NCBI RefSeq assembly: GCF_006970865.1
Contig: NZ_CP035503.1
Coordinates: 2,431,001-2,495,000 of the forward strand
Direction of reading: 5' to 3'
Source: Rhodoferax sediminis
GTDB lineage: Bacteria > Pseudomonadota > Gammaproteobacteria > Burkholderiales > Burkholderiaceae_C
DNA length: 64,000 nucleotides
The position numbers and the translations under genes are program-made. Shown here one piece after another: positions 1 through 64,000 of the stretch. The notes under the pieces were generated by a model that saw only the letters and a program-made list of their open reading frames with translations, was not told where the DNA came from and did no database searches. The first letter of the stretch is position 1. Every line of letters begins with the position of its first letter.

Positions 1-738
1 AACGGGCCGCAGTGCCGGCCGCCTCGTGCTGCGTTGATACCTGATCAACCGGGCCAGCCTGTTCGCCATCGACTTGGTACGCGTGATCGACCTGACCAGG
101 GGCACATTCATCGCCAGGGGCGCATAGGGTCGATTCACCGTGGCGAGCCAGTCCCTCCATTTGAACTCATTGAAGCGATGCGCCAGAATACACGCCGCCC
201 ATGGAATGCCCATCGCGTCGGCGCAAATGGCCCCATGCAGGGACTCGGCCAGAATGCGCGAGCAGGTGCGCATCTGCGCAATGACCGCACCGGGCGTCTG
301 CCTGGGGCTGATGGCCAACATCCCTGCCTTGCTGGCGACGCTGGCCCAGTCAAAACCGTCCCAGGTCGCATGGTGCGGAATCAGCCCGACAGGGCCCGTA
401 CGATCATGCCCGGGCAGGAGTTCGGGCCACAGGATGGCCGAATCGCCCAGCGCCAGCTCGCCTGGGATCCCGAATTCTCTCGCCGTGCCCGGGCCTCGCA
501 CCCAACGAAAATCCCAGTTGGCATCGGGCGGGCCGGCAAGATTTCCGCCGAGTCCGGTCCCCAGCACCACTTTTCGGGCCGCCGCATCGTGCCGGCCGTC
601 CAGCAGCGTTCCGACGCCATAGAAGAGAATCTGCCCCGTCAATTTCGACAGATCGGGAAACAGTCGCGACCATAGCTGTAAATTGATGTCGTCGCCAAAA
701 TTTCCGCCATCGATGCGGCAGTGTTGGATCAACGCCAT
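1..738 (-). CDS. polysaccharide pyruvyl transferase family protein, partial (3' end off the window)
   Basis: The reading frame from the ATG at 736-738 stays open for 246 codons to the left edge, so the C-terminus is missing. The N-terminus contains GGNFGDDINLQLW, the glycine/aspartate opening typical of polysaccharide pyruvyl transferases. Near residues 155-175 there is ILAESLHGAICADAMGIPWA, matching the family's ESxHG sugar-nucleotide region. These enzymes transfer pyruvate ketals or act as related glycosyltransferases in exopolysaccharide or capsule synthesis. A Shine-Dalgarno-like AAGGTG lies about 8 bases upstream of the start. The family is clear; the substrate cannot be told. It is separated from the housekeeping block to the right by the tRNA and its terminator. 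Confidence 0.8.
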   Translation of the reverse strand, partial: MALIQHCRIDGGNFGDDINLQLWSRLFPDLSKLTGQILFYGVGTLLDGRHDAAARKVVLGTGLGGNLAGPPDANWDFRWVRGPGTAREFGIPGELALGDSAILWPELLPGHDRTGPVGLIPHHATWDGFDWASVASKAGMLAISPRQTPGAVIAQMRTCSRILAESLHGAICADAMGIPWAACILAHRFNEFKWRDWLATVNRPYAPLAMNVPLVRSITRTKSMANRLARLIRYQRSTRRPALRPV

Positions 739-927
739 TTTTTGCCCACCTTGATCCCGACGGCCGGAAGTGGCCTGTTGCAGGCCTGCCCTTTGTATTG
801 CATGGTGCAACTGTCAAGCAGGGGCGATGCCTCTAAATGTCCACAAAGTGAATATATCGTAAAGACACGTAATGCGTCGGCGGGACCGCTGCGGGGTTCG
901 TGAGTGGCGGGTTGAGGAACAGGCAAG

Positions 928-959
928 AAAAAAGGACCCGGCATTTCTGCCTGGTCCTT
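928..959 (-). terminator. rho-independent terminator after tRNA-Val
   Basis: Read leftwards, AAGGACC and GGTCCTT pair, followed by GGCA/TGCC around a GAAA tetraloop, and the hairpin is followed by a run of T residues. It lies about 20 bases past the 3' end of tRNA-Val and probably ends that transcript. Confidence 0.75.
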
Positions 960-980
960 GATTTTCATCACCAATGGTAT

Positions 981-1055
981 TGGTGGGCAGTGCAAGTTTC
1001 GAACTTGCGACCCCTGCAGTGTGAATGCAGTGCTCTACCCCTGAGCTAACCGCCC
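981..1055 (-). tRNA. tRNA-Val (anticodon CAC)
   Basis: A 75-base cloverleaf can be folded by hand. The acceptor arm is GGGCGGT with ACTGCCC (one G-T pair). The anticodon stem CTGCA/TGCAG surrounds the loop TTCACAC, giving anticodon CAC. The T arm is GCAAG-TTCGAAA-CTTGC, and the CCA end is encoded. It reads GUG valine codons. It sits downstream of dnaQ on the same strand. Confidence 0.95.
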
Positions 1056-1082
1056 AAATCTGTTATTCAGAATAGCCTCAAA

Positions 1083-1811
1083 TTATGCCATAAATGGTGC
1101 CGCCGCTGGCGCCAGGGTCCGCCACACGGTCTTGCCGTCGCTGGACTTGTCGAGTTGCTTGAGGACGTCTTCATGCGCCGCCGCTTCCTGCTCATTGGCC
1201 GGCAGCACGGGCAAATCAAAGCCGCGCAGATCCATGCGCGTGGTGACGGTCCCCGGGTTGTCACCGGGCTCCAGATCCATCAACAGCGCGTCCTGGCCGC
1301 GCGTGAGATTGATGTACACATCGGCCAGCAGCTCGGCATCGAGCAATGCGCCATGCAGCGTGCGGGTCGAGTTGTCGACGCCCAGCCGGTCGCACAGGGC
1401 GTTGAGCGAATTTCGCTTGCCCGGAAACATTTCCTTCGCCATGGCCAGCGTATCGGTCACGCTGCCCACGAACTGTCCGAGGGCCGGCCGGCCGATCAGC
1501 TCCAGCTCCTTGTTCAGGAAGCTGACATCGAACTGGGCGTTGTGGATGATGATTTCGGCATCCTGCAGGTATTCGAGCAACTCGTCCGCCACGGCTTCGA
1601 ACCTGGGCTTGTCGCGCAAAAACTCGCTGCTGATGCCATGCACCTTGAGCGCGTCCTCGTGGCTGTCACGCCCCGGGTTCAGATAGAAATGTTTGTTGTT
1701 GCCGGTGAGTTTGCGCGCCAGCAGCTCTACACAGCCAATTTCAATGATGCGGTCGCCGCCTTCGGCCGACAGGCCCGTGGTTTCGGTATCGAGAACAATC
1801 TGGCGCGTCAT
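1083..1811 (-). CDS. dnaQ: DNA polymerase III epsilon subunit (3'-5' proofreading exonuclease)
   Basis: A 242-residue DEDD exonuclease. Exo I is LDTETTG (residues 7-13), Exo II is the HNAQFDVSFL segment around 100, and Exo III is HGALLDAELLADVY around 155, with the conserved HxxxxD. It is the proofreading subunit of the replicative polymerase core, binding the alpha and theta subunits. The length matches E. coli DnaQ (243). Its ATG overlaps the fdx stop codon by one base (TGATG), so it is probably co-transcribed with the end of the isc operon and translationally coupled to fdx. Confidence 0.95.
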   Translation of the reverse strand: MTRQIVLDTETTGLSAEGGDRIIEIGCVELLARKLTGNNKHFYLNPGRDSHEDALKVHGISSEFLRDKPRFEAVADELLEYLQDAEIIIHNAQFDVSFLNKELELIGRPALGQFVGSVTDTLAMAKEMFPGKRNSLNALCDRLGVDNSTRTLHGALLDAELLADVYINLTRGQDALLMDLEPGDNPGTVTTRMDLRGFDLPVLPANEQEAAAHEDVLKQLDKSSDGKTVWRTLAPAAAPFMA

Positions 1812-2149
1812 CAGTGATTCTCCTTGGCGTGGTTGATCGAATACTTGGGAATTTCCACCGTGACATTCGACTGCGCCAGGATCGCCTGGCAGCTCAGGCG
1901 CGAGTTCGACTCCAGCCCCCAGGCGCGGTCCAGCAGGTCCTCTTCGTTTTCGTCCATTTCGTTGAGCGACTGGAAGCCCTCACGCACCACCACATGGCAG
2001 GTGGTGCAGGCGCAGCTCAGGTCGCAGGCGTGCTCGATGTTGATGTGATTGTCGAGCAGCGCCTCGCAGATCGAGGTGCCCGCCGGTGCGCTGACTTCTG
2101 CCCCCTGCGGACAGTATTCGGGGTGCGGCAGTATTTTGATGACGGGCAT
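1811..2149 (-). CDS. fdx: ISC-system [2Fe-2S] ferredoxin
   Basis: A 112-residue adrenodoxin-type ferredoxin. The cluster ligands are visible as C42, C48 and C51 in the CDLSCACTTC segment, plus C87 in RLSCQA. It supplies electrons for cluster assembly on IscU. It is the last isc gene, 13 bases after hscA, and overlaps dnaQ by one base. No iscX gene follows; dnaQ occupies that place. Confidence 0.95.
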   Translation of the reverse strand: MPVIKILPHPEYCPQGAEVSAPAGTSICEALLDNHINIEHACDLSCACTTCHVVVREGFQSLNEMDENEEDLLDRAWGLESNSRLSCQAILAQSNVTVEIPKYSINHAKENH

Positions 2150-2162
2150 GCGATGTTGTCTC

Positions 2163-4049
2163 TTATAAGGTTTCCACGTTTTTGCCGGCCAGGGCTTGCC
2201 GGATGCCGCGGTTCATGCGCAGGGCCGCGAACGCTTCCGTCTCCTTGGCCAGGCGCTGCGTCGCCGCCTCGACCGCCTTGGGGTCTTCCAGCAACAGGGC
2301 CTGCACGCTGGCGTCCAGCAGCGCATCTATGCCGGCGCGCTCGCCGGCGGACAGAAGATCGCCATCGGCCGCCAGCGCACTGCGGGTGGCCGCCATCATG
2401 CGCTCGGCATCGACGCGCGCCTGCACCAGTACGCGCGCCTGCACGTCCTGCCCCGCGGTCGAGAAACTGTCTTGCAGCATCCTGGCGATCTGCTCGTCGC
2501 TCAGGCCGTAGGAAGGCTTTACGTCAATGCTGGCTTCGACACCGCTGGTCTGCTCCCTGGCCTGCACGGTCAGCAGGCCATCCGCGTCGACCGTGAACAT
2601 GACGCGAATACGCGCGGCGCCCGCCACCATGGGCGGAATGCCGCGCAGTTCGAAGCGCGCCAGGCTGCGGCAGTCGGCCACCAGATCGCGCTCGCCCTGC
2701 ACCACGTGCAGCGCCAGCGCGGTCTGGCCATCCTGGAAGGTGGTGAAGTCCTGCGCCATCGCGGTCGGGATGGTCTGGTTGCGCGGCACGATGCGCTCGA
2801 CCAGGCCGCCCATGGTTTCAATCCCGAGCGACAGCGGAATCACGTCCAGCAGCAGCAGATCGCCCGCCATGTTGTGGCCTGCCAACTGGTTGGCCTGGAT
2901 GGCCGCGCCCAACGCCACCACTTCGTCCGGATTGAGGTTGTTCAACGGCGCATGACCAAAAAAATTGCCGACGGCGCGCTGGATTTGCGGCATGCGCGTC
3001 GAGCCGCCCACCATCACCACGCCCTTGACGTCATCCCGGCCGAGTTTGGCATCGCGCAGGGCCTTGCGCGCAGCAGCCAGGGTGCGATCCGTCAGGCCGG
3101 CCGTGGCGGCCTCGAATTGTGCGGTGGTTACATGAAAACTGATCGTGGCTCCCGCCAGTTCAACACGGAACGCTACCGAATCCGTAGCAGACGCAACCGA
3201 AGAGAGTGCCTCCTTGCAGGCCCGCGCAGCCACCTTCAGCGCCGATTTGTCCGATGCGGTGATGGCCTGCACGCCGGCTTGCGCCAGCACCCAGTCGGCC
3301 AGCGCGCGGTCATAGTCGTCGCCGCCCAGCGCCGAGTCGCCGCCGGTCGCGATGACCTCGAACACGCCTTGCGTCAGGCGCAGGATGGAAATGTCGAAGG
3401 TGCCGCCGCCCAGGTCGTAGACTGCATAAATGCCTTCGCTGGCATTGTCCAACCCGTACGCCAGAGCGGCGGCCGTAGGTTCACTGATCAAGCGCAGCAC
3501 ATTGATGCCCGCCAGTTGGGCCGCGTCCTTGGTGGCCTGGCGCTGCGCCTCGTCAAAATACGCCGGCACGGTGATCACGGCGCCGTAGAGATTGTCGGCG
3601 AATGTGTCCTCGGCCCGGTGGCGCAGCGTGGCCAGGATCTCGGCGCTCAGCTCGACCGGCGATTTGTCGCCCGCGACGGTGCTGATCCACAGCATGCCGG
3701 ACGGCTCCGATGCGGCGGCGGCATCAACGAACCGGTACGGCAACTTGTCGTGATCGGCGATGTCCTTGAGGCCACGCCCCATGAAGCGCTTGACCGACGC
3801 AATGGTGTTCTCCGGATCCTCGGCCTGCGCCGCCAGCGCATCAAAACCAATTTTTCGCCCGCCATCGGCCAAATAACGCACCACGGAGGGAAGTATCACC
3901 CTGCCCTGCGCATCGGGCAGGCACTCGGCCACGCCGCTGCGCACCGCAGCGACCAGCGAATGGGTGGTGCCCAGGTCAATGCCCACCGCGATGCGCCGCT
4001 GGTGCGGATCGGGCGACTGGCCGGGCTCTGAAATCTGAAGAAGCGCCAT
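2163..4049 (-). CDS. hscA: Fe-S assembly Hsp70 chaperone HscA
   Basis: A 628-residue specialised Hsp70. The N-terminal ATPase domain carries the phosphate loop GIDLGTTHS near residue 23 and [10 protein letters not shown] near 215. A substrate-binding beta domain and helical lid follow from about residue 400. With HscB it binds the LPPVK motif of IscU to release the finished cluster. The length is close to E. coli HscA (616). It lies between hscB and fdx with short spacers, as in other ISC operons. Confidence 0.95.
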
Positions 4050-4073
4050 GTAATTTGTTCGGGTTGACGGGCT

Positions 4074-4643
4074 CTATTGTCCCCTGCCGGCAGTGCCCGG
4101 TGGGGCGCTGCCGGCCTGGCTATTGGATTGATCGCCGGCTTCCAGACGGTCTTCGATATCGCGGGCAAAACGCTCGATGAACATCAGGGCCCTGACCTGC
4201 TGCACGGCCTGCGCGTAGTGGTGCTCCACATCCAGCAGCTGCTCACATTTTTGTAGCGCCTGGCGCCATGCACTGGCGACCTCAAAGCTGATTTGATCGA
4301 GTTCAGCGGGGCTGACGGCATCATCGAGCGACTCGCGCCATGCCATTTGCTGCATCAGGAAATCCGCCGGCATGGCCGTGTTGTTTTCGGCATTGACGGG
4401 CGCGCCGTTCAGCTCGCACAGGTAGGCCGCGCGCCTGAGCGGATCCTTCAGGCGCTGGTAGGCCTCGTTGATGCGCACCGACCACTGCATCGCCACGCGC
4501 TGGGCGGCCGCGCCGTGCCCGGAGAACTTGTCGGGATGGGCTTCGCGCTGCAGCGCCTTCCAGCGCGCATCCAGGGTCGCGCGCTCCTGCGCAAACCGCG
4601 CCGGAATGTCAAATAGCTCGAAGTCGCTGGATTGGAGGTTCAT
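4074..4643 (-). CDS. hscB: Fe-S assembly J-domain co-chaperone HscB
   Basis: A 189-residue protein with an N-terminal J domain, the HPDK motif in the segment REAHPDKF near residue 36, and a C-terminal helical domain that presents IscU to HscA. The start lies only a few bases after the T-run of a strong hairpin (4648-4681), and I see no good Shine-Dalgarno outside that hairpin. This suggests that expression is set by partial termination or structure. Upstream neighbour iscA, downstream neighbour hscA (24 bases). Confidence 0.92.
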   Translation of the reverse strand: MNLQSSDFELFDIPARFAQERATLDARWKALQREAHPDKFSGHGAAAQRVAMQWSVRINEAYQRLKDPLRRAAYLCELNGAPVNAENNTAMPADFLMQQMAWRESLDDAVSPAELDQISFEVASAWRQALQKCEQLLDVEHHYAQAVQQVRALMFIERFARDIEDRLEAGDQSNSQAGSAPPGTAGRGQ

Positions 4644-4647
4644 GTCA

Positions 4648-4681
4648 ATAAAAAACCGCCATCACGGAGCGTGAAGGCGGT
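4648..4681 (-). terminator. intra-operon terminator/attenuator between iscA and hscB
   Basis: Read leftwards, the outer stem ACCGCC/GGCGGT (6 bp) and inner stem TCACG/CGTGA (5 bp) are separated by one A-A mismatch and closed by a three-base loop, and are followed by GGTTTTTTATT. This is a textbook rho-independent terminator placed inside the isc operon, 5 bases before the hscB start codon. Confidence 0.85.
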
Positions 4682-4700
4682 CTGGTGGGAACGCACGGAT

Positions 4701-5024
4701 TCAGACGCGAAAGCTCTCTCCACAGCCGCAGCGATCGCGCTCTTTCGGGTTGTTGAACTTGAAGCCTTCGTTCAGTCCTTCGCGCACAAAATCGAGTTCG
4801 GTCCCATCGATGTAGGCCAGGCTCTTGGGGTCGATCAGAACCTTCACGCCATGCCCTTCGAAGACGATGTCTTCGGGCGCGACATCATCGACATATTCGA
4901 GCTTGTAGGCCAGGCCCGAGCAGCCCGTGGTTTTAACGCCCAGGCGCACGCCCACGCCCTTGCCGCGCTTTTCCATGTAGCGGGAGACGTGCTGCGCCGC
5001 AGCTTCAGTCAAGGTAACAGCCAT
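4701..5024 (-). CDS. iscA: iron-sulfur cluster assembly protein IscA
   Basis: A 107-residue A-type carrier. The three cluster or iron ligands are C35 (TTGCSG), C99 and C101 (CGCGESF near the C-terminus). It transfers clusters or iron from the IscU machinery to target proteins. I chose the ATG at 5022-5024 (MAVTLTEA) because a GAGAAGG Shine-Dalgarno precedes it; a longer in-frame extension to 5216 would run into iscU and is rejected. It is followed by a hairpin terminator before hscB. Confidence 0.95.
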
Positions 5025-5044
5025 TTCAGTGCACCTTCTCAATG

Positions 5045-5443
5045 TCAGTGGGTTTGCAGGGCGGTGTGTTTTTGCCTGTAATCGTTCACCGCGGCCTTGA
5101 TCGCGTCTTCGGCCAGGATCGAGCAGTGAATCTTCACGGGCGGCAGCGCCAGTTCTTCCGCAATCTGGCTGTTCTTGAGCGCGGCCGCCTGGTCCAGCGT
5201 CTTGCCCTTGACCCATTCGGTCACGAGCGAGCTCGATGCGATGGCCGATCCGCAGCCATAGGTCTTGAAGCGCGCGTCTTCGATCACGCCGGTTTGCGGA
5301 TTCACCTTGATCTGCAGCTTCATCACGTCGCCACAGGCCGGTGCGCCCACCATGCCGGTGCCAACGGATTCATCGCCCTTGTCAAAGGAGCCGACGTTGC
5401 GCGGGTTTTCGTAGTGTTCAACCACTTTTTCTGAGTAAGCCAT
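5045..5443 (-). CDS. iscU: Fe-S cluster assembly scaffold IscU
   Basis: A 132-residue scaffold protein. The ligand residues are C37 (PACGDV), C64 (YGCGSA) and C107 preceded by H106 ([12 protein letters not shown]). The HscA recognition motif LPPVK is at residues 100-104. IscS donates sulfur to build [2Fe-2S] and [4Fe-4S] clusters here. Length and motifs are those of a full canonical IscU. It lies 30 bases after iscS. Confidence 0.97.
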
Positions 5444-5473
5444 GGCATTGACCTCCTGAATATTTTAAATAAA

Positions 5474-6694
5474 TTAATGGGCGGACCACTGGATCGTGCT
5501 GATGTCAACGCCGTCCTGGTACATCTCCCACAGCGGGCTCAAGTCGCGCAGTTTGGCGACATTCTGCTTGATGGTCTGCACGGCGTAATCAATCTCGGCC
5601 TCGGTGGTCCAGCGGCCAATCGTCATGCGCAGACTGCTGTGGGCCAGCTCGTCGCTGCGGCCCAGCGCGCGCAGCACGTAGCTGGGCTCCAGGCTGGCCG
5701 AGGTGCAGGCCGAGCCGGACGACACCGCCAGCCCCTTGATGCCCATGATCAACGACTCGCCTTCGACATAGTTGAAGCTCATGTTGAGGTTGTGCGGCAC
5801 GCGTTTTTCAAGGTGGCCGTTGATGAACACCTGCTCCACATCCTTCAGGCCCGCCAGCATGCGATCGTGCAGGGCACGGATGCGCACGTTCTCGGCCGCC
5901 ATTTCAGCTTTGGCAATGCGGTAGGCCTCGCCCATGCCGACAATCTGGTGCGTGGGCAAGGTGCCCGAGCGCATGCCGCGCTCATGACCGCCGCCATGCA
6001 TTTGCGCCTCGATGCGCACCCGCGGCTTGCGGCGCACAAACAGGGCGCCGATGCCCTTGGGGCCATAGACCTTGTGGGAGGTCAGGCTCATCAGATCGAC
6101 GGGCAGCTGGCTCAGGTCGATATCGACCCGGCCCGTGGCCTGTGCCGCATCGACGTGAAAGATCACGCCCTTTTCGCGGCAAATCGCACCGATGGCTGCA
6201 ATGTCCTGAATCACGCCGATTTCGTTGTTGACGAACATGACGCTGGCCAGGATCGTGTCGGGCCGGATGGCCGCCTTGAAAACTTCCAGGTCCAGCAGGC
6301 CGTCGGACTGGACGTCCAGATACGTCACGTCGAAGCCCTGACGCTCGAGCTCCCGGCAGGTGTCGAGCACGGCTTTGTGCTCGGTCTTGACCGTGATGAT
6401 GTGTTTGCCCCGGGTCTTGTAGAAGCCGGCGGCGCCTTTGAGGGCCAGGTTGTTCGACTCGGTCGCGCCCGAAGTCCAGACGATCTCGCGCGGATCCGCA
6501 CCAATCAGCGCAGCGACCTGCTCGCGCGCCTTTTCAACGGCCGCTTCCGCCTCCCAGCCCCAGGCGTGACTGCGCGAGGCCGGATTGCCGAAGTGCTCGC
6601 GCAACCACGGGACCATGGCGTCCACCACGCGCTCGTCGCACGGGCTGGTGGCGCTGTAGTCCATGTAAATCGGAAAGTGCGGGGTCATGTCCAT
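5474..6694 (-). CDS. iscS: cysteine desulfurase IscS
   Basis: A 406-residue PLP enzyme that takes sulfur from cysteine for Fe-S clusters and tRNA thiolation. The PLP lysine is K208 (SLTSHKVYG) and the catalytic cysteine is C330 in [10 protein letters not shown]. The C-terminus, needed for IscU binding, is present. The ATG at 6692-6694 (MDMTPHF) is chosen; an ATG six bases further in (6688) is equally possible and closer to E. coli IscS. The TTG-initiated extension to 6727 is unlikely. It is preceded by iscR (48 bases). Confidence 0.95.
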
Positions 6695-6742
6695 GGCTGG
6701 CTCAATAGTGCTGGCGGATAGATACAAAAGGCGGCGTTCGAC

Positions 6743-7279
6743 CTACGACTTGGCAAACACGTTGCCAAGGGCGAACACCGAATTGGGCGCATTCACGCGA
6801 ATCGGCTTGACCACCGGCATGCTGGAGATCGCGCGCTTGACGGCTGGCTTGTCCTCGATCTGGACGCCTTTGGCGAGCTGGTCGTCCACCAGTTTTTGCA
6901 GCGTGACGGAATCCAGAAACTCCACCATGCGGGCATTCAGGGAAGCCCACAGTTCGTGCGTCATGCAGCGGCCGGCTTCGCCCAGGCAATTTTCCTTGCC
7001 GCCGCACTGCGTCGCGTCAATGGGCTCATCCACCGACACAATGATGTCCGCCACCGTGATGTCCCCGGCCTTGCGGCCCAGCGTGTAGCCGCCGCCGGGG
7101 CCACGGGTGGATTCCACCAGCTCGTGGCGGCGCAGTTTGCCGAACAGCTGCTCGAGATAGGACAAGGAGATCTGCTGGCGCTGGCTGATGGCGGCCAAAG
7201 TGACGGGGCCATTGTTCTGGCGCAGGGCCAGATCGATCATGGCTGTGACCGCAAAACGGCCTTTGGTTGTGAGACGCAT
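6743..7279 (-). CDS. iscR: Rrf2-family [2Fe-2S] regulator IscR
   Basis: A 178-residue Rrf2 protein. It has an N-terminal winged helix (MRLTTKGRFAV at the start) and the cluster-binding cysteines C92, C98 and C105 followed by H108. The loop is one residue longer than in E. coli IscR, where the third cysteine is 104. IscR with a cluster represses the isc operon; the apo form acts on other promoters. The start at 7277-7279 has a perfect AAGGAG Shine-Dalgarno. It is the first gene of the operon, consistent with autoregulation through the site at 7433-7457. Confidence 0.95.
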   Translation of the reverse strand: MRLTTKGRFAVTAMIDLALRQNNGPVTLAAISQRQQISLSYLEQLFGKLRRHELVESTRGPGGGYTLGRKAGDITVADIIVSVDEPIDATQCGGKENCLGEAGRCMTHELWASLNARMVEFLDSVTLQKLVDDQLAKGVQIEDKPAVKRAISSMPVVKPIRVNAPNSVFALGNVFAKS

Positions 7280-7412
7280 CGCAAGCTCCTTCTTTAGGGT
7301 TGATCGCTGTAAAATCACCACCGCCGCCTTGTGGACCGCGGGGCCCCGTCCCCACCCCTACCAGCGCCGCACTTCTCGCGCGGCCGGGCCTTGCCTACCG
7401 GGTTGTTGACTA

Positions 7413-7433
7413 TTGTGATTAAGTATATCACAA
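7413..7433. repeat. perfect 7-7-7 inverted repeat in the iscR leader/promoter region
   Basis: TTGTGAT at 7413-7419 and ATCACAA at 7427-7433 form a perfect 7-bp inverted repeat separated by 7 bases. It covers the best -10 candidate read leftwards (TATACT, 7422-7427). It could be an operator for a second regulator or a CRP/FNR-like dimer site. The arm shape is not the IscR consensus. Confidence 0.5.
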
Positions 7434-7457
7434 AGTCCGATCAAAATACTCAAGTAA
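7433..7457 (-). promoter_or_regulatory. IscR type 1-like operator upstream of iscR
   Basis: Read leftwards, ACTTGAGTATTTTGATCGG lies in an AT-rich patch upstream of iscR. Compared by eye with the remembered 25-bp type 1 IscR consensus, most positions agree: the YYGA half, the WWW centre and the TC-RR half. A further short inverted repeat, GGTCA-5-TGACC, is at 7469-7483. Placement between uvrB and iscR fits autoregulation. Promoter hexamers are not certain. Confidence 0.5.
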
Positions 7458-7492
7458 TATAACTTGGCGGTCACAACTTGACCTAATACGTT

Positions 7493-9694
<2,202 letters not shown>

Positions 9695-10088
9695 GGATGT
9701 GCGGGTCAAAATGAACGGGTGCTGCGCCGCCACCTGCAGTGGCGAAGATAGTGACAGTTTATAGAACGTCAGGTCGGGCTGGATGGCGGATTTGCAATCC
9801 CCAAGCGGCGCGGGCTCGGGCATTGGCACCCATCGAATACTTCGTTTTTAATAGCAAACCGTGCATATCTAACAAGGGATTGAGTCAGATTTCGTCAACA
9901 ATTCAGATCGGGCATCGCGCCGGGGTAGTTACAGCGCGAAACAGCCGGGCTACCGCCTGGCAATCGCCACACCGGCACCATCTGCACCCCGGTTTTATAC
10001 TTTGACAGGCCGCCACGTGCCGCGTCGCGGGGACGCATGAATCACGAGTCATACGCGGCGCTTTCACCACCACAGCAAGAGGTGACGC
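9695..10088. other. intergenic region between divergent uvrB and the RidA-like gene
   Basis: 394 bases without a supported gene. It must hold promoters for both flanking genes. A TATACT -10-like hexamer is at 9996-10001 (plus strand) without a good -35. On the minus strand TATAAA lies near 9757-9762. At about 9846-9862 there is a half copy (TTTTTAATAGCAAACCGTGC) of the dispersed GCTAT/ATAGC repeat. No LexA-type CTGT-N8-ACAG box was found. Confidence 0.5.
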
Positions 10089-10574
10089 ATGGCGAAAATC
10101 GAAGAACGACTGTCGGCCCTCGGGCTGGTGCTGCCACCCCAAGTCAAGCCGCCCGCCGGCGTCGTTCTGCCGTTCCAGTTCGTCAGGCTCGTGGGCAACC
10201 GGGCGCTGATCTCCGGCCATGGGCCGCAAAATCCGGACGGCTCCCTCGCCGCGCCTTTCGGCAAGCTCGGGCGCGAGGTTTCGCTGGAGCAGGGATATGC
10301 CGCCGCGCGGCTGACCGCGCTGTCCATCCTGGGCAGCCTGCAGCGCGCACTCGACGACCTGGATCGCGTGCGCGCCTGGGGCCGCGTCTTTGGCATGGTC
10401 AATTCGGCGTCCGGCTTCAACCGGCAACCCGGCGTGATCAACGGCTTCTCCGATCTCATCCTCGAGTTGTATGGCCCCGACATCGGCGCCCACAGCCGAA
10501 GCGCCGTGGGGCTGGCAGAGCTTCCGTTCGATCTGCCGGTGGAGATCGAGGGTGAAGTCGAGATCGCCACCTAG
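10089..10574 (+). CDS. RidA/YjgF-family protein (reactive imine deaminase-like)
   Basis: A 161-residue member of the RidA (YjgF/YER057c/UK114) superfamily, of the longer subgroup. Diagnostic stretches are the LISGHGPQNPDGS segment near residue 39 and the C-terminal HSRSAVGLAELPFDLPVEIE, which carries the conserved Arg equivalent of RidA R105. RidA enzymes hydrolyse enamine/imine intermediates released by PLP enzymes, which fits its place directly upstream of an aminotransferase. The exact substrate is unknown. The start has a weak AGAGGTG Shine-Dalgarno. Confidence 0.75.
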   Translation: MAKIEERLSALGLVLPPQVKPPAGVVLPFQFVRLVGNRALISGHGPQNPDGSLAAPFGKLGREVSLEQGYAAARLTALSILGSLQRALDDLDRVRAWGRVFGMVNSASGFNRQPGVINGFSDLILELYGPDIGAHSRSAVGLAELPFDLPVEIEGEVEIAT

Positions 10575-10670
10575 CTTTGCCGCGCGGGCACACGGTTAAA
10601 ATTCAGACTGAGCGCCCGCCAGCCGGCGCGCCGGCGCACATCAATTCCAACTCCCGTACAGGACCCTTCC

Positions 10671-11866
10671 ATGTCATTGTTTACCGCCGTCGAAATGGCC
10701 CCCGCGACCCGATTCTGGGCCTCAACGAACAGTTCAACGCCGACCCCAACCCGGCCAAAGTCAACCTCGGCGTCGGCGTGTACTTCGACGACAACGGCAA
10801 GCTGCCCCTGCTGGCCTGCGTGCGGGCCGCCGAGCATGCAATGATGGAAGCGCCCACCGCGCGTGGCTACCTGCCGATCGACGGCATCGCCGCCTACGAC
10901 GCCGCCGTCAAGGGCCTGGTGTTCGGGGCCGACTCCGAACCCGTCAAGTCAGGCCGTGTGGCCACCGTTCAGGCCATTGGCGGCACCGGCGGCCTCAAGG
11001 TGGGCGCCGACTTTCTCAAGCACCTCAACCCCAACGCCAAGGTCCTGATCAGCGACCCGAGCTGGGAAAACCACCGCGCGCTGTTCACCAACGCCGGCTT
11101 CCTGGTCGAGACCTATCCCTACTACGACGCCGCCAAACGCGGTGTGAACTTTGAAGGCATGCTGGCCGCCCTGAACGCCGCCGCGGCCGGCACCATCGTC
11201 GTGCTGCACGCCTGCTGCCATAACCCCACTGGTTACGACATCACCGCCGCGCAATGGGACCAGGTGGTGGCTGCCGTCAAGGCCAGGGGGCTGACCGCGT
11301 TCCTCGACATGGCGTACCAGGGCTTTGGGCACGGCATCCGCGAGGACGGCGCGGCGATCGGCAAGTTCGTCGCGGCCGGCCTGTCGTTCTTTGTCTCCAC
11401 CAGCTTCAGCAAGAGTTTCAGCCTGTATGGCGAGCGCGTCGGCGCGCTGTCCGTCCTGTGCGAGAACAAGGAAGAAGCCGACCGCGTGCTGTCCCAGCTC
11501 AAGATCGTGATCCGCACCAACTACAGCAACCCGCCGATCCACGGTGGCGCGGTAGTGGCTGCCGTGCTGGGCAACCCCGAGCTGCGCGCCCTGTGGGAGA
11601 AGGAGCTGGGCGAGATGCGCGTGCGCATCAAGCAGATGCGCAACCTGCTGGTGGAAAAACTCAAGGCCGCGGGCGTCAAGCAGGACATGAGCTTCATCAC
11701 CAGCCAGATCGGCATGTTCAGCTACTCGGGCCTCTCCAAGGACCAGATGGTGCGCCTGCGCAACGAGTTCGGTGTGTACGGCACCGACACCGGGCGCATG
11801 TGCGTGGCCGCGCTCAACAGCAAGAACATCGACTACGTCTGCGCCTCGATTGCCAAGGTCATTTAA
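10671..11866 (+). CDS. tyrB: aromatic amino acid aminotransferase, frameshifted near the 5' end
   Basis: A class I PLP aminotransferase: RDPILGLNEQFNADPNP at the N-terminus, YLPIDGIAAY, HACCHNPTGYD, FLDMAYQGFG, and the PLP lysine in STSFSKSFSLYGERVG. It interconverts aromatic 2-oxo acids (or aspartate) with amino acids. The natural start is the ATG at 10671 (MSLFTAVEMAP), but after that start the C-run at 10699-10703 has five Cs. Six would join it to RDPILG. As written, the ATG frame stops at 10842-10844 after 57 codons, and the remaining frame reaches upstream only through a TTG at 10577. Either a sequencing error or a real mutation; the rest of the gene is intact and full length. Confidence 0.85.
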
Positions 11867-11897
11867 GGCTGTAGCCCATACGGGCCATGCGCACCCA

Positions 11898-11914
11898 GCT
11901 ATTCTTTAGATAGC
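11898..11914. repeat. GCTAT-N7-ATAGC hairpin repeat, intergenic copy
   Basis: GCTAT (11898-11902) and ATAGC (11910-11914) with a 7-base spacer, just after the aminotransferase stop codon. Same 5-7-5 geometry as copies at 20280, 20883, 26896, 32076, 49823 and 51967. Confidence 0.6.
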
Positions 11915-11939
11915 AAATCGAAATTGGCGTTTCGCCGCC

Positions 11940-12010
11940 GGGCCGCCCCCAAGGCGAAACAGCCCCCTCGGGGGCAGCGCAGCACACGAAGTGGCAAGCG
12001 TGGGGGCCAG
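11940..12010. repeat. GC-rich Comamonadaceae-type palindromic repeat / probable bidirectional terminator
   Basis: GGCCGCCCCC near 11940 is complementary to GTGGGGGCC at 12001-12009, and a strong inner hairpin GCCCCC-TC-GGGGGC sits between them. It fills the space between convergent genes (aminotransferase and dioxygenase) and ends at the dioxygenase stop. From memory, very similar C/G-rich elements are frequent between convergent genes of Comamonadaceae. Confidence 0.6.
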
Positions 12011-12865
12011 TCAGCCCCAGATCACCGAGCGCATCGAGATCGAGGCCAGCTGGAAGCTGGTGTTGAAAAAGCGCGGCGGCTCATTGGAGTCCACCGCACC
12101 GGCGGCATACAGCAGCGGCAGGTAGTGCTCATAGGTCGGGTGAGCCTGCTGCGCCAGCGCTCCCAGTTTCTGGAAATCCTGCAACGCGCCCAGGCGGCCT
12201 TGCGTGATGTGCTCGGCGGTCACGGCATCGAACTCGAGCGCCCAGTCATACGCCTGGCTGCCGTCGCCCGACCAGCGCGCGCTGCGCAGGTTGTGCACGA
12301 TGTTGCCGCTGCCCACGATCAGCACGCCGCGCTCGCGCAAGGCCTTGAGCTGTTGCGCGAGCGCATAGTGCTCTTCGGGCGCACGCCCGTAGTCCATGCT
12401 GAGCTGGATGACCGGAATGTCTGCATCGGGAAACATGGGTTTGAGCACCGACCAGGTCCCATGGTCCAGCCCCCACTTGCCCGTGTCCAACCCAATGGGT
12501 GCCGAGTGCCGCTGCCGGACCATCAGGCTGATCGCCTGCGCCGCCGCCGGGTCGCCGGGCGCGGGGTATTGCTGCTCGAAGAGTTCCTGCGGAAAGCCGC
12601 CAAAGTCGTGAATGGTTTTGGGCTGCGCCATGCCGGTCAGCCACCAGCCGTCGGTGAGCCAGTGCGCGGAAATGCACAAAACCAGTTGCGGCCGCGGCAT
12701 TTTCGAACCGAACTCGGCGCCCAGTGTCTGCCAGCTGCGGCGGTACTCGTTGTCTTCGATGGCATTCATCGGGCTGCCGTGGCCGACCAAAAGAACCGGC
12801 ATCCGCTCTGATTTTTTGAGCGACCGGATCTGGTCGAGTGGGATCGCTTCGGCAATATTGGTCAT
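12011..12865 (-). CDS. DODA-type extradiol ring-opening dioxygenase (class III, LigB-like)
   Basis: A 284-residue class III extradiol dioxygenase of the DODA/YgiD type. Metal-ligand candidates are the histidines in LLVGHGSPMNAIED (near residue 35), CISAHW (near 72) and HDFGGFP (near 90), and the HGTWSVLKPMFP segment is conserved. These enzymes cleave catecholic rings with a Zn or Fe centre; the substrate here is unknown. The ATG at 12863-12865 has an AGGAA Shine-Dalgarno; the much longer open frame running through the LysR gene is rejected. It follows the LysR gene by 20 bases on the same strand. Confidence 0.8.
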   Translation of the reverse strand: MTNIAEAIPLDQIRSLKKSERMPVLLVGHGSPMNAIEDNEYRRSWQTLGAEFGSKMPRPQLVLCISAHWLTDGWWLTGMAQPKTIHDFGGFPQELFEQQYPAPGDPAAAQAISLMVRQRHSAPIGLDTGKWGLDHGTWSVLKPMFPDADIPVIQLSMDYGRAPEEHYALAQQLKALRERGVLIVGSGNIVHNLRSARWSGDGSQAYDWALEFDAVTAEHITQGRLGALQDFQKLGALAQQAHPTYEHYLPLLYAAGAVDSNEPPRFFNTSFQLASISMRSVIWG

Positions 12866-12885
12866 GTGTGTTCCTGTCAACATCG

Positions 12886-13794
12886 TTACTTCTGGTCGGT
12901 CCACCAGGCTTCCCCGAATTGTCCCTGCAACCAGGCCACGAAGCCGCTGACCTTGGCAGGAACCAGCCGCGGTGAAGGATAGACGGCATGGATCTCCTGG
13001 GACGGCAACGCCCAGTCGCCGAGCAATGGCCGCACGACACCGCTGTTGACCGACTCGTACGCCACATACCAGGGCAGGGCCGCCACCCCCATGCCGCCGC
13101 GCGCCGCCGCGAGCAGTGCCGACAGGTTGTTCGAACGCAGCGGCCCCTTGACCGGCACAGGCAGCGCCTGGCCGTCGGCACCGATGAAGTGCCAGCGCGC
13201 ATCGCCTTGCACCGTGCTGTAGATGAGCGCATCGTGCGCCGCCAGATCGGCCGGACTCAGCGGCATGCCGCGCCGCTCCAGGTAAGCCGGCGCGGCCACC
13301 AGCACCCAGGGGTTGACGCCCAGGTAGCGGGCGCCCAGCGTGGAATCTGCCAGCCGGCCCATGCGGACGGCCACGTCGATGCCCTGCTCGACGAGGTTCA
13401 CGTAGCGGTCCTCGAAATTCAACTCGATCTGCAGCTTGGGGTTGAGCTGCATGAAGCGCATCACCAGCGGCACCAGCACGCGCCGGCCGAAGGCCACCGA
13501 GGTCGAGATGCGCAGGCCACCCTGCACCTGCGACTGCAGCAGGCTGGCGACGGTCTCGGCCTCCTCCACGTGATGCGCAATCAGCTTGCACTTTTCGTAA
13601 TACAGCGCGCCGATCTCGGTTGGCGTCACGCCATGCGTCGAGCGGTGCAGCAAGCGCGAGCCGAGCTGTTGTTCCAGCTGCGCCACGAGTTTGGTGGCGG
13701 ACGGCTGGCCCATGCCCATATCGGCCGCGGCCTTGCTGAACGAGCCGAGGTCCACCACGCGAATAAAGAGCCGAACGGCCTGGATGCGGTCCAT
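12886..13794 (-). CDS. LysR-family transcriptional regulator
   Basis: A 302-residue LTTR. The N-terminal helix-turn-helix is in [27 protein letters not shown]; a periplasmic-binding-like effector domain follows from residue 90. It is divergent from gcl (137-base spacer) and co-oriented with the dioxygenase gene downstream. The most likely target is the gcl operon and/or the dioxygenase. The start [10 protein letters not shown] at 13794 fits the family; an eight-residue longer form is possible. Confidence 0.88.
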
Positions 13795-13829
13795 GGCTTG
13801 CAAGTGGACCACAGCCATCGGCGCCTGTC

Positions 13830-13844
13830 ATTCCAATCTTGAAT
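13830..13844. promoter_or_regulatory. candidate LysR box (T-N11-A) between lysR and gcl
   Basis: ATTC-N7-GAAT at 13830-13844 contains the T-N11-A dyad TTCCAATCTTGAA. It lies 36 bases upstream of the lysR start and 88 bases upstream of gcl, a normal place for LTTR autoregulation and activation of the divergent gene. Confidence 0.4.
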
Positions 13845-13931
13845 AACCGTAATGCGCGGGGGCGTCTTGCCGGCAGGAGCCGATGCCGCAACACTGCCTG
13901 TCAACGTTTACACATTCTCAAGGAGACTTCG

Positions 13932-15731
<1,800 letters not shown>

Positions 15732-15741
15732 GGGGACCGAA

Positions 15742-16521
15742 ATGCCAAACTTTGCCGCCAACCTCACGATGCTCTTCACCGAGCACCCCTTCCTCGACCG
15801 TTTCGAGCGCGCCGCCAAGGCCGGCTTCACGGCCGTGGAGTTCCTGTTCCCGTATGCCTACAGCGCGGACGACATCAAACAACGGCTTGACGCCCAGGGC
15901 TTGACGCTGGTGCTGCACAACCTGCCCGCCGGCAATTGGGACGCGGGCGAGCGCGGCATTGCCTGTCACCCGGACCGTGTGGCCGAGTTCCGCGATGGCG
16001 TGGCAACGGCCATCACCTACGCCAAGGCGCTGGGCGTGGGTCAGCTCAACTGCCTGGCGGGCCAGGCGCCCGAGGGCATCGCCGACAACGTGCTGCGCGA
16101 GACCTTGATTGAGAACCTGCGCTATGCCGCCGCGCAATTGAAGAAGGCCGGACTCAGGCTGCTGATCGAGCCGATCAATACCTTCGACATCCCGGGCTTC
16201 TACCTCAACCGAACGACGCAGGCCGTCTCCATCCTGGTCGAGGTTGGTGCCGACAACGCGTTCGTCCAGTACGACATCTACCACGCCCAGCGCATGGAAG
16301 GCGAGCTGGCTTCGACGATGCAGAAGTACCTGCCGCGCATCGGCCACATCCAGCTGGCCGACAACCCGGGCCGCAACGAACCGGGCAGCGGCGAAATCAA
16401 CTACGCGTTCCTGTTCGCTCACCTCGATCGCATCGGCTATACCGGCTGGATCGGCTGTGAATACAAGCCCGCCACCACCACCGAGGCCGGCCTGGGCTGG
16501 CGCCAGCAACTTCTGAAATAA
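15742..16521 (+). CDS. hyi: hydroxypyruvate isomerase
   Basis: A 259-residue AP-endonuclease-2-fold TIM-barrel isomerase interconverting hydroxypyruvate and tartronate semialdehyde. Segments such as HNLPAGNWDAGERGIACHP and LIEPINTFDIPGFYLNRT are characteristic, with catalytic Glu residues in LIEPIN and GCEYKP. It starts 10 bases after gcl and precedes glxR, the standard gene order. Confidence 0.95.
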   Translation: MPNFAANLTMLFTEHPFLDRFERAAKAGFTAVEFLFPYAYSADDIKQRLDAQGLTLVLHNLPAGNWDAGERGIACHPDRVAEFRDGVATAITYAKALGVGQLNCLAGQAPEGIADNVLRETLIENLRYAAAQLKKAGLRLLIEPINTFDIPGFYLNRTTQAVSILVEVGADNAFVQYDIYHAQRMEGELASTMQKYLPRIGHIQLADNPGRNEPGSGEINYAFLFAHLDRIGYTGWIGCEYKPATTTEAGLGWRQQLLK

Positions 16522-16544
16522 ACTCCCCAACAACGACCCACATC

Positions 16545-17450
16545 ATGACTTCACAACCTCTCAAGATCGGCTTCATCGGCCTGGGCATCATGGGCACCCC
16601 GATGGCCGGCCACCTGCTCAAGGCCGGCCACCAACTGTTCGTCTACACACGCGGCAAGACGCCCGAGCCGATCGCCACCAGCAGCGCGACGCAGTGCATC
16701 AGCGCCCGCGGCGTGGCCGAGCGCGCCGACATCATCATCACGATGGTGCCCGACACACCCGATGTCGAAGCCGTCTTATTCGGCGAGAACGGCGTTGCCG
16801 CGGGACTGGGCAAGGGCAAGGTGGTGGTGGACATGAGCTCGATCTCACCCGTCGAGACCAAGGAATTCGCGAAAAAGATCCAGGCCCTGGGCTGCGACTA
16901 CCTCGACGCGCCGGTCAGCGGCGGTGATGTCGGCGCGAAGAATGCGACCCTGTCGATCATGGTCGGCGGCGAACAGGCCGTGTTCGATCGCGTGCGGCCC
17001 GTGTTCGAACTCATGGGCAAGAACATCACGCTGGTCGGCGGCATAGGCGACGGCCAGACCTGCAAGGTCGCGAACCAGATCGTCGTGGCCCTGACCATCA
17101 ACGCCGTCGCCGAGGGGCTGCTGTTCGCGGCGCGCGCTGGCGCCGATGCCGGCAAGGTACGCCAGGCGCTGATGGGCGGCTTGGCCACCTCGCGCATCCT
17201 GGACATCCTGGGCGATCGCATGATCAAGCGCAGCGTCGATCCGGGGTTTCGCATCGCGCTGCACCAGAAGGACCTGAACCTGGCGCTGGGCGCGGCCAAA
17301 TCGCTGGGCCTGGCGCTGCCCGCCACCTCGAATGCCCAGCAACTGTTCAGCGCCTGCGTCTCGCACGGCGGTGCCGCCTGGGATCACTCGGGGATGGTGC
17401 GCGCACTGGAAAAGTTATCGAACTTCGAAATCGGCCAGAAGGCCAGCTGA
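16545..17450 (+). CDS. glxR: 2-hydroxy-3-oxopropionate (tartronate semialdehyde) reductase
   Basis: A 301-residue beta-hydroxyacid dehydrogenase reducing tartronate semialdehyde to D-glycerate with NAD(P)H. The Rossmann motif GLGIMGTPMAGHL is at residues 11-23, substrate motif DAPVSGGDVGAKNATL near 120, and the catalytic lysine is in CKVANQI near 170. It lies 23 bases after hyi and feeds the glycerate kinase downstream. Confidence 0.95.
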   Translation: MTSQPLKIGFIGLGIMGTPMAGHLLKAGHQLFVYTRGKTPEPIATSSATQCISARGVAERADIIITMVPDTPDVEAVLFGENGVAAGLGKGKVVVDMSSISPVETKEFAKKIQALGCDYLDAPVSGGDVGAKNATLSIMVGGEQAVFDRVRPVFELMGKNITLVGGIGDGQTCKVANQIVVALTINAVAEGLLFAARAGADAGKVRQALMGGLATSRILDILGDRMIKRSVDPGFRIALHQKDLNLALGAAKSLGLALPATSNAQQLFSACVSHGGAAWDHSGMVRALEKLSNFEIGQKAS

Positions 17451-17486
17451 AGCGTACAAGCGAGACTCTCCCCGAGACACCCGACC

Positions 17487-18776
17487 ATGCCCCAAGAAAC
17501 TCCGCAGGCCTTGCTGCGGCGCCTGTTCGACGCCGCCACCGCCAGCGCCCAGCCGGCGCTGTGCATCCCGCCGTACATGCCATCGCCGAAGGAGCTTGGA
17601 ACGGGCCGTCTGATCGTGATTGGTGCGGGCAAGGCCTCGGCCGCGATGGCGCGGGCCGTTGAAGATCATTGGCCGGGGCCCCTGTCGGGTCTGGTGGTCA
17701 CCCGCTACGGCTACGCGGTGCCCTGCGAGCGCATCGAGATCGTCGAAGCGGCGCATCCGGTCCCCGACGCCGCCGGCCTGGCCGCCGCAGAACGCCTGCT
17801 CGAGCTGGTTAAGGGCTTGCGCCCGGATGACCTCGTGCTGTGCCTGATCTCGGGCGGCGGCTCGTCGCTGCTGCCGCTCCCCGCGTCAGGCTTGACCTTG
17901 GACCACAAGCAGAACGTGAACCGCGCCCTGCTGAAGTCGGGCGCCACCATCAGCGAGATGAACTGCGTGCGGCGCCACCTCTCGGGCATCAAGGGCGGCC
18001 GCCTTGCCGCAGCCTGCCATCCGGCCCGGGTGCTCACCCTGTTGATCTCCGATGTGCCAGGCGATGATCCGATCGACATCGCCTCCGGCCCCACGGTCGC
18101 CGACCCCACGACCTGCGAAGACGCACTCGCCATCATCCAGCGCTACGGCATCGAGGTGCCGGCGGCGGTGCAGGGCGTGCTCGAAAGCGGCCGCAGCGAG
18201 TCCGTCAAACCCGGCGACCCGCGGCTGGCGCGCGCCAGCGTCCGCATGATCGCCACCCCCCAAATGGCGCTGGAGGCCGCGGCCAACGTGGCGCGGCAAG
18301 CCGGTTACACCCCCTACATCCTCGGTGACGCGCTGGAAGGCGAGGCGCGTGACGTCGGCAAGGTGCTGGCGGGCATCGCGCTGCAAGTGGCCGGGCGCGG
18401 CCAGCCGGTGCAGCCGCCCTGCGTGCTGCTTTCGGGCGGCGAGACCACCGTCACCGTGCGCGGCAGCGGGCGCGGCGGGCGCAACGTGGAATGCCTGCTC
18501 TCCATAGGCATCGCCCTCAACGGCCACCCGCGCATCCATGGGCTGGCGGGCGATACCGATGGCGTGGATGGCCAGGAGGAGATTGCCGGCGCCTGCCTCG
18601 CGCCCGACTCTCTGGCGCGTGCCTGGGCACGGGGCATCAGGCCCAGAGACGCCTTGGCGAACAATGACGGTCATGGCTTTTTCGAGGCGCTGGGGGATTC
18701 GGTGATCACCGGGCCGACGCTGACCAACGTGAACGACTTTCGCGCCCTTCTCATCGAAGCACCTGCCGAAACCTGA
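17487..18776 (+). CDS. ttuD: glycerate 2-kinase, MOFRL/TtuD type
   Basis: A 429-residue GckA/TtuD-family kinase phosphorylating D-glycerate to 2-phosphoglycerate. Recognisable segments are GAGKASAAMA near 47, CLISGGGSSLL near 120 and the C-terminal MOFRL domain LAGDTDGVDG. It completes the glyoxylate-to-glycolysis route started by gcl. Genes of this type were first called tartrate utilisation genes or hydroxypyruvate reductases; in this operon the kinase role is the natural reading. Confidence 0.92.
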   Translation: MPQETPQALLRRLFDAATASAQPALCIPPYMPSPKELGTGRLIVIGAGKASAAMARAVEDHWPGPLSGLVVTRYGYAVPCERIEIVEAAHPVPDAAGLAAAERLLELVKGLRPDDLVLCLISGGGSSLLPLPASGLTLDHKQNVNRALLKSGATISEMNCVRRHLSGIKGGRLAAACHPARVLTLLISDVPGDDPIDIASGPTVADPTTCEDALAIIQRYGIEVPAAVQGVLESGRSESVKPGDPRLARASVRMIATPQMALEAAANVARQAGYTPYILGDALEGEARDVGKVLAGIALQVAGRGQPVQPPCVLLSGGETTVTVRGSGRGGRNVECLLSIGIALNGHPRIHGLAGDTDGVDGQEEIAGACLAPDSLARAWARGIRPRDALANNDGHGFFEALGDSVITGPTLTNVNDFRALLIEAPAET

Positions 18777-18923
18777 GGCCCCCGCAGAGGCCGAAACGCC
18801 AAAGTCGTCGCCAGCCTTTGGCCCTGCGCGGCCTGCCGGGCCGCACCGTTGCGTTCATGCCATTTTCCCTGCCGATTCTCCACAAAATCGGCAACGTCGG
18901 GTGGAAATTGGGGGTTGCTCTCC

Positions 18924-18963
18924 ACGACAGCTTGTCGGACAACTGGTATATTGCGTTGCAACA
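18924..18963 (+). promoter_or_regulatory. phaZ promoter with PhaR-like operator
   Basis: A -35-like ACGACA (18924-18929), a 17-base spacer and an extended -10 TGGTATATT (TATATT at 18947-18952) precede phaZ by about 25 bases. The spacer holds the inverted repeat TTGTC-G-GACAA (18932-18942). TGCGTTGCAACA at 18952-18963, over the likely start point, matches 11 of 12 positions of the PhaR motif TGCRNYGCASMA as I remember it from Bradyrhizobium. Confidence 0.5.
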
Positions 18964-18977
18964 TATAACGAAAGTAG

Positions 18978-20411
18978 ATGTTCAGCATGATGTACCAAAT
19001 CTACGAAACCCAGCGCTCCCTGATGGAGCCTTTCGCCGACTTTGCGCAGGCTGCCGCCAAGATGTATGGCAATCCGCTGTCGCCGCTGGGCCACAACCCC
19101 TTCGCACAACGCGTCTCGGCCGGATTCGGCCTGCTTTACCGCCTGGGCAAGGATTACGAAAAGCCGGTGTTTGGCCTGCAAACCGTCCCGGTGGACGGCA
19201 TTGATGTGGCCATCCACGAGCGGGTCGAAATCGACAAGCCGTTTTGCGAGCTGCGCCGCTTCAAGCGCTTCACCGACGACCCGGAGACACTGACCAAGCT
19301 CAAGGGCCAGCCTGCGGTGCTGATCGTGGCCCCGCTGTCGGGTCACCACGCCACGCTCTTGCGTGACACCGTCAAGACCATGCTCAAGAACCACAAGGTC
19401 TACATCACCGACTGGAAAAATGCCCGGCTGGTGCCCCTGTCCGAGGGTGAATTCCACCTGGACGACTATGTCAACTATGCGCAGGAATTCATCCGTCATC
19501 TGCAGGCGCGCTACGGCAACTGCCACGTGGTGAGCGTGTGCCAGCCCACCGTGCCGGTGCTGGCAGCCGTTTCGCTGATGGCCAGCCGCGGCGAAGCCAC
19601 GCCCCTGACCATGACCATGATGGGCGGGCCGATCGACGCGCGCAAGATGCCCACCTCGGTCAACAACCTGGCGACCAACAAGAGCCACGACTGGTTCAAG
19701 AACAACGTGATTTACCGCGTGCCCAGCAACTACCCCGGCGCCGGGCGGCGCGTTTACCCGGGCTTTTTGCAGCACACCGGCTTTGTTGCCATGAACCCGA
19801 GCAACCACGCCCGCAGCCACTACGACTATTTCAACGACCTGCTCAAGGGCGATGACGTCAGCACGGAAGCGCACCGCAAGTTCTACGACGAATACAACGC
19901 CGTGCTCGACATGGACGCCGACTACTACCTGGAGACCATTAGGGTGGTGTTTCAGGATTTCTGCCTCGTCAACGGAACCTGGGACGTGAAGGGCGTGGAT
20001 GGCAAGACCGAGCGTGTTCGGCCCCAGGACATCAAGACCACCGCCCTGCTTTCCGTCGAGGGCGAGCTCGACGATATTTCCGGTTTGGGTCAAACCCGGG
20101 CCGTGCATGAGCTGTGCACTGGCGTGCCTGCATCGCAGCAACGCCATCTGGAGGCCAAGGGTGCCGGCCACTACGGCATCTTCAGTGGCCGGCGCTGGCG
20201 TGAGGTGGTCTACCCCGAGGTCAAGCGCTTTATTCTTGAGCACCATGCCGCCAAAGCCGTTATCAAGGCTGAAGAAGCTGCTACAAAACCAGTAGCACAC
20301 GCTGCAACGCAAGCGGCGGCCCAAGTCAAAACGAGTGCCAGCAAGACCGTCAAAGTGGTCAGCAAACCGGTCGCCAAAGCAACGACCACAAAAGTCGCGC
20401 GCAAGAAGTAG
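18978..20411 (+). CDS. phaZ: intracellular poly(3-hydroxybutyrate) depolymerase
   Basis: A 477-residue i-PHB depolymerase of the PhaZ1 type. The catalytic cysteine is C188 in the SVCQPTVPV box (a lipase-box variant), with the family's [15 protein letters not shown] and late ELDDISG and GHYGIF segments (Asp and His of the triad). It breaks down stored PHB in granules. After about residue 420 it carries an Ala/Lys/Thr/Val-rich tail of about 55 residues ending in ARKK. ATGs at 18987 and 18990 are alternative starts. RsxB follows 8 bases later. Confidence 0.92.
20280..20296. repeat. GCTAC-N7-GTAGC hairpin inside phaZ
   Basis: GCTAC (20280-20284) and GTAGC (20292-20296) with a 7-base spacer, inside the part of phaZ encoding the Ala/Lys-rich tail. 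Same geometry as the other dispersed copies but with compensating C/G changes in the stem. Confidence 0.5.
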
Positions 20412-20419
20412 GTTCGTTT

Positions 20420-21088
20420 GTGGATGCGCTGGCCGCCCGCATCAATGCCGCCCTGCCCCAAACCCAGTGCACGCGCTGCGGTTACCCGGATTGCGCAGGC
20501 TATGCCCAAGCCCTTGCCAGCGGCGAAGCAGACATCAACCAGTGCCCACCCGGTGGCGCTGAGGGCATTGGCCGGCTCGCCCGCCTGACCGGGCGGCCCG
20601 TGCAGCCCCTGAATCCCGCGAATGGGCTCGAGGCCCCGCGCACGGTGGCCGTCATCGACGAGGCCTGGTGCATCGGCTGCACCCTGTGCATCGCCGCCTG
20701 CCCGACCGACGCCATCATCGGCAGCAACAAGCTGATGCATACCGTGATCGAGCCCTACTGCACCGGCTGCGAGCTGTGCGTTCCGGTCTGCCCGGTGGAC
20801 TGCATCAGCATGGAGAACGCCACGCAAGAGCGCACCGGCTGGGCGGCGTGGTCACAAGCCCAGGCCGACGAAGCCCGCGAACGCTATGAATTTCATAGCT
20901 TCAGGCGTATACGAGACCAGGGCGAGAACGATAAAAGGCTCGAAGAAAAAGCCCAGGCCAAACTGGCCGACCTGCCAGCCCACTCGCAGATCACCGACCC
21001 GGATGCACTCGCCCAAAAGCGCGCTGTGATTGAAGCGGCGCTGGCTCGCGCACGCGCGCGCCGCGGCAACGCATCCGGCGGAAATTAA
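20420..21088 (+). CDS. rsxB: RsxB/RnfB-like ferredoxin-type electron transport protein
   Basis: A 222-residue protein starting with GTG. An N-terminal Fe-S domain (residues 1-60, with [13 protein letters not shown] and a later CPPGG) is followed by two [4Fe-4S] ferredoxin motifs ([28 protein letters not shown]). The layout is that of RnfB/RsxB without the N-terminal membrane helix. No other rnf/rsx genes are nearby, so it is a stand-alone form. Residues about 155-175 are encoded by a dispersed-repeat copy (20883-20940). It ends overlapping the convergent korB by 4 bases, suggesting it may work with that oxidoreductase, which is inference. Confidence 0.85.
20883..20940 (+). repeat. dispersed GCTAT-N7-ATAGC repeat inserted in the rsxB coding region
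   Basis: GCTAT (20883-20887), 7 bases, ATAGC (20895-20899), then a tail with ACCAGGGCGAGAACGATAAAA. The AT-rich stem and low-GC tail stand out from the surrounding GC-rich codons, and the reading frame stays open through it. Confidence 0.6.
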
Positions 21089-22140
21089 CGCAGCGCCGCG
21101 TTCAGGCCTGCCAACGCCTGGGCGCCCGGGCAAAGATCCCCGCGCCCCAGCGTGTTGAGTGGCGTGGCACTGGTGTTGAGCGCCGCGTGCAGGTCGCTGG
21201 CATCCGGGTCGACGTAGAGCAGGCCGGTGACCACCTCGCCGCGCGCCTGGTGCATCTGCACATGGTTCATCGCAGCCAGCCGGTCGGTCGGGTCGTAGCC
21301 TTCGTGCAGCTTGCGCAGGCGCAGCATCAATCCGTCGTGCTGCAGCACCTCCACCACCTCGCCCGGCGCGTAGTCGGTGGTGATTTCGCTGCGCGGCGTG
21401 ATGAAGTCGATGCGGTTCACGGCCTCGTTGTGCTCGCGCACATAGTCGTAGCTCTTGGTGCTGCCCGCGTGGTTGTTGAAGGCGACGCAGGGGCTGATGA
21501 CGTCGATGAAGGCCGCGCCGCCGTGGCCGATGGCGCCCTTGATCAGTGGCACCAGTTGCGCCTTGTCGCCCGAGAAGCTGCGCGCCACGTAGGTGGCGCC
21601 GAGCTGCAGCGCCATGCCGATCAAGTCGACGGGGCTGTCGCGGTTGATCGCGCCCTTCTTGCTTTTGGAGCCGCGATCGGCGGTGGCGGAGAATTGCCCC
21701 TTGGTCAGCCCGTACACGCCGTTGTTTTCGACGATGTAGACCATGTTCACGCCACGCCGCATCGCATGGGCAAACTGGCCCAGGCCGATCGAGGCCGAGT
21801 CGCCGTCCCCCGAGACGCCCAGGTACAGCAGGTCGCGGTTGGCCAGGTTGGCGCCGGTCAGCACCGAGGGCATGCGCCCGTGCACGGTGTTGAAGCCGTG
21901 CGAGGCGCCCAGAAAATAATCCGGCGTCTTGGAGCTGCAGCCGATGCCCGAGAGCTTGGCCACGCGGTGCGGCTCGATGTCGAGCTCCCAGCAGGCCTGG
22001 ATGATGGCCGCCGAGATCGAGTCGTGGCCGCAGCCCGCGCACAGCGTGGAAACCTTGCCTTCGTAGTCGCGCCGGGTGTAGCCGACCTTGTTGGTCTGCA
22101 ACGCGGGATGGTGCAGGCGGGGTTTGGCGAGGTAGGTCAT
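21085..22140 (-). CDS. korB: 2-oxoacid:ferredoxin oxidoreductase beta subunit
   Basis: A 351-residue TPP-binding beta subunit. The TPP motif is [20 protein letters not shown] near residue 110, followed by [13 protein letters not shown]. Cluster cysteines are visible in [16 protein letters not shown] and ISPCVAF. It decarboxylates a 2-oxoacid (2-oxoglutarate is most likely) with CoA and passes electrons to an Fe-S carrier. It overlaps korA by 4 bases and the convergent rsxB by 4 bases. Confidence 0.9.
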
Positions 22141-23993
22141 ACGGCTTGCTCCTGGACGGTGCTTCGCGCCTTGCGCTTGGGCGTGCTCGCCTCGGCGTGC
22201 ACGTGGTCGGTGATGGCTTCGGTGATGAAGCGCGCCGTGATCGGCGTGCCGTCGTAGTGCAGCACGCGCACCAGGCGCGATGGATCCACCTCCAGCTCAT
22301 TCACCAGCAGGCTGCGCATCTGCGCGTCGCGGTTCTGCTCGACCACGAACACGGACTCGTGTTCGGCCAGGAACTGCGCCACACTCTCGGGGAACGGGAA
22401 GGCGCGCAGGCGCAGCGCGTCCAGGTGGATGCCCACCTCCGTCAATGAATCCAGCGCCTCGTTCATCGCGGGCGAGGTGGAACCGAAGTAGATGACGCCG
22501 AGCCGCGTCTTGCGCGCCGCCTTGCGCAGCACGGGTTGCGGCACCAGCGTGGCAGCGGTCTCGAACTTCTTCAGCAGCCGCTGCACGTTGTACACATAGT
22601 CCGGCCCGCGCTCGGAGTAGCGGGCGTACGGGTCGCGTGTGGTGCCGCGCGTGAAGTAGCTGCCCCGGCTCGGGTGCGTGCCGGGCAGCGTGCGCCAGGG
22701 GATGCCGTCGCCGTCCACGTCCTTATAGCGGCCGAAATCCTTGCCGGCCTCCAGTTCTTCGGCCGTCATGACCTTGCCGCGGTCGTACTGGCGTGCATCG
22801 TCCCACACAAACGGCTCGCACAGGCGCTGGTTCATGCCGATGTCCAGGTCGGTCATCAGGAACACCGGCGTCTGCAGCCGGTCGGCGAGGTCCAGCGCGG
22901 CGGCCGCGTGCTCGAAGCATTCGTGCGGGTCTTCGGGAAACAGCAGTACGTGCTTGGTGTCGCCATGCGAGGCGTAGGCGCACGACAGCAGGTCGGCCTG
23001 CTGCGTGCGCGTGGGCATGCCGGTGGACGGCCCGCCGCGCTGCACGTTGATGATGGTGACCGGGATCTCGGCGAAATACGCCAGGCCGATGAACTCGGTC
23101 ATCAGCGACACGCCCGGCCCCGAGGTCGCGGTGAAGGCACGCGCACCGTTCCACCCGGCCCCCACCACCATGCCGATGGAGGCGATCTCGTCCTCGGCCT
23201 GCACGATGGCGAACTTGTTCATGCCCGTGGACGGCTCCACGCGCAGCTTGCTGCAATACTTCTGGAACGCCTCGGCCACGGAGGACGACGGCGTGATCGG
23301 GTACCAGGCCGCCACCGTGGCGCCGCCGTACACGCAGCCCAGCGCCGCGGCGCTGTTGCCGTCCACGAAGATGCGCTCGCCGACTTTCTTGGAAGCGCGC
23401 ACCTGCAGGCCGATCGGGTCCAGGTGATCGCGCGCAAACTCGCGGCCCGCATTCAGTGCGCGCACGTTGGACTCGAGCAGCCGCTCCTTGCCGCGGTACT
23501 GCTCGGAAAACAGAGTCTCGATGACCTGCGCGTCCATCCCCAGCAACATCGACAGCGCGCCCACGTACAGGATGTTCTTGAACAGCTGGCGCTGGCGCGC
23601 GTCCTCGTAGGTGGCGTTGCAGATGGCGGTGAGCGGCATGCCGATCACGTGCAGGTCTTCGCGAAAGCTCGAGGGCGGCAATTGCCGCGTGCTGTCGTAG
23701 AACAGGTAGCCGCCGGGGTCGACCTCGGCCACATCGGCATCCCAGGTTTGCGGGTTCATCGCCACCATCATGTCCACGCCGCCGCGCCGGCCGAGGTAAC
23801 CTTTTTCGCACACGCGCGCCTCGTACCAGGTGGGCAGGCCCTGGATGTTGCTCGGAAAGATGTTGCGCGGGCTGACCGGCACGCCCATGCGCAAAATGGC
23901 CTTGGCGAACAGCTCGTTGGCCGAGGCCGAGCCCGAGCCGTTGACGTTGGCGAACTTGACGACAAAGTCGTTCACCGATTCGATGCGCTTCAT
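22137..23993 (-). CDS. korA: 2-oxoacid:ferredoxin oxidoreductase alpha subunit with fused gamma domain
   Basis: A 618-residue gamma-alpha fusion. The N-terminal gamma domain (about 1-185) begins FVVKFANVNGSGSASANELF. The alpha domain follows from about 200, with the YPITPSSSVAEAF substrate loop and QAEDEIASIG, ATSGPGVSLMTEF and GGPSTGMPTRTQQADL motifs. The C-terminal domain ends in VFVVEQNRDAQMRSL. It forms the catalytic core with korB. It overlaps both neighbours by 4 bases (ATGA type), so the three genes are translationally coupled. Confidence 0.92.
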   Translation of the reverse strand: MKRIESVNDFVVKFANVNGSGSASANELFAKAILRMGVPVSPRNIFPSNIQGLPTWYEARVCEKGYLGRRGGVDMMVAMNPQTWDADVAEVDPGGYLFYDSTRQLPPSSFREDLHVIGMPLTAICNATYEDARQRQLFKNILYVGALSMLLGMDAQVIETLFSEQYRGKERLLESNVRALNAGREFARDHLDPIGLQVRASKKVGERIFVDGNSAAALGCVYGGATVAAWYPITPSSSVAEAFQKYCSKLRVEPSTGMNKFAIVQAEDEIASIGMVVGAGWNGARAFTATSGPGVSLMTEFIGLAYFAEIPVTIINVQRGGPSTGMPTRTQQADLLSCAYASHGDTKHVLLFPEDPHECFEHAAAALDLADRLQTPVFLMTDLDIGMNQRLCEPFVWDDARQYDRGKVMTAEELEAGKDFGRYKDVDGDGIPWRTLPGTHPSRGSYFTRGTTRDPYARYSERGPDYVYNVQRLLKKFETAATLVPQPVLRKAARKTRLGVIYFGSTSPAMNEALDSLTEVGIHLDALRLRAFPFPESVAQFLAEHESVFVVEQNRDAQMRSLLVNELEVDPSRLVRVLHYDGTPITARFITEAITDHVHAEASTPKRKARSTVQEQAV

Positions 23994-25846
23994 GCCCTGG
24001 CCTCCATGCGCTGTGCCCCGACTCTGGTGCTCTTGCGGTCACGCGCTCGTTCGCCCGCGTAAGTTTCCATGAGCAGGTACTTCTGCATGTCCCAGGCGCC
24101 CGTGGGACAGCGCTCGGCGCACAGGCCGCAGTGCAGGCAGACGTCCTCGTCCTTGACCATGACCCGGCCGGTTTTCAGCAGCCCCGACACATACAGGTCC
24201 TGCGTGGTATTTACGGCAGGCGCCTTGAGCCGCGTGCGCAGATCGTCCTCCTCGCCGTTGTCGGTGAAGGTGATGCAGTCCATGGGGCAGATGTCCACGC
24301 AGGCATCGCACTCGATGCAGCTGCCGTCGGTGAACACGGTCTGCACATCGCAGTTCAGACAGCGCTCGGCCTCCTTGAAGGCGGTGGCGGCGTCAAAGCC
24401 CAGTTCCACCTCCACACGGATGTTGGCCAGCGCCTTCTCGGCCTTGGCCCAGGGCACCTTGAAGCGCGCATCGCCCGAGATCGCGTTGTCGTAGCTCCAT
24501 TCGTGGATGCCCATTTTCTGTGACAGCAGATTCACGTGCGGCGCGGGCCGCTGGCGGATGTCCTCGCCGTGCAGCAACCGGTCGATGGACACCGCCGCCT
24601 CGTGCCCGTGGGCCACCGCGGTGATGATGTTCTTGGGGCCAAACGCCGCATCGCCACCGAAGAACACGTGCGCAAGGCTGGACTGGAAGGTCTTTTTGTC
24701 GAGCACCGGCAGGCCCCACTCGTCGAAGGCGATGCCGCAGTCGCGCTCGATCCACGGAAACGAATTTTCCTGCCCCACGGCGATCAGCACCTCGTCGCAG
24801 GCGACGAAGACGTCGGGCTCGCCGGTGGGCACCAGCTCGCGCCGGCCCTTGTCGTCGCGCACCGCCTTGACCATTTCGAATGTCATGCCCGTGAGCTTGC
24901 CGCCTTCGTGCACGAAGGCTTTGGGCACGTGGAAGTTGATGATCGGAATGCCCTCGTGCATCGCATCTTCCTTCTCCCAGGGCGAGGCCTTCATCTCCTC
25001 GAAGCCGCTGCGCACGATCACCTTCACGTCTTCGCCGCCGAGGCGGCGCGCCGAACGGCAGCAGTCCATCGCGGTGTTGCCGCCGCCCAGCACGATGACA
25101 CGCCTGCCGATGCTGGTGACGTGACCGAACGAGACCGAGGCCAGCCAGTCGATGCCGATATGGATGTGCGCGGTGGCCTCCCGACGCCCCGGGATATCCA
25201 GGTCGCGCCCGCGCGGCGCGCCGCAACCAACAAAAACCGCATCGAAGCCCTGCGCCAACAGCTCGCGCATGGAGGCGATGTGCTGGCTGCTGCGAAATTC
25301 CACGCCCAGATTCAGCACATAACCGGTTTCCTCGTCGATCACCGCCTCGGGCAGGCGAAAGTGCGGAATCTGCGTGCGCATGAAGCCGCCGGCCTTGGCT
25401 TCGGCATCGAACACCGTCACCTGATACCCCTGCGGCGCGAGGTCGCGCGCCACGGTGAGCGAGGCCGGTCCGGCGCCGATGCAGGCGATGCGCTTGCCCT
25501 TGCGGCGCAGCTCGGGCGCCACCGGGATCGGCATGCGGTCGCGCACGTCGTCCTTGTTGTCGGCGGCCACGCGCTTGAGCCGGCAGATCGCCACCGGCTC
25601 GGGATGCTCGCCATTGCTTTCCTCGACCCGGCCGCGCCGGCAGGCCGGCTCGCAGGGCCGGTCGCACGTTCGCCCCAGGATGCCGGGAAACACGTTGGAG
25701 ACCCAGTTGACCATGTAGGCGTCGCTGTAGCGACCCTGGCCGATCAGCCGGATGTATTCGGGGACGGGCGTGTGGGCCGGACAGGCCCACTGGCAATCGA
25801 CGACCTTGTGGAAATAGGACGGATTCGCGATATCGGTAGGCTGCAA
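23990..25846 (-). CDS. korC: NAD(P)/FAD electron-transfer subunit with ferredoxin domains (KorC-like)
   Basis: A 618-residue GltD-like flavoprotein. The N-terminal Fe-S region has CQWACPAHTPVPEYI and CDRPCEPACRRG; an FAD Rossmann motif GAGPASLTVARDL follows near 140 and an NAD(P)-binding GGGNTAMDCCRSARRLG near 260. The C-terminus has two [4Fe-4S] motifs (CIECDACVDICPMDC and CLHCGLCAERCPTG). It would link KorAB to NAD(P), as in the three-subunit 2-oxoglutarate:NADP oxidoreductase of Azoarcus evansii. The start is the TTG at 25844-25846 because AAGGAG lies 6 bases before it; an upstream TTG at 25879 is worse. Confidence 0.85.
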   Translation of the reverse strand: MQPTDIANPSYFHKVVDCQWACPAHTPVPEYIRLIGQGRYSDAYMVNWVSNVFPGILGRTCDRPCEPACRRGRVEESNGEHPEPVAICRLKRVAADNKDDVRDRMPIPVAPELRRKGKRIACIGAGPASLTVARDLAPQGYQVTVFDAEAKAGGFMRTQIPHFRLPEAVIDEETGYVLNLGVEFRSSQHIASMRELLAQGFDAVFVGCGAPRGRDLDIPGRREATAHIHIGIDWLASVSFGHVTSIGRRVIVLGGGNTAMDCCRSARRLGGEDVKVIVRSGFEEMKASPWEKEDAMHEGIPIINFHVPKAFVHEGGKLTGMTFEMVKAVRDDKGRRELVPTGEPDVFVACDEVLIAVGQENSFPWIERDCGIAFDEWGLPVLDKKTFQSSLAHVFFGGDAAFGPKNIITAVAHGHEAAVSIDRLLHGEDIRQRPAPHVNLLSQKMGIHEWSYDNAISGDARFKVPWAKAEKALANIRVEVELGFDAATAFKEAERCLNCDVQTVFTDGSCIECDACVDICPMDCITFTDNGEEDDLRTRLKAPAVNTTQDLYVSGLLKTGRVMVKDEDVCLHCGLCAERCPTGAWDMQKYLLMETYAGERARDRKSTRVGAQRMEARA

Positions 25847-25967
25847 AACTGTCTCCTTGCCCTGGTGTGCTTTGCACAAACGGTGACTAGTAATAACAGT
25901 CTAAGCCTCGCAGCCCTGAAAGTGTTCTCGGGTGAATCCCGCAGCGTGGTCTTTACACGTCAAACGC

Positions 25968-26453
25968 TCAGGATACCGCCTGCGCCAGCCGGGAAAAAGC
26001 GCTGACCACCTCGGGCGGCGCCTGCACCAACTCGATCAGAACCCCCTCACCGCCAATCGGCAATTCGTCGTTGCCCTTGGGGTGGACGAAGCAGATGTCG
26101 AACCCCGCCGCGCCCTTGCGGATGCCGCCGGGCGCGAAGCGCACGCCCCTGCTTGAGAGCCACTGCACCGCGCCGGGCAGGTCGTCGATCCAGAGCCCGA
26201 CATGGTTGAGCGGTGTGCTGTGGACGGCCGGCTTCCTGTCGGGGTCAAGTGGCTGCATCAGATCCACTTCGACCTTGAACGGGCCCGTACCCATGGCGCA
26301 GATGTCTTCATCCACGTTCTCGCGCTCCGAGACAAAGTTGCCCGTGATTTCCAGGCCGAACATGTCCACCCACAGCGTGCGCAGGCGCTCCTTGCTGGGG
26401 CCGCCGATGGCGATTTGCTGGATGCCGAGAACTTTGAAAGGACGCTGACTCAT
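25968..26453 (-). CDS. VOC-family protein, probable methylmalonyl-CoA epimerase
   Basis: A 161-residue glyoxalase/VOC-fold protein with two beta-alpha-beta-beta-beta halves. It has a metal-ligand-like Gln/His pattern (IQQIAIGG at the N-terminus, [11 protein letters not shown] in the middle, [10 protein letters not shown] at the end) and the [18 protein letters not shown] loop. It sits 31 bases downstream of pccA on the same strand and within the methylmalonyl-CoA gene block. That placement makes epimerisation of (S)- to (R)-methylmalonyl-CoA the likely role. Another VOC activity cannot be excluded. Confidence 0.65.
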
Positions 26454-26484
26454 GTGAACTCCCAATTTTCGTTCATGCATGCGT

Positions 26485-28533
26485 TCATGCAAACTCGATG
26501 ATCGGCTGGTCCACCGCCAGGCTTTCGCCCTTGGCCGCCAGCACCTTGCCCACCACGCCGTCGGCCACCGCAAACAGCACGTTTTCCATCTTCATGGCCT
26601 CGATCACGGCCACGCGCTCGCCCGCCTGCACCTTCTGCCCCGGCTGCACCGCCACATCCACCAGCAGGCCCGGCATGGGCGAGAGCACGTAGCGGCTCAT
26701 GTCGGGCGGCGCCTTGTAGGGCATCAGCGCATACAACGCGGCCGCGCGCGGCGACAGCACCAGCGCGTCGATGCGGCTGCCGCTGTGCGCCACGCGAATG
26801 GACAGGGGGTTCTTGCCCGTGCCGCGCTCGACCTGCGCCGTGAACGGCCGGTCGTTGCAGGTGCCGCGAATGCGGACCGAACCGAGCCTGAAGTTGCTAC
26901 AAAACTTATAGCTGCTTGCGCCCACCTGGACATGGCTGGAGCCTGTTTTTCCTTCAAAGTCCGTGACCTGCACCGGACTGGTGAGGTGGTGCCCCTGCTG
27001 GCCCAGCGTGACCACCACAAACTCCTCACCCACTGCCACTTCATGGCCCTGCATCTGGCCGCTGATGCCGGTCGCGCGGTCTCGATAGCGGCGGTTCACA
27101 AACGCCGCCAGCGCCACCAGGAAGTTCGGGTCGTCGCGTGGCACCTCTTCCGCCTTGAAGCCGCTGGCATAGTGCTCGGCGATGAAGCCGGTGTTGAAAT
27201 CGCCGGCGACAAACTTGGGATGCGCCAGCAGCGCTGCCTGAAACGGGATGTTGCTGCCGACGCCGCGAATCACAAAGCCGTTGAGCGCCTCGCGCATCTT
27301 CGCAATGGCGTCGAGGCGGTCCTTGCCGTGCACGATGAGCTTGGCGATCATCGAGTCGTAGAACATCGGGATCTCGCCGCCGTCCCGCACCCCAGTGTCG
27401 ACGCGTACGCCATACAGGTGCGAAGGATCGGCCGCAAACATCGTCTCCTTCGGCGGCTGGAAACGCACGAGCCGGCCGGTGCTCGGCAGAAAGCCGCGGA
27501 ACGGGTCTTCGGCGTTGATGCGGCACTCGATGGCCCAGCCGCTGCGCTGCACGTCTTTTTGTTCCAGCGGCAGCGTCTCGCCGGCCGCCACGCGGATCAT
27601 CAGCTCCACCAGGTCCAGCCCGGTGATGCACTCGGTCACCGGATGTTCGACCTGCAGCCGCGTATTCATCTCCAGGAAATAAAAGCTCTGGTCCCGGCCA
27701 ACGACGAACTCCACCGTGCCGGCGCTCTGGTACTTGACCGCGCGGGCCAATGCCACCGCCTGCTCGCCCATGGCCTTGCGCGTGGCCTCGGAGATGAAGG
27801 GTGACGGTGCCTCCTCGATCACCTTCTGATGCCGGCGCTGGATCGAGCATTCGCGCTCGTTCAGGTAAACACAGTTGCCATGGCTGTCGCCCATGAGCTG
27901 GATTTCGATGTGGCGCGGCTCCTCGACAAACTTCTCGATGAACACGCGGTCGTCGCCAAAGCTGCTCAGCGCCTCGTTGCGGCAGCTGGTAAAGCCTTCG
28001 AACGCTTCCTTGTCGTTGAACGCCACGCGCAGCCCCTTGCCACCGCCGCCGGCGCTGGCCTTGATCATGACGGGGTAGCCAATGCCTTTGGCGATCTCGA
28101 CCGCCTGCTCGGCCGTCTCAATCGCTTCGTTGACGCCGGGGATGCAGTTCACGCCGGCTTCCTTGGCCAGCTTCTTGGACGCAATCTTGTCGCCCATCGC
28201 CGCGATGGAATGGTGCTTGGGGCCGATGAAGACAATGCCTTCTTCCTCCACCCGCCTGGCAAAGTCCGCGTTCTCGCTCAGGAAACCGTAGCCCGGGTGC
28301 ACCGCCTGCGCGCCGGTCTGCTTGCAAGCGGCAATGATCCTGTCCGCCACCAGGTAACTCTCGCGGCTGGGTGCCGGGCCGATGTTGACGGCCTCGTCTG
28401 CCAACGCCACGTGGCGCGCGCCTGCATCGGCGTCGGAATACACCGCCACCGTTTTGATGCCCATCTTGCGGGCCGTCTTGATCACGCGGCAGGCGATTTC
28501 ACCGCGGTTGGCAATCAGGATTTTGGTAAACAT
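26485..28533 (-). CDS. pccA: propionyl-CoA (acyl-CoA) carboxylase biotin-carboxylase/BCCP subunit
   Basis: A 682-residue subunit with biotin carboxylase domain (ATP-grasp, [12 protein letters not shown] near 160, [14 protein letters not shown] near 285), a BT linker, and a C-terminal biotinyl domain with [10 protein letters not shown]. It carboxylates biotin and with PccB makes (S)-methylmalonyl-CoA from propionyl-CoA. Context with methylmalonyl-CoA mutase and MeaB supports the propionyl substrate. A dispersed repeat (26896-26955) lies in the BT region and codes for about 20 residues rich in Ser/Lys/Phe. It is separated from pccB by a 340-base repeat-rich spacer. Confidence 0.9.
26896..26955 (+). 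repeat. dispersed GCTAY-N7-RTAGC repeat inside pccA
   Basis: GCTAC (26896-26900), AAAACTT, ATAGC (26908-26912), then a tail TGCTTGCGC...GGCTGGAGCC ending near 26955. From memory this closely resembles a repeat common in Comamonadaceae genomes. It is antisense to the pccA reading frame, which remains open through it. Confidence 0.65.
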
Positions 28534-28873
28534 TCGCAGTCTCCTATTCGGGAATCAGGTTTTGTGCTTTGCGCAGTGGCTTGAAGCGTCATCAGGGCTG
28601 TGTCTGAGCCCGCAACGGGCACGGTGTATCCGCCTTCGCTCATGTCCCCCGCCCTGCGGGCTCCTCCTTTACTTCGCTGCGGCAGACACACCGCGCCCGT
28701 TGCTGCGAAGGGGGTTTTGCGCAGGCCGGCCGACCCCGCCACTTCAAGAGCGGGCTGCCCGGGTGCTTTGCGCAGGTAAAGGAGGAGGCCAAAGGCCGGG
28801 GGACACGAAGCAAAGTGCCCGGGCAGCCCGCTCTCACCCACGCGGTTCAGTGCAAAGCTCTTCATGTCCATGG
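28534..28873. repeat. repeat-rich spacer between pccB and pccA with interleaved inverted repeats
   Basis: 340 bases without a gene. Arm A (28643-28675) pairs with arm A' (28774-28806): TGTCCCCCG and CTCCTCCTTTAC are conserved between the arms. Arm B (28748-28771) pairs with B' (28809-28833): GAGCGGGCTGCCCGGG, then CTTTGC. The order A-B-A'-B' means the two stems cannot form together in a simple fold. The word TTTGCGCAG also recurs near 28567, 28716 and 28767. It looks like a mosaic of chromosomal palindromic repeats; no ORF or ncRNA family is recognised. Confidence 0.65.
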
Positions 28874-30406
28874 TCACAACGGAATGTTCCCGTGCTTGCG
28901 CCACGGGTTCTCGATCTTCTTCTCGCGCAGCATCACCAGGCTGCGGCAGATGCGCTTGCGCGTCTCGTGCGGCAGGATCACATCGTCGATGAAACCGCGC
29001 GCACCGGCCACGAACGGGTTGGCGAAACGCTCCTTGTATTCCGCCTCGCGTGCAGCGAGTTTTACAGGATCGTTCTTGTCCTCGCGGAAGATGATTTCCA
29101 CCGCGCCCTTGGCGCCCATCACCGCGATTTCGGCGTTCGGCCAGGCGAAGTTGACATCGCCGCGCAGGTGCTTGGAGCTCATCACATCGTAGGCGCCGCC
29201 GTAGGCCTTGCGCGTGATCACCGTGATCTTCGGGACCGTGCATTCGGCGTAGGCGAATAGCAGCTTGGCGCCATGTTTGATGATGCCGCCATACTCCTGC
29301 GCGGTGCCCGGCATGAAGCCCGGCACATCGACAAACGTGACCACGGGGATATTGAAGGCGTCACAAAAGCGCACGAAGCGCGCGGCCTTGATCGAGCTCT
29401 TGATGTCCAGGCAGCCCGCCAGCACCAGCGGCTGATTCGCCACGATGCCGATGGTCTGCCCTTCCATGCGGCCGAAGCCGATGAGGATGTTCTTCGCATA
29501 CTCGGGCTGCAGCTCGAAAAAGTCGCCATCGTCCACGGTCTTGGTGATCAGCTCCTTCATGTCGTAGGGCTGGTTGGGGTTGTCGGGCACCAGCGTGTCG
29601 AGCGAAGCCTCCATGCGATCCGCCGGATCACCGCTCAGGCGCACCGGGGCTTTTTCGCGGTTGCTGAGTGGCAGGTAGTTGTACAGGCGCCGCAACATCA
29701 GCAGCGCCTCCACGTCGTTCTCGAACGCCAGGTCGGCCACGCCGCTCTTGGTGGTGTGCGAGATCGCACCGCCCAGCTCTTCGGCGGTGACCTCCTCGTG
29801 CGTCACGGTCTTGACCACCTCGGGGCCCGTGACGAACATGTACGAGCTGTCCTTGACCATGAAGATGAAATCGGTCATGGCCGGCGAATACACGGCGCCG
29901 CCCGCGCACGGCCCCATGATCATGCTGATTTGCGGCACCACGCCACTGGCCATCACGTTGCGCTGGAACACGTCGGCGTAGCCGCCCAGCGAGGCCACGC
30001 CTTCCTGGATGCGCGCACCGCCCGAATCGTTCAGGCCGATCACCGGCGCGCCGACCTTCATGGCCTGGTCCATCACCTTGCAGATCTTCTCGGCATGCGC
30101 CTCGGACAGCGCACCGCCGAACACGGTGAAGTCCTGGCTGAACACGAACACCAGGCGGCCGTTGATCATGCCGTAGCCGGTGACCACGCCGTCCCCCGGA
30201 ATCTTGTTGTCGGCCATGCCGAAGTCGCTGCAGCGGTGCTCCACGAACATGTCCCATTCCTCGAACGTGCCCTCATCGAGCAGCAGTTCCAGCCGCTCGC
30301 GGGCCGTGAGCTTGCCCTTCTTGTGCTGGGAATCAATGCGCTTTTGTCCACCGCCCAGGCGCGCGAGTTCGCGCTTGGCTTCGAGTTGTTCGAGGATGTT
30401 TTGCAT
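28874..30406 (-). CDS. pccB: propionyl-CoA (acyl-CoA) carboxylase carboxyltransferase subunit
   Basis: A 510-residue carboxyltransferase with two crotonase-like halves. The oxyanion-hole region is [13 protein letters not shown] near 120 and [18 protein letters not shown] near 370, and [14 protein letters not shown] is also typical. It transfers the carboxyl group from biotin on PccA to propionyl-CoA. The start [12 protein letters not shown] at 30406 fits the family. It lies between meaB (upstream) and pccA (downstream). Confidence 0.92.
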
Positions 30407-30443
30407 GGTCAGTTTTCGTCGTTGCTTCAATATTGATAGTGGA

Positions 30444-31462
30444 TCATGCCCGTCTGTCCTGGGCTGCGAGCAGATTTCGTGCTGCAGTGGAGGCCGCCAG
30501 CCGGCCTTCGGCGACTTCGCGGGTCAGCTGCGGCAGCAGCTCGCGCACCTGCGGATGCTGGCGGAACGCCTGCTTCAGGCCCGCATCGATGCGCTCCCAC
30601 ATCCACGCCAGCGCCTGATGTTGCCGGCGCGCCGCCAGCCGTCCGTTGGCGCCCTGCAGCGCCTGGTACTGCGTGACCGCCGCCCAGAATTCGGCCACAC
30701 CCTTGCCGTGCAGCGCGCTGAGCTGGATCACCTGGGGATGCCACTGCTTGTCGGGGCCCTGCGCCTGGGCGTGTCCCATCGCATGGTTCACCAGGCCAAA
30801 CAGCCGCATCGCCGACATGATTTGCGCCTGGGCGCGGCGCGCGGCATCGGCATCGAGGTCGGCCTTGTTGATGACCACCAGGTCGGCCAATTCCATCACG
30901 CCCTTCTTGATGGCCTGCAAATCGTCGCCCGCGTTGGGCAGCTGCATCAGCACGAACATGTCGGTCATGCCGGCCACCGCCGTCTCGGATTGCCCCACAC
31001 CGACGGTCTCGACGATGACCACGTCGTAGCCCGCGGCCTCGCACACCAGCATGGCCTCGCGCGTTTTCTCGGCCACACCGCCCAGCGTGCCGCTGGACGG
31101 ACTTGGACGGATATACGCGCGTTCGTGCACCGAGAGCTTTTCCATGCGCGTCTTGTCGCCCAGGATGGAGCCGCCCGACACCGTGGACGACGGGTCGATG
31201 GTGAGCACGGCAACACGGTGGCCTTGTTCGATCAGGTACAGGCCGAGCACTTCGATAAAGGTGGATTTGCCCACGCCCGGCACGCCGCTGATGCCCAGCC
31301 GAAACGCCTTGCCGGTGTGCGGCAGCAGCGCCGTGAGCAGTTCGTCGGCCTGCGCGCGGTGGTCGGCGCGGGTGGATTCCAGCAGCGTGATGGCCTTGGC
31401 GATGGCGCGGCGCTGTACGCTGGCCCCGCCGTGCAGCACTGCGTCCACCAGTGCGCTCTGGC

Positions 31463-31466
<4 letters not shown>
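30444..31466 (-). CDS. meaB: methylmalonyl-CoA mutase-associated GTPase MeaB
   Basis: A 340-residue G3E GTPase. The P-loop is [12 protein letters not shown] near residue 62, the metal and switch motifs are [18 protein letters not shown] and [10 protein letters not shown], and NKADLD is the base-specificity motif. It protects the mutase and gates cobalamin loading. The start is GTG, overlapping the end of the mutase gene by 4 bases (GTGA), so the two are coupled. Confidence 0.95.
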
Positions 31467-33619
<2,153 letters not shown>

Positions 33620-33727
33620 GGCACGGCTCGCTCGGTGGTCGTTCTATTGTCGGTTCTGTATCGCGCCAAGTTTACATCATTTATAATTATTCATTCAGAA
33701 TACCCATTTGAGCCTACAATTCACCGT
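33620..33727. promoter_or_regulatory. AT-rich divergent promoter region, mutase/GntR
   Basis: 108 bases between divergent genes with an AT-rich core, TTTACATCATTTATAATTA (33671-33689), containing TATAAT at 33682-33687 on the plus strand. This is the natural place for GntR control of both sides. I could not define a clean operator dyad. Confidence 0.4.
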
Positions 33728-34375
33728 ATGGTCGCTGCCTCCCTGTCCCCCCGCGCACTCTATGAAGAAGTGGCCGAACTGCTGCGCCAGCGCATTTTCA
33801 GCCGCGAGCTGGAGCCCGGCAGCTGGATTGACGAGCTCAAGCTGGCCGAGCAATACGGCATCAGCCGCACGCCCCTGCGCGAGGCGCTCAAGGTGCTCGC
33901 CGCCGAAGGCCTGGTGACCATGAAGGTGCGCCGCGGCGCCTACGTGACTGAAGTGTCCGAGCGCGACCTGGCCGATGTGTACCACCTGCTCGGCCTGCTG
34001 GAAGCCGACGCGGCCGGCGTGGTGGCGGCACAGGCCACCGACGCGCAGCTGCGCGAACTGCAGGCCCTGCACCAGGAGCTGGAGGCTGCCGCCGTGCCCG
34101 GCAACGAGGACCGCCAGCAGTTCTTTGCCGTGAACGAGCGCTTTCACATGCAACTGCTGGCCGTGGCCAACAACCGCTGGCGCGACCAGATGGTGGCCGA
34201 CCTGCGCAAGGTCATGAAGCTGAACCGCCACAACTCGCTGCTGAAGTCGGGCCGGATCGAGGAGTCCCTGCGCGAGCACCGCGCCATCATGGCCGCGCTG
34301 GCCGCACGCGACAGCACGGCGGCCGTGCAGCGCATGCACGAGCACTTCAAGAACGGGCTGGAAGCGGCGGCTTGA
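33728..34375 (+). CDS. GntR/FadR-family transcriptional regulator
   Basis: A 215-residue regulator. It has an N-terminal winged helix (YEEVAELLRQRIFSRELEPGSWIDE, then YGISRTPLREALKVLAAEGLV) and a C-terminal all-helical FCD effector domain with a metal-site-like pattern (NERFHMQLL, HRAIMAAL, MHEHFKNG). It is divergent from the methylmalonyl-CoA mutase operon, so propionate or methylmalonate metabolism is the likely target (inference). The ATG at 33728 is chosen; the long in-frame extension upstream overlaps the mutase gene and is not real. Confidence 0.88.
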   Translation: MVAASLSPRALYEEVAELLRQRIFSRELEPGSWIDELKLAEQYGISRTPLREALKVLAAEGLVTMKVRRGAYVTEVSERDLADVYHLLGLLEADAAGVVAAQATDAQLRELQALHQELEAAAVPGNEDRQQFFAVNERFHMQLLAVANNRWRDQMVADLRKVMKLNRHNSLLKSGRIEESLREHRAIMAALAARDSTAAVQRMHEHFKNGLEAAA

Positions 34376-34405
34376 TCGGACTCGCGCCCCTGCGCCCGAT
34401 GCGCT

Positions 34406-35008
34406 TCAGCCCTCGGACGGCGGGAAAGTCGGCCGCGCGGGCAGCTCAAAGCGTCCCCAGACGAGCTTGCCGGCGACACCGAGAAACAGCACCGAGCCAA
34501 TCACCAGCATGTACCTGCCGAGCCGCTGCTGATCGCCCAGCAGATAGAGGTTGCACAGGCGCTCGGGCGAGATCAGGTAAAGCCAGCCCAGGCGGAAGAA
34601 CGTGGCGATGAATTCAAGCAAAAAAACACCGCGCACGATGAAACTCATGCGCGGCCAGCTGAGCGCGAACGGAAGCCCGACGAGCAACGGCAGCGAGAGA
34701 TATTTGGCCGCGGCGACCAGTGGCTCGATCACCGAGGCGTCGAGCGTACGCGGCAGCATCCAGAATGCGCTGGCGACGCTGGCGAGCACCAGCCCGCTGA
34801 TGCCGAGGTGATTCCAGCGCGCGATTCGCGCCAGCCCCGGCGCCGGCAGCGCCTGCGCCAACAGACTACCGACGCCGATCAACAATGGCAGTTGCAGCAG
34901 CATCTGTGCAGTCATGCTCGACTCGAGCGCGTGCCTGAGCGGCGGCGCCAGCAGCACCAGCAACGCCAGCGCGGCGAAGCGGCCGGGGTGACGCAGGTGC
35001 ATGTTCAT
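34406..35008 (-). CDS. small multi-pass membrane protein of the sNOR-like operon (OrfX position)
   Basis: A 200-residue hydrophobic protein with about six predicted membrane segments, beginning MNMHLRHPGRFAALALLVLLAPP. No catalytic motif is recognised. It overlaps the SCO gene by 4 bases and is the fourth gene of the heme-copper operon, the position of the membrane protein OrfX in norSY-senC-orfX clusters. A role in assembly or as an accessory subunit is inferred from position only. Confidence 0.65.
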   Translation of the reverse strand: MNMHLRHPGRFAALALLVLLAPPLRHALESSMTAQMLLQLPLLIGVGSLLAQALPAPGLARIARWNHLGISGLVLASVASAFWMLPRTLDASVIEPLVAAAKYLSLPLLVGLPFALSWPRMSFIVRGVFLLEFIATFFRLGWLYLISPERLCNLYLLGDQQRLGRYMLVIGSVLFLGVAGKLVWGRFELPARPTFPPSEG

Positions 35009-35628
35009 CGGCCGAGGCGCTGCAACACGACCTGTGCGACGGGCCCCGGGTCACCGAGATCGAAGATCCCGACCAGCCGGCCACGCGGGTCGACGAGATG
35101 GATTGCCGCGTTGTGGGTGTAGCCGCCGAGGCCGTCGGCGATGACGGTGACGCCGAACGCACGCTTGATCTGCGCCAGGCCGTCAGGGTCGATCGGCCTG
35201 GCGGCGAGCCAGCCACGGCCGCGGTCGCGGTCGCGTGAGTGCGCCAGGTAGGCCGCAAGTTGCGAGGGGATATCGTGATCCGGGTCAAAACTGATGCTCA
35301 GCAACTGCACCTTGCCCTGAGCGATTGGCCCGGCAAGACGATCCTGCAATTGCGCGAATTCGCCGCCGAGCGCGATGCAATAGCTCGGGCAGCGCGTGTA
35401 GATGAAATCGATCACAAGCCACTTGCCGCGAAAATCGCTCAACTGGATGTGCGCGCCCGACTGGGTTTGCAGGCCCGCCGCAGGAATCTCGACCGGATGC
35501 CGCTGCACCGCAAGCCGCCGCGCGGCTTCGGTGGTAAAGGCCTGGAACTGGTCGGTGGCTGCACTGAACACGGCACCACCGGCCAGCAGGAACGCCAGGC
35601 TAGCCAGTAACGCGCGCAGGGTCGGCAT
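35005..35628 (-). CDS. senC: SenC/SCO-family copper chaperone
   Basis: A 207-residue thioredoxin-fold protein with an N-terminal membrane anchor or signal (LRALLASLAFLLAGGAVF). The copper ligands are C80 and C84 in the RCPSYC motif and H172 in THNAAIHLVD. SCO proteins load copper into the CuA site of oxidase-type subunit II, which fits the CuA subunit encoded two genes upstream. The ATG at 35628 lies inside the end of the catalytic subunit gene (29-base overlap); the TTG extension is less likely. Confidence 0.85.
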   Translation of the reverse strand: MPTLRALLASLAFLLAGGAVFSAATDQFQAFTTEAARRLAVQRHPVEIPAAGLQTQSGAHIQLSDFRGKWLVIDFIYTRCPSYCIALGGEFAQLQDRLAGPIAQGKVQLLSISFDPDHDIPSQLAAYLAHSRDRDRGRGWLAARPIDPDGLAQIKRAFGVTVIADGLGGYTHNAAIHLVDPRGRLVGIFDLGDPGPVAQVVLQRLGR

Positions 35629-37078
35629 GGCCAGGCGACCTGAGCAGCCCGACAAGGATTTGAACAGCGAACACCAGCATCGCTGTAATCAGCAAGGCTG
35701 CACCGATGGCCCCGGCCTGGTCGTACGGCAGCCACTGCGGCAGATGGACCGCGAAACGCCGCGGCGTACTTTCATGGCCGGCCGCGAGGAATGCGAAGAC
35801 AAACACCAGGCCCCCAAAAACATAGAGTGGAAAGCCAAGCTTGTCGCTTGCGCGAGCGGGCGTACGCTGGCCAATCACGTGAAACATCAACGCAAGCACC
35901 ATCGGCAGCACACCGAGCAGCAGATAGAAATGAAAGTGACCCGGCACCCACTGGGTGTTGTGCATCACCCTGTTGACGGAAATGGTGCCATCGATGATGG
36001 CAGGGATGATGCCCGCCGCCCACCCGAACATGGACAACATCAGCAGACTGGACGGCATGCGCCAGCGCATGCCGGAACGGTAAACATTGGTCAACGCACC
36101 ATAGACCGTCACGGTAAACACCGGCAGGCCGGCGCAGTAGGAAATGATCTGGCCCATCACCAGCATCCAGAATGGCATGGCGTAATCCATCATCAGGTGG
36201 TGTGGATAGACGATCAGCACCATCACCAGGCTCGACGCCCATGACCACAGGAACGGTCGCGAGATCGGGTACGGCCTGCCGCTGTAGCGCGGCAACATCT
36301 CATAGACGGCGATCACGCCCATATAGATGCTGGCGTTGATGAACATGTGACCGAACAGATAGGTCAGGTTCTTCACCAGCAGTGCGTTGAGTCCGACCGA
36401 CGGAAAATAGATGTTGATCAGGCACATCACCAGCACGACCGCGCCAGCCAGCACACCGATCGAATTGGTGATGGCCACCATGGTGCTCGCAACCACGGCC
36501 TTCGGATGCGACTTGTCGATCTCGCCGCCAAACAGCCACTGCAGTCCCAGCGCGCGGCCGAGGTTGCCGTAAACCCGGATGATGGCCCACATCGCATCCA
36601 GGTAGAACAACAGAAAGCCGACGCCGATGAGCAGGTAGCCGAGCATGAACAGCGCGGCAGCATGCGGACTCCACACATTCATTGAATGCACCGGCAGCGG
36701 ATAAAGAAAGGTCCACGCTCCGGCGTAGCCACCAATGAATACCGCCGCCAGGAGAGCGACCGCGCCGAGTATGAAGAGCACGTAGTTGGCAGCGAAGATC
36801 GCGAGTGTCAACTTGACATACTTGCGCAGAAAAAACCACATCACCACGCTGGACGCCAACCCGATCGTGCCCACCATGCCGGCACCGTGCGCCGTCATTA
36901 CCCGATAGAAAACGTCGAGCGGAACGCCGAGCCAGGTGCTCTGGGCCAGGCGCATCGTCAAGCCCAGCAGCATCATCAGCACAAAGACGAGCAGCACCGA
37001 AGCCACATACAAATTGAAGACGATGCGCTCGTTGCGCGTCAGGGCCTCGTCGGCCGGGTACAGCTGCATTGTGCTCAT
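35600..37078 (-). CDS. norY: B-family heme-copper catalytic subunit lacking the active-site tyrosine (sNOR NorY-like)
   Basis: A 492-residue protein with about 12 or more membrane helices. Visible ligands are H64 (low-spin heme, TAHGAGM), H244, H293 and H294 (copper/iron B: FGHMFIN, YPHHLMM), and H381 and H383 (hemes, WVPGHFHF). Ungapped comparison with Thermus ba3 (GHPIVY) puts N248 where the cross-linked Tyr should be. Loss of that Tyr is typical of NO reductases rather than O2 reductases. The gene order matches sNOR clusters. Annotation pipelines would probably call it cytochrome c oxidase subunit I; O2 reduction is not excluded. It overlaps the subunit II gene by 4 bases. Confidence 0.8.
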   Translation of the reverse strand: MSTMQLYPADEALTRNERIVFNLYVASVLLVFVLMMLLGLTMRLAQSTWLGVPLDVFYRVMTAHGAGMVGTIGLASSVVMWFFLRKYVKLTLAIFAANYVLFILGAVALLAAVFIGGYAGAWTFLYPLPVHSMNVWSPHAAALFMLGYLLIGVGFLLFYLDAMWAIIRVYGNLGRALGLQWLFGGEIDKSHPKAVVASTMVAITNSIGVLAGAVVLVMCLINIYFPSVGLNALLVKNLTYLFGHMFINASIYMGVIAVYEMLPRYSGRPYPISRPFLWSWASSLVMVLIVYPHHLMMDYAMPFWMLVMGQIISYCAGLPVFTVTVYGALTNVYRSGMRWRMPSSLLMLSMFGWAAGIIPAIIDGTISVNRVMHNTQWVPGHFHFYLLLGVLPMVLALMFHVIGQRTPARASDKLGFPLYVFGGLVFVFAFLAAGHESTPRRFAVHLPQWLPYDQAGAIGAALLITAMLVFAVQILVGLLRSPGHADPARVTG

Positions 37079-37620
37079 GGTTGCGCTCCTTTATCGGCCG
37101 CTACGACTTCGAACTCGGTGACCATTCCGTGGTGCGCCAAACCGCAATATTCCAGACACATGACCCGGTACTTGCCGGGCTCGGTGAAGGTATGGAGCAG
37201 CCGATTGCTGAAGCCGGGCATCGCCTGGGTCTGCGTGACGATCCGGTCGCCCGGGCCGTAGATCGCGAAGCCATGGTTGACATCGGCGCTGGTGACGTTG
37301 AATTCCACCGGCGTGCCCGCCCGCACCTGGCTCTGGCTCAATTCCCAGTTCCACTGGCGCCCGATCACGTTGACGATCTGTGCGGCTGGCGCCTGCACGC
37401 GCTGGTTGGCGATCGGAAAGGGGCTCAGGGTCGCATACGCCACGCCGACACCGAGCAGAACCAACGCGAGGAGCCACCATCGTCGGATCGCATGGGCCCT
37501 CTTTTGCACCTGAGCCGAATCGGCCGACTTGCCCGCCTGGGCGATCACGTAAATGAACGCCAGCGCGACCACTGAGATCCCCGTCAACGTCAACAACCAG
37601 ACTTCGTCCTGTATGACCAT
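37075..37620 (-). CDS. norS: CuA-type cupredoxin subunit II (sNOR NorS-like)
   Basis: A 181-residue subunit II. Two hydrophobic stretches (about 6-28 and 48-66) precede a periplasmic cupredoxin domain. A complete CuA site is visible: H116 (DVNHGF), C155, E157, C159, H163 and M166 in CLEYCGLAHHGM. It would accept electrons from cytochrome c for the catalytic subunit. The ATG at 37618-37620 has a GAAGGAA Shine-Dalgarno; the 84-residue longer open frame runs through the promoter and is rejected. It overlaps norY by 4 bases. Confidence 0.82.
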   Translation of the reverse strand: MVIQDEVWLLTLTGISVVALAFIYVIAQAGKSADSAQVQKRAHAIRRWWLLALVLLGVGVAYATLSPFPIANQRVQAPAAQIVNVIGRQWNWELSQSQVRAGTPVEFNVTSADVNHGFAIYGPGDRIVTQTQAMPGFSNRLLHTFTEPGKYRVMCLEYCGLAHHGMVTEFEVVAADKGAQP

Positions 37621-37635
37621 GGCAGTTCCTTCGTA

Positions 37636-37646
37636 AAGGTGCATTT
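37636..37646 (-). promoter_or_regulatory. NsrR-like half-site upstream of the sNOR-like operon
   Basis: AAGGTGCATTT on the plus strand (AAATGCACCTT leftwards) matches the 11-bp NsrR half-site AAGNTGYATTT as I remember it. It is 16 bases before the norS start, downstream of the promoter, where a repressor would block transcription. The second half (TTTGATGGCTG) is poor. Confidence 0.45.
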
Positions 37647-37657
37647 TTGATGGCTGA

Positions 37658-37686
37658 AATGTCGCGGCAAAAAACAGAACTGTCAA
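37658..37686 (-). promoter_or_regulatory. sigma70-type promoter of the sNOR-like operon
   Basis: Read leftwards, a perfect -35 TTGACA (37681-37686) is followed by 17 bases and a weak -10 GACATT (37658-37663). The weak -10 suggests that an activator or another factor may be needed. The start codon is about 38 bases further on. Confidence 0.5.
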
Positions 37687-37840
37687 GTTGAATTTTTCTG
37701 GCTGGCCGAAGAAGCCGATGCTTAGGCGTGGGCCGCCATTGCCCTTGCCGAAAAGAGCGGGAAGTTTGAATTCCATCGGCCCAGCAACTAAATTGAACGA
37801 GTAGTGTCTGATGGCGCGCAATGCGGCCGAAAGGAATGCC

Positions 37841-38245
37841 ATGAAGCCGTTTTCAATGGAATCGAGCATGCTGACGATGCGCGGGGTGTTTTACCCCACC
37901 GGCTATCTGTTCGTGATGCTGCCCAAACTCGAGGATGCTGAAACGCTCGACCGCAATCTGCGTGCGAGCGGCTACAGCGACCGCGAACTCATGCTGCTCA
38001 CGCCCGAGGTCATCCTCGGGCAGATCCGCAAGACCGTACGCGACGACACCAACCCGCTGCCTTCGGTAGGGTCCGAGAGCGACACGGTGCGCGAATACGA
38101 AAAATTCGCGCGGCAGGGGCACTGCGCGGTGATGATCCATGTGCCGTCCGAAAAGGACACCCCGCGGATCATGGAAACGGTGCGCAGCGTGCCGTTTTCC
38201 TATGCGCAGAAATACCGCCCGCTGATCATCGAAGACATGGCCTGA
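37841..38245 (+). CDS. hypothetical protein with a YflT/GSP17M-like fold
   Basis: A 134-residue soluble protein. The core FYPTGYLFVMLPKLEDAETL, followed by a predicted helix and ASGYSDRELMLLTPE, resembles the beta-alpha-beta pattern of YflT-type stress proteins, where residues from a lookup-like strand pair with the GY-x(n)-E/D segment. This is a structural impression, not an assigned family. The ATG at 37841 has an AAAGGA Shine-Dalgarno. It is divergent from the sNOR-like operon (220-base gap) and convergent with spoVR. The function is unknown. Confidence 0.7.
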   Translation: MKPFSMESSMLTMRGVFYPTGYLFVMLPKLEDAETLDRNLRASGYSDRELMLLTPEVILGQIRKTVRDDTNPLPSVGSESDTVREYEKFARQGHCAVMIHVPSEKDTPRIMETVRSVPFSYAQKYRPLIIEDMA

Positions 38246-38292
38246 GCCGGCACGGGCGCCGGAAAGGTGCCGCAGCGGGCACCGCACAGCCG

Positions 38293-39873
38293 TCAGGACA
38301 CGGGCGGCAGGGTTGGCGTGACCTCCCACTGCTGCATCACCTTGCCGTGCTTGTCCACGCTCTCCAGCCGCACGCGAAACCCCCACAGCCGACCCACGTG
38401 CTTGAGGACTTCCTGCGCCTCCTCGTTGAGCGGGCGGTCATTGTGGCGCGTGTGGCGCAGGGTCAGGGAGCGGTCACCGCGCAAATCGACGTTCCAGACC
38501 TGGATGTTGGGCTCGCGGTAGCTCAGGTCGTTCTGACGCGCCAGCGCTTCGCGCACATGACGGTAGCCGCGCTCGTCGTGGATGGCGGCGACTTCGAGCT
38601 CGTTTTGCGATGCGTCATCGACGATGGAGAACAGCCGCATCTCGCGCATCAGATGGGGCGACAGGTACTGGCCGATGAAGCTCTCGTCCCTGAAATGACG
38701 CATCGCGTAGTCGAGCGTCTGCAGCCAGGGCGACCCCGCGATGTCGGGAAACCAGGTCCGGTCCTCCTCGGTCGGGTTCTCGCAGATGCGGCGCAGGTCG
38801 CTGAACATCGCAAAACCCAGCGCATAGGGATTGATGCCGCTGTAGCCCGGGTGTGTGACCGGAGGCTGGTAGATCACATTGGTGTGGGAACGCAGCACCT
38901 CGATCATGAAGCCGTCGGTCAACTGGCCCTCATCGTACATGGCATTGAGCAGCGTGTAGTGCCAGAACGTGGCCCAGCCTTCGTTCATGATCTGGGTCTG
39001 GCGCTGCGGGTAGAAATACTGCGCAATCTTGCGCACGATGCGAATCACCTCGCGCTGCCAGGGCTCAAGCAACGGGGCGTTTTTCTCGATGAAGTACAGG
39101 ATATTTTCCTGCGGCTCGGCCGGAAAGCGCCGGCTCTTTTTCTCGACCTGCTTTTCGGCTGCCTTCGGCAGGGTGCGCCACAGGTCGTTCACCTGCTGCT
39201 GCAGGTAGGCTTCGCGGTCCTTGCGCAGTGCTTCCTCTTCGGCCAGCGAGCGCTTTTGCGAGCGCCGGTAGCGGTCCACCCCGTGGCTCATCAGGGCGTG
39301 GCAGGAATCCAGCAGTTCCTCCACCGCGTCCAGCCCGTAGCGCTCCTCGCACTCGGCGATGTAGGCCCGCCCGTACACCAGGTAGTCGATGATCGAGGTG
39401 GCGTCGGTCCACATGCGAAACAGGTCGTTGCCCTTGAAAAAGGAGTTGTGGCCATAGCAGGCATGCGCCATCACCAGCGCCTGCATCGGCATCGTGTTTT
39501 CCTCCATCAGGTAGGCAATGCAGGGGTTGGAGTTGATGACAATCTCATAGGCCAGCCCCATCTGTCCGCGGCGATAGCTTTTTTCCGTCGCGATGAACTG
39601 CTTGCCATACGACCAGTGCCGATAGTTCACCGGCATGCCGACCGAAGCGTAGGCGTCGATCATCTGCTCGGCGCTGATGACCTCCAGCTGCAACGGGTAG
39701 GTGTCCAGCCCGAAGCGCTGGGCCATGCGCGCAATCTCGGCGTGGTACGTCTCGATCAGCTCGAACGACCAGTCGGACGGGCACGGCAGCGGCGTGCGGC
39801 GACCAACGGTTCGCGGCCCTGTGGGCGGCCCGGCCGGCTCGTCTGAGGGTACCTGGAAGGTGGGCACGGTCAT
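38293..39873 (-). CDS. spoVR: SpoVR/YcgB family protein
   Basis: A 526-residue SpoVR-family protein. Characteristic segments are SYGKQF, NSNPCIAYLMEENTM, AHACYGHNSFFKGN (residues about 150-160), NEGWATFWHY and HTNVIYQPP. The molecular function is unknown. It is the third gene of the prkA-yeaH-spoVR stress cluster found across bacteria. Its ATG overlaps the yeaH stop by 4 bases. Confidence 0.92.
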   Translation of the reverse strand: MTVPTFQVPSDEPAGPPTGPRTVGRRTPLPCPSDWSFELIETYHAEIARMAQRFGLDTYPLQLEVISAEQMIDAYASVGMPVNYRHWSYGKQFIATEKSYRRGQMGLAYEIVINSNPCIAYLMEENTMPMQALVMAHACYGHNSFFKGNDLFRMWTDATSIIDYLVYGRAYIAECEERYGLDAVEELLDSCHALMSHGVDRYRRSQKRSLAEEEALRKDREAYLQQQVNDLWRTLPKAAEKQVEKKSRRFPAEPQENILYFIEKNAPLLEPWQREVIRIVRKIAQYFYPQRQTQIMNEGWATFWHYTLLNAMYDEGQLTDGFMIEVLRSHTNVIYQPPVTHPGYSGINPYALGFAMFSDLRRICENPTEEDRTWFPDIAGSPWLQTLDYAMRHFRDESFIGQYLSPHLMREMRLFSIVDDASQNELEVAAIHDERGYRHVREALARQNDLSYREPNIQVWNVDLRGDRSLTLRHTRHNDRPLNEEAQEVLKHVGRLWGFRVRLESVDKHGKVMQQWEVTPTLPPVS

Positions 39874-41141
39874 GGCGTGGTCGTTTTCTTGAACAGCTCG
39901 CGGAACACCGGGTAGATCTCGGACGGCCCGGAGATTTTCTGCATGGCGAAGTTGGGGTGCGCCGCCTGCACCAGGCTGTATTCCTGCCACAGGTTCTGGT
40001 CCTCATCGGCCACCTGGACATAGGCGAAATAGCGGGTCAGCGGCAGCAGCCTGTCGGACAGCAGTTCCCGGCATTTGGCCGAGTCCTGGTGCCAGTTGTC
40101 GCCGTCCGAGGCCTGCGCGCCGTAGATATTCCACTGGTTCGACGGGTAGCGCGCCTGGATGATCTCGTGCATCAGCGTCAGGGCGCTGGACACCACCGTG
40201 CCCCCGCTCTCGGTAGACTGGAAGAACTCCTCCTCGGAGACTTCCGAGGCCTGCGTGTGATGGCGGATGAAAATCACATCGGTGCGCTCGTAATGCCGCG
40301 TCAAAAACAGGTACAGCAGGATGAAGAAGCGCTTGGCAATGTCCTTGCGCGCCTCGTCCATCGAACCGGACACGTCCATCAGGCAGAACATCGCCGCCTT
40401 GGCCGTGGGCAGTGGCACCCGGACCCGGTTGCGGTAGCGCAGGTCGAACGGGTCGAGAAACGGAATCTGGCCGAGCCGGCGCCGCAGCGCTTCGATTTGT
40501 GCTTTCAGGGCAAGGATTTCGGTATGCGGCGTTTGGGCGTGGCGCAAGGCCGTCGCCAGCCGTGCCTCCAGCTCACGCAGGCGCCGGCGCACATCGCCCC
40601 CCATGGCAATCCGGCGGCCCAGCGCCATGCGCATCGAGCGCACCACATGCAGATTGGTCGGCGTTCCCTCCGAGATGAAACCGGCGCGCCGCGACTGCCA
40701 CTCCGGCGCATCGGGCAGCAACTGCGTGCGCACCAGATGCGGCAGCGCGAGGTCGTCGAAAAAGTACTGCATGAACTCTTCGCGCGTGATGCGGAACACG
40801 AAATCGTCCTCGCCCATGCCGTCCGGACTCGCCCCGCTGCCGGCCCCACCCGCGCCACCGCCGGCCGGCCGCTCGATGCGGTCGCCGCGCACATATTCCT
40901 GGTTACCGGGGTGCACGCTCTCGCGCGTGCCGCCCGGGCCATGCCCGAACACCGGCTCGGACACGTCATGCCTTGGCAGCGTGATGTCTTCGCCCTGCTC
41001 CATGTCCCGGATGCTGCGCCCGCTCACGGCGCGGCGCACAGCCTCGCGGATCTGCCCGCGGTAGCGGTGCAGAAAGCGCTCGCGATTGCCGATCGACTTG
41101 TTCTTACCCGACAGGCGCCGATCGATGATTTGGTGGAGCAT
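39870..41141 (-). CDS. yeaH: YeaH/YhbH family protein (DUF444, VWA-like)
   Basis: A 423-residue DUF444 protein. The C-terminal half has a von Willebrand A-like fold with the metal-site motif MDVSGSMDEARK near 250 and a later GGTVVSSAL. It works with the PrkA kinase in stress and stationary-phase responses. It starts 18 bases after prkA and overlaps spoVR. Confidence 0.93.
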   Translation of the reverse strand: MLHQIIDRRLSGKNKSIGNRERFLHRYRGQIREAVRRAVSGRSIRDMEQGEDITLPRHDVSEPVFGHGPGGTRESVHPGNQEYVRGDRIERPAGGGAGGAGSGASPDGMGEDDFVFRITREEFMQYFFDDLALPHLVRTQLLPDAPEWQSRRAGFISEGTPTNLHVVRSMRMALGRRIAMGGDVRRRLRELEARLATALRHAQTPHTEILALKAQIEALRRRLGQIPFLDPFDLRYRNRVRVPLPTAKAAMFCLMDVSGSMDEARKDIAKRFFILLYLFLTRHYERTDVIFIRHHTQASEVSEEEFFQSTESGGTVVSSALTLMHEIIQARYPSNQWNIYGAQASDGDNWHQDSAKCRELLSDRLLPLTRYFAYVQVADEDQNLWQEYSLVQAAHPNFAMQKISGPSEIYPVFRELFKKTTTP

Positions 41142-41159
41142 GGTGGCCTCAGGTCGGCA

Positions 41160-43082
41160 TCAAGAGCTCTTGCGCACCCGCAGGTACCAGTCGCACAGCA
41201 GGCGCACCTGCCGCGGGGTATAGCCCTTGGCCACCATGCGGTTGACGAAGTCCTCGTGCTTTTGCTGCTCGTCGGCGCTCGCCTTGGCGTTGAACGAAAT
41301 CACCGGCAACAGATCCTCGGTGTTCGAGAACATCTTCTTCTCGATCACACTGCGCAGCTTCTCGTAACTGGTCCAGACCGGATTCTTGCCGGCGTTGCTG
41401 GCGCGCGCGCGCAGCACGAAATTGACGATCTCGTTGCGGAAGTCCTTCGGGTTGCTGATGCCGGCCGGCTTTTCGATCTTCTCGAGCTCGGCGTTGAGCG
41501 CCGCCCGGTCGAACAGCTCACCAGTGTCGGTATCGCGGAACTCCTGATCCTGGATCCAGAAGTCCGCATACGTCACATAGCGGTCGAAGATGTTCTGGCC
41601 GTATTCGGAATAGGACTCCAGGTACGCCGTTTGTATTTCCTTGCCGATGAATTCGGCATAGCGCACCGCGAGCTGCTCCTTGATGAAGCCCAGGTATTTC
41701 TGCTCGGTTTCCGGCGGAAACTGCTCGCGCTCGATCTGCTGCTCCAGCACATACATCAGGTGCACGGGGTTGGCCGCGATTTCGGTGGAATCGAAATTGA
41801 ACACCTTGGACACGATCTTGAACGCAAAGCGGGTCGAGACGCCGCTCATGCCTTCGTCCACGCCGGCGTAGTCGCGGTATTCCTGGTAGCTCTTGGCTTT
41901 CGGGTCGGTGTCCTTCAGGTTCTCGCCGTCGTAGACCATCAGTTTGCTGAAGATGCTCGAATTTTCGGGCTCTTTCAGTCGGGTCAGCACGGCGAACTGC
42001 GCCATCATCTTCAAGGTGCCGGGCGCGCAGACCGCGTGCGACAGCGATGAGTTGCGGATCAGCTTTTCGTAGATCTTGACCTCATCGGAGACCCGCAGGC
42101 AGTACGGCACCTTGACGATGTAGATCCGGTCCAGAAAGGCTTCGTTGTTCTTGTTGTTCTTGAAGGCCTTCCACTCGCTCTCGTTGGAGTGCGCCATCAC
42201 GATGCCGTCGAACGGAATCGCGCCGAAGCCCTCCGTGCCCTTGAAGTTCCCCTCCTGCGTCGCGGTGAGCAGAGGATGCAGCACCTTGATCGGCGCCTTG
42301 AACATTTCGACGAACTCCAGCAGGCCCTGGTTCGCCAGGCACAGGCCGCCGGAATAGCTGTAGGCGTCCGGGTCGTCCTGTGCAAAGGTTTCCAGCTTGC
42401 GGATGTCGATCTTGCCGACCAGCGACGAGATATCCTGGTTGTTTTCATCGCCCGGTTCGGTCTTGGCGATGGCGCACTGCTTGAGAATCGACGGGAAACG
42501 CTTGACCACGCGGAACTTGCGAATGTCACCGCCGTATTCCTCCAGGCGCTTGACGGCCCAGGGCGACATGACGCGCTGCAGGTAGCGCGGCGCGATGCCG
42601 TACTGGGACTCCAGCACCGGCGCGTCTTCGGTATTGCTGAACAGGCCCAGCGGAGATTCGTTCACGGGGGAGCCCTTGAGGGCGTAGAACGGCACCTGCT
42701 CCATCAGTTGCTTGAGCCGCTCGGCGATCGACGACTTGCCGCCGCCGACCGGTCCCAGCAGATACAGGATCTGCTTCTTCTCTTCCAGCCCCTGGGCGCC
42801 ATGGCGGAAGTACGACACGACCTGCTCGATCGGGTCTTCCAGCCCGTAGAAGTCCCGAAAGGCCGGGTAAATCTTGACAACCTTGTTGCCAAAGATGCGC
42901 GACATCCGCTGGTCATGGCGCGTATCGAACATCTCGGGCTCGCCGATGGCCGCCAGGATGCGCTCGGCCGAGGTGGCGTAGACAAGGGGATCTTTCTTGC
43001 ACAGCTCCAAATAATCTTCGAGCGACAGCTCCTCCTCCCGAGACTGCTCGTAACGTGCCAGAAAGTTGCGGACGACATCCAT
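41160..43082 (-). CDS. prkA: PrkA/YeaG-type serine protein kinase (AAA+)
   Basis: A 640-residue PrkA protein. An AAA+ domain with Walker A GPVGGGKSS (residues 110-118) occupies the first half, with the family segment VMAHSNESEWKAFKNNKNNEAFLDRI. A C-terminal kinase-like domain follows. E. coli YeaG controls stationary-phase and nitrogen-starvation responses. First gene of the three-gene operon. The start has an AGGAGG Shine-Dalgarno. The 182-base upstream region holds the palindrome CACTGCAGTG near 43119-43128 but no clear sigma54 site. Confidence 0.95.
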   Translation of the reverse strand: MDVVRNFLARYEQSREEELSLEDYLELCKKDPLVYATSAERILAAIGEPEMFDTRHDQRMSRIFGNKVVKIYPAFRDFYGLEDPIEQVVSYFRHGAQGLEEKKQILYLLGPVGGGKSSIAERLKQLMEQVPFYALKGSPVNESPLGLFSNTEDAPVLESQYGIAPRYLQRVMSPWAVKRLEEYGGDIRKFRVVKRFPSILKQCAIAKTEPGDENNQDISSLVGKIDIRKLETFAQDDPDAYSYSGGLCLANQGLLEFVEMFKAPIKVLHPLLTATQEGNFKGTEGFGAIPFDGIVMAHSNESEWKAFKNNKNNEAFLDRIYIVKVPYCLRVSDEVKIYEKLIRNSSLSHAVCAPGTLKMMAQFAVLTRLKEPENSSIFSKLMVYDGENLKDTDPKAKSYQEYRDYAGVDEGMSGVSTRFAFKIVSKVFNFDSTEIAANPVHLMYVLEQQIEREQFPPETEQKYLGFIKEQLAVRYAEFIGKEIQTAYLESYSEYGQNIFDRYVTYADFWIQDQEFRDTDTGELFDRAALNAELEKIEKPAGISNPKDFRNEIVNFVLRARASNAGKNPVWTSYEKLRSVIEKKMFSNTEDLLPVISFNAKASADEQQKHEDFVNRMVAKGYTPRQVRLLCDWYLRVRKSS

Positions 43083-43264
43083 AAGACCTCCTTCACAAGC
43101 GGCGGTCGAATGGCACCATCACTGCAGTGGTGACGGCCCACTCTGCCTTACCGCACAGCCCTCAATGTATACCCCCATGGGACTGATGAATAGACCATCA
43201 AACGTGAAAAAAGTTCTAAAAAACACACTCTTTCTAGCATTGTCTTGGGGCGACGGGCTGGAGA

Positions 43265-44287
43265 TCAAGCTGTGGCGCACTCGGGCGGGCTGTTTTGCAC
43301 CATCTCATGCGCCAACGCCATCACGTCGCGCGCAGGCAACGCCTTGAGCCGATGATCGCTCCACACTTGCCGCCAGTGCCTCGACCCTGGCAGGCCGTGA
43401 CGCAGGCCCAACATATGGCGTGCGATGGCGCTCCATGGCGTGCCATGCAACTTCGCCTCGCGCGCCATGTAGTCGGTCATCTGCTCCTCAACCGCCTCGC
43501 GCGTGAGCGCTGCGCGCGCCGAGCGATGGAAAAACTGCTCGTCCCATTGCGCCAGCCACCAGGGGTTGTGATAGGCCTCGCGCCCAATCATCACGCCATC
43601 GAGAGTCTGCAGTTGCTGCGCCACCTGCTCGCTGCCGGTGATGCCGCCATTGATGCAGATCGTCAGTGCCGGAAACTCGCGCTTGAGGCGATGCACCAGC
43701 TCGTAGCGCAGCGGCGGCAATTCACGGTTCTCCTTGGGGGACAGGCCTTTCAGCCAGGCGTTGCGGGCGTGGACGATGAAGGTGAGGCAACCGGCCTCGC
43801 TGACCGTCCCCACAAAGTCGCGGACAAAGTCGTAGCTCTCGGTCCGGTCGACGCCAATGCGGTGTTTCACCGTGACAGGCACGGACACCACGTCCACCAT
43901 CGCCCGGACACAATCTGCCACCAGTTGCGGCTCGGCCATGAGGCAGGCGCCGAAAGCGCCACGCTGCACCCGCTCCGACGGGCAGCCGCAATTGAGATTG
44001 ATTTCGTCGTAGCCCCATTGCTCACCGAGCCGGGCGCTGTGCGCCAGATCCGCAGGTTCACTGCCGCCCAGTTGCAGCGCCACGGGATGCTCGTCCGCGT
44101 CGTGCTGCAGGTGCCGCGCAACGTCGCCATGCACGAGTGCCCCGGTGGTGACCATCTCGGTGTACAACAGGGCCTGGCTGGAGAGAAGGCGGTGGAAATA
44201 GCGGCAATGCCTGTCCGTCCACGCCATCATGGGGGCCACGGACAGCGTTGAAGGTGGCAAGGCAACAGGCATCGGCAAAGTCGGCAT
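43265..44287 (-). CDS. dusA: tRNA-dihydrouridine(20/20a) synthase DusA
   Basis: A 340-residue flavin-dependent TIM barrel reducing uridine 20/20a of tRNAs. The opening SVAPMMAWTDRHCRYFHR, the catalytic cysteine loop NLNCGCPSERVQRGAFGACLM (C near 110), the KHRIGVD motif and the late GREAYHNPW segment are all DusA hallmarks. It lies upstream of prkA on the same strand but with a 182-base gap, so it is probably a separate unit. Confidence 0.95.
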   Translation of the reverse strand: MPTLPMPVALPPSTLSVAPMMAWTDRHCRYFHRLLSSQALLYTEMVTTGALVHGDVARHLQHDADEHPVALQLGGSEPADLAHSARLGEQWGYDEINLNCGCPSERVQRGAFGACLMAEPQLVADCVRAMVDVVSVPVTVKHRIGVDRTESYDFVRDFVGTVSEAGCLTFIVHARNAWLKGLSPKENRELPPLRYELVHRLKREFPALTICINGGITGSEQVAQQLQTLDGVMIGREAYHNPWWLAQWDEQFFHRSARAALTREAVEEQMTDYMAREAKLHGTPWSAIARHMLGLRHGLPGSRHWRQVWSDHRLKALPARDVMALAHEMVQNSPPECATA

Positions 44288-44396
44288 GGCCTCAATTATC
44301 CCAGCGGTCGGGTGCCAGCGCCGGGGCGGGTAATATCCTGCGACGCGGCTGCGCGCTCACCCGGTGCACGGCCCGGTAATCGAGAAACGCAAAGTG

Positions 44397-46229
44397 ATGG
44401 CCAAAGAGACCTGGACGATGACACGACAGACAGCACCAAACACGCGCCCCGCTGGCCCTGCTGAAGGCCTGTGCGCGCTCCGGCGGCGCTCGTGGTGGAT
44501 GGCGGCAGCAGCGCTGCTGCTGGCGGCTTGCACCTCCGTTCCCTTGCCGCAATGGCCTGACACGACCCAGCCCGCGACGGCCGCCCCCACGGTGCCCGCC
44601 ACGGCGCCACGGGCCCCCTCCCCGGCCACGCCAGTGCCGGTGCAGGTCACGCCTATCGGGGCAGCACCGAACGGGCCAGCCGCGGCGCCCTATGGCGCCG
44701 CCGTGGCGGCGCGCTTTCCCGACCCCGCCGTTGTTTACAGTACGCCGGGGCTGGCGCCCGGACGCACCAGCTTCACCTCGAACGCGGAAGTCCAGACATG
44801 GTTGCGCGACCTCTCGCGGCAGTCGGCCCAGACTGCCGGCCCGAAGGCGGCCGTGTTGTCGCTGGGCCCGTCGCAGCGCGGCGAGCCGCTCGAGGCGCTG
44901 ATCGTGACCCGGGCTTCGAGCACGGATGCCGCGACGGTGCTGGCAGCCGCACGCCCCACCGTGCTGCTCATCGGCCAGCAGCATGGCAACGAGCCCGCCG
45001 GCAGTGAGGCGTTGCTCGTCATTGCACGTGAACTGGTGCAGGGCCCGCTACAGCCGCTGCTGGATCACATCAACGTGATCATCGTGCCGCGTGCCAACCC
45101 CGACGGTGCCGCCGCGGGCCAGCGCGCGACGGCGAACGGGATTGACATGAACCGCGACCACCTGCTGCTGAAGACGCCGGAGGCACGTGCACTGGCCAAA
45201 CTCGCGCGCGACTACCGCCCGATGGTGATCATCGATGCACACGAATACACCGTGGCCGGCCGCTATCTGCAAAAGTTTGGCGCCATTCAGCGCTTCGACG
45301 CCCTGCTGCAGTACGCCACCACCGCCGATCTGCCCGAGTTCGTGACCAAGGCGTCCGAGGAATGGTTCCGCCAGCCCGTCGTGGCGGCGCTCAAGGAGCA
45401 GTCCTTGAGCAGCGAGTGGTACTACACCACCTCCGCGGACCCGGACGACAAGCGCGTCTTCATGGGCGGCACCCAGCCGGATACGGAGCTCAACGTCGGG
45501 GGGCTGGAAAACGCGGTCAGCCTGCTGATCGAAACCCGCGGCGTCGGCATTGGCCGGCTGCACATCCAGCGCCGGGTCCACACCGACGTGACCGCCATTA
45601 CATCCGTGCTGGGCAGCACGGCGCGTCGTGCCAACGATCTGGTGCAATTGCGCTCGTATGTGGAACGCGAGGTCAGCGCCAAGGCGTGCAATGAAGAGGC
45701 GGTGATCGAGGTGGCACCCACCCCTACCCGGCGCGACCTGATCATGCTCGACCCCCAAACCGGGCTGGACCGCACGATTACCGTCGACTGGACCTCCGCC
45801 TTGCAGCTGCGCCCCCTGAAAAGCCGCATGCGCCCCTGCGGCTACCTGCTGTCGGCCGCCTCCACCGTGGCGGTGGACCGCCTGCGTCTGCTGGGCATCC
45901 CGGTCATGCAGGTCGCCGAGCCCGGCACCGTCCTGGGCGAGAGCTATCGGGAAACGGCGCGATCCGCGGTCGCGCGGCAGGACGCGCGCGGCGCCATTGC
46001 CGGCAGTCAACCGGCCACCCGAGTCGCCGTCGATCTGGTGCGCGGGGTGGTCGACGCACCACGCGGCAGCTACTACGTTCCGGTGAACCAGCCGCTGGGC
46101 AGCCTGGTGCTGGCAGCACTGGAGCCCGACACCCAAAGCAGCTACTTCGCCAACCACCTTCTGAACGGCCTGCAAAGCACCGTGCGCGTGATGACGGCAC
46201 CGTCACTCACGCTGCAAGATGCACCTTGA
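44397..46229 (+). CDS. M14-family zinc carboxypeptidase-like lipoprotein
   Basis: A protein of about 610 residues. The N-terminus has a lipoprotein signal peptide with lipobox LLLAAC, followed by a Pro/Ala-rich linker, so it is probably anchored in a membrane. The metallopeptidase domain shows the zinc pair H..E in GQQHGNEPAGSE, an NPDG motif and IDAHEY with the third His. The C-terminal third is less recognisable. It cleaves peptides or peptidoglycan-like substrates; the specificity is unknown. Starts at 44397 (MAKETW) or 44418 (MTRQTA) are both possible. Confidence 0.8.
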   Translation: MAKETWTMTRQTAPNTRPAGPAEGLCALRRRSWWMAAAALLLAACTSVPLPQWPDTTQPATAAPTVPATAPRAPSPATPVPVQVTPIGAAPNGPAAAPYGAAVAARFPDPAVVYSTPGLAPGRTSFTSNAEVQTWLRDLSRQSAQTAGPKAAVLSLGPSQRGEPLEALIVTRASSTDAATVLAAARPTVLLIGQQHGNEPAGSEALLVIARELVQGPLQPLLDHINVIIVPRANPDGAAAGQRATANGIDMNRDHLLLKTPEARALAKLARDYRPMVIIDAHEYTVAGRYLQKFGAIQRFDALLQYATTADLPEFVTKASEEWFRQPVVAALKEQSLSSEWYYTTSADPDDKRVFMGGTQPDTELNVGGLENAVSLLIETRGVGIGRLHIQRRVHTDVTAITSVLGSTARRANDLVQLRSYVEREVSAKACNEEAVIEVAPTPTRRDLIMLDPQTGLDRTITVDWTSALQLRPLKSRMRPCGYLLSAASTVAVDRLRLLGIPVMQVAEPGTVLGESYRETARSAVARQDARGAIAGSQPATRVAVDLVRGVVDAPRGSYYVPVNQPLGSLVLAALEPDTQSSYFANHLLNGLQSTVRVMTAPSLTLQDAP

Positions 46230-46238
46230 GGAACCTGG

Positions 46239-46958
46239 ATGATCGACCTGCACTATTGGCCCACCCCGAATGGCTGGAAAATTTCCATCATGCTGGAGGA
46301 ATGCGCACTGCCCTACCGGCTGGTCCCGGTCAACATCGGCAAGGGCGAGCAGTTCACGCCGGAATTTCTGGCCCTCAGCCCGAACAACCGCATGCCCGCC
46401 ATCGTGGACCATGCGCCTGCGGGCGGCGGCGCGCCGGTGTCGGTGTTCGAGAGCGGCGCCATCCTGATTTATCTGGCTGAAAAGACGGGCCGCTACCTGC
46501 CCGCTGATCTACGTGATCGCTACCAGGTTCTGCAGTGGCTCATGTGGCAAATGGGGGGCCTGGGCCCGATGGCCGGGCAAAACGGTCACTTCCTGCTGTA
46601 CGCGCCCAAGAAAATCCCCTACGCGATCGAGCGCTACGGCAACGAGGTGGATCGCCTGTACGGTGTGCTCGACGCGCAACTCGCGCGCACCGGTGCCTTT
46701 GTGGCGGGTGCGGCCTACTCGATCGCCGACATGGCCATCTTTCCATGGGTGCGCACGTACAAGGCACAGCAAGTCGCGCTGGAAGATTTCCCGAATATCC
46801 GGCGCTGGTACGACACGCTGTTCCGGCGCCCGGCCGTCAAGCGCGGTCTCGATCTGGGCAAGGACTTGCGCGCGCCGGGCCTGACCGAGGAAGCGCGCAA
46901 GGCGCTTTTCGGGCAGACCGCGCAAAGCGTGCGCGGCGGTGCGCACAAGCTCATCTGA
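46239..46958 (+). CDS. glutathione S-transferase, Nu/YfcG-like class
   Basis: A 239-residue GST. The N-terminal thioredoxin-like domain (LHYWPTPNGWKISIMLEE, NRMPAIVDH, FESGAILIYLAEKTG) binds glutathione; the C-terminal helical domain has WQMGGLGPMAGQNGHF and SIADMAIFPW. The T/N-rich start resembles E. coli YfcG and YghU, which act as disulfide reductases. It lies 9 bases after the lipoprotein gene and 31 bases before another GST-fold enzyme. Confidence 0.9.
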   Translation: MIDLHYWPTPNGWKISIMLEECALPYRLVPVNIGKGEQFTPEFLALSPNNRMPAIVDHAPAGGGAPVSVFESGAILIYLAEKTGRYLPADLRDRYQVLQWLMWQMGGLGPMAGQNGHFLLYAPKKIPYAIERYGNEVDRLYGVLDAQLARTGAFVAGAAYSIADMAIFPWVRTYKAQQVALEDFPNIRRWYDTLFRRPAVKRGLDLGKDLRAPGLTEEARKALFGQTAQSVRGGAHKLI

Positions 46959-46989
46959 ACCTCGTTCGACCGCATCGCGGAGCCCGTTC

Positions 46990-47592
46990 ATGATTGAATT
47001 TTTCTTCGACTGTTCCAGCCCCTGGACCTACCTTGCTTTCCACAACATCCAGCCGCTCGCCCGCGAGCTGGACGTGCCCATCCGCTGGCGGCCGATCCTC
47101 GTGGGCGGCGTGTTCAACAGTGTCAACCAGAGCGTGTACGCGCAGCGCGACAACCCGGTGCCGCCCAAGCGCGACTACATGCTCAAGGACCTGCAGGACT
47201 GGGCGCGCGCGGCAGGCTTGAAGATCATGATGCCGCCCACCGTCTTTCCGGTCAACAGCGTCAAGGCCATGCGTGGCTGCCTGTGGCTGGCACCGCAAGA
47301 CAAGCTGGTCCCGTTTGCCACGGCCGTGTTTGAAGCCTACTGGCAGCGCGACGAAGACATCTCGCAGGACGCTGTGCTGGCACGGGCCTGCCAGCAGGCA
47401 GGGGTCGCGCCCGACGATTTTTTTGCCGGTATTGCGCAGCCCGCAATAAAGGAACAGCTCAAGGCCAATACCGGGGAGTTGATCCGGCGCGGCGGCTTCG
47501 GCTCGCCCACTATTTTTGTCGGCGACGACATGTACTTTGGCAACGACCGGCTGGTGCTGCTGCGCGCCGCCGTGCTGCGGGCAAAGAAGTAG
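46990..47592 (+). CDS. 2-hydroxychromene-2-carboxylate isomerase family (DsbA-fold, kappa GST-like)
   Basis: A 200-residue protein with the opening MIEFFFDCSSPWTYLAF, where the CSSPW segment replaces a disulfide motif, and the family's RRGGFGSPTIFVGDDMYFGNDR. HCCA isomerases act in naphthalene breakdown, but many homologues are generic glutathione-dependent enzymes. The lack of naphthalene genes nearby makes the specific role uncertain. ATG at 46990 chosen over the upstream extension. Confidence 0.82.
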   Translation: MIEFFFDCSSPWTYLAFHNIQPLARELDVPIRWRPILVGGVFNSVNQSVYAQRDNPVPPKRDYMLKDLQDWARAAGLKIMMPPTVFPVNSVKAMRGCLWLAPQDKLVPFATAVFEAYWQRDEDISQDAVLARACQQAGVAPDDFFAGIAQPAIKEQLKANTGELIRRGGFGSPTIFVGDDMYFGNDRLVLLRAAVLRAKK

Positions 47593-47621
47593 CACGCAGC
47601 CTGACTCGCGCCGGCGCCCGG

Positions 47622-48968
47622 CTACCGGCTCGTCACCCCCATGTGCTCGACTTTGCGGTCGAGCAAGACTTCGGGCATCTCGGCTTCGACCCAGGTTTCG
47701 TTATTCAGCCCCGCGTGCAGCCGCTCGGTATCGAGTTCGCCCGTCCACCGGGCCACCACGATGGTAGCCACACCATTGCCCACCAGATTCGTCAACGCGC
47801 GTGCCTCTGACATGAAGCGGTCGATGCCCAGAATCAGCGCCAGGCCGGCCACCGGCACGTGACCCACGGCCGACAGCGTGGCCGCCAGCACGATGAAGCC
47901 GCTGCCGGTGACGCCGGCCGCGCCCTTGGAGGTGAGCAGCAGCACCATCAGCAGGGTAATCTCCTGCATCAATGTCATGGGGGTGTTGGTGGCCTGCGCA
48001 ATGAAGACGGCGGCCATGGTCAGGTAGATCGATGTGCCGTCCAGATTGAACGAATAACCGGTCGGAATCACCAGGCCGACCGTTGTCTTGTTGGCACCGA
48101 GGTTCTCCATTTTTTCCATCATGCGCGGCAGCACCGACTCGGACGATGAAGTGCCCAGCACGATCAGCAGTTCTTCCTTGATGTACTTGACGAACTTCCA
48201 GATGCTGAAGCCGTTCAGGCGCGCAACGATACCGAGCACCACAAAGACGAAAATCAGACAGGTCAGGTAGAACGTGCCCATCAGTTTGCCCAGCGAAAAC
48301 AGCGAGCCGATGCCGTATTTGCCGATCGTGAAAGCCATCGCGCCAAAGGCGCCGATGGGGGCCACCTTCATGATGATGCCGACGACGGAGAACAACACGT
48401 GCGAGGTTTTTTCGATGACATCGAACACCAGCGTGCCACGCCCGCCAAACTTGTGCAGCGCAAAGCCGAACATGATCGCAAACAGCAGCACCTGCAGAAT
48501 TTCACCCTTGGCAAATGCGTCGACCACGGTGTTCGGGATCACGTTGAGCAGAAAATCGACCGTGCCCTGCATCTTGCCGGGCTCGGTGTACGCGGCGATG
48601 CTTTTCGTGTCGAGCGTGGAGGCGTCCACATTCATGCCCGAGCCCGGCCGCAACAGATTAACGATGACCAGTCCCACGATCAGCGCGACAGTGCTCATGA
48701 CCTCGAAGTAGAGCAAGGCCAGGCCGCCGGTCTTGCCCACTTTCTTCATGTCCTCCATGCCCGCAATCCCCACCACCACGGTGCAGAAAATAATCGGGGC
48801 GATGATCATTTTGATCAGCTTGATGAAACCATCTCCGAGTGGCTTCATCTGCGCCGCGAACTGCGGGTAGAAGTGGCCCAGGACGACACCGATGACCACG
48901 GCCACCAGCACCTGCACGTAAAGGGATTTATAAAGCGGACGTTTTGCCGCCACCAGTGTTTCACTCAT
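47622..48968 (-). CDS. dctA: C4-dicarboxylate/H+ symporter DctA
   Basis: A 448-residue DAACS-family transporter with 8 or so membrane spans. The serine-rich hairpin [17 protein letters not shown] and the NLDGTSIY and [10 protein letters not shown] motifs are visible. It takes up succinate, fumarate and malate. It follows phaB on the same strand but lies beyond a terminator, so it is a separate unit. Confidence 0.95.
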
Positions 48969-49007
48969 TTGGCAGACCTCTTTTGGTTTGAACGATTCCG
49001 TGATGAC

Positions 49008-49037
49008 AAAAAAACCCGCCGAAGCGGGTTTTCAAAA
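49008..49037 (-). terminator. rho-independent terminator after phaB
   Basis: Read leftwards, AAAACCCGC and GCGGGTTTT pair around a TTCG tetraloop and are followed by T residues. It lies 23 bases after the phaB stop and ends the pha operon. Confidence 0.9.
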
Positions 49038-49059
49038 AATGGGAAATATGCAGTAAGGC

Positions 49060-49797
49060 TCACCCCATGTGCAAGCCACCGTTGACCGAGAAATCGGCCC
49101 CGGTGGCATAGCCGCCATCATCTGACGCGATCCACGCGATGATGGAGGCAATTTCTTCCGGGCTACCCAGACGCTTGACAGGCACGGTCGCGACAATCTT
49201 GTCGAGCACGTCCTGGCGGATGGCCTTGACCATGTCGGTGCCGATGTAGCCCGGGCTCACGGTGTTGACCGTCACCCCCTTGGCCGCCACTTCCTGCGCC
49301 AGCGCCATGGTGAAGCCGTGCAGGCCCGCCTTGGCCGTGGAGTAGTTGACCTGGCCAAACTGGCCTTTCTGGCCGTTGACCGAACTGATGTTGATGACAC
49401 GCCCCCAGTTGGCTTCGATCATGCCGTCAATGACCTGCTTGGTCACGTTGAACATGCTGTTCAGGTTGGTCGAGATCACGGCATCCCAGTCGGCCTTGCT
49501 CATCTTGCGGAATTGCCCGTCGCGCGTGATACCGGCGTTGTTCACCAGCACCGCCACCGGGCCATGCTCCGCCTTGACCTTTTCAAACGCGGCCACCGTG
49601 GAATCCCAATCCCCCACATTGCCAACCGAGGCATGGAACGTAAAGCCCAGTGCCTTTTGCTCATCCAGCCACTTGGCGTGATCACGGGTCGGGCCGCAGC
49701 CCGCGATGACCGCGAAGCCTTCCTTGTGCAAACGCTGGCAAATGGCGGTTCCGATGCCGCCCATACCACCGGTGACATATGCTACTTTCTTGCTCAT
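49060..49797 (-). CDS. phaB: acetoacetyl-CoA reductase
   Basis: A 245-residue short-chain dehydrogenase. The NADPH-binding motif VTGGMGGIGTAI is at residues 8-19, NNAG follows near 88, and the catalytic YSTAK is near 150. It reduces acetoacetyl-CoA to (R)-3-hydroxybutyryl-CoA for PHB. An AAAAAGGAG Shine-Dalgarno supports the start. Last gene of the phaC-phaA-phaB set. Confidence 0.96.
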   Translation of the reverse strand: MSKKVAYVTGGMGGIGTAICQRLHKEGFAVIAGCGPTRDHAKWLDEQKALGFTFHASVGNVGDWDSTVAAFEKVKAEHGPVAVLVNNAGITRDGQFRKMSKADWDAVISTNLNSMFNVTKQVIDGMIEANWGRVINISSVNGQKGQFGQVNYSTAKAGLHGFTMALAQEVAAKGVTVNTVSPGYIGTDMVKAIRQDVLDKIVATVPVKRLGSPEEIASIIAWIASDDGGYATGADFSVNGGLHMG

Positions 49798-49822
49798 GAT
49801 TTGCTCCTTTTTCACCCTGTTC

Positions 49823-49880
49823 GCTATAAATTTAATAGCATGTTACGACCATTGCACGGGGACTATGGGCTGAAAGTGTT
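49823..49880 (+). repeat. dispersed repeat between phaA and phaB
   Basis: GCTAT (49823-49827), AAATTTA, ATAGC (49835-49839), then a tail with TTGCACGGGGACTATGGGC. An intergenic member of the same family, near the phaB start. It could affect the phaB transcript. Confidence 0.55.
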
Positions 49881-49916
49881 GACTACTCCAACCCATGGCC
49901 ATTGTGGGCTACAAAA

Positions 49917-51095
49917 TCAGCGCTCGATAGTTAGGGCAACTCCCATGCCGCCACCGATGCACAGCGATGCGATGCCTTTTTTGGCGTCGCGCTTTTGCAT
50001 TTCGTACAGCAGCGTCACCAGAATACGGCAGCCGGAGGCGCCAATCGGGTGGCCAATGGCAATCGCGCCGCCATTGACGTTGACCTTGGAGGTGTCCCAG
50101 CCCATTTCCTTGTTCACGGCGCAAGCCTGCGCGGCGAAGGCTTCGTTGATTTCCAGCAAATCGAGGTCGGCCGCCTTCCAGCCGGCGCGCTGCAGGGCCT
50201 TGGTGGACGCAGGTACCGGGCCCATGCCCATGTAAGCCGGATCGAGCCCGCTGGTGCCGAAGCTGGCAATGCGGCCCAGGGGCTTGAGCCCCAGCGCGGC
50301 CGCCTTTTTGGCCGTCATGACCATCACGGCGGCGGCACCGTCATTGATGCCCGAGGCATTACCCGCAGTGACGCCACCGGCCTTGTCGAACGCGGGGCGC
50401 AGGGCCGCCAGGCCCTCGGCAGTCGATTTGCGGTTGATGAATTCGTCGGCCGCAAAAACGAGGGGGTCGCCCTTTCTTTGCGCGATGCTGAGCGGTACGA
50501 TTTCATCCTTGAACTTGCCGGCATCCTGCGCGGCCGCCGCCTTTTGCTGGCTGGCCAGCGCCAGCGCATCCTGCGCCTCGCGGCTGATGCCGTATTTCTT
50601 GGCCACGTTCTCGGCCGTGATGCCCATGTGGTACTGGTTGTACACGTCCCACAGGCCGTCAACGATCATGGAATCGGTCAACTTCCAGTCGCCCATGCGC
50701 TGGCCTTCGCGCGAGCCCATCAGCACGTGCGGTGCAGCACTCATGTTCTCCTGGCCGCCGGCAATCACGATCTCGCTGTCGCCCCAGGCCACCGCCTGCG
50801 CCGCCAGCATCACGGCCTTCAGACCGGAGCCGCACACCGCGTTGATGGTCAGGCCGGGCGTGCCCTGGTTCAGTCCGCTTTTGATGAGCGCCTGGCGCGC
50901 CGGATTCTGGCCCGCTCCCGCCGCCAGCACCTGGCCCATGATGACTTCGCCAATCTGGTCGGCAGCCAGGCCACTGCGCTTGAGGATGTCCTTGATGACG
51001 ACCGCACCGAGTTCGGTGGCGGGGGTTTTGGCGAGAGTGCCACCAAACTTGCCAACGGCAGTGCGTGTGGCGGCGACGATAACGATGTCTTCCAT
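49917..51095 (-). CDS. phaA: acetyl-CoA C-acetyltransferase (beta-ketothiolase)
   Basis: A 392-residue thiolase. The nucleophilic cysteine is in NAVCGSGLKAV near 89; NGGAIAIGHPIGASG supplies the catalytic His near 350, and SLCIGGGMGVAL holds the second Cys near 380. It condenses two acetyl-CoA. Downstream of phaC by 15 bases, upstream of phaB by 119 bases. Confidence 0.96.
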   Translation of the reverse strand: MEDIVIVAATRTAVGKFGGTLAKTPATELGAVVIKDILKRSGLAADQIGEVIMGQVLAAGAGQNPARQALIKSGLNQGTPGLTINAVCGSGLKAVMLAAQAVAWGDSEIVIAGGQENMSAAPHVLMGSREGQRMGDWKLTDSMIVDGLWDVYNQYHMGITAENVAKKYGISREAQDALALASQQKAAAAQDAGKFKDEIVPLSIAQRKGDPLVFAADEFINRKSTAEGLAALRPAFDKAGGVTAGNASGINDGAAAVMVMTAKKAAALGLKPLGRIASFGTSGLDPAYMGMGPVPASTKALQRAGWKAADLDLLEINEAFAAQACAVNKEMGWDTSKVNVNGGAIAIGHPIGASGCRILVTLLYEMQKRDAKKGIASLCIGGGMGVALTIER

Positions 51096-51110
51096 TTTGA
51101 CCTCCAGTGA

Positions 51111-52820
51111 TTAAGCTTTTGCCTTGACGTAGCGGCCCGGAGCCGCTTCGATGACTTTGTATTTGCCCTTGCCATAGGCCTTGGGGGCGGTAATCTGTTT
51201 GCCCGCGTGACCCGCGAGCCAGTCGGACCAGTCGGCCCACCAGCTGCCCGGATACTCCTTGGCGCTGGCAATCCACGCCTGCGCCGTGGGCGGGAATTTG
51301 TCGTGATTGGCAATCCAGTGGCTGCGCTTGTTCTTGGCGGGCGGGTTGATGACCCCCGCAATATGGCCCGATGCCCCCATCACGAAACGCTTCTTGCCCG
51401 GCAGCCACTGCGTGGAGGCATACGCACCGCCAATTGGCACGATGTGATCTTCGCGCGAGCCGTAGATATACACCGGCAGGTCCAGTTTGCGCAGGTCCAC
51501 GGCCTCGCCGCACACGATGGCCTTGCCCGGCTTGATCAGGTTGTTTTCCAGGTAGGTGTTGCGCAGGTACCAGGCGTAAAACGGGCCCGGCAGGTTGGTG
51601 GAGTCGCCGTTCCAGTAGAGCAGGTCGAACGCCGGCGGGGTCTCGCCCTTGAGGTAGTTGCCCACCACATAGTTCCACACCAGCTCGTTCGGGCGCAGCG
51701 CGCTGAAGGTCGAGGCCAGGTCCTGGCCCTTGAGCAGGCCGCCCTTGCCCATCTCCATTTCGCGGTACTTGACCATGCCTTCGTCGATGAAGATGTCGAG
51801 GATGCCGGTATCGCTGAAATCCAGCAAGGTGGTGAGCAGGGTAAGGCTGGCCACCGGCTTCTCGCCGCGTGCCGCCAGCACCGCCAGCGCGGTGGACAGA
51901 ATGGTGCCGCCGACGCAAAAACCCAGGGCATTAATTCTCTTGGCCCCCGTGATCTCTTGCGTGACTGCTATCGCCTTGATAGCAGCGTCTTCGATGTAAT
52001 CATCCCAGGTCTTGTTCCCGAGCGAGGCGTCCGGGTTGCGCCAGCTCACCACGAACGTGCGATGGCCCTGCGCCACCGCGTAGCGGATCAGCGAGTTGTC
52101 AGGCTGCAGGTCAAGAATGTAGAACTTGTTGATGCACGGCGGCACCAGCAGGAATGGGCGCTCGTACACCTTGGCCGTGAGCGGCTTGTACTCGATCAGC
52201 TGGAACAGCTCGTTCTCGAACACCACGGCGCCTTCGGTGGTGGCGACGTTCTTGCCCACCTCGAAAACGCTCTCGTCCGTCATGGACACATGGCCCCGAC
52301 GCATGTCCCGCAGCAGGTTGGCGAGCCCCGCGGCGATGCTCTCGCCCTGGGTCTCGATGGCCTTTTGCTGCGCGTCGGCATTGAACGCCAGAAAGTTGCT
52401 CGGGGCCGAGGCGGCCATCCATTGCTCGACCGCAAAGCGGATGCGCGCCTTGGCCTTTTCGTCGCCCTCGACGGACTCCGCCATGGCCATCAGCGTGCGG
52501 GCGTTCAGCAGGTAGGTCGAGGCGGAGAAGGCCGAGACGAGGTTGTGGCTCCAGGCGTCCGCCTTGAAGCGCTTGTCGTTGCTCGTCGGGACGGCCTGCA
52601 CACTCTCGTTCCACAGCTGCATCGCCTCGCTCACATACTGCTGCTGCAGCTCCTGCAGCCGTGCGGGCGGCAAGGTCACAGGAGTCACGGAGGCCAATGC
52701 GCCGGCGCCGCCCAGGTCCACCCCTTGATAAGACTGCATCGTCTTGTTCCAGTTATCGCTGAAGGCTTGCTGAAATTGTTGGGCCGCCTGGGCCCAGAAC
52801 TCCGGAGATTCCTGATTCAT
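51111..52820 (-). CDS. phaC: class I polyhydroxyalkanoate synthase
   Basis: A 569-residue PHA synthase. The catalytic cysteine is C302 in the box LGFCVGG; the Asp is in SREDHIVPIGG and the His in GASGHIAGVINPP. It polymerises (R)-3-hydroxybutyryl-CoA on granules. First gene of the pha operon. Residues about 280-298 are encoded by a sequence resembling the dispersed repeat. Confidence 0.96.
   Translation of the reverse strand: MNQESPEFWAQAAQQFQQAFSDNWNKTMQSYQGVDLGGAGALASVTPVTLPPARLQELQQQYVSEAMQLWNESVQAVPTSNDKRFKADAWSHNLVSAFSASTYLLNARTLMAMAESVEGDEKAKARIRFAVEQWMAASAPSNFLAFNADAQQKAIETQGESIAAGLANLLRDMRRGHVSMTDESVFEVGKNVATTEGAVVFENELFQLIEYKPLTAKVYERPFLLVPPCINKFYILDLQPDNSLIRYAVAQGHRTFVVSWRNPDASLGNKTWDDYIEDAAIKAIAVTQEITGAKRINALGFCVGGTILSTALAVLAARGEKPVASLTLLTTLLDFSDTGILDIFIDEGMVKYREMEMGKGGLLKGQDLASTFSALRPNELVWNYVVGNYLKGETPPAFDLLYWNGDSTNLPGPFYAWYLRNTYLENNLIKPGKAIVCGEAVDLRKLDLPVYIYGSREDHIVPIGGAYASTQWLPGKKRFVMGASGHIAGVINPPAKNKRSHWIANHDKFPPTAQAWIASAKEYPGSWWADWSDWLAGHAGKQITAPKAYGKGKYKVIEAAPGRYVKAKA
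51925..51983 (-). repeat. dispersed repeat-like segment inside phaC
   Basis: Read leftwards, GCTAT, CAAGGCG, ATAGC (stem at 51967-51983) is followed by AGTCACGCAAGAGATCACGG and GGGCCAAGAGAATTAAT. The 5-7-5 geometry and the ACGGGGGC tail fit the family. It is in the coding orientation of phaC. Confidence 0.45.
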
Positions 52821-52882
52821 GCCGTCTCCTCGTGATACTGTTATTTATAAGCTTTAATTTAACACTCTACGCGCGCTTTTAG

Positions 52883-53176
52883 ATGTATCTCATTGTCATT
52901 GGCTGGATATACGTGACCCTGATGATGGCGGTGGTCGAAGCCGCCAGCAGCACCGGCACCATTCTGGGTGGCATCGCCACCTTTGTCTTCTATGGATTGG
53001 CACCGATGGCCTTGCTGGTGTACCTGATGGGCTCGCCCGCGCGGCGCCGCGCCATCAAGGCCCGCGAGGCAGCGGCCGGGCAGGCCGAAGCCGCGTCAGA
53101 CGAGCCAGATGCAGGCAGCCAGGCGCCCGCTGCCGCCGAGGGCGACGGCATCGCGCCGGTGCGAAAAAAACCTTGA
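52883..53176 (+). CDS. conserved small membrane protein, function unknown
   Basis: A 97-residue protein with two hydrophobic helices (about residues 2-22 and 28-48), followed by SPARRRAIKAREAA and an Ala/Glu/Asp-rich tail. The helical part looks like a conserved hypothetical from Comamonadaceae. It is divergent from phaC (62-base gap). Its last 81 bases overlap the 3' end of the convergent pgeF gene. Confidence 0.7.
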   Translation: MYLIVIGWIYVTLMMAVVEAASSTGTILGGIATFVFYGLAPMALLVYLMGSPARRRAIKAREAAAGQAEAASDEPDAGSQAPAAAEGDGIAPVRKKP

Positions 53177-53887
53177 AGGATCGCTCACGGTGCACCACGG
53201 CGCACTGCCGTCATTGCCGTGGATGCTGGTAATGCCCAGCGCCTGCAAACGCCGGCGTGCCAGCCCCGCGAGATCGGCCAGCCATTTGCCGCCGGCGCGC
53301 GGCCTGAAGCAAGCGGCCGCTGGCGGGTCGTGCACCTCGAAAGCGGCCTTGACCTCCGGCCCCACCTCGAACTGCTCGGGGCCGATGCATGGACCCAGCC
53401 ACGCTATGATTTCCGCAGCGCCATCCCCAGTATCGGTATGGGCTAGAGCCCGAAAAGATTCAATAGTCGATTCCAGCACGCCGCGCCCGCCCTCGCCCGC
53501 CAGCCCGCGCCAGCCCGCGTGCGCGGCGGCCACCGCACTGCCCTTCCGATTGGTGAACAAGACGGGCAGGCAGTCCGCGACCATGATGGTGCAGGCCACG
53601 CCGGGACTGTGGGTCATGCAGCCATCGGCCGGCGTGCCATCGGGCGTTTGCGCGTCAAGCGTTGCCACCTGCCGGCCGTGGATTTGCTGCAGGAACACCG
53701 GTCGCACACCAAGAGCCTGTTGCAGCAGCCGGCGATTGGCCTGCACGGCCGCCGGTGCATCGCCCACGTGATCGCCCAGGTTCAGGCTCTCATAGGGACC
53801 CGTGCTGACGCCGCCGCTGCGCGTGGTGCACAGCGCGCGCACCGTGGCCGGCGCGGGCCAGTCGGGCATCAGCCAGTCGTGCTGCAT
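53096..53887 (-). CDS. pgeF: YfiH/PgeF family laccase-domain protein (purine nucleoside phosphorylase/peptidoglycan editing)
   Basis: A 263-residue YfiH-family protein. The metal-site motifs are LQQIHGRQV, MVADCLPVLF, AAAHAGWRGLAGE and GPCIGPEQFEVGPEV. Members have been described as copper-dependent polyphenol oxidases, purine nucleoside phosphorylases and peptidoglycan-editing factors; I cannot choose from sequence. Convergent overlap with the small membrane gene; maiA lies 11 bases upstream. Confidence 0.88.
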   Translation of the reverse strand: MQHDWLMPDWPAPATVRALCTTRSGGVSTGPYESLNLGDHVGDAPAAVQANRRLLQQALGVRPVFLQQIHGRQVATLDAQTPDGTPADGCMTHSPGVACTIMVADCLPVLFTNRKGSAVAAAHAGWRGLAGEGGRGVLESTIESFRALAHTDTGDGAAEIIAWLGPCIGPEQFEVGPEVKAAFEVHDPPAAACFRPRAGGKWLADLAGLARRRLQALGITSIHGNDGSAPWCTVSDPSRFFSHRRDAVALGGSGRLAACIWLV

Positions 53888-53898
53888 GCGCGAACCGC

Positions 53899-54537
53899 TC
53901 AGGGCTCGTTGTCGGGGCAGGCGGACGGCTGCGCCTTCTGGAAGGCATCGAGCGCCATGCAGGCGTCGAACGCGGCCATGGTGCGCGGCAGGCCGTCAAA
54001 GCTTACCTTGAAGCGCTGGCCATTGAAGATCTGCGGCACCAGGCAGCAGTCGGCCAGCGTGGGCGTCTGGCCATAGCAGTAGGTGGACGCGGGCAGCAGG
54101 GCCAGTTCGCGCTCGAACGCCTCCAGCCCGGTGCGCACCCAGTGCTGGTACCACTTGTTTTTCGCGTCGTCGCTCACGCCCATGTCCCGGACCAGGTACT
54201 TGAGCACACGCAGGTTGTTCAGCGGATGGATCTCGCAGGCTACGGTCTGCGCCAGCGCGCGCACGCGGGCCCGGCCCAGCGCGTCCTTGGGCAGCAGGGC
54301 CGGCTCGGGGTGGGTTTCGTCCAGGTACTCGATGATCGCCATCGACTGGCCCAGGCGCTGGCCGTCAATCTCCAGCGTGGGCACCAGCAGCTCGGGCGAT
54401 ATCGCGGCATAGCCGGGCTGCCTGTGCTCGCCCTTGGCAATGTGCACGGGAATGTACTCGTACGCCAGCCCCTTGAGCTGCAGCGCAATGCGCACGCGAA
54501 ATGAGGCGGAGGAACGAAAGTAGTTGTAGAGCTTCAT
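53899..54537 (-). CDS. maiA: maleylacetoacetate isomerase (zeta-class GST)
   Basis: A 212-residue zeta GST. The opening LYNYFRSSASFRVRIAL contains the catalytic SSxS motif; LVPTLEIDGQRLGQSMAIIEYLDE and the CEIHPLNNLRVLKYL helix are diagnostic. It isomerises maleylacetoacetate (tyrosine route) or, in some bacteria, maleylpyruvate from gentisate. The gentisate reading fits the 3-hydroxybenzoate 6-hydroxylase gene 7 kb away, but no other homogentisate or gentisate genes adjoin it. Confidence 0.88.
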   Translation of the reverse strand: MKLYNYFRSSASFRVRIALQLKGLAYEYIPVHIAKGEHRQPGYAAISPELLVPTLEIDGQRLGQSMAIIEYLDETHPEPALLPKDALGRARVRALAQTVACEIHPLNNLRVLKYLVRDMGVSDDAKNKWYQHWVRTGLEAFERELALLPASTYCYGQTPTLADCCLVPQIFNGQRFKVSFDGLPRTMAAFDACMALDAFQKAQPSACPDNEP

Positions 54538-54625
54538 GGGATGCAAGGATAAACCGGATGCGCGGGGACGGCCGCGATTTCGGCAAATAATCGGAGTCCC
54601 GCAACCGCAACGAGAAACACCCAAT

Positions 54626-55597
54626 ATGCCGAACCGCGAGTCAGACTCAGGCATGCGGGCATTGCACGGCGCCAGCCAGGGCGCGTGGCTGGCAGTGGTG
54701 GTGCTGATCGGCCTGAACCTGCGCCCCTTCCTGACCGGCATCGGTCCGCTGGTGGCCAGCATTCGCAGCAGCACCGGTCTGGACTACCGCGGCATTGCCT
54801 GGCTGACCCTGTTGCCCATGCTGCTGATGGGCGTTGCCGCGTTCTTCGCGCCGTCCCTGCTGCGAGTACTGGGAGCACGCGTCACCATACTGGGCACACT
54901 CGTGCTGCTGGGCCTGGGCTCAGCGCTGCGCGGCGTCGCGCCGGGCGGTGGCACCCTGATCGCGACGGCCGCGCTGTGCGGCCTCGGCGTCGCGCTCATC
55001 CAGTCCGCGTTCCCGGGGCTCATCAAGCGCGAGTTTCGTGACCATGTGGCACCGGTCACCGGGCTGTACTCGGCGACCCTGATGGGTGGCGGCGCCCTCG
55101 GCGCGCAGCTCACGCCCCTCGTCAGTGACTGGTCCGGCAGCTGGCGCCAGGCGCTGGCCTGGTGGTCGGTGCCGGTCGCGCTGGCGCTCGTGCTGGCATG
55201 GCGTGTACTGCCGCGCCACGAAGCGCCGGTCACCGGCGCAGCGCCTTCGGCGGCGCTGCTGCGGCGCCCGCGCACCTGGCTGCTGATGATCTGCTTTGGC
55301 CTCGTCAACGGCGGCTGGTTCGCGATGACGCTGGTCGTCGCGCTCGATCACCTGCCAGACCACGAGCGCGCCGGCGCGCTGAGTGCGTTGATGCAGGGCG
55401 GCGGTTTTCTGCTTGCCGCATTGTCGCCTTGGCTGGTCGCCGTGCTGTACGACGCGACAGGCAGCTTCGGCGCGGGCTGGACCATGCATCTTGCCTTTGT
55501 AACGCTGGTCTTCGGACTCACGGCCCGCCTGGCGCCAAGCCGCTATGCGGTGGTCATGGCCGCGACGAACAAGCCGGCCGCAGCGCGGCCGCGCTGA
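54626..55597 (+). CDS. MFS permease of the CynX/NimT type with an apparent internal deletion
   Basis: A 323-residue MFS protein; family members are near 400 residues with 12 helices. The N-terminal half (LNLRPFLTGIGPLVASI, then helices to about 185) looks normal. At about residues 225-240 the sequence runs LVNGGWFAMTLVVALDHLPD. From memory, homologues have roughly 70 more residues between the NGG and the segment before VVALDHLPD (helices 8-10), so two to three helices seem missing while the frame is kept. Function is doubtful. It is divergent from maiA and convergent with quiC. Confidence 0.75.
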   Translation: MPNRESDSGMRALHGASQGAWLAVVVLIGLNLRPFLTGIGPLVASIRSSTGLDYRGIAWLTLLPMLLMGVAAFFAPSLLRVLGARVTILGTLVLLGLGSALRGVAPGGGTLIATAALCGLGVALIQSAFPGLIKREFRDHVAPVTGLYSATLMGGGALGAQLTPLVSDWSGSWRQALAWWSVPVALALVLAWRVLPRHEAPVTGAAPSAALLRRPRTWLLMICFGLVNGGWFAMTLVVALDHLPDHERAGALSALMQGGGFLLAALSPWLVAVLYDATGSFGAGWTMHLAFVTLVFGLTARLAPSRYAVVMAATNKPAAARPR

Positions 55598-55634
55598 ACG
55601 CCGGGTCCCCTACCACCTCGGGCGGCGCGAGGCG

Positions 55635-57590
55635 TCAGCGCTGCCCGCCCTGCTCCTGCGACGCCATGCGCGCCGGCGCATTGACGGCGCCGTAGCCGTC
55701 ATAGTCGTTGCGCTGCACGATCTCGAAGAAGAAACGGTCGGCAAACGCTTCGGTGTAGGCGTGGAAGTACTCGCCAGTTGTCGAGCGGTCGTACAGGATG
55801 TCCAGTGCCTGCATGCGCCGCACCAGAGGCTCGTCCAGATCCAGGCGCGCCAGCAAGTCGTCGTAATAGTTGCCGGAGATCGGCACGAAGCGCACGTCAT
55901 TGGCGCGCAGCCGGGTCATCGCGGCGAAGATGTCGTCGCAGCGCAGCGCGATATGGTGCACGCTGGCGCCCGAGCGGCCGGTGGCACTGACCTGGCGCGC
56001 GGTGCGCGTGCGCTGGCTCAGCGACACGTTGAGCACCATGCGCACGCTGCGCCCGGCATTGGCCAGGCCGCAACTGCGGATCAGGCCGAACGGGTCGGCC
56101 AGCTCCAGGCTCTCGCCCGGCTGCAGGCCGAGCACAGCGCGGCAAAACAGCATCCAGGTGTCGAACTGGTCGTTGGCCAGACCCATGGCGATATGGTCGA
56201 TGGCCTGCAGCCCGCAAGCCGCGGGGGCATCGGTGCGCGATGCTTCGGACGCTTCGGGCACGAAGTCAGCCGCCAGCCCGCCCACATCACCCGCTGCACC
56301 GGGCACGAAATGCACCACGGTGCCGCCGGGCGCCACGATCGCGGGCAGCCGCAGCTCGTTCGGCCCGCGCGGACTGTCGTAGCGCGCCGACAGCAGCGCG
56401 CTGGCCCGGTTCGCGGCGCGCGCCGGATCACTCGTGACCAGCCCCAGCGCACACACCGAGGGCCCTTGCTGGTCGAAGCGGGCGCGGGCATCCGAGCCCG
56501 GCTGGGCGTTGACGATCAGTTTGATGCCGCCCTGCCGGTACAGCGTCACGGCCTTGGAGCGGTGCCGGCCGGCGCGCGCGAAGCCAAGCTGTTCGAACAG
56601 CGCGCCCAGCGCGACGGCAGCCTCGTCATCGACGCCGAACTCCAGGAACGCGATGCCCCCCAGCGGCAGCGCGTCGGGCGGATCGAACAGCTCGATGCGA
56701 CGCAGCGTGCTGTCGGCCATCTCGCGCAGGGCATCGGAGGGCGCGTCCTGATCCGTCCCGTCGCGCAAGCGCTCGAGGCGGCGCCGCACCTGGCTCTCCA
56801 GGTACAGGAGCGAGCGCATGGCGTCGACCGCGGTGCGCCGGTTGGGCGTCTCGCGGAACACGTCGTTGAATATCTCCAGCGACAGATTGCCGTCGTAGCC
56901 CGACAAGAGCGTCTTCTCAAAAAAATTCTCGAGGTCGAACTGGCCCTGGCCGGGGAAGTTGCGGTGGTGGCGGGCCCACTGCAGCACATCCATCGCGAGC
57001 AGCGGCGCGTCGGCCATCTGCACGAAGAAAATCCGCTCGCCGGGAATGTCCTTGATGCCGGCCGGATCGTCGCCCAGCGACAGCGTGTGAAAGCTGTCCA
57101 GGATCAAGCCGAGGTGCGGGTGGTTGGCGCGCTCCACGAGGCGCCAGGCCTGCGCATACAGCTTGACCCAGCGGCCCCAGGCCAACGCCTCGAATCCGAT
57201 GCGCAGGTTGCGCCGTGCGGCGCGCTCGGCCAGTTCGTGCAGCTGCGCGGCCGAACGCTCGGCGTCACCCTGCGACTGCGGCGAGGTGTTGGAGCACACC
57301 AGCATCAGCGGCGCGCCGAGCGCCTGCATCACATCGAACTTGCGCTCGGCGCGCTCGAGATTGCGCCGGAACAGCTCGTCCGGCATGCCCTCGAAGTCGC
57401 GCAGCGGCTGGTACAAGTCGATGCCCAGGCCCAGGTCGGCGGCCATGGCGCGCAGTTCTGTGGCGCTGCCGTTGAAGTTGATGAAGTCGTTCTCGAACAG
57501 TTCGATCGCGTCGAAACGCGCGGCGGCGATCGCCTCGAGCTTCTGGCGCAAGGTGCCGCTCATGGAGACGGTGGCGATGGATCGGCGCAT
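55635..57590 (-). CDS. quiC: 3-dehydroshikimate dehydratase, QuiC-type (sugar isomerase/HPPD fusion)
   Basis: A 651-residue two-domain protein. The N-terminal half (about 1-290) is an AP-endonuclease-2/sugar isomerase-like TIM barrel (TVSMSGTLRQKLEAI, DSFHTL, FFVQMAD); the C-terminal half is a 4-hydroxyphenylpyruvate dioxygenase-like VOC domain with IDHIAMGLAN, VHHIALRCDD and FFFEIVQR. The N-terminal domain dehydrates 3-dehydroshikimate to protocatechuate. It is coupled with a shikimate dehydrogenase-like gene and a transporter. Confidence 0.88.
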   Translation of the reverse strand: MRRSIATVSMSGTLRQKLEAIAAARFDAIELFENDFINFNGSATELRAMAADLGLGIDLYQPLRDFEGMPDELFRRNLERAERKFDVMQALGAPLMLVCSNTSPQSQGDAERSAAQLHELAERAARRNLRIGFEALAWGRWVKLYAQAWRLVERANHPHLGLILDSFHTLSLGDDPAGIKDIPGERIFFVQMADAPLLAMDVLQWARHHRNFPGQGQFDLENFFEKTLLSGYDGNLSLEIFNDVFRETPNRRTAVDAMRSLLYLESQVRRRLERLRDGTDQDAPSDALREMADSTLRRIELFDPPDALPLGGIAFLEFGVDDEAAVALGALFEQLGFARAGRHRSKAVTLYRQGGIKLIVNAQPGSDARARFDQQGPSVCALGLVTSDPARAANRASALLSARYDSPRGPNELRLPAIVAPGGTVVHFVPGAAGDVGGLAADFVPEASEASRTDAPAACGLQAIDHIAMGLANDQFDTWMLFCRAVLGLQPGESLELADPFGLIRSCGLANAGRSVRMVLNVSLSQRTRTARQVSATGRSGASVHHIALRCDDIFAAMTRLRANDVRFVPISGNYYDDLLARLDLDEPLVRRMQALDILYDRSTTGEYFHAYTEAFADRFFFEIVQRNDYDGYGAVNAPARMASQEQGGQR

Positions 57591-57601
57591 GGTCGCTGGC
57601 C

Positions 57602-58435
57602 TCAGTATTCGATCTGCGACACCGCGCGCAACTCGTCCGAGGTCGCCGTGCCGAAGCCGAAGAACTCAAGGTAGGCGGGGATCATTTCGAACAGCATATC
57701 GGTGCCGACCTGCACCGCGCAACCCTTGGCTCTGGCGGCGCGCAGCAGCGGCGTGTACTCGGCCTTCATGACCACCTCGCCGACGAAGGTTTGGGGGTCG
57801 ATGCGGTCGATGTCGAAGGGCAGCGCATCACCGTCCTTCATCCCCAGCGGCGTGGCATTGACCACGATGTCGTGGCCGGCGGGATCATTCGAACCGGTCT
57901 GCACGACCAGCTCCGGGTAGTGCTGCAGCAGCCGCTCGCGCAGCGCGTCGGCCGAGGCGGCGTGCGCGTCGAACAGGCTGATAGCGGCAGCACCGGCCGC
58001 CGCCAGTGACGCCGCGATCGCCGAGCCGACACCACCGCAGCCGGCCACCAGCACGCGCGTGCCACGGATCTGCCGCCCCTTGCGCTCGGCGCCGCGCACG
58101 AAGCCCACGCCGTCGAACTGGTCGCCCAGCAGCATGCCGTCGGGGCGTTTGAGCAATGCGTTGCAGGCGCCCGCGATGCGTGCGGTGGGCGTGACCTCGT
58201 CGGCCAGTGACAGCGTCGTGATCTTGTGCGGCATGGTCACGAGCGCGCCGCGCAGGTTGGTCAGCCGCGCCAGCGCGGCCAGCGCCGCCGGGTAGTCCTC
58301 GGGCTTGACGCCCATCGGGACCACGACCGCATCGATGCCCTGCTTGTCGAACCAGGGGTTGTAAATCATTGGCGCCTTGAACGCCTCGGTCGGATAACCC
58401 AGGTGGGCGATGAGCGTGGTCTTGCCGCTGATCAT
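57602..58435 (-). CDS. quinate/shikimate dehydrogenase (AroE-like)
   Basis: A 277-residue shikimate dehydrogenase fold. The substrate-binding region has GALVTMPHKITTLSLADEV with the catalytic lysine; the Rossmann motif AGCGGVGSAIAASL is near residue 135. In this catabolic operon it would oxidise shikimate or quinate toward 3-dehydroshikimate for QuiC, rather than serve biosynthesis. It lies 11 bases upstream of quiC. The N-terminal extension to 58651 is not supported. Confidence 0.88.
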   Translation of the reverse strand: MISGKTTLIAHLGYPTEAFKAPMIYNPWFDKQGIDAVVVPMGVKPEDYPAALAALARLTNLRGALVTMPHKITTLSLADEVTPTARIAGACNALLKRPDGMLLGDQFDGVGFVRGAERKGRQIRGTRVLVAGCGGVGSAIAASLAAAGAAAISLFDAHAASADALRERLLQHYPELVVQTGSNDPAGHDIVVNATPLGMKDGDALPFDIDRIDPQTFVGEVVMKAEYTPLLRAARAKGCAVQVGTDMLFEMIPAYLEFFGFGTATSDELRAVSQIEY

Positions 58436-58460
58436 GGCAGTCTTTCCTTGCGTTGGGGGC

Positions 58461-59810
58461 TCAGGCGGCGACGGCGCGCAGCTTCTTGCCGAGCTGCTCC
58501 ATCGGCACGTTGTAGGTCTCGCGCGCCGACCAGGCCGACACCGCGGCGACCACGCTGGTGGCCGTGGTGAACAGCGCCACGGGCATCCAGCCGGTTGGGC
58601 CGTCGCCGAGCAGGGCCGCGCTGATGGCGGGCGCGAAACCGCCCAGCGCAAAGCCGATCTGCGTGCCGATGGCCATGCCCGACAGGCGCACGCGGGTGTC
58701 GAACATCTCGCCGTACAGCGCCGGCCAGACGCCGTTGGCCGCGCTATAGACGACTCCCGACAGCAACAGGCCGAAGGTGAAGATGAGCGTCATGTCGGCA
58801 CTGGCGATGGCCCACATGTAGGGCCAGATCAGCGCGGCCGAGCCGAGCGCACCGATGATGAACACCGGACGGCGGCCGATGCGGTCCGACAGCATCGCCC
58901 ACAGCGGGATCGCCCCCAGCGCCACCACGTTGGCCAGCACCAGCATGGTGAGCATGGTGGCGCGCGGCAGATGCATGGTGTTCACCGCGTACGACAGCGT
59001 AAACACGGCGAAGATGGTGCTGACCACCGAGACCAGTGCGGCAAAGATCACGCGCAGCACGTCGGCGGCGTGATTGCTGAACAGCTCCACCACCGGCAGC
59101 CTGGGCGTGACGTGTTGCTTCTCCTCGTGCTCGAACACCGGCGTTTCAGGTAGCGAGCGCCGCACCCACACGCCGACTGCGACGACCACGGCACTGAGGA
59201 AGAACGGGATGCGCCAGCCCCAAGCCAGCAGCTGGTCTTCGGGCAGTGCCGAGACCGGGATATAGACCAGCGTGGCCAGGATCAGCCCGGCCTGCGTGCC
59301 CGACAGCGTGAAGCTGGTGAAAAAGGCGCGCCGGTGCGCCGGTGCATGCTCCAGCGTCATCGAGTTCGCGCCGGCCTGCTCGCCTGAGGCCGAGATGCCT
59401 TGCAGCAGGCGCAGCACGACCAGCATGATCGGCGAGGCAATGCCGATCTGATCGTAGGTGGGCAGCGCACCGACCAGGAAGGTCGATATGCCCATCAGCA
59501 GCAGCGTGAACGTGAGCACTTTCTTGCGCCCGAACTTGTCGCCAACGTGGCCCAGGATGAAGGCGCCGAACGGGCGCGCGATGTAGGCCACGCCGAAGGT
59601 CGCAAACGCCGCAATGCTGGCGAGCTTGGGGTCGATCGACGGAAAGAATACCTTGCCGAAAACCAGCGCCGCGGCCGTTCCGTAGATGAAAAAGTCGTAG
59701 TACTCGACCGCACTGCCAATCCAGCTCGCAAGCGCGGCTTTTTTGGGGGCGTGCACGGCTTTCGGCTGGGCGGCAGTGGCTTGGGATCCTGGGTTCATTG
59801 ATGTCTCCAT
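58461..59810 (-). CDS. MFS metabolite:H+ symporter, probable shikimate transporter
   Basis: A 449-residue 12-helix MFS protein of the ShiA/ProP (MHS) type. The signature IGSAVEYYDFFIYGTAAAL, GHVGDKFGRKKVLTFTLL and RLLQGISASGEQAGANSM are visible. Operon context with quiC and the dehydrogenase suggests import of shikimate, quinate or a related acid. The start METSMNPG at 59810 or MNPG at 59798 is possible. Divergent from tetR. Confidence 0.85.
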   Translation of the reverse strand: METSMNPGSQATAAQPKAVHAPKKAALASWIGSAVEYYDFFIYGTAAALVFGKVFFPSIDPKLASIAAFATFGVAYIARPFGAFILGHVGDKFGRKKVLTFTLLLMGISTFLVGALPTYDQIGIASPIMLVVLRLLQGISASGEQAGANSMTLEHAPAHRRAFFTSFTLSGTQAGLILATLVYIPVSALPEDQLLAWGWRIPFFLSAVVVAVGVWVRRSLPETPVFEHEEKQHVTPRLPVVELFSNHAADVLRVIFAALVSVVSTIFAVFTLSYAVNTMHLPRATMLTMLVLANVVALGAIPLWAMLSDRIGRRPVFIIGALGSAALIWPYMWAIASADMTLIFTFGLLLSGVVYSAANGVWPALYGEMFDTRVRLSGMAIGTQIGFALGGFAPAISAALLGDGPTGWMPVALFTTATSVVAAVSAWSARETYNVPMEQLGKKLRAVAA

Positions 59811-59848
59811 GGTGCGGCCTCGAAGTAGCCGGCTGACGAGAATGTACT

Positions 59849-59856
59849 AACTAGTT
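59849..59856. promoter_or_regulatory. candidate TetR operator between shikimate genes and tetR
   Basis: The palindrome AACTAGTT, within TACTAACTAGTTCG, lies 39 bases upstream of the transporter start and 73 bases upstream of tetR. It is short, so it is only a candidate. Confidence 0.3.
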
Positions 59857-59929
59857 CGCTTTTATTCATTAGTGAAAACCCTATGGTTTTGTAAATCCTC
59901 CTCCGGAAGTTTCGTGATAGGCTACAAAA

Positions 59930-60604
59930 ATGAACGAACTGGTACAACCAAATGGCGTTTCCATGGGAACGACGCGCACGACTCCGGCCCGCGCCTACGA
60001 CGCCGCACGCTCCATGGCGGACATCCTCAAAGTCGCGACCGCGGAGTTCGCCGACAAGGGCCTGAGCGGCGCGCGCATCGATGAGATCGCGGCCGCCACG
60101 CGCACCAGCAAGCGCATGATTTATTACCACTTCGGCAGCAAGGAGGGCCTGTACCTGGCTGTGCTCGAAGCCTCGTACCAGCGCATCCGCGACATCGAGA
60201 CCGGCCTGCACCTCGAAGACCTCGCGCCCGAGGATGCGCTGCGCAAACTGGTGGCGTTCACCTTCGACTACCAGCATGACAACGAGGACTTCATCCGCCT
60301 GGTGATGAACGAGAACATGCACCGGGGTGAGTACCTGGCGCAGAGCAAGACGATCCAGCAGCTGAACGTGCCGGCCATCAACGCGGTGCAGCGGGTCTAC
60401 GAGCGCGGCGTGCAGGCGGGCGTGTTTCGCCAGGGGCTCGACCCCACCGACCTGCACATGTCGATCTCGGCGCTGTGCTTCTTCAACGTGGCAAACCGGC
60501 ACACGTTTTCGCTGATCTTCAAGCGCGACCTCGAGGCGCCCGCGGCGCTGCGGGCGCGGCGCGATAGCATCGTCGAGATGATCGTGCGTTTCGTGCGAAA
60601 GTAG
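59930..60604 (+). CDS. TetR-family transcriptional regulator
   Basis: A 224-residue regulator with helix-turn-helix in ATAEFADKGLSGARIDEIAAATRTSKRMIYYHFGSKEGLYLAVLE and a C-terminal ligand domain. It is divergent from the shikimate transporter-dehydrogenase-quiC operon and is probably its repressor, with a hydroaromatic effector (inference). An internal ATG at 59963 is an alternative start. Confidence 0.88.
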   Translation: MNELVQPNGVSMGTTRTTPARAYDAARSMADILKVATAEFADKGLSGARIDEIAAATRTSKRMIYYHFGSKEGLYLAVLEASYQRIRDIETGLHLEDLAPEDALRKLVAFTFDYQHDNEDFIRLVMNENMHRGEYLAQSKTIQQLNVPAINAVQRVYERGVQAGVFRQGLDPTDLHMSISALCFFNVANRHTFSLIFKRDLEAPAALRARRDSIVEMIVRFVRK

Positions 60605-60628
60605 TCACCCCAATCCCAGGAGACTCCC

Positions 60629-60931
60629 ATGATTCTTGAACTCGCCGACATCCGCATCCAGCCCGGCCAGCAGGCCGCCTTTGACGAAGCCATCCAGCGC
60701 GGCCTGTCCACCGTGATCGCACGCGCCAGGGGCTTTCAGGGTTTCAAGGTCAACAAGGGCGTCGAGTCCCCCGAGCGCTACATCCTGCAGATTTTCTGGG
60801 ACACGCTGGAAGACCATACCGTGGCGTTTCGCCAGTCACCGCTGTTTGCCGAGTGGCGTGCGATCGTCGGGCCGTTCTTTGCTGCGCCGCCCGTGGTCGA
60901 GCATTTCGAGCTGCTGGCCAAATCCAACTGA
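60629..60931 (+). CDS. antibiotic biosynthesis monooxygenase (ABM) domain protein
   Basis: A 100-residue dimeric alpha-beta barrel protein with ELADIRIQPGQQAAFDEAI at the N-terminus and a late SPLFAEWRAIVGPFFAAPPVVEHFE. Small ABM proteins act as cofactor-free oxygenases or as accessory folds. It is 24 bases after tetR with a good AGGAGA Shine-Dalgarno, so it is probably co-transcribed. The substrate is unknown. Confidence 0.8.
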   Translation: MILELADIRIQPGQQAAFDEAIQRGLSTVIARARGFQGFKVNKGVESPERYILQIFWDTLEDHTVAFRQSPLFAEWRAIVGPFFAAPPVVEHFELLAKSN

Positions 60932-60998
60932 ACGCGCCAGCGAGGCTGGTCCGTCTGGCCCGCCGCGTCCGCAGGCTTGCGCAGGGCGCGCGCCAGGG

Positions 60999-61439
60999 CT
61001 ACGGCGAAGCGTCGGAATTGGCCACCAGCTTGCGCAGCAGCGCGATCAGTTGCTGGTGCTCCTGTGCATCCAGGCGCTCGACGATGCGCGCCTGCACCTT
61101 GCGCACTGCGCGCTTCATTTGCTGCACCGCCCGCTCGCCTTCCGGTGTGACCCACAACAGCTTGCGGCGCTTGTCGCCGGCATCGGGCTCGCGCCGGATC
61201 CAGCCCTTGGCCTCGAGCCGGCCGATCACCGAGCCGGAGGTGGCCGCATCGAACGCCACCCGTCCCGCCAGCGTGATCTGGTCTTCGCCGGGCTGGTCGA
61301 TCAGCGCATTCAGGATGGCAAACTGGACCGGCGTAATATCGAAATCGGACGTTTCTTCCATGAAGATGGCCACCGAGCGCTGGTGCGCCCGCCGGATCAG
61401 ATGGCCCGGGGCGTGCTCGAAATCGAAGCTTTTTGCCAT
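60999..61439 (-). CDS. MarR-family transcriptional regulator
   Basis: A 146-residue winged-helix regulator; FDITPVQFAILNALIDQPGEDQITLAGRVAFDAATSGSVIGRLEAKGWIRRE covers the HTH and wing. It is divergent from the hydroxybenzoate hydroxylase-like gene and is its likely regulator. The gap 61440-61548 contains TTGATGC twice (61459-61465 and 61512-61518) plus TTGATTGC inverted, possible operator elements. Confidence 0.9.
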   Translation of the reverse strand: MAKSFDFEHAPGHLIRRAHQRSVAIFMEETSDFDITPVQFAILNALIDQPGEDQITLAGRVAFDAATSGSVIGRLEAKGWIRREPDAGDKRRKLLWVTPEGERAVQQMKRAVRKVQARIVERLDAQEHQQLIALLRKLVANSDASP

Positions 61440-61548
61440 GTTTCAAGTGTACCCAGATTGATGCATAAAAAAAGAGATTCCGCCTCGCAATCAATATGTA
61501 TACTTATCATGTTGATGCCTCGCGCGAAATTCCTTGGAGACACATCCC

Positions 61549-62745
61549 ATGACGCAAATTCTCCCCATTCTGGTCGCCGGTGGCGGCATCGGCGGCCTGG
61601 CTGCGGCCTATGCGCTGGCGCAGGACGGCCATCCGGTAACGGTACTGGAGCAGTCCGGCGCGTTCGGTGAAATCGGAGCTGGCATCCAGCTCGGTCCGAA
61701 TATCTTCAAGATGTTCAACTACCTGGGCCTGACCGACGCGATCAACCGGGTTGCCTACTTTCCGCCCGGCATGGGCATGAACGACGTGCGCACCGGCGAG
61801 GAGGTGGTACGCGTGCCGCTGGGCGACGCGGCGCGCGCCGCCTACGGCTTTCCTTACGGCGTGATCTACCGGGCCGATTTGCACCAGGTGTTTCTCGATG
61901 CCTGCAAGGCGCTCGCTGACAACGTCACGCTGCGCACCCATGCCAAGGTGGAATCGTTTGACCAGGCGGCCGGCCATGTTCGCGTGCATCTGGCGGGAGG
62001 GGAAACTGTGGAAGGCACCGCGCTGATCGGCGCCGACGGCCTGTGGAGCCGGGTCCGCGAAGCCGTCGTGGGCGACGGCAAGCCGCGCGTGTCGGGCCAC
62101 ATCGCCTACCGCGCCGTACTCAAGCGCGAGGATGTGCCCGCGCATTTGTGGAGCGACGACGTGCTGCTGTGGGGCGGCGAAAAAACCCATCTGGTGACCT
62201 ACCCGCTGCGCCGCGGCGAACTGTTCAACCTGGTCGCCGTGTTCCACAGCAACAAGTACGACGAAGGCTGGAACACCTTTGGCGACGTCGCCGAACTCAA
62301 CCAGCGCTTTGCCGACGCCTGCCCGCAGGTCAAGGAGTTGCTGTCCAGGATCGAGACCTGGAAGATGTGGGTACTGTGCGACCGCGAGCCGGTGAAGAAC
62401 TGGAGCGACGGCCGCGTCACCCTGCTGGGGGACGCGGCGCACCCGATGCTGCAATATCTGGCGCAGGGCGCCGGTCAGGCCATCGAGGACGCCGTCGTGC
62501 TGCGCGAGGCACTGCGCTTCACCCGGGGCGATGTGGCGCCGGCCTTTCAAAAATACCAGCAGGCGCGCTACCTGCGTACGGGCCGCGTGCAGCTCACGGC
62601 CCGCTTCTACGGCGACATTTACCACGCCGCGGGCGTGCAGCGCGAGCTGCGCAACCAGATGTTCCAGAGTGGCACGGAGTCGGCCGGTTTTGCCGGACTG
62701 AAATGGATGTACGACGGCATCGACCCCCAAAACCTGTTCCACTGA
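61549..62745 (+). CDS. FAD-dependent monooxygenase, 3-hydroxybenzoate 6-hydroxylase-like
   Basis: A 398-residue class A flavoprotein monooxygenase. The GxGxxG motif GGGIGGLAAAYALAQ is near residue 9, the DG motif IGADGLWSRVR near 160 and the GD motif LLGDAAHPMLQYLAQGAGQAIED near 290. Proteins with this overall pattern (NagX/XlnD/MhbM) convert 3-hydroxybenzoate to gentisate; salicylate hydroxylases are close relatives. The start has a TTGGAGA Shine-Dalgarno. A TATACT -10-like hexamer is at 61499-61504. Confidence 0.82.
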   Translation: MTQILPILVAGGGIGGLAAAYALAQDGHPVTVLEQSGAFGEIGAGIQLGPNIFKMFNYLGLTDAINRVAYFPPGMGMNDVRTGEEVVRVPLGDAARAAYGFPYGVIYRADLHQVFLDACKALADNVTLRTHAKVESFDQAAGHVRVHLAGGETVEGTALIGADGLWSRVREAVVGDGKPRVSGHIAYRAVLKREDVPAHLWSDDVLLWGGEKTHLVTYPLRRGELFNLVAVFHSNKYDEGWNTFGDVAELNQRFADACPQVKELLSRIETWKMWVLCDREPVKNWSDGRVTLLGDAAHPMLQYLAQGAGQAIEDAVVLREALRFTRGDVAPAFQKYQQARYLRTGRVQLTARFYGDIYHAAGVQRELRNQMFQSGTESAGFAGLKWMYDGIDPQNLFH

Positions 62746-62750
62746 TGCGC

Positions 62751-64000
62751 ATGAGCGATACCCAATCCCATCCCGCCAGCCTGGGCGAACCCAGCCGCCA
62801 GACGCCCGTGCTGGGTGACTACGACGTCGTGGTGCTGGGCGGCGGCCCGGCTGGCATCGCGGCGGCCGTGGCGGCCGCGCGCGCGGGCCGCTCCACACTT
62901 TTGATTGAACGCTACGGCTTTCTCGGTGGCATGGGCACGGCGGCAGGCGTCACCAACTTCTGCGGCCTTCATGCCAATGTGCATGGTGACATCCGCCAGG
63001 TGGTGCACGGCGTGGCCGACGACCTGCTGGCGCGCATCGACCGACTCGGCGGGCTCAACGCGCCGCACACGGTGTTCGGCAAAACCTGGGCACAGGCCTA
63101 CGACACCGCGGCCTACAAGATCGCGGCGGACGATCTGCTGCTGTCCGCGGGCGTGCAATTGCTGTTCCATGCGCTCGCGGTGGGTGTGGTGATGGCCTCC
63201 CCGGCGCGCGTGCACGCGCTGCTGATCGAGACCAAGTCCGGCCGGCGCGCAGTAATCGGCCGCTGCTTCATCGACGCCTCGGGCGACGGCGATCTGGCCG
63301 CCTGGGCCGGCGCGCCTTTCGAGAAAGGCGACGGCCAGGGCAATCTGCTGTACCCGTCCGCCATGTTCCGTCTGAACGGCATCGACCCGCAGCGCGCGGG
63401 CTCGGACTGGAGCGTGATCCCACGCCTGATGCTGCAGGCGGAAGCCGCCGGGCGCTACACCTTTCCGCGCAAAACGCCGATCGTGCGGCCGCAGAAAAAC
63501 CCGATTGAGTGGCGCGTGAACCTGACCCAGCTGGCCAATGCGCAGGGCAACGCCATGGACGGCACCAACGCGCAGGAACTCAGCGACGCCGAGATCCTGG
63601 GCCGCCAGCAGATTGCCAGCGTGGCCGGCTTCCTCAAGGAAGTCTCCGGGTTCGAGGCGTCGTACATCGTGGATATCGCACCGCAGGTCGGCATTCGCGA
63701 AACCCGGCGTGTGCGCGGCGAGTACCAGCTCACCGAATCCGACGTGCTGGGCTGCGCCAGTTTTGACGACAGCATCGGCGTCAACGGCTGGCCGCTGGAG
63801 CTGCACACGAAAGGCGATGTGGAATTTCGCTGGCCTTTGATTCCCGAAAGCCGCGGCTTCAACCACCTGCCCTACCGCATGACCGTGCCGCTGGGCCTGG
63901 ATAACCTGTGGGTCGCGGGGCGCTGCGCGTCGATGACCCACGAAGCCCAGTCGGCCGCGCGCGTCACCGGCGCCTGTTTTGTGATGGGCCAGGCGGCAGG
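62751..64000 (+). CDS. FAD-dependent oxidoreductase (FAD-dependent family of GGMGTAAGV type), partial at the right edge
   Basis: The frame is open from the ATG at 62751 (an in-frame ATG at 62745 overlaps the preceding stop) to the end, about 416 codons. The N-terminal Rossmann motif VVVLGGGPAGIAAAVAAARAG is near residue 28, followed by ERYGFLGGMGTAAGVTN, a signature of the FAD_oxidored (Pfam12831) family. The late VPLGLDNLWVAGRCASMTHEAQSAAR completes the fold. The substrate is unknown; translational coupling (TGATG) to the hydroxylase suggests the same pathway. Confidence 0.78.
   Translation, partial: MSDTQSHPASLGEPSRQTPVLGDYDVVVLGGGPAGIAAAVAAARAGRSTLLIERYGFLGGMGTAAGVTNFCGLHANVHGDIRQVVHGVADDLLARIDRLGGLNAPHTVFGKTWAQAYDTAAYKIAADDLLLSAGVQLLFHALAVGVVMASPARVHALLIETKSGRRAVIGRCFIDASGDGDLAAWAGAPFEKGDGQGNLLYPSAMFRLNGIDPQRAGSDWSVIPRLMLQAEAAGRYTFPRKTPIVRPQKNPIEWRVNLTQLANAQGNAMDGTNAQELSDAEILGRQQIASVAGFLKEVSGFEASYIVDIAPQVGIRETRRVRGEYQLTESDVLGCASFDDSIGVNGWPLELHTKGDVEFRWPLIPESRGFNHLPYRMTVPLGLDNLWVAGRCASMTHEAQSAARVTGACFVMGQAA

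Follow-up and report, generated by a model that had tools for sequence, protein, structure and literature searches.

Organization of the norSY-senC-orfX Operon

The window, a 64-kb stretch of the Rhodoferax sediminis chromosome, contains four genes on the minus strand, extending from position 37620 to position 34406 and overlapping throughout. The first gene, norS (37620–37075), encodes a CuA-bearing subunit II of 181 aa (PF00116, 27.7 bits), in which the CuA motif, CLEYCGLAHHGM, runs from residue 155 on. norY (37078–35600) encodes a heme-copper catalytic subunit of 492 aa (PF00115, 151.6 bits). The third gene specifies an SCO/SenC copper chaperone with a CPSYC motif (PF02630, 59.7 bits); it extends from 35628 to 35005 when read from an ATG, and a TTG at 35655 is an alternative start. 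The last gene, orfX (35008–34406), encodes a small membrane protein of 200 aa that matches no family. The profile families of NorS, NorY, and the chaperone are COX2, COX1, and SCO1-SenC, respectively. The norS/norY and SCO/orfX overlaps are each 4 bp (ATGA), and the norY/SCO overlap is 29 or 56 bp, depending on whether the ATG or the TTG is used. Coordinates and families thus bear out the layout described in the initial annotation. An Rfam search of positions 30000–42000 matched nothing.

The order norSY-senC-orfX had also been likened to that of Nitrosomonas, and the likeness holds. A single scan yielded 370 relatives, and the best 80 of these, six Nitrosomonas among them, were taken as the set of 80 loci. 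In all 80, the order is norS-norY-senC-orfX, on a single strand and within 4.6 kb. Since the order is common to all of the best 80 of 370 relatives, the four-gene arrangement is not due to chance. Among these same best 80 of 370, orfX is always present, the C...C motif of SCO is found in 80/80, and the CuA motif C.E.C...H..M, seen in the window's NorS, is found in 79. The exception is the NorS of locus L022, in which Ala replaces the Glu.

The NorY Active Site

In an alignment with aa3, ba3, cbb3, and qNOR sequences, N248 of NorY occupies the position of the catalytic Tyr of the oxidases, a residue retained in the aa3 and ba3 rows. Asn replaces Tyr in all of the best 80 of 370 relatives, 78 of them recognized through a strict pattern and two (L072 and L076) by reading. 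N248 is invariant among 39 sequences, as are H64, H244, H293, H294, H381, and H383. We take H64 and H383 to be ligands of the low-spin heme, H381 that of the high-spin heme, and H244, H293, and H294 those of CuB. The predicted NorY model has a pLDDT of 86.8 and a pTM of 0.90; its fold match does not separate NO from O2 as the substrate.

In a table in PMC8756737, the active-site residue listed for both sNOR and CuANor is Asn. The traits of an sNOR are all found in the window: the Asn, the norS-norY-senC-orf order, the six His residues, and a second subunit that is a cupredoxin (CuA) rather than a heme c protein. The ba3 traits, an active-site Tyr and placement with the ba3 enzymes, are absent from NorY. 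So are those of cNOR and qNOR, as NorY has no PF22085 match and carries Asn where those enzymes have Glu; the two qNORs of the host genome, unlike NorY, have both PF22085 and the Glu.

The active site bears on a rival explanation, namely, that NorSY is a high-affinity terminal oxidase serving micro-oxic growth, with NO reduction as a side reaction or tolerance trait. In PMC6967387, O2 limitation raises the N. europaea sNOR 2.7- to 10.8-fold, and the authors suggest a high-affinity oxidase. The Asn found in place of the Tyr of A- and B-type oxidases, in 80/80 of the best 80 of 370 relatives, argues against this explanation, which we regard as unlikely though deserving of consideration.

Phylogeny of the Catalytic Subunit

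In a 36-row tree, which is made up without bNOR, eNOR, gNOR, or nNOR rows, the window's NorY groups with the sNORs of Nitrosomonas, Nitrococcus, and Ruegeria, and the ba3 and A-type enzymes fall outside. Twenty-seven sNOR rows lie on one side of a branch with support of 77/90, recovered in 83% of bootstrap trees; when Thermomicrobium is included, the support in this tree is 88/90. The two ba3 rows form a starred group of their own outside the sNORs. The sequences thus give the sNOR grouping moderate support, and NorY is not among the ba3 oxidases, the placement that had been named beforehand as refuting an sNOR. Active-site residues, gene order, and tree agree in upholding the sNOR identity first proposed, and, judged from these three, the operon is a genuine sNOR.

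The expectation that automated annotation would give such genes an oxidase name also holds in the cases examined. “cbb3-type cytochrome c oxidase subunit I” is the annotation of the Ruegeria and Thermomicrobium catalytic subunits. Among NCBIfam models, NorY scores best with CtaD_CoxA, though far below the cut-off of that model.

OrfX

Alignment of 24 OrfX sequences shows invariant columns at W83, P86, D90, C152, Y155, and Q160; three of the 24 weakly reach DUF1404. The window's OrfX is 36% identical (E 1e-18) to a host-genome protein whose gene adjoins another SCO gene and heme-copper enzyme. By its gene company, OrfX is probably an assembly factor. The predicted model has a pLDDT of 91.1, and no solved structure matched it at E ≤ 0.001. 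A CtaG-like copper-insertion role was considered because Thermomicrobium carries a CtaG gene near its sNOR; profile comparison gave a probability of 0.5% and an E of 0.11, and the idea was rejected.

Possible Regulation of the Operon

Upstream of norS on the minus strand, a promoter-like pair was found by eye, with TTGACA at 37686–37681, a 17-bp spacer, and GACATT at 37663–37658. The block is also present in Polaromonas sp. C04 (L017). A putative NsrR-like half-site, TTCAGCCATCAAAAATGCACCTT, lies at 37636–37658 on the same strand and begins 38 bp before the norS start. Its right half is good and its left half weak, for 14 of 22 consensus positions, a score reached by 83 of 4476 control stretches. 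By a PWM trained without the window, it is the third best distinct site in the 64 kb, and it stands at the ~1–2% tail of the controls. We regard it as a weak candidate for the window's own NsrR operator.

The relatives provide a clearer pattern at some loci. NsrR-like regulators are encoded within ~3.6 kb of the norY start at 11 of 82 loci (the regulators near norY in the 82 loci include 12 Rrf2 members, one of which is a SUF regulator), formate/nitrite transporters are near the operon at 11/82, and one or the other is near at 19/82. The NsrR consensus used here is a general one, not fitted to the loci, and it was fixed after several palindromes had been seen by eye. Upstream of norS, at least 16 of its 22 positions are matched at 9 of 79 loci; among 4476 control stretches, 7 score as high. 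The box accompanies the regulator, being found at 8 of 10 loci with a regulator near versus 1 of 69 without, though the Fisher tests on boxes ignore relatedness. PWM hits in nine loci are circular because the PWM was trained on these together with two host-genome sites. Sites of the FNR/DNR type occur upstream at 7/79 loci versus 8/2233 controls, and in 60 of the 79 upstream regions both the NsrR and the FNR scores stay below threshold, which, like the weak half-site of the window, counts against control by NO. The 12 NsrR-like proteins, 11 encoded near sNORs plus that of the host, all score below the NCBIfam NsrR cut-off, and those at L081 and L085 match RirA better. The host's NsrR-like gene is at 557573 of its genome, where NsrR- and FNR-type sites precede qNOR1. 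For Nitrosococcus oceani, the listed position of NsrR (Noc2967) is near SenC, NorY, and NorS (Noc2969–2971).

An NO-linked role is favored by the regulators, transporters, and operators that gather around the operon at some of the related loci. NO reduction by NorSY is plausible. This clustering at part of the loci also argues against the high-affinity oxidase, as do the aa3-type and cbb3-type enzymes (classed by eye) that the host genome already has. A dual enzyme, reducing both NO and O2 and keeping the chain running while NO inhibits other oxidases, would suit the FNR-type boxes of some upstream regions and the region of L089, which carries both boxes. Several heme-copper oxidases are known to reduce NO as a side reaction, as cited in PMC6967387. 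The exchange of Tyr for Asn in the active site speaks against such an enzyme, and we consider it improbable.

A Cassette and Its Empty Site

Comparison of the window with L142, together with alignment of the borders, delimits an inserted cassette of 3,420 bp at 34376–37795. A near relative, G402, is 93% identical around the site and has ~35 bp in place of the cassette. Counting the host, sNOR is found in 5 of 7 congeners and in 6 of 398 genomes of a phylum sample. The sNORs of the genus occupy three places on a quickly built tree whose branches carry SH-aLRT support alone; its three label changes could also be fitted by one gain and two losses. Composition gives no clear sign of transfer: the operon's GC is 0.624 versus 0.63 for its neighbors, and its GC3, at 0.79–0.85 versus 0.87, is slightly lower. 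We infer that the four genes, together with a promoter of their own, were gained horizontally as one cassette. The 3.42-kb cassette facing a 35-bp empty site and the three tree places for the genus are what this analysis adds.

Patchy presence and the empty site in G402 might also mean an acquired cassette that is silent and has no present role. The four frames are intact, however, and all ligands are retained. The nearest named relative, Polaromonas sp. C04, in keeping with the Comamonadaceae-like host first perceived, is 99% identical in NorY and 96% in NorS, versus 91% in SCO and 91% in OrfX, which points to stronger constraint on the enzyme. A silent cassette is therefore very improbable.

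Host Setting and Proposed Function

The initial annotation saw no denitrification genes in view, and indeed norY was the sole match inside the window in searches for COX1-type, nirK, nirS, narG, and nosZ genes. The host genome encodes NarG, two qNORs, and the NsrR-like protein; there, no nirK or nirS was found over the cut-off, and nosZ gave no match.

Fifty sNOR genomes, hand-picked from the 80 loci for quality and spread, were compared with 200 phylum genomes unscreened for sNOR. In half of the 50 (25/50), neither nirK nor nirS exceeds the thresholds used, which speaks against NO reduction as the main role; nirK and/or nirS is found in 25/50 versus 63/200 (Fisher p 0.02; unions by hand). nirK is over the cut-off in 16/50 versus 28/200 (p 0.006), or in 29/50 versus 38/200 at the looser E ≤ 1e-40, and nirS (E ≤ 1e-40) is found in 13/50 versus 36/200 (p 0.23). 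The co-occurrence is weak since the 50 were hand-picked, the 200 unscreened, and relatedness uncontrolled.

We propose that the operon is an sNOR whose main job is to convert NO into N2O when oxygen is low and the cell is under nitrosative stress, a reading we hold to be fairly likely. NorS and NorY would form a CuA-containing heme-copper enzyme, fed with electrons by cytochrome c or a cupredoxin and with copper in the CuB site. SCO and OrfX would be two probable assembly proteins for the copper sites. NO would be the main substrate, reduced to N2O, and the NsrR-like regulator would repress the operon. The setting would be a nitrate reducer with NarG and two qNORs. N2O would be the end product because no NO-forming nitrite reductase was recognized and no N2O reductase was matched. 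Against the proposal, yet another NO reductase would seem redundant in a host that encodes two qNORs.

More broadly, sNOR may be a mobile, NO-controlled detoxification cassette in many non-nitrifying Pseudomonadota, a self-contained 3.4 kb with the enzyme, the assembly genes for its copper sites and, in some of the bacteria, a promoter under NsrR or FNR/DNR control, which probably entered one small Comamonadaceae genus three times and which provides an oxidase-named N2O-making step to nitrate reducers without nirK, nirS, and nosZ. We offer this wider view tentatively, as somewhat less than an even chance. sNOR is a candidate heme-copper NO reductase whose substrate is still debated, and the regulatory pattern, together with a near-identical pair of genomes with and without the operon, makes the question directly testable outside nitrification. 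If NorSY reduces NO, surveys counting cNOR and qNOR alone overlook a source of N2O. This gap is closing, as sNOR is counted in a recent survey (PMC12569097).

Comparison with Known Systems

The novelty implied for an sNOR outside ammonia oxidizers does not stand. The PMC8756737 table lists sNOR in Silicibacter, Deinococcus, and Geobacillus, and it is reported in Methylomirabilis (PMC6094997), in Bacillota (PMC11388526), and in Nitrococcus, with indirect evidence for NO reductase activity (cited in PMC6967387).

The sNORs of Nitrosomonas and Nitrosospira (L080, L082, L084, L087, L088, and L095), for which the order norSY-senC-orf1 is described in PMC4940428 and PMC3764937, share the window's gene order, Asn, and tree group, with NorYs 52–54% identical to that of the window. 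A formate/nitrite transporter is near these six loci; at the C04 locus, which is syntenic with the window, none was found. Nitrococcus mobilis, a nitrite oxidizer that differs from the host in lifestyle, is closer, with a NorY 75% identical, an equal gene order, and a near place on the tree; no NsrR-type box was found at threshold upstream of its norS. The megaplasmid sNOR of Ruegeria (Silicibacter) pomeroyi is 48% identical to that of the window and shares the Asn and the arrangement of all four genes, with a divergent Rrf2/NsrR-like gene before it and a formate/nitrite transporter and cytochrome c gene after it.

The bNOR/CuANor of Bacillus, listed as biochemically characterized (PMC11388526), has one proton channel whereas sNOR has none, according to the table in PMC8756737. 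The ba3-type (B family) O2 reductases share the two-subunit plan of CuA and heme-copper proteins and are distant kin in sequence. Their two rows keep the Tyr and lie outside the sNOR group, whereas the window's NorY has Asn.

Operon Structure and Annotation

The operon consists of four overlapping genes on the minus strand, positions 34406–37620, in a window covering 2431001–2495000 of one 4.39-Mb contig. The genes are norS, encoding a CuA subunit of 181 aa; norY, encoding a heme-copper subunit of 492 aa; a SCO/SenC protein gene; and orfX, encoding a small membrane protein of 200 aa. The initial annotation had described these four overlapping genes accurately, and its expectation of an oxidase name is borne out, as follows. 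Automated models call the catalytic subunit generic COX1, or CtaD_CoxA far under the cut-off, and in two annotated plasmid-borne relatives (Ruegeria and Thermomicrobium) it is named a cbb3-type oxidase.

The Operon Encodes an sNOR

NorY was aligned with the aa3, cbb3 and qNOR enzymes of its own genome and with plasmid-borne ba3 enzymes. The six metal-ligand histidines are kept, and Asn248 lies at the position of the active-site Tyr in A- and B-type rows and of Glu in qNOR rows. Asn is the sNOR active-site residue in a table within the portion of PMC8756737 consulted. One scan of public genomes gave 370 relatives, and both the Asn and the same four genes in the same order are found in 80/80 of the best 80. 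These 80 include six Nitrosomonas loci (52–54% identity), Nitrococcus mobilis (75%), Rhodanobacter, Castellaniella, Thermomonas and others. None of the solved chains found by sequence match (17 in one search, 46 in another) was named sNOR.

The phylogenetic comparison with ba3 enzymes proposed in the initial annotation was made in a 36-row tree. NorY clusters with the known sNORs; its closest rows are Polaromonas sp. C04, Paralcaligenes, a Rudaea MAG and Nitrococcus, and the ba3 and A-type enzymes branch outside. The sNOR group as a whole is moderately supported, at 77/90, or at 88/90 when Thermomicrobium is included. Asn248, the gene order and the tree all uphold the suggested identity: this is a real sNOR operon, and it adds a member to a family already described.

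Function and Nitrogen Genes of the Host

The operon's job would most likely be the reduction of NO to N2O. The main rival is that NorSY is an oxidase, a role suggested for the Nitrosomonas europaea sNOR in the consulted part of PMC6967387. In the host genome narG lies at 4.10 Mb; two qNORs are also present and, at 557.6 kb, an NsrR-like gene. When the genome was searched, nirK candidates stayed under the curated cut-off (best score 62.9 bits vs. 296.3), and nirS and nosZ gave no match. Given narG, the qNORs and the nirK and nirS results, the host would be expected to reduce nitrate to nitrite, with NO presumably coming from side reactions or neighbours. In Polaromonas sp. C04, nirK exceeds the cut-off and nosZ is matched.

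A second heme-copper cluster (559.8–565.4 kb) lies some 2 kb away from the NsrR-like gene. It comprises genes for NnrS, for a CcoN-like enzyme (548 aa, well below the ccoN cut-off), for a SCO protein and for a homologue of OrfX that shares 36% identity with the OrfX of the window. This homologue suggests that OrfX is found alongside heme-copper enzymes of more than one type. A betaproteobacterial MAG carries a second sco-orfX pair upstream of its sNOR operon (L089, 3952–5177), perhaps of the same cluster type.

Probable Insertion Site and Distribution

In a congener, G402, with DNA identity to the window flanks of 93.5% (left) and 92.9% (right), a GntR gene is followed after ~35 bp by the next gene, and the sNOR operon is absent. 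At this empty site the window has 3,420 bp, comprising the operon and its upstream region. Loss from G402 would also account for the empty site taken alone. A second congener, G401, likewise lacks the operon at the corresponding place; it has a different sNOR at 1.87 Mb, with a NorY 66% identical, whereas three flanking genes are 79–88% identical. In an 83-row tree, built by a quick method, the five sNORs of the genus are split among three positions, each beside rows of other genera. Horizontal gain of the operon is the simplest reading.

sNOR relatives are numerous yet sparsely distributed: counting the host, they occur in 5/7 genomes of the genus and 6/398 of the phylum sample. A divergent plus-strand ORF (37811–38245; 144 aa, no recognised family) is present in Polaromonas sp. 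C04 and G402, but a search of the corresponding stretch of G401 did not find it. Ten sNOR loci (L024, L044, L047, L049, L054, L056, L061, L065, L077 and L017) share an accD-like neighbour, its start read by eye; in L017, from Polaromonas sp. C04, it is 6.6 kb from the norY start. This suggests a fixed chromosomal place for sNOR in some gammaproteobacterial groups. Six of the 80 loci (L033, L038, L059, L069, L073 and L076) are MAGs labelled FW106, FW021 or FW602, which we take to be nitrate-contaminated groundwater wells.

Regulators and Operators

Neighbours were examined at 82 loci, the 80 plus Ruegeria and Thermomicrobium. Apart from the operon genes and the frames that overlap them, the commonest are Rrf2 regulators (12; 11 NsrR-like and one SUF regulator) and formate/nitrite transporters (11; two checked by Pfam, the others by BLAST clustering), and one or other of an NsrR-like gene and a transporter is at 19/82 loci, all these counts being lower bounds since flank lengths differ. 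An NsrR consensus is matched at ≥16/22 upstream of norS at 9/79 loci vs. 7/4476 control stretches; the regions reaching it are 8/10 where a regulator is near and 1/69 elsewhere. FNR/DNR-type boxes occur at 7/79 vs. 8/2233, and in the scan for these boxes 60/79 upstream regions are under both its NsrR and its FNR threshold. Such regulation points to a probable NO-linked role in part of the sNOR family.

In the window, a putative NsrR-like site with one good and one weak half begins 38 bp before norS; it is the third best distinct site in the 64 kb, yet just at the 1–2% level of controls. Clearer putative sites of the genome precede qNOR1, together with an FNR/DNR box, and the NsrR-like gene. 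The latter gene has two neighbours at 555.4–557.5 kb, one encoding a protein with a hemerythrin domain (Pfam) and the other ferredoxin-like as read by eye; an NsrR-type palindrome lies upstream.

Comparison with Known Systems

The NsrR-sNOR association is partly visible in print, since NsrR is listed near the sNOR genes of Nitrosococcus oceani in the part of PMC3772326 consulted. A proposal of NsrR control over sNOR was not found in the consulted parts of PMC4940428, PMC3764937 and PMC6967387, and the terms “SenC” and “cytochrome c oxidase” do not occur in that of the 2005 NsrR regulon paper (PMC1274295). The initial annotation implied novelty for an sNOR outside ammonia oxidisers; in view of published reports, such a host is not unexpected. 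The ammonia-oxidiser cluster, norSY-senC-orf1 in the consulted portions of PMC4940428 and PMC3764937, has the same four-gene order as the operon of the window.
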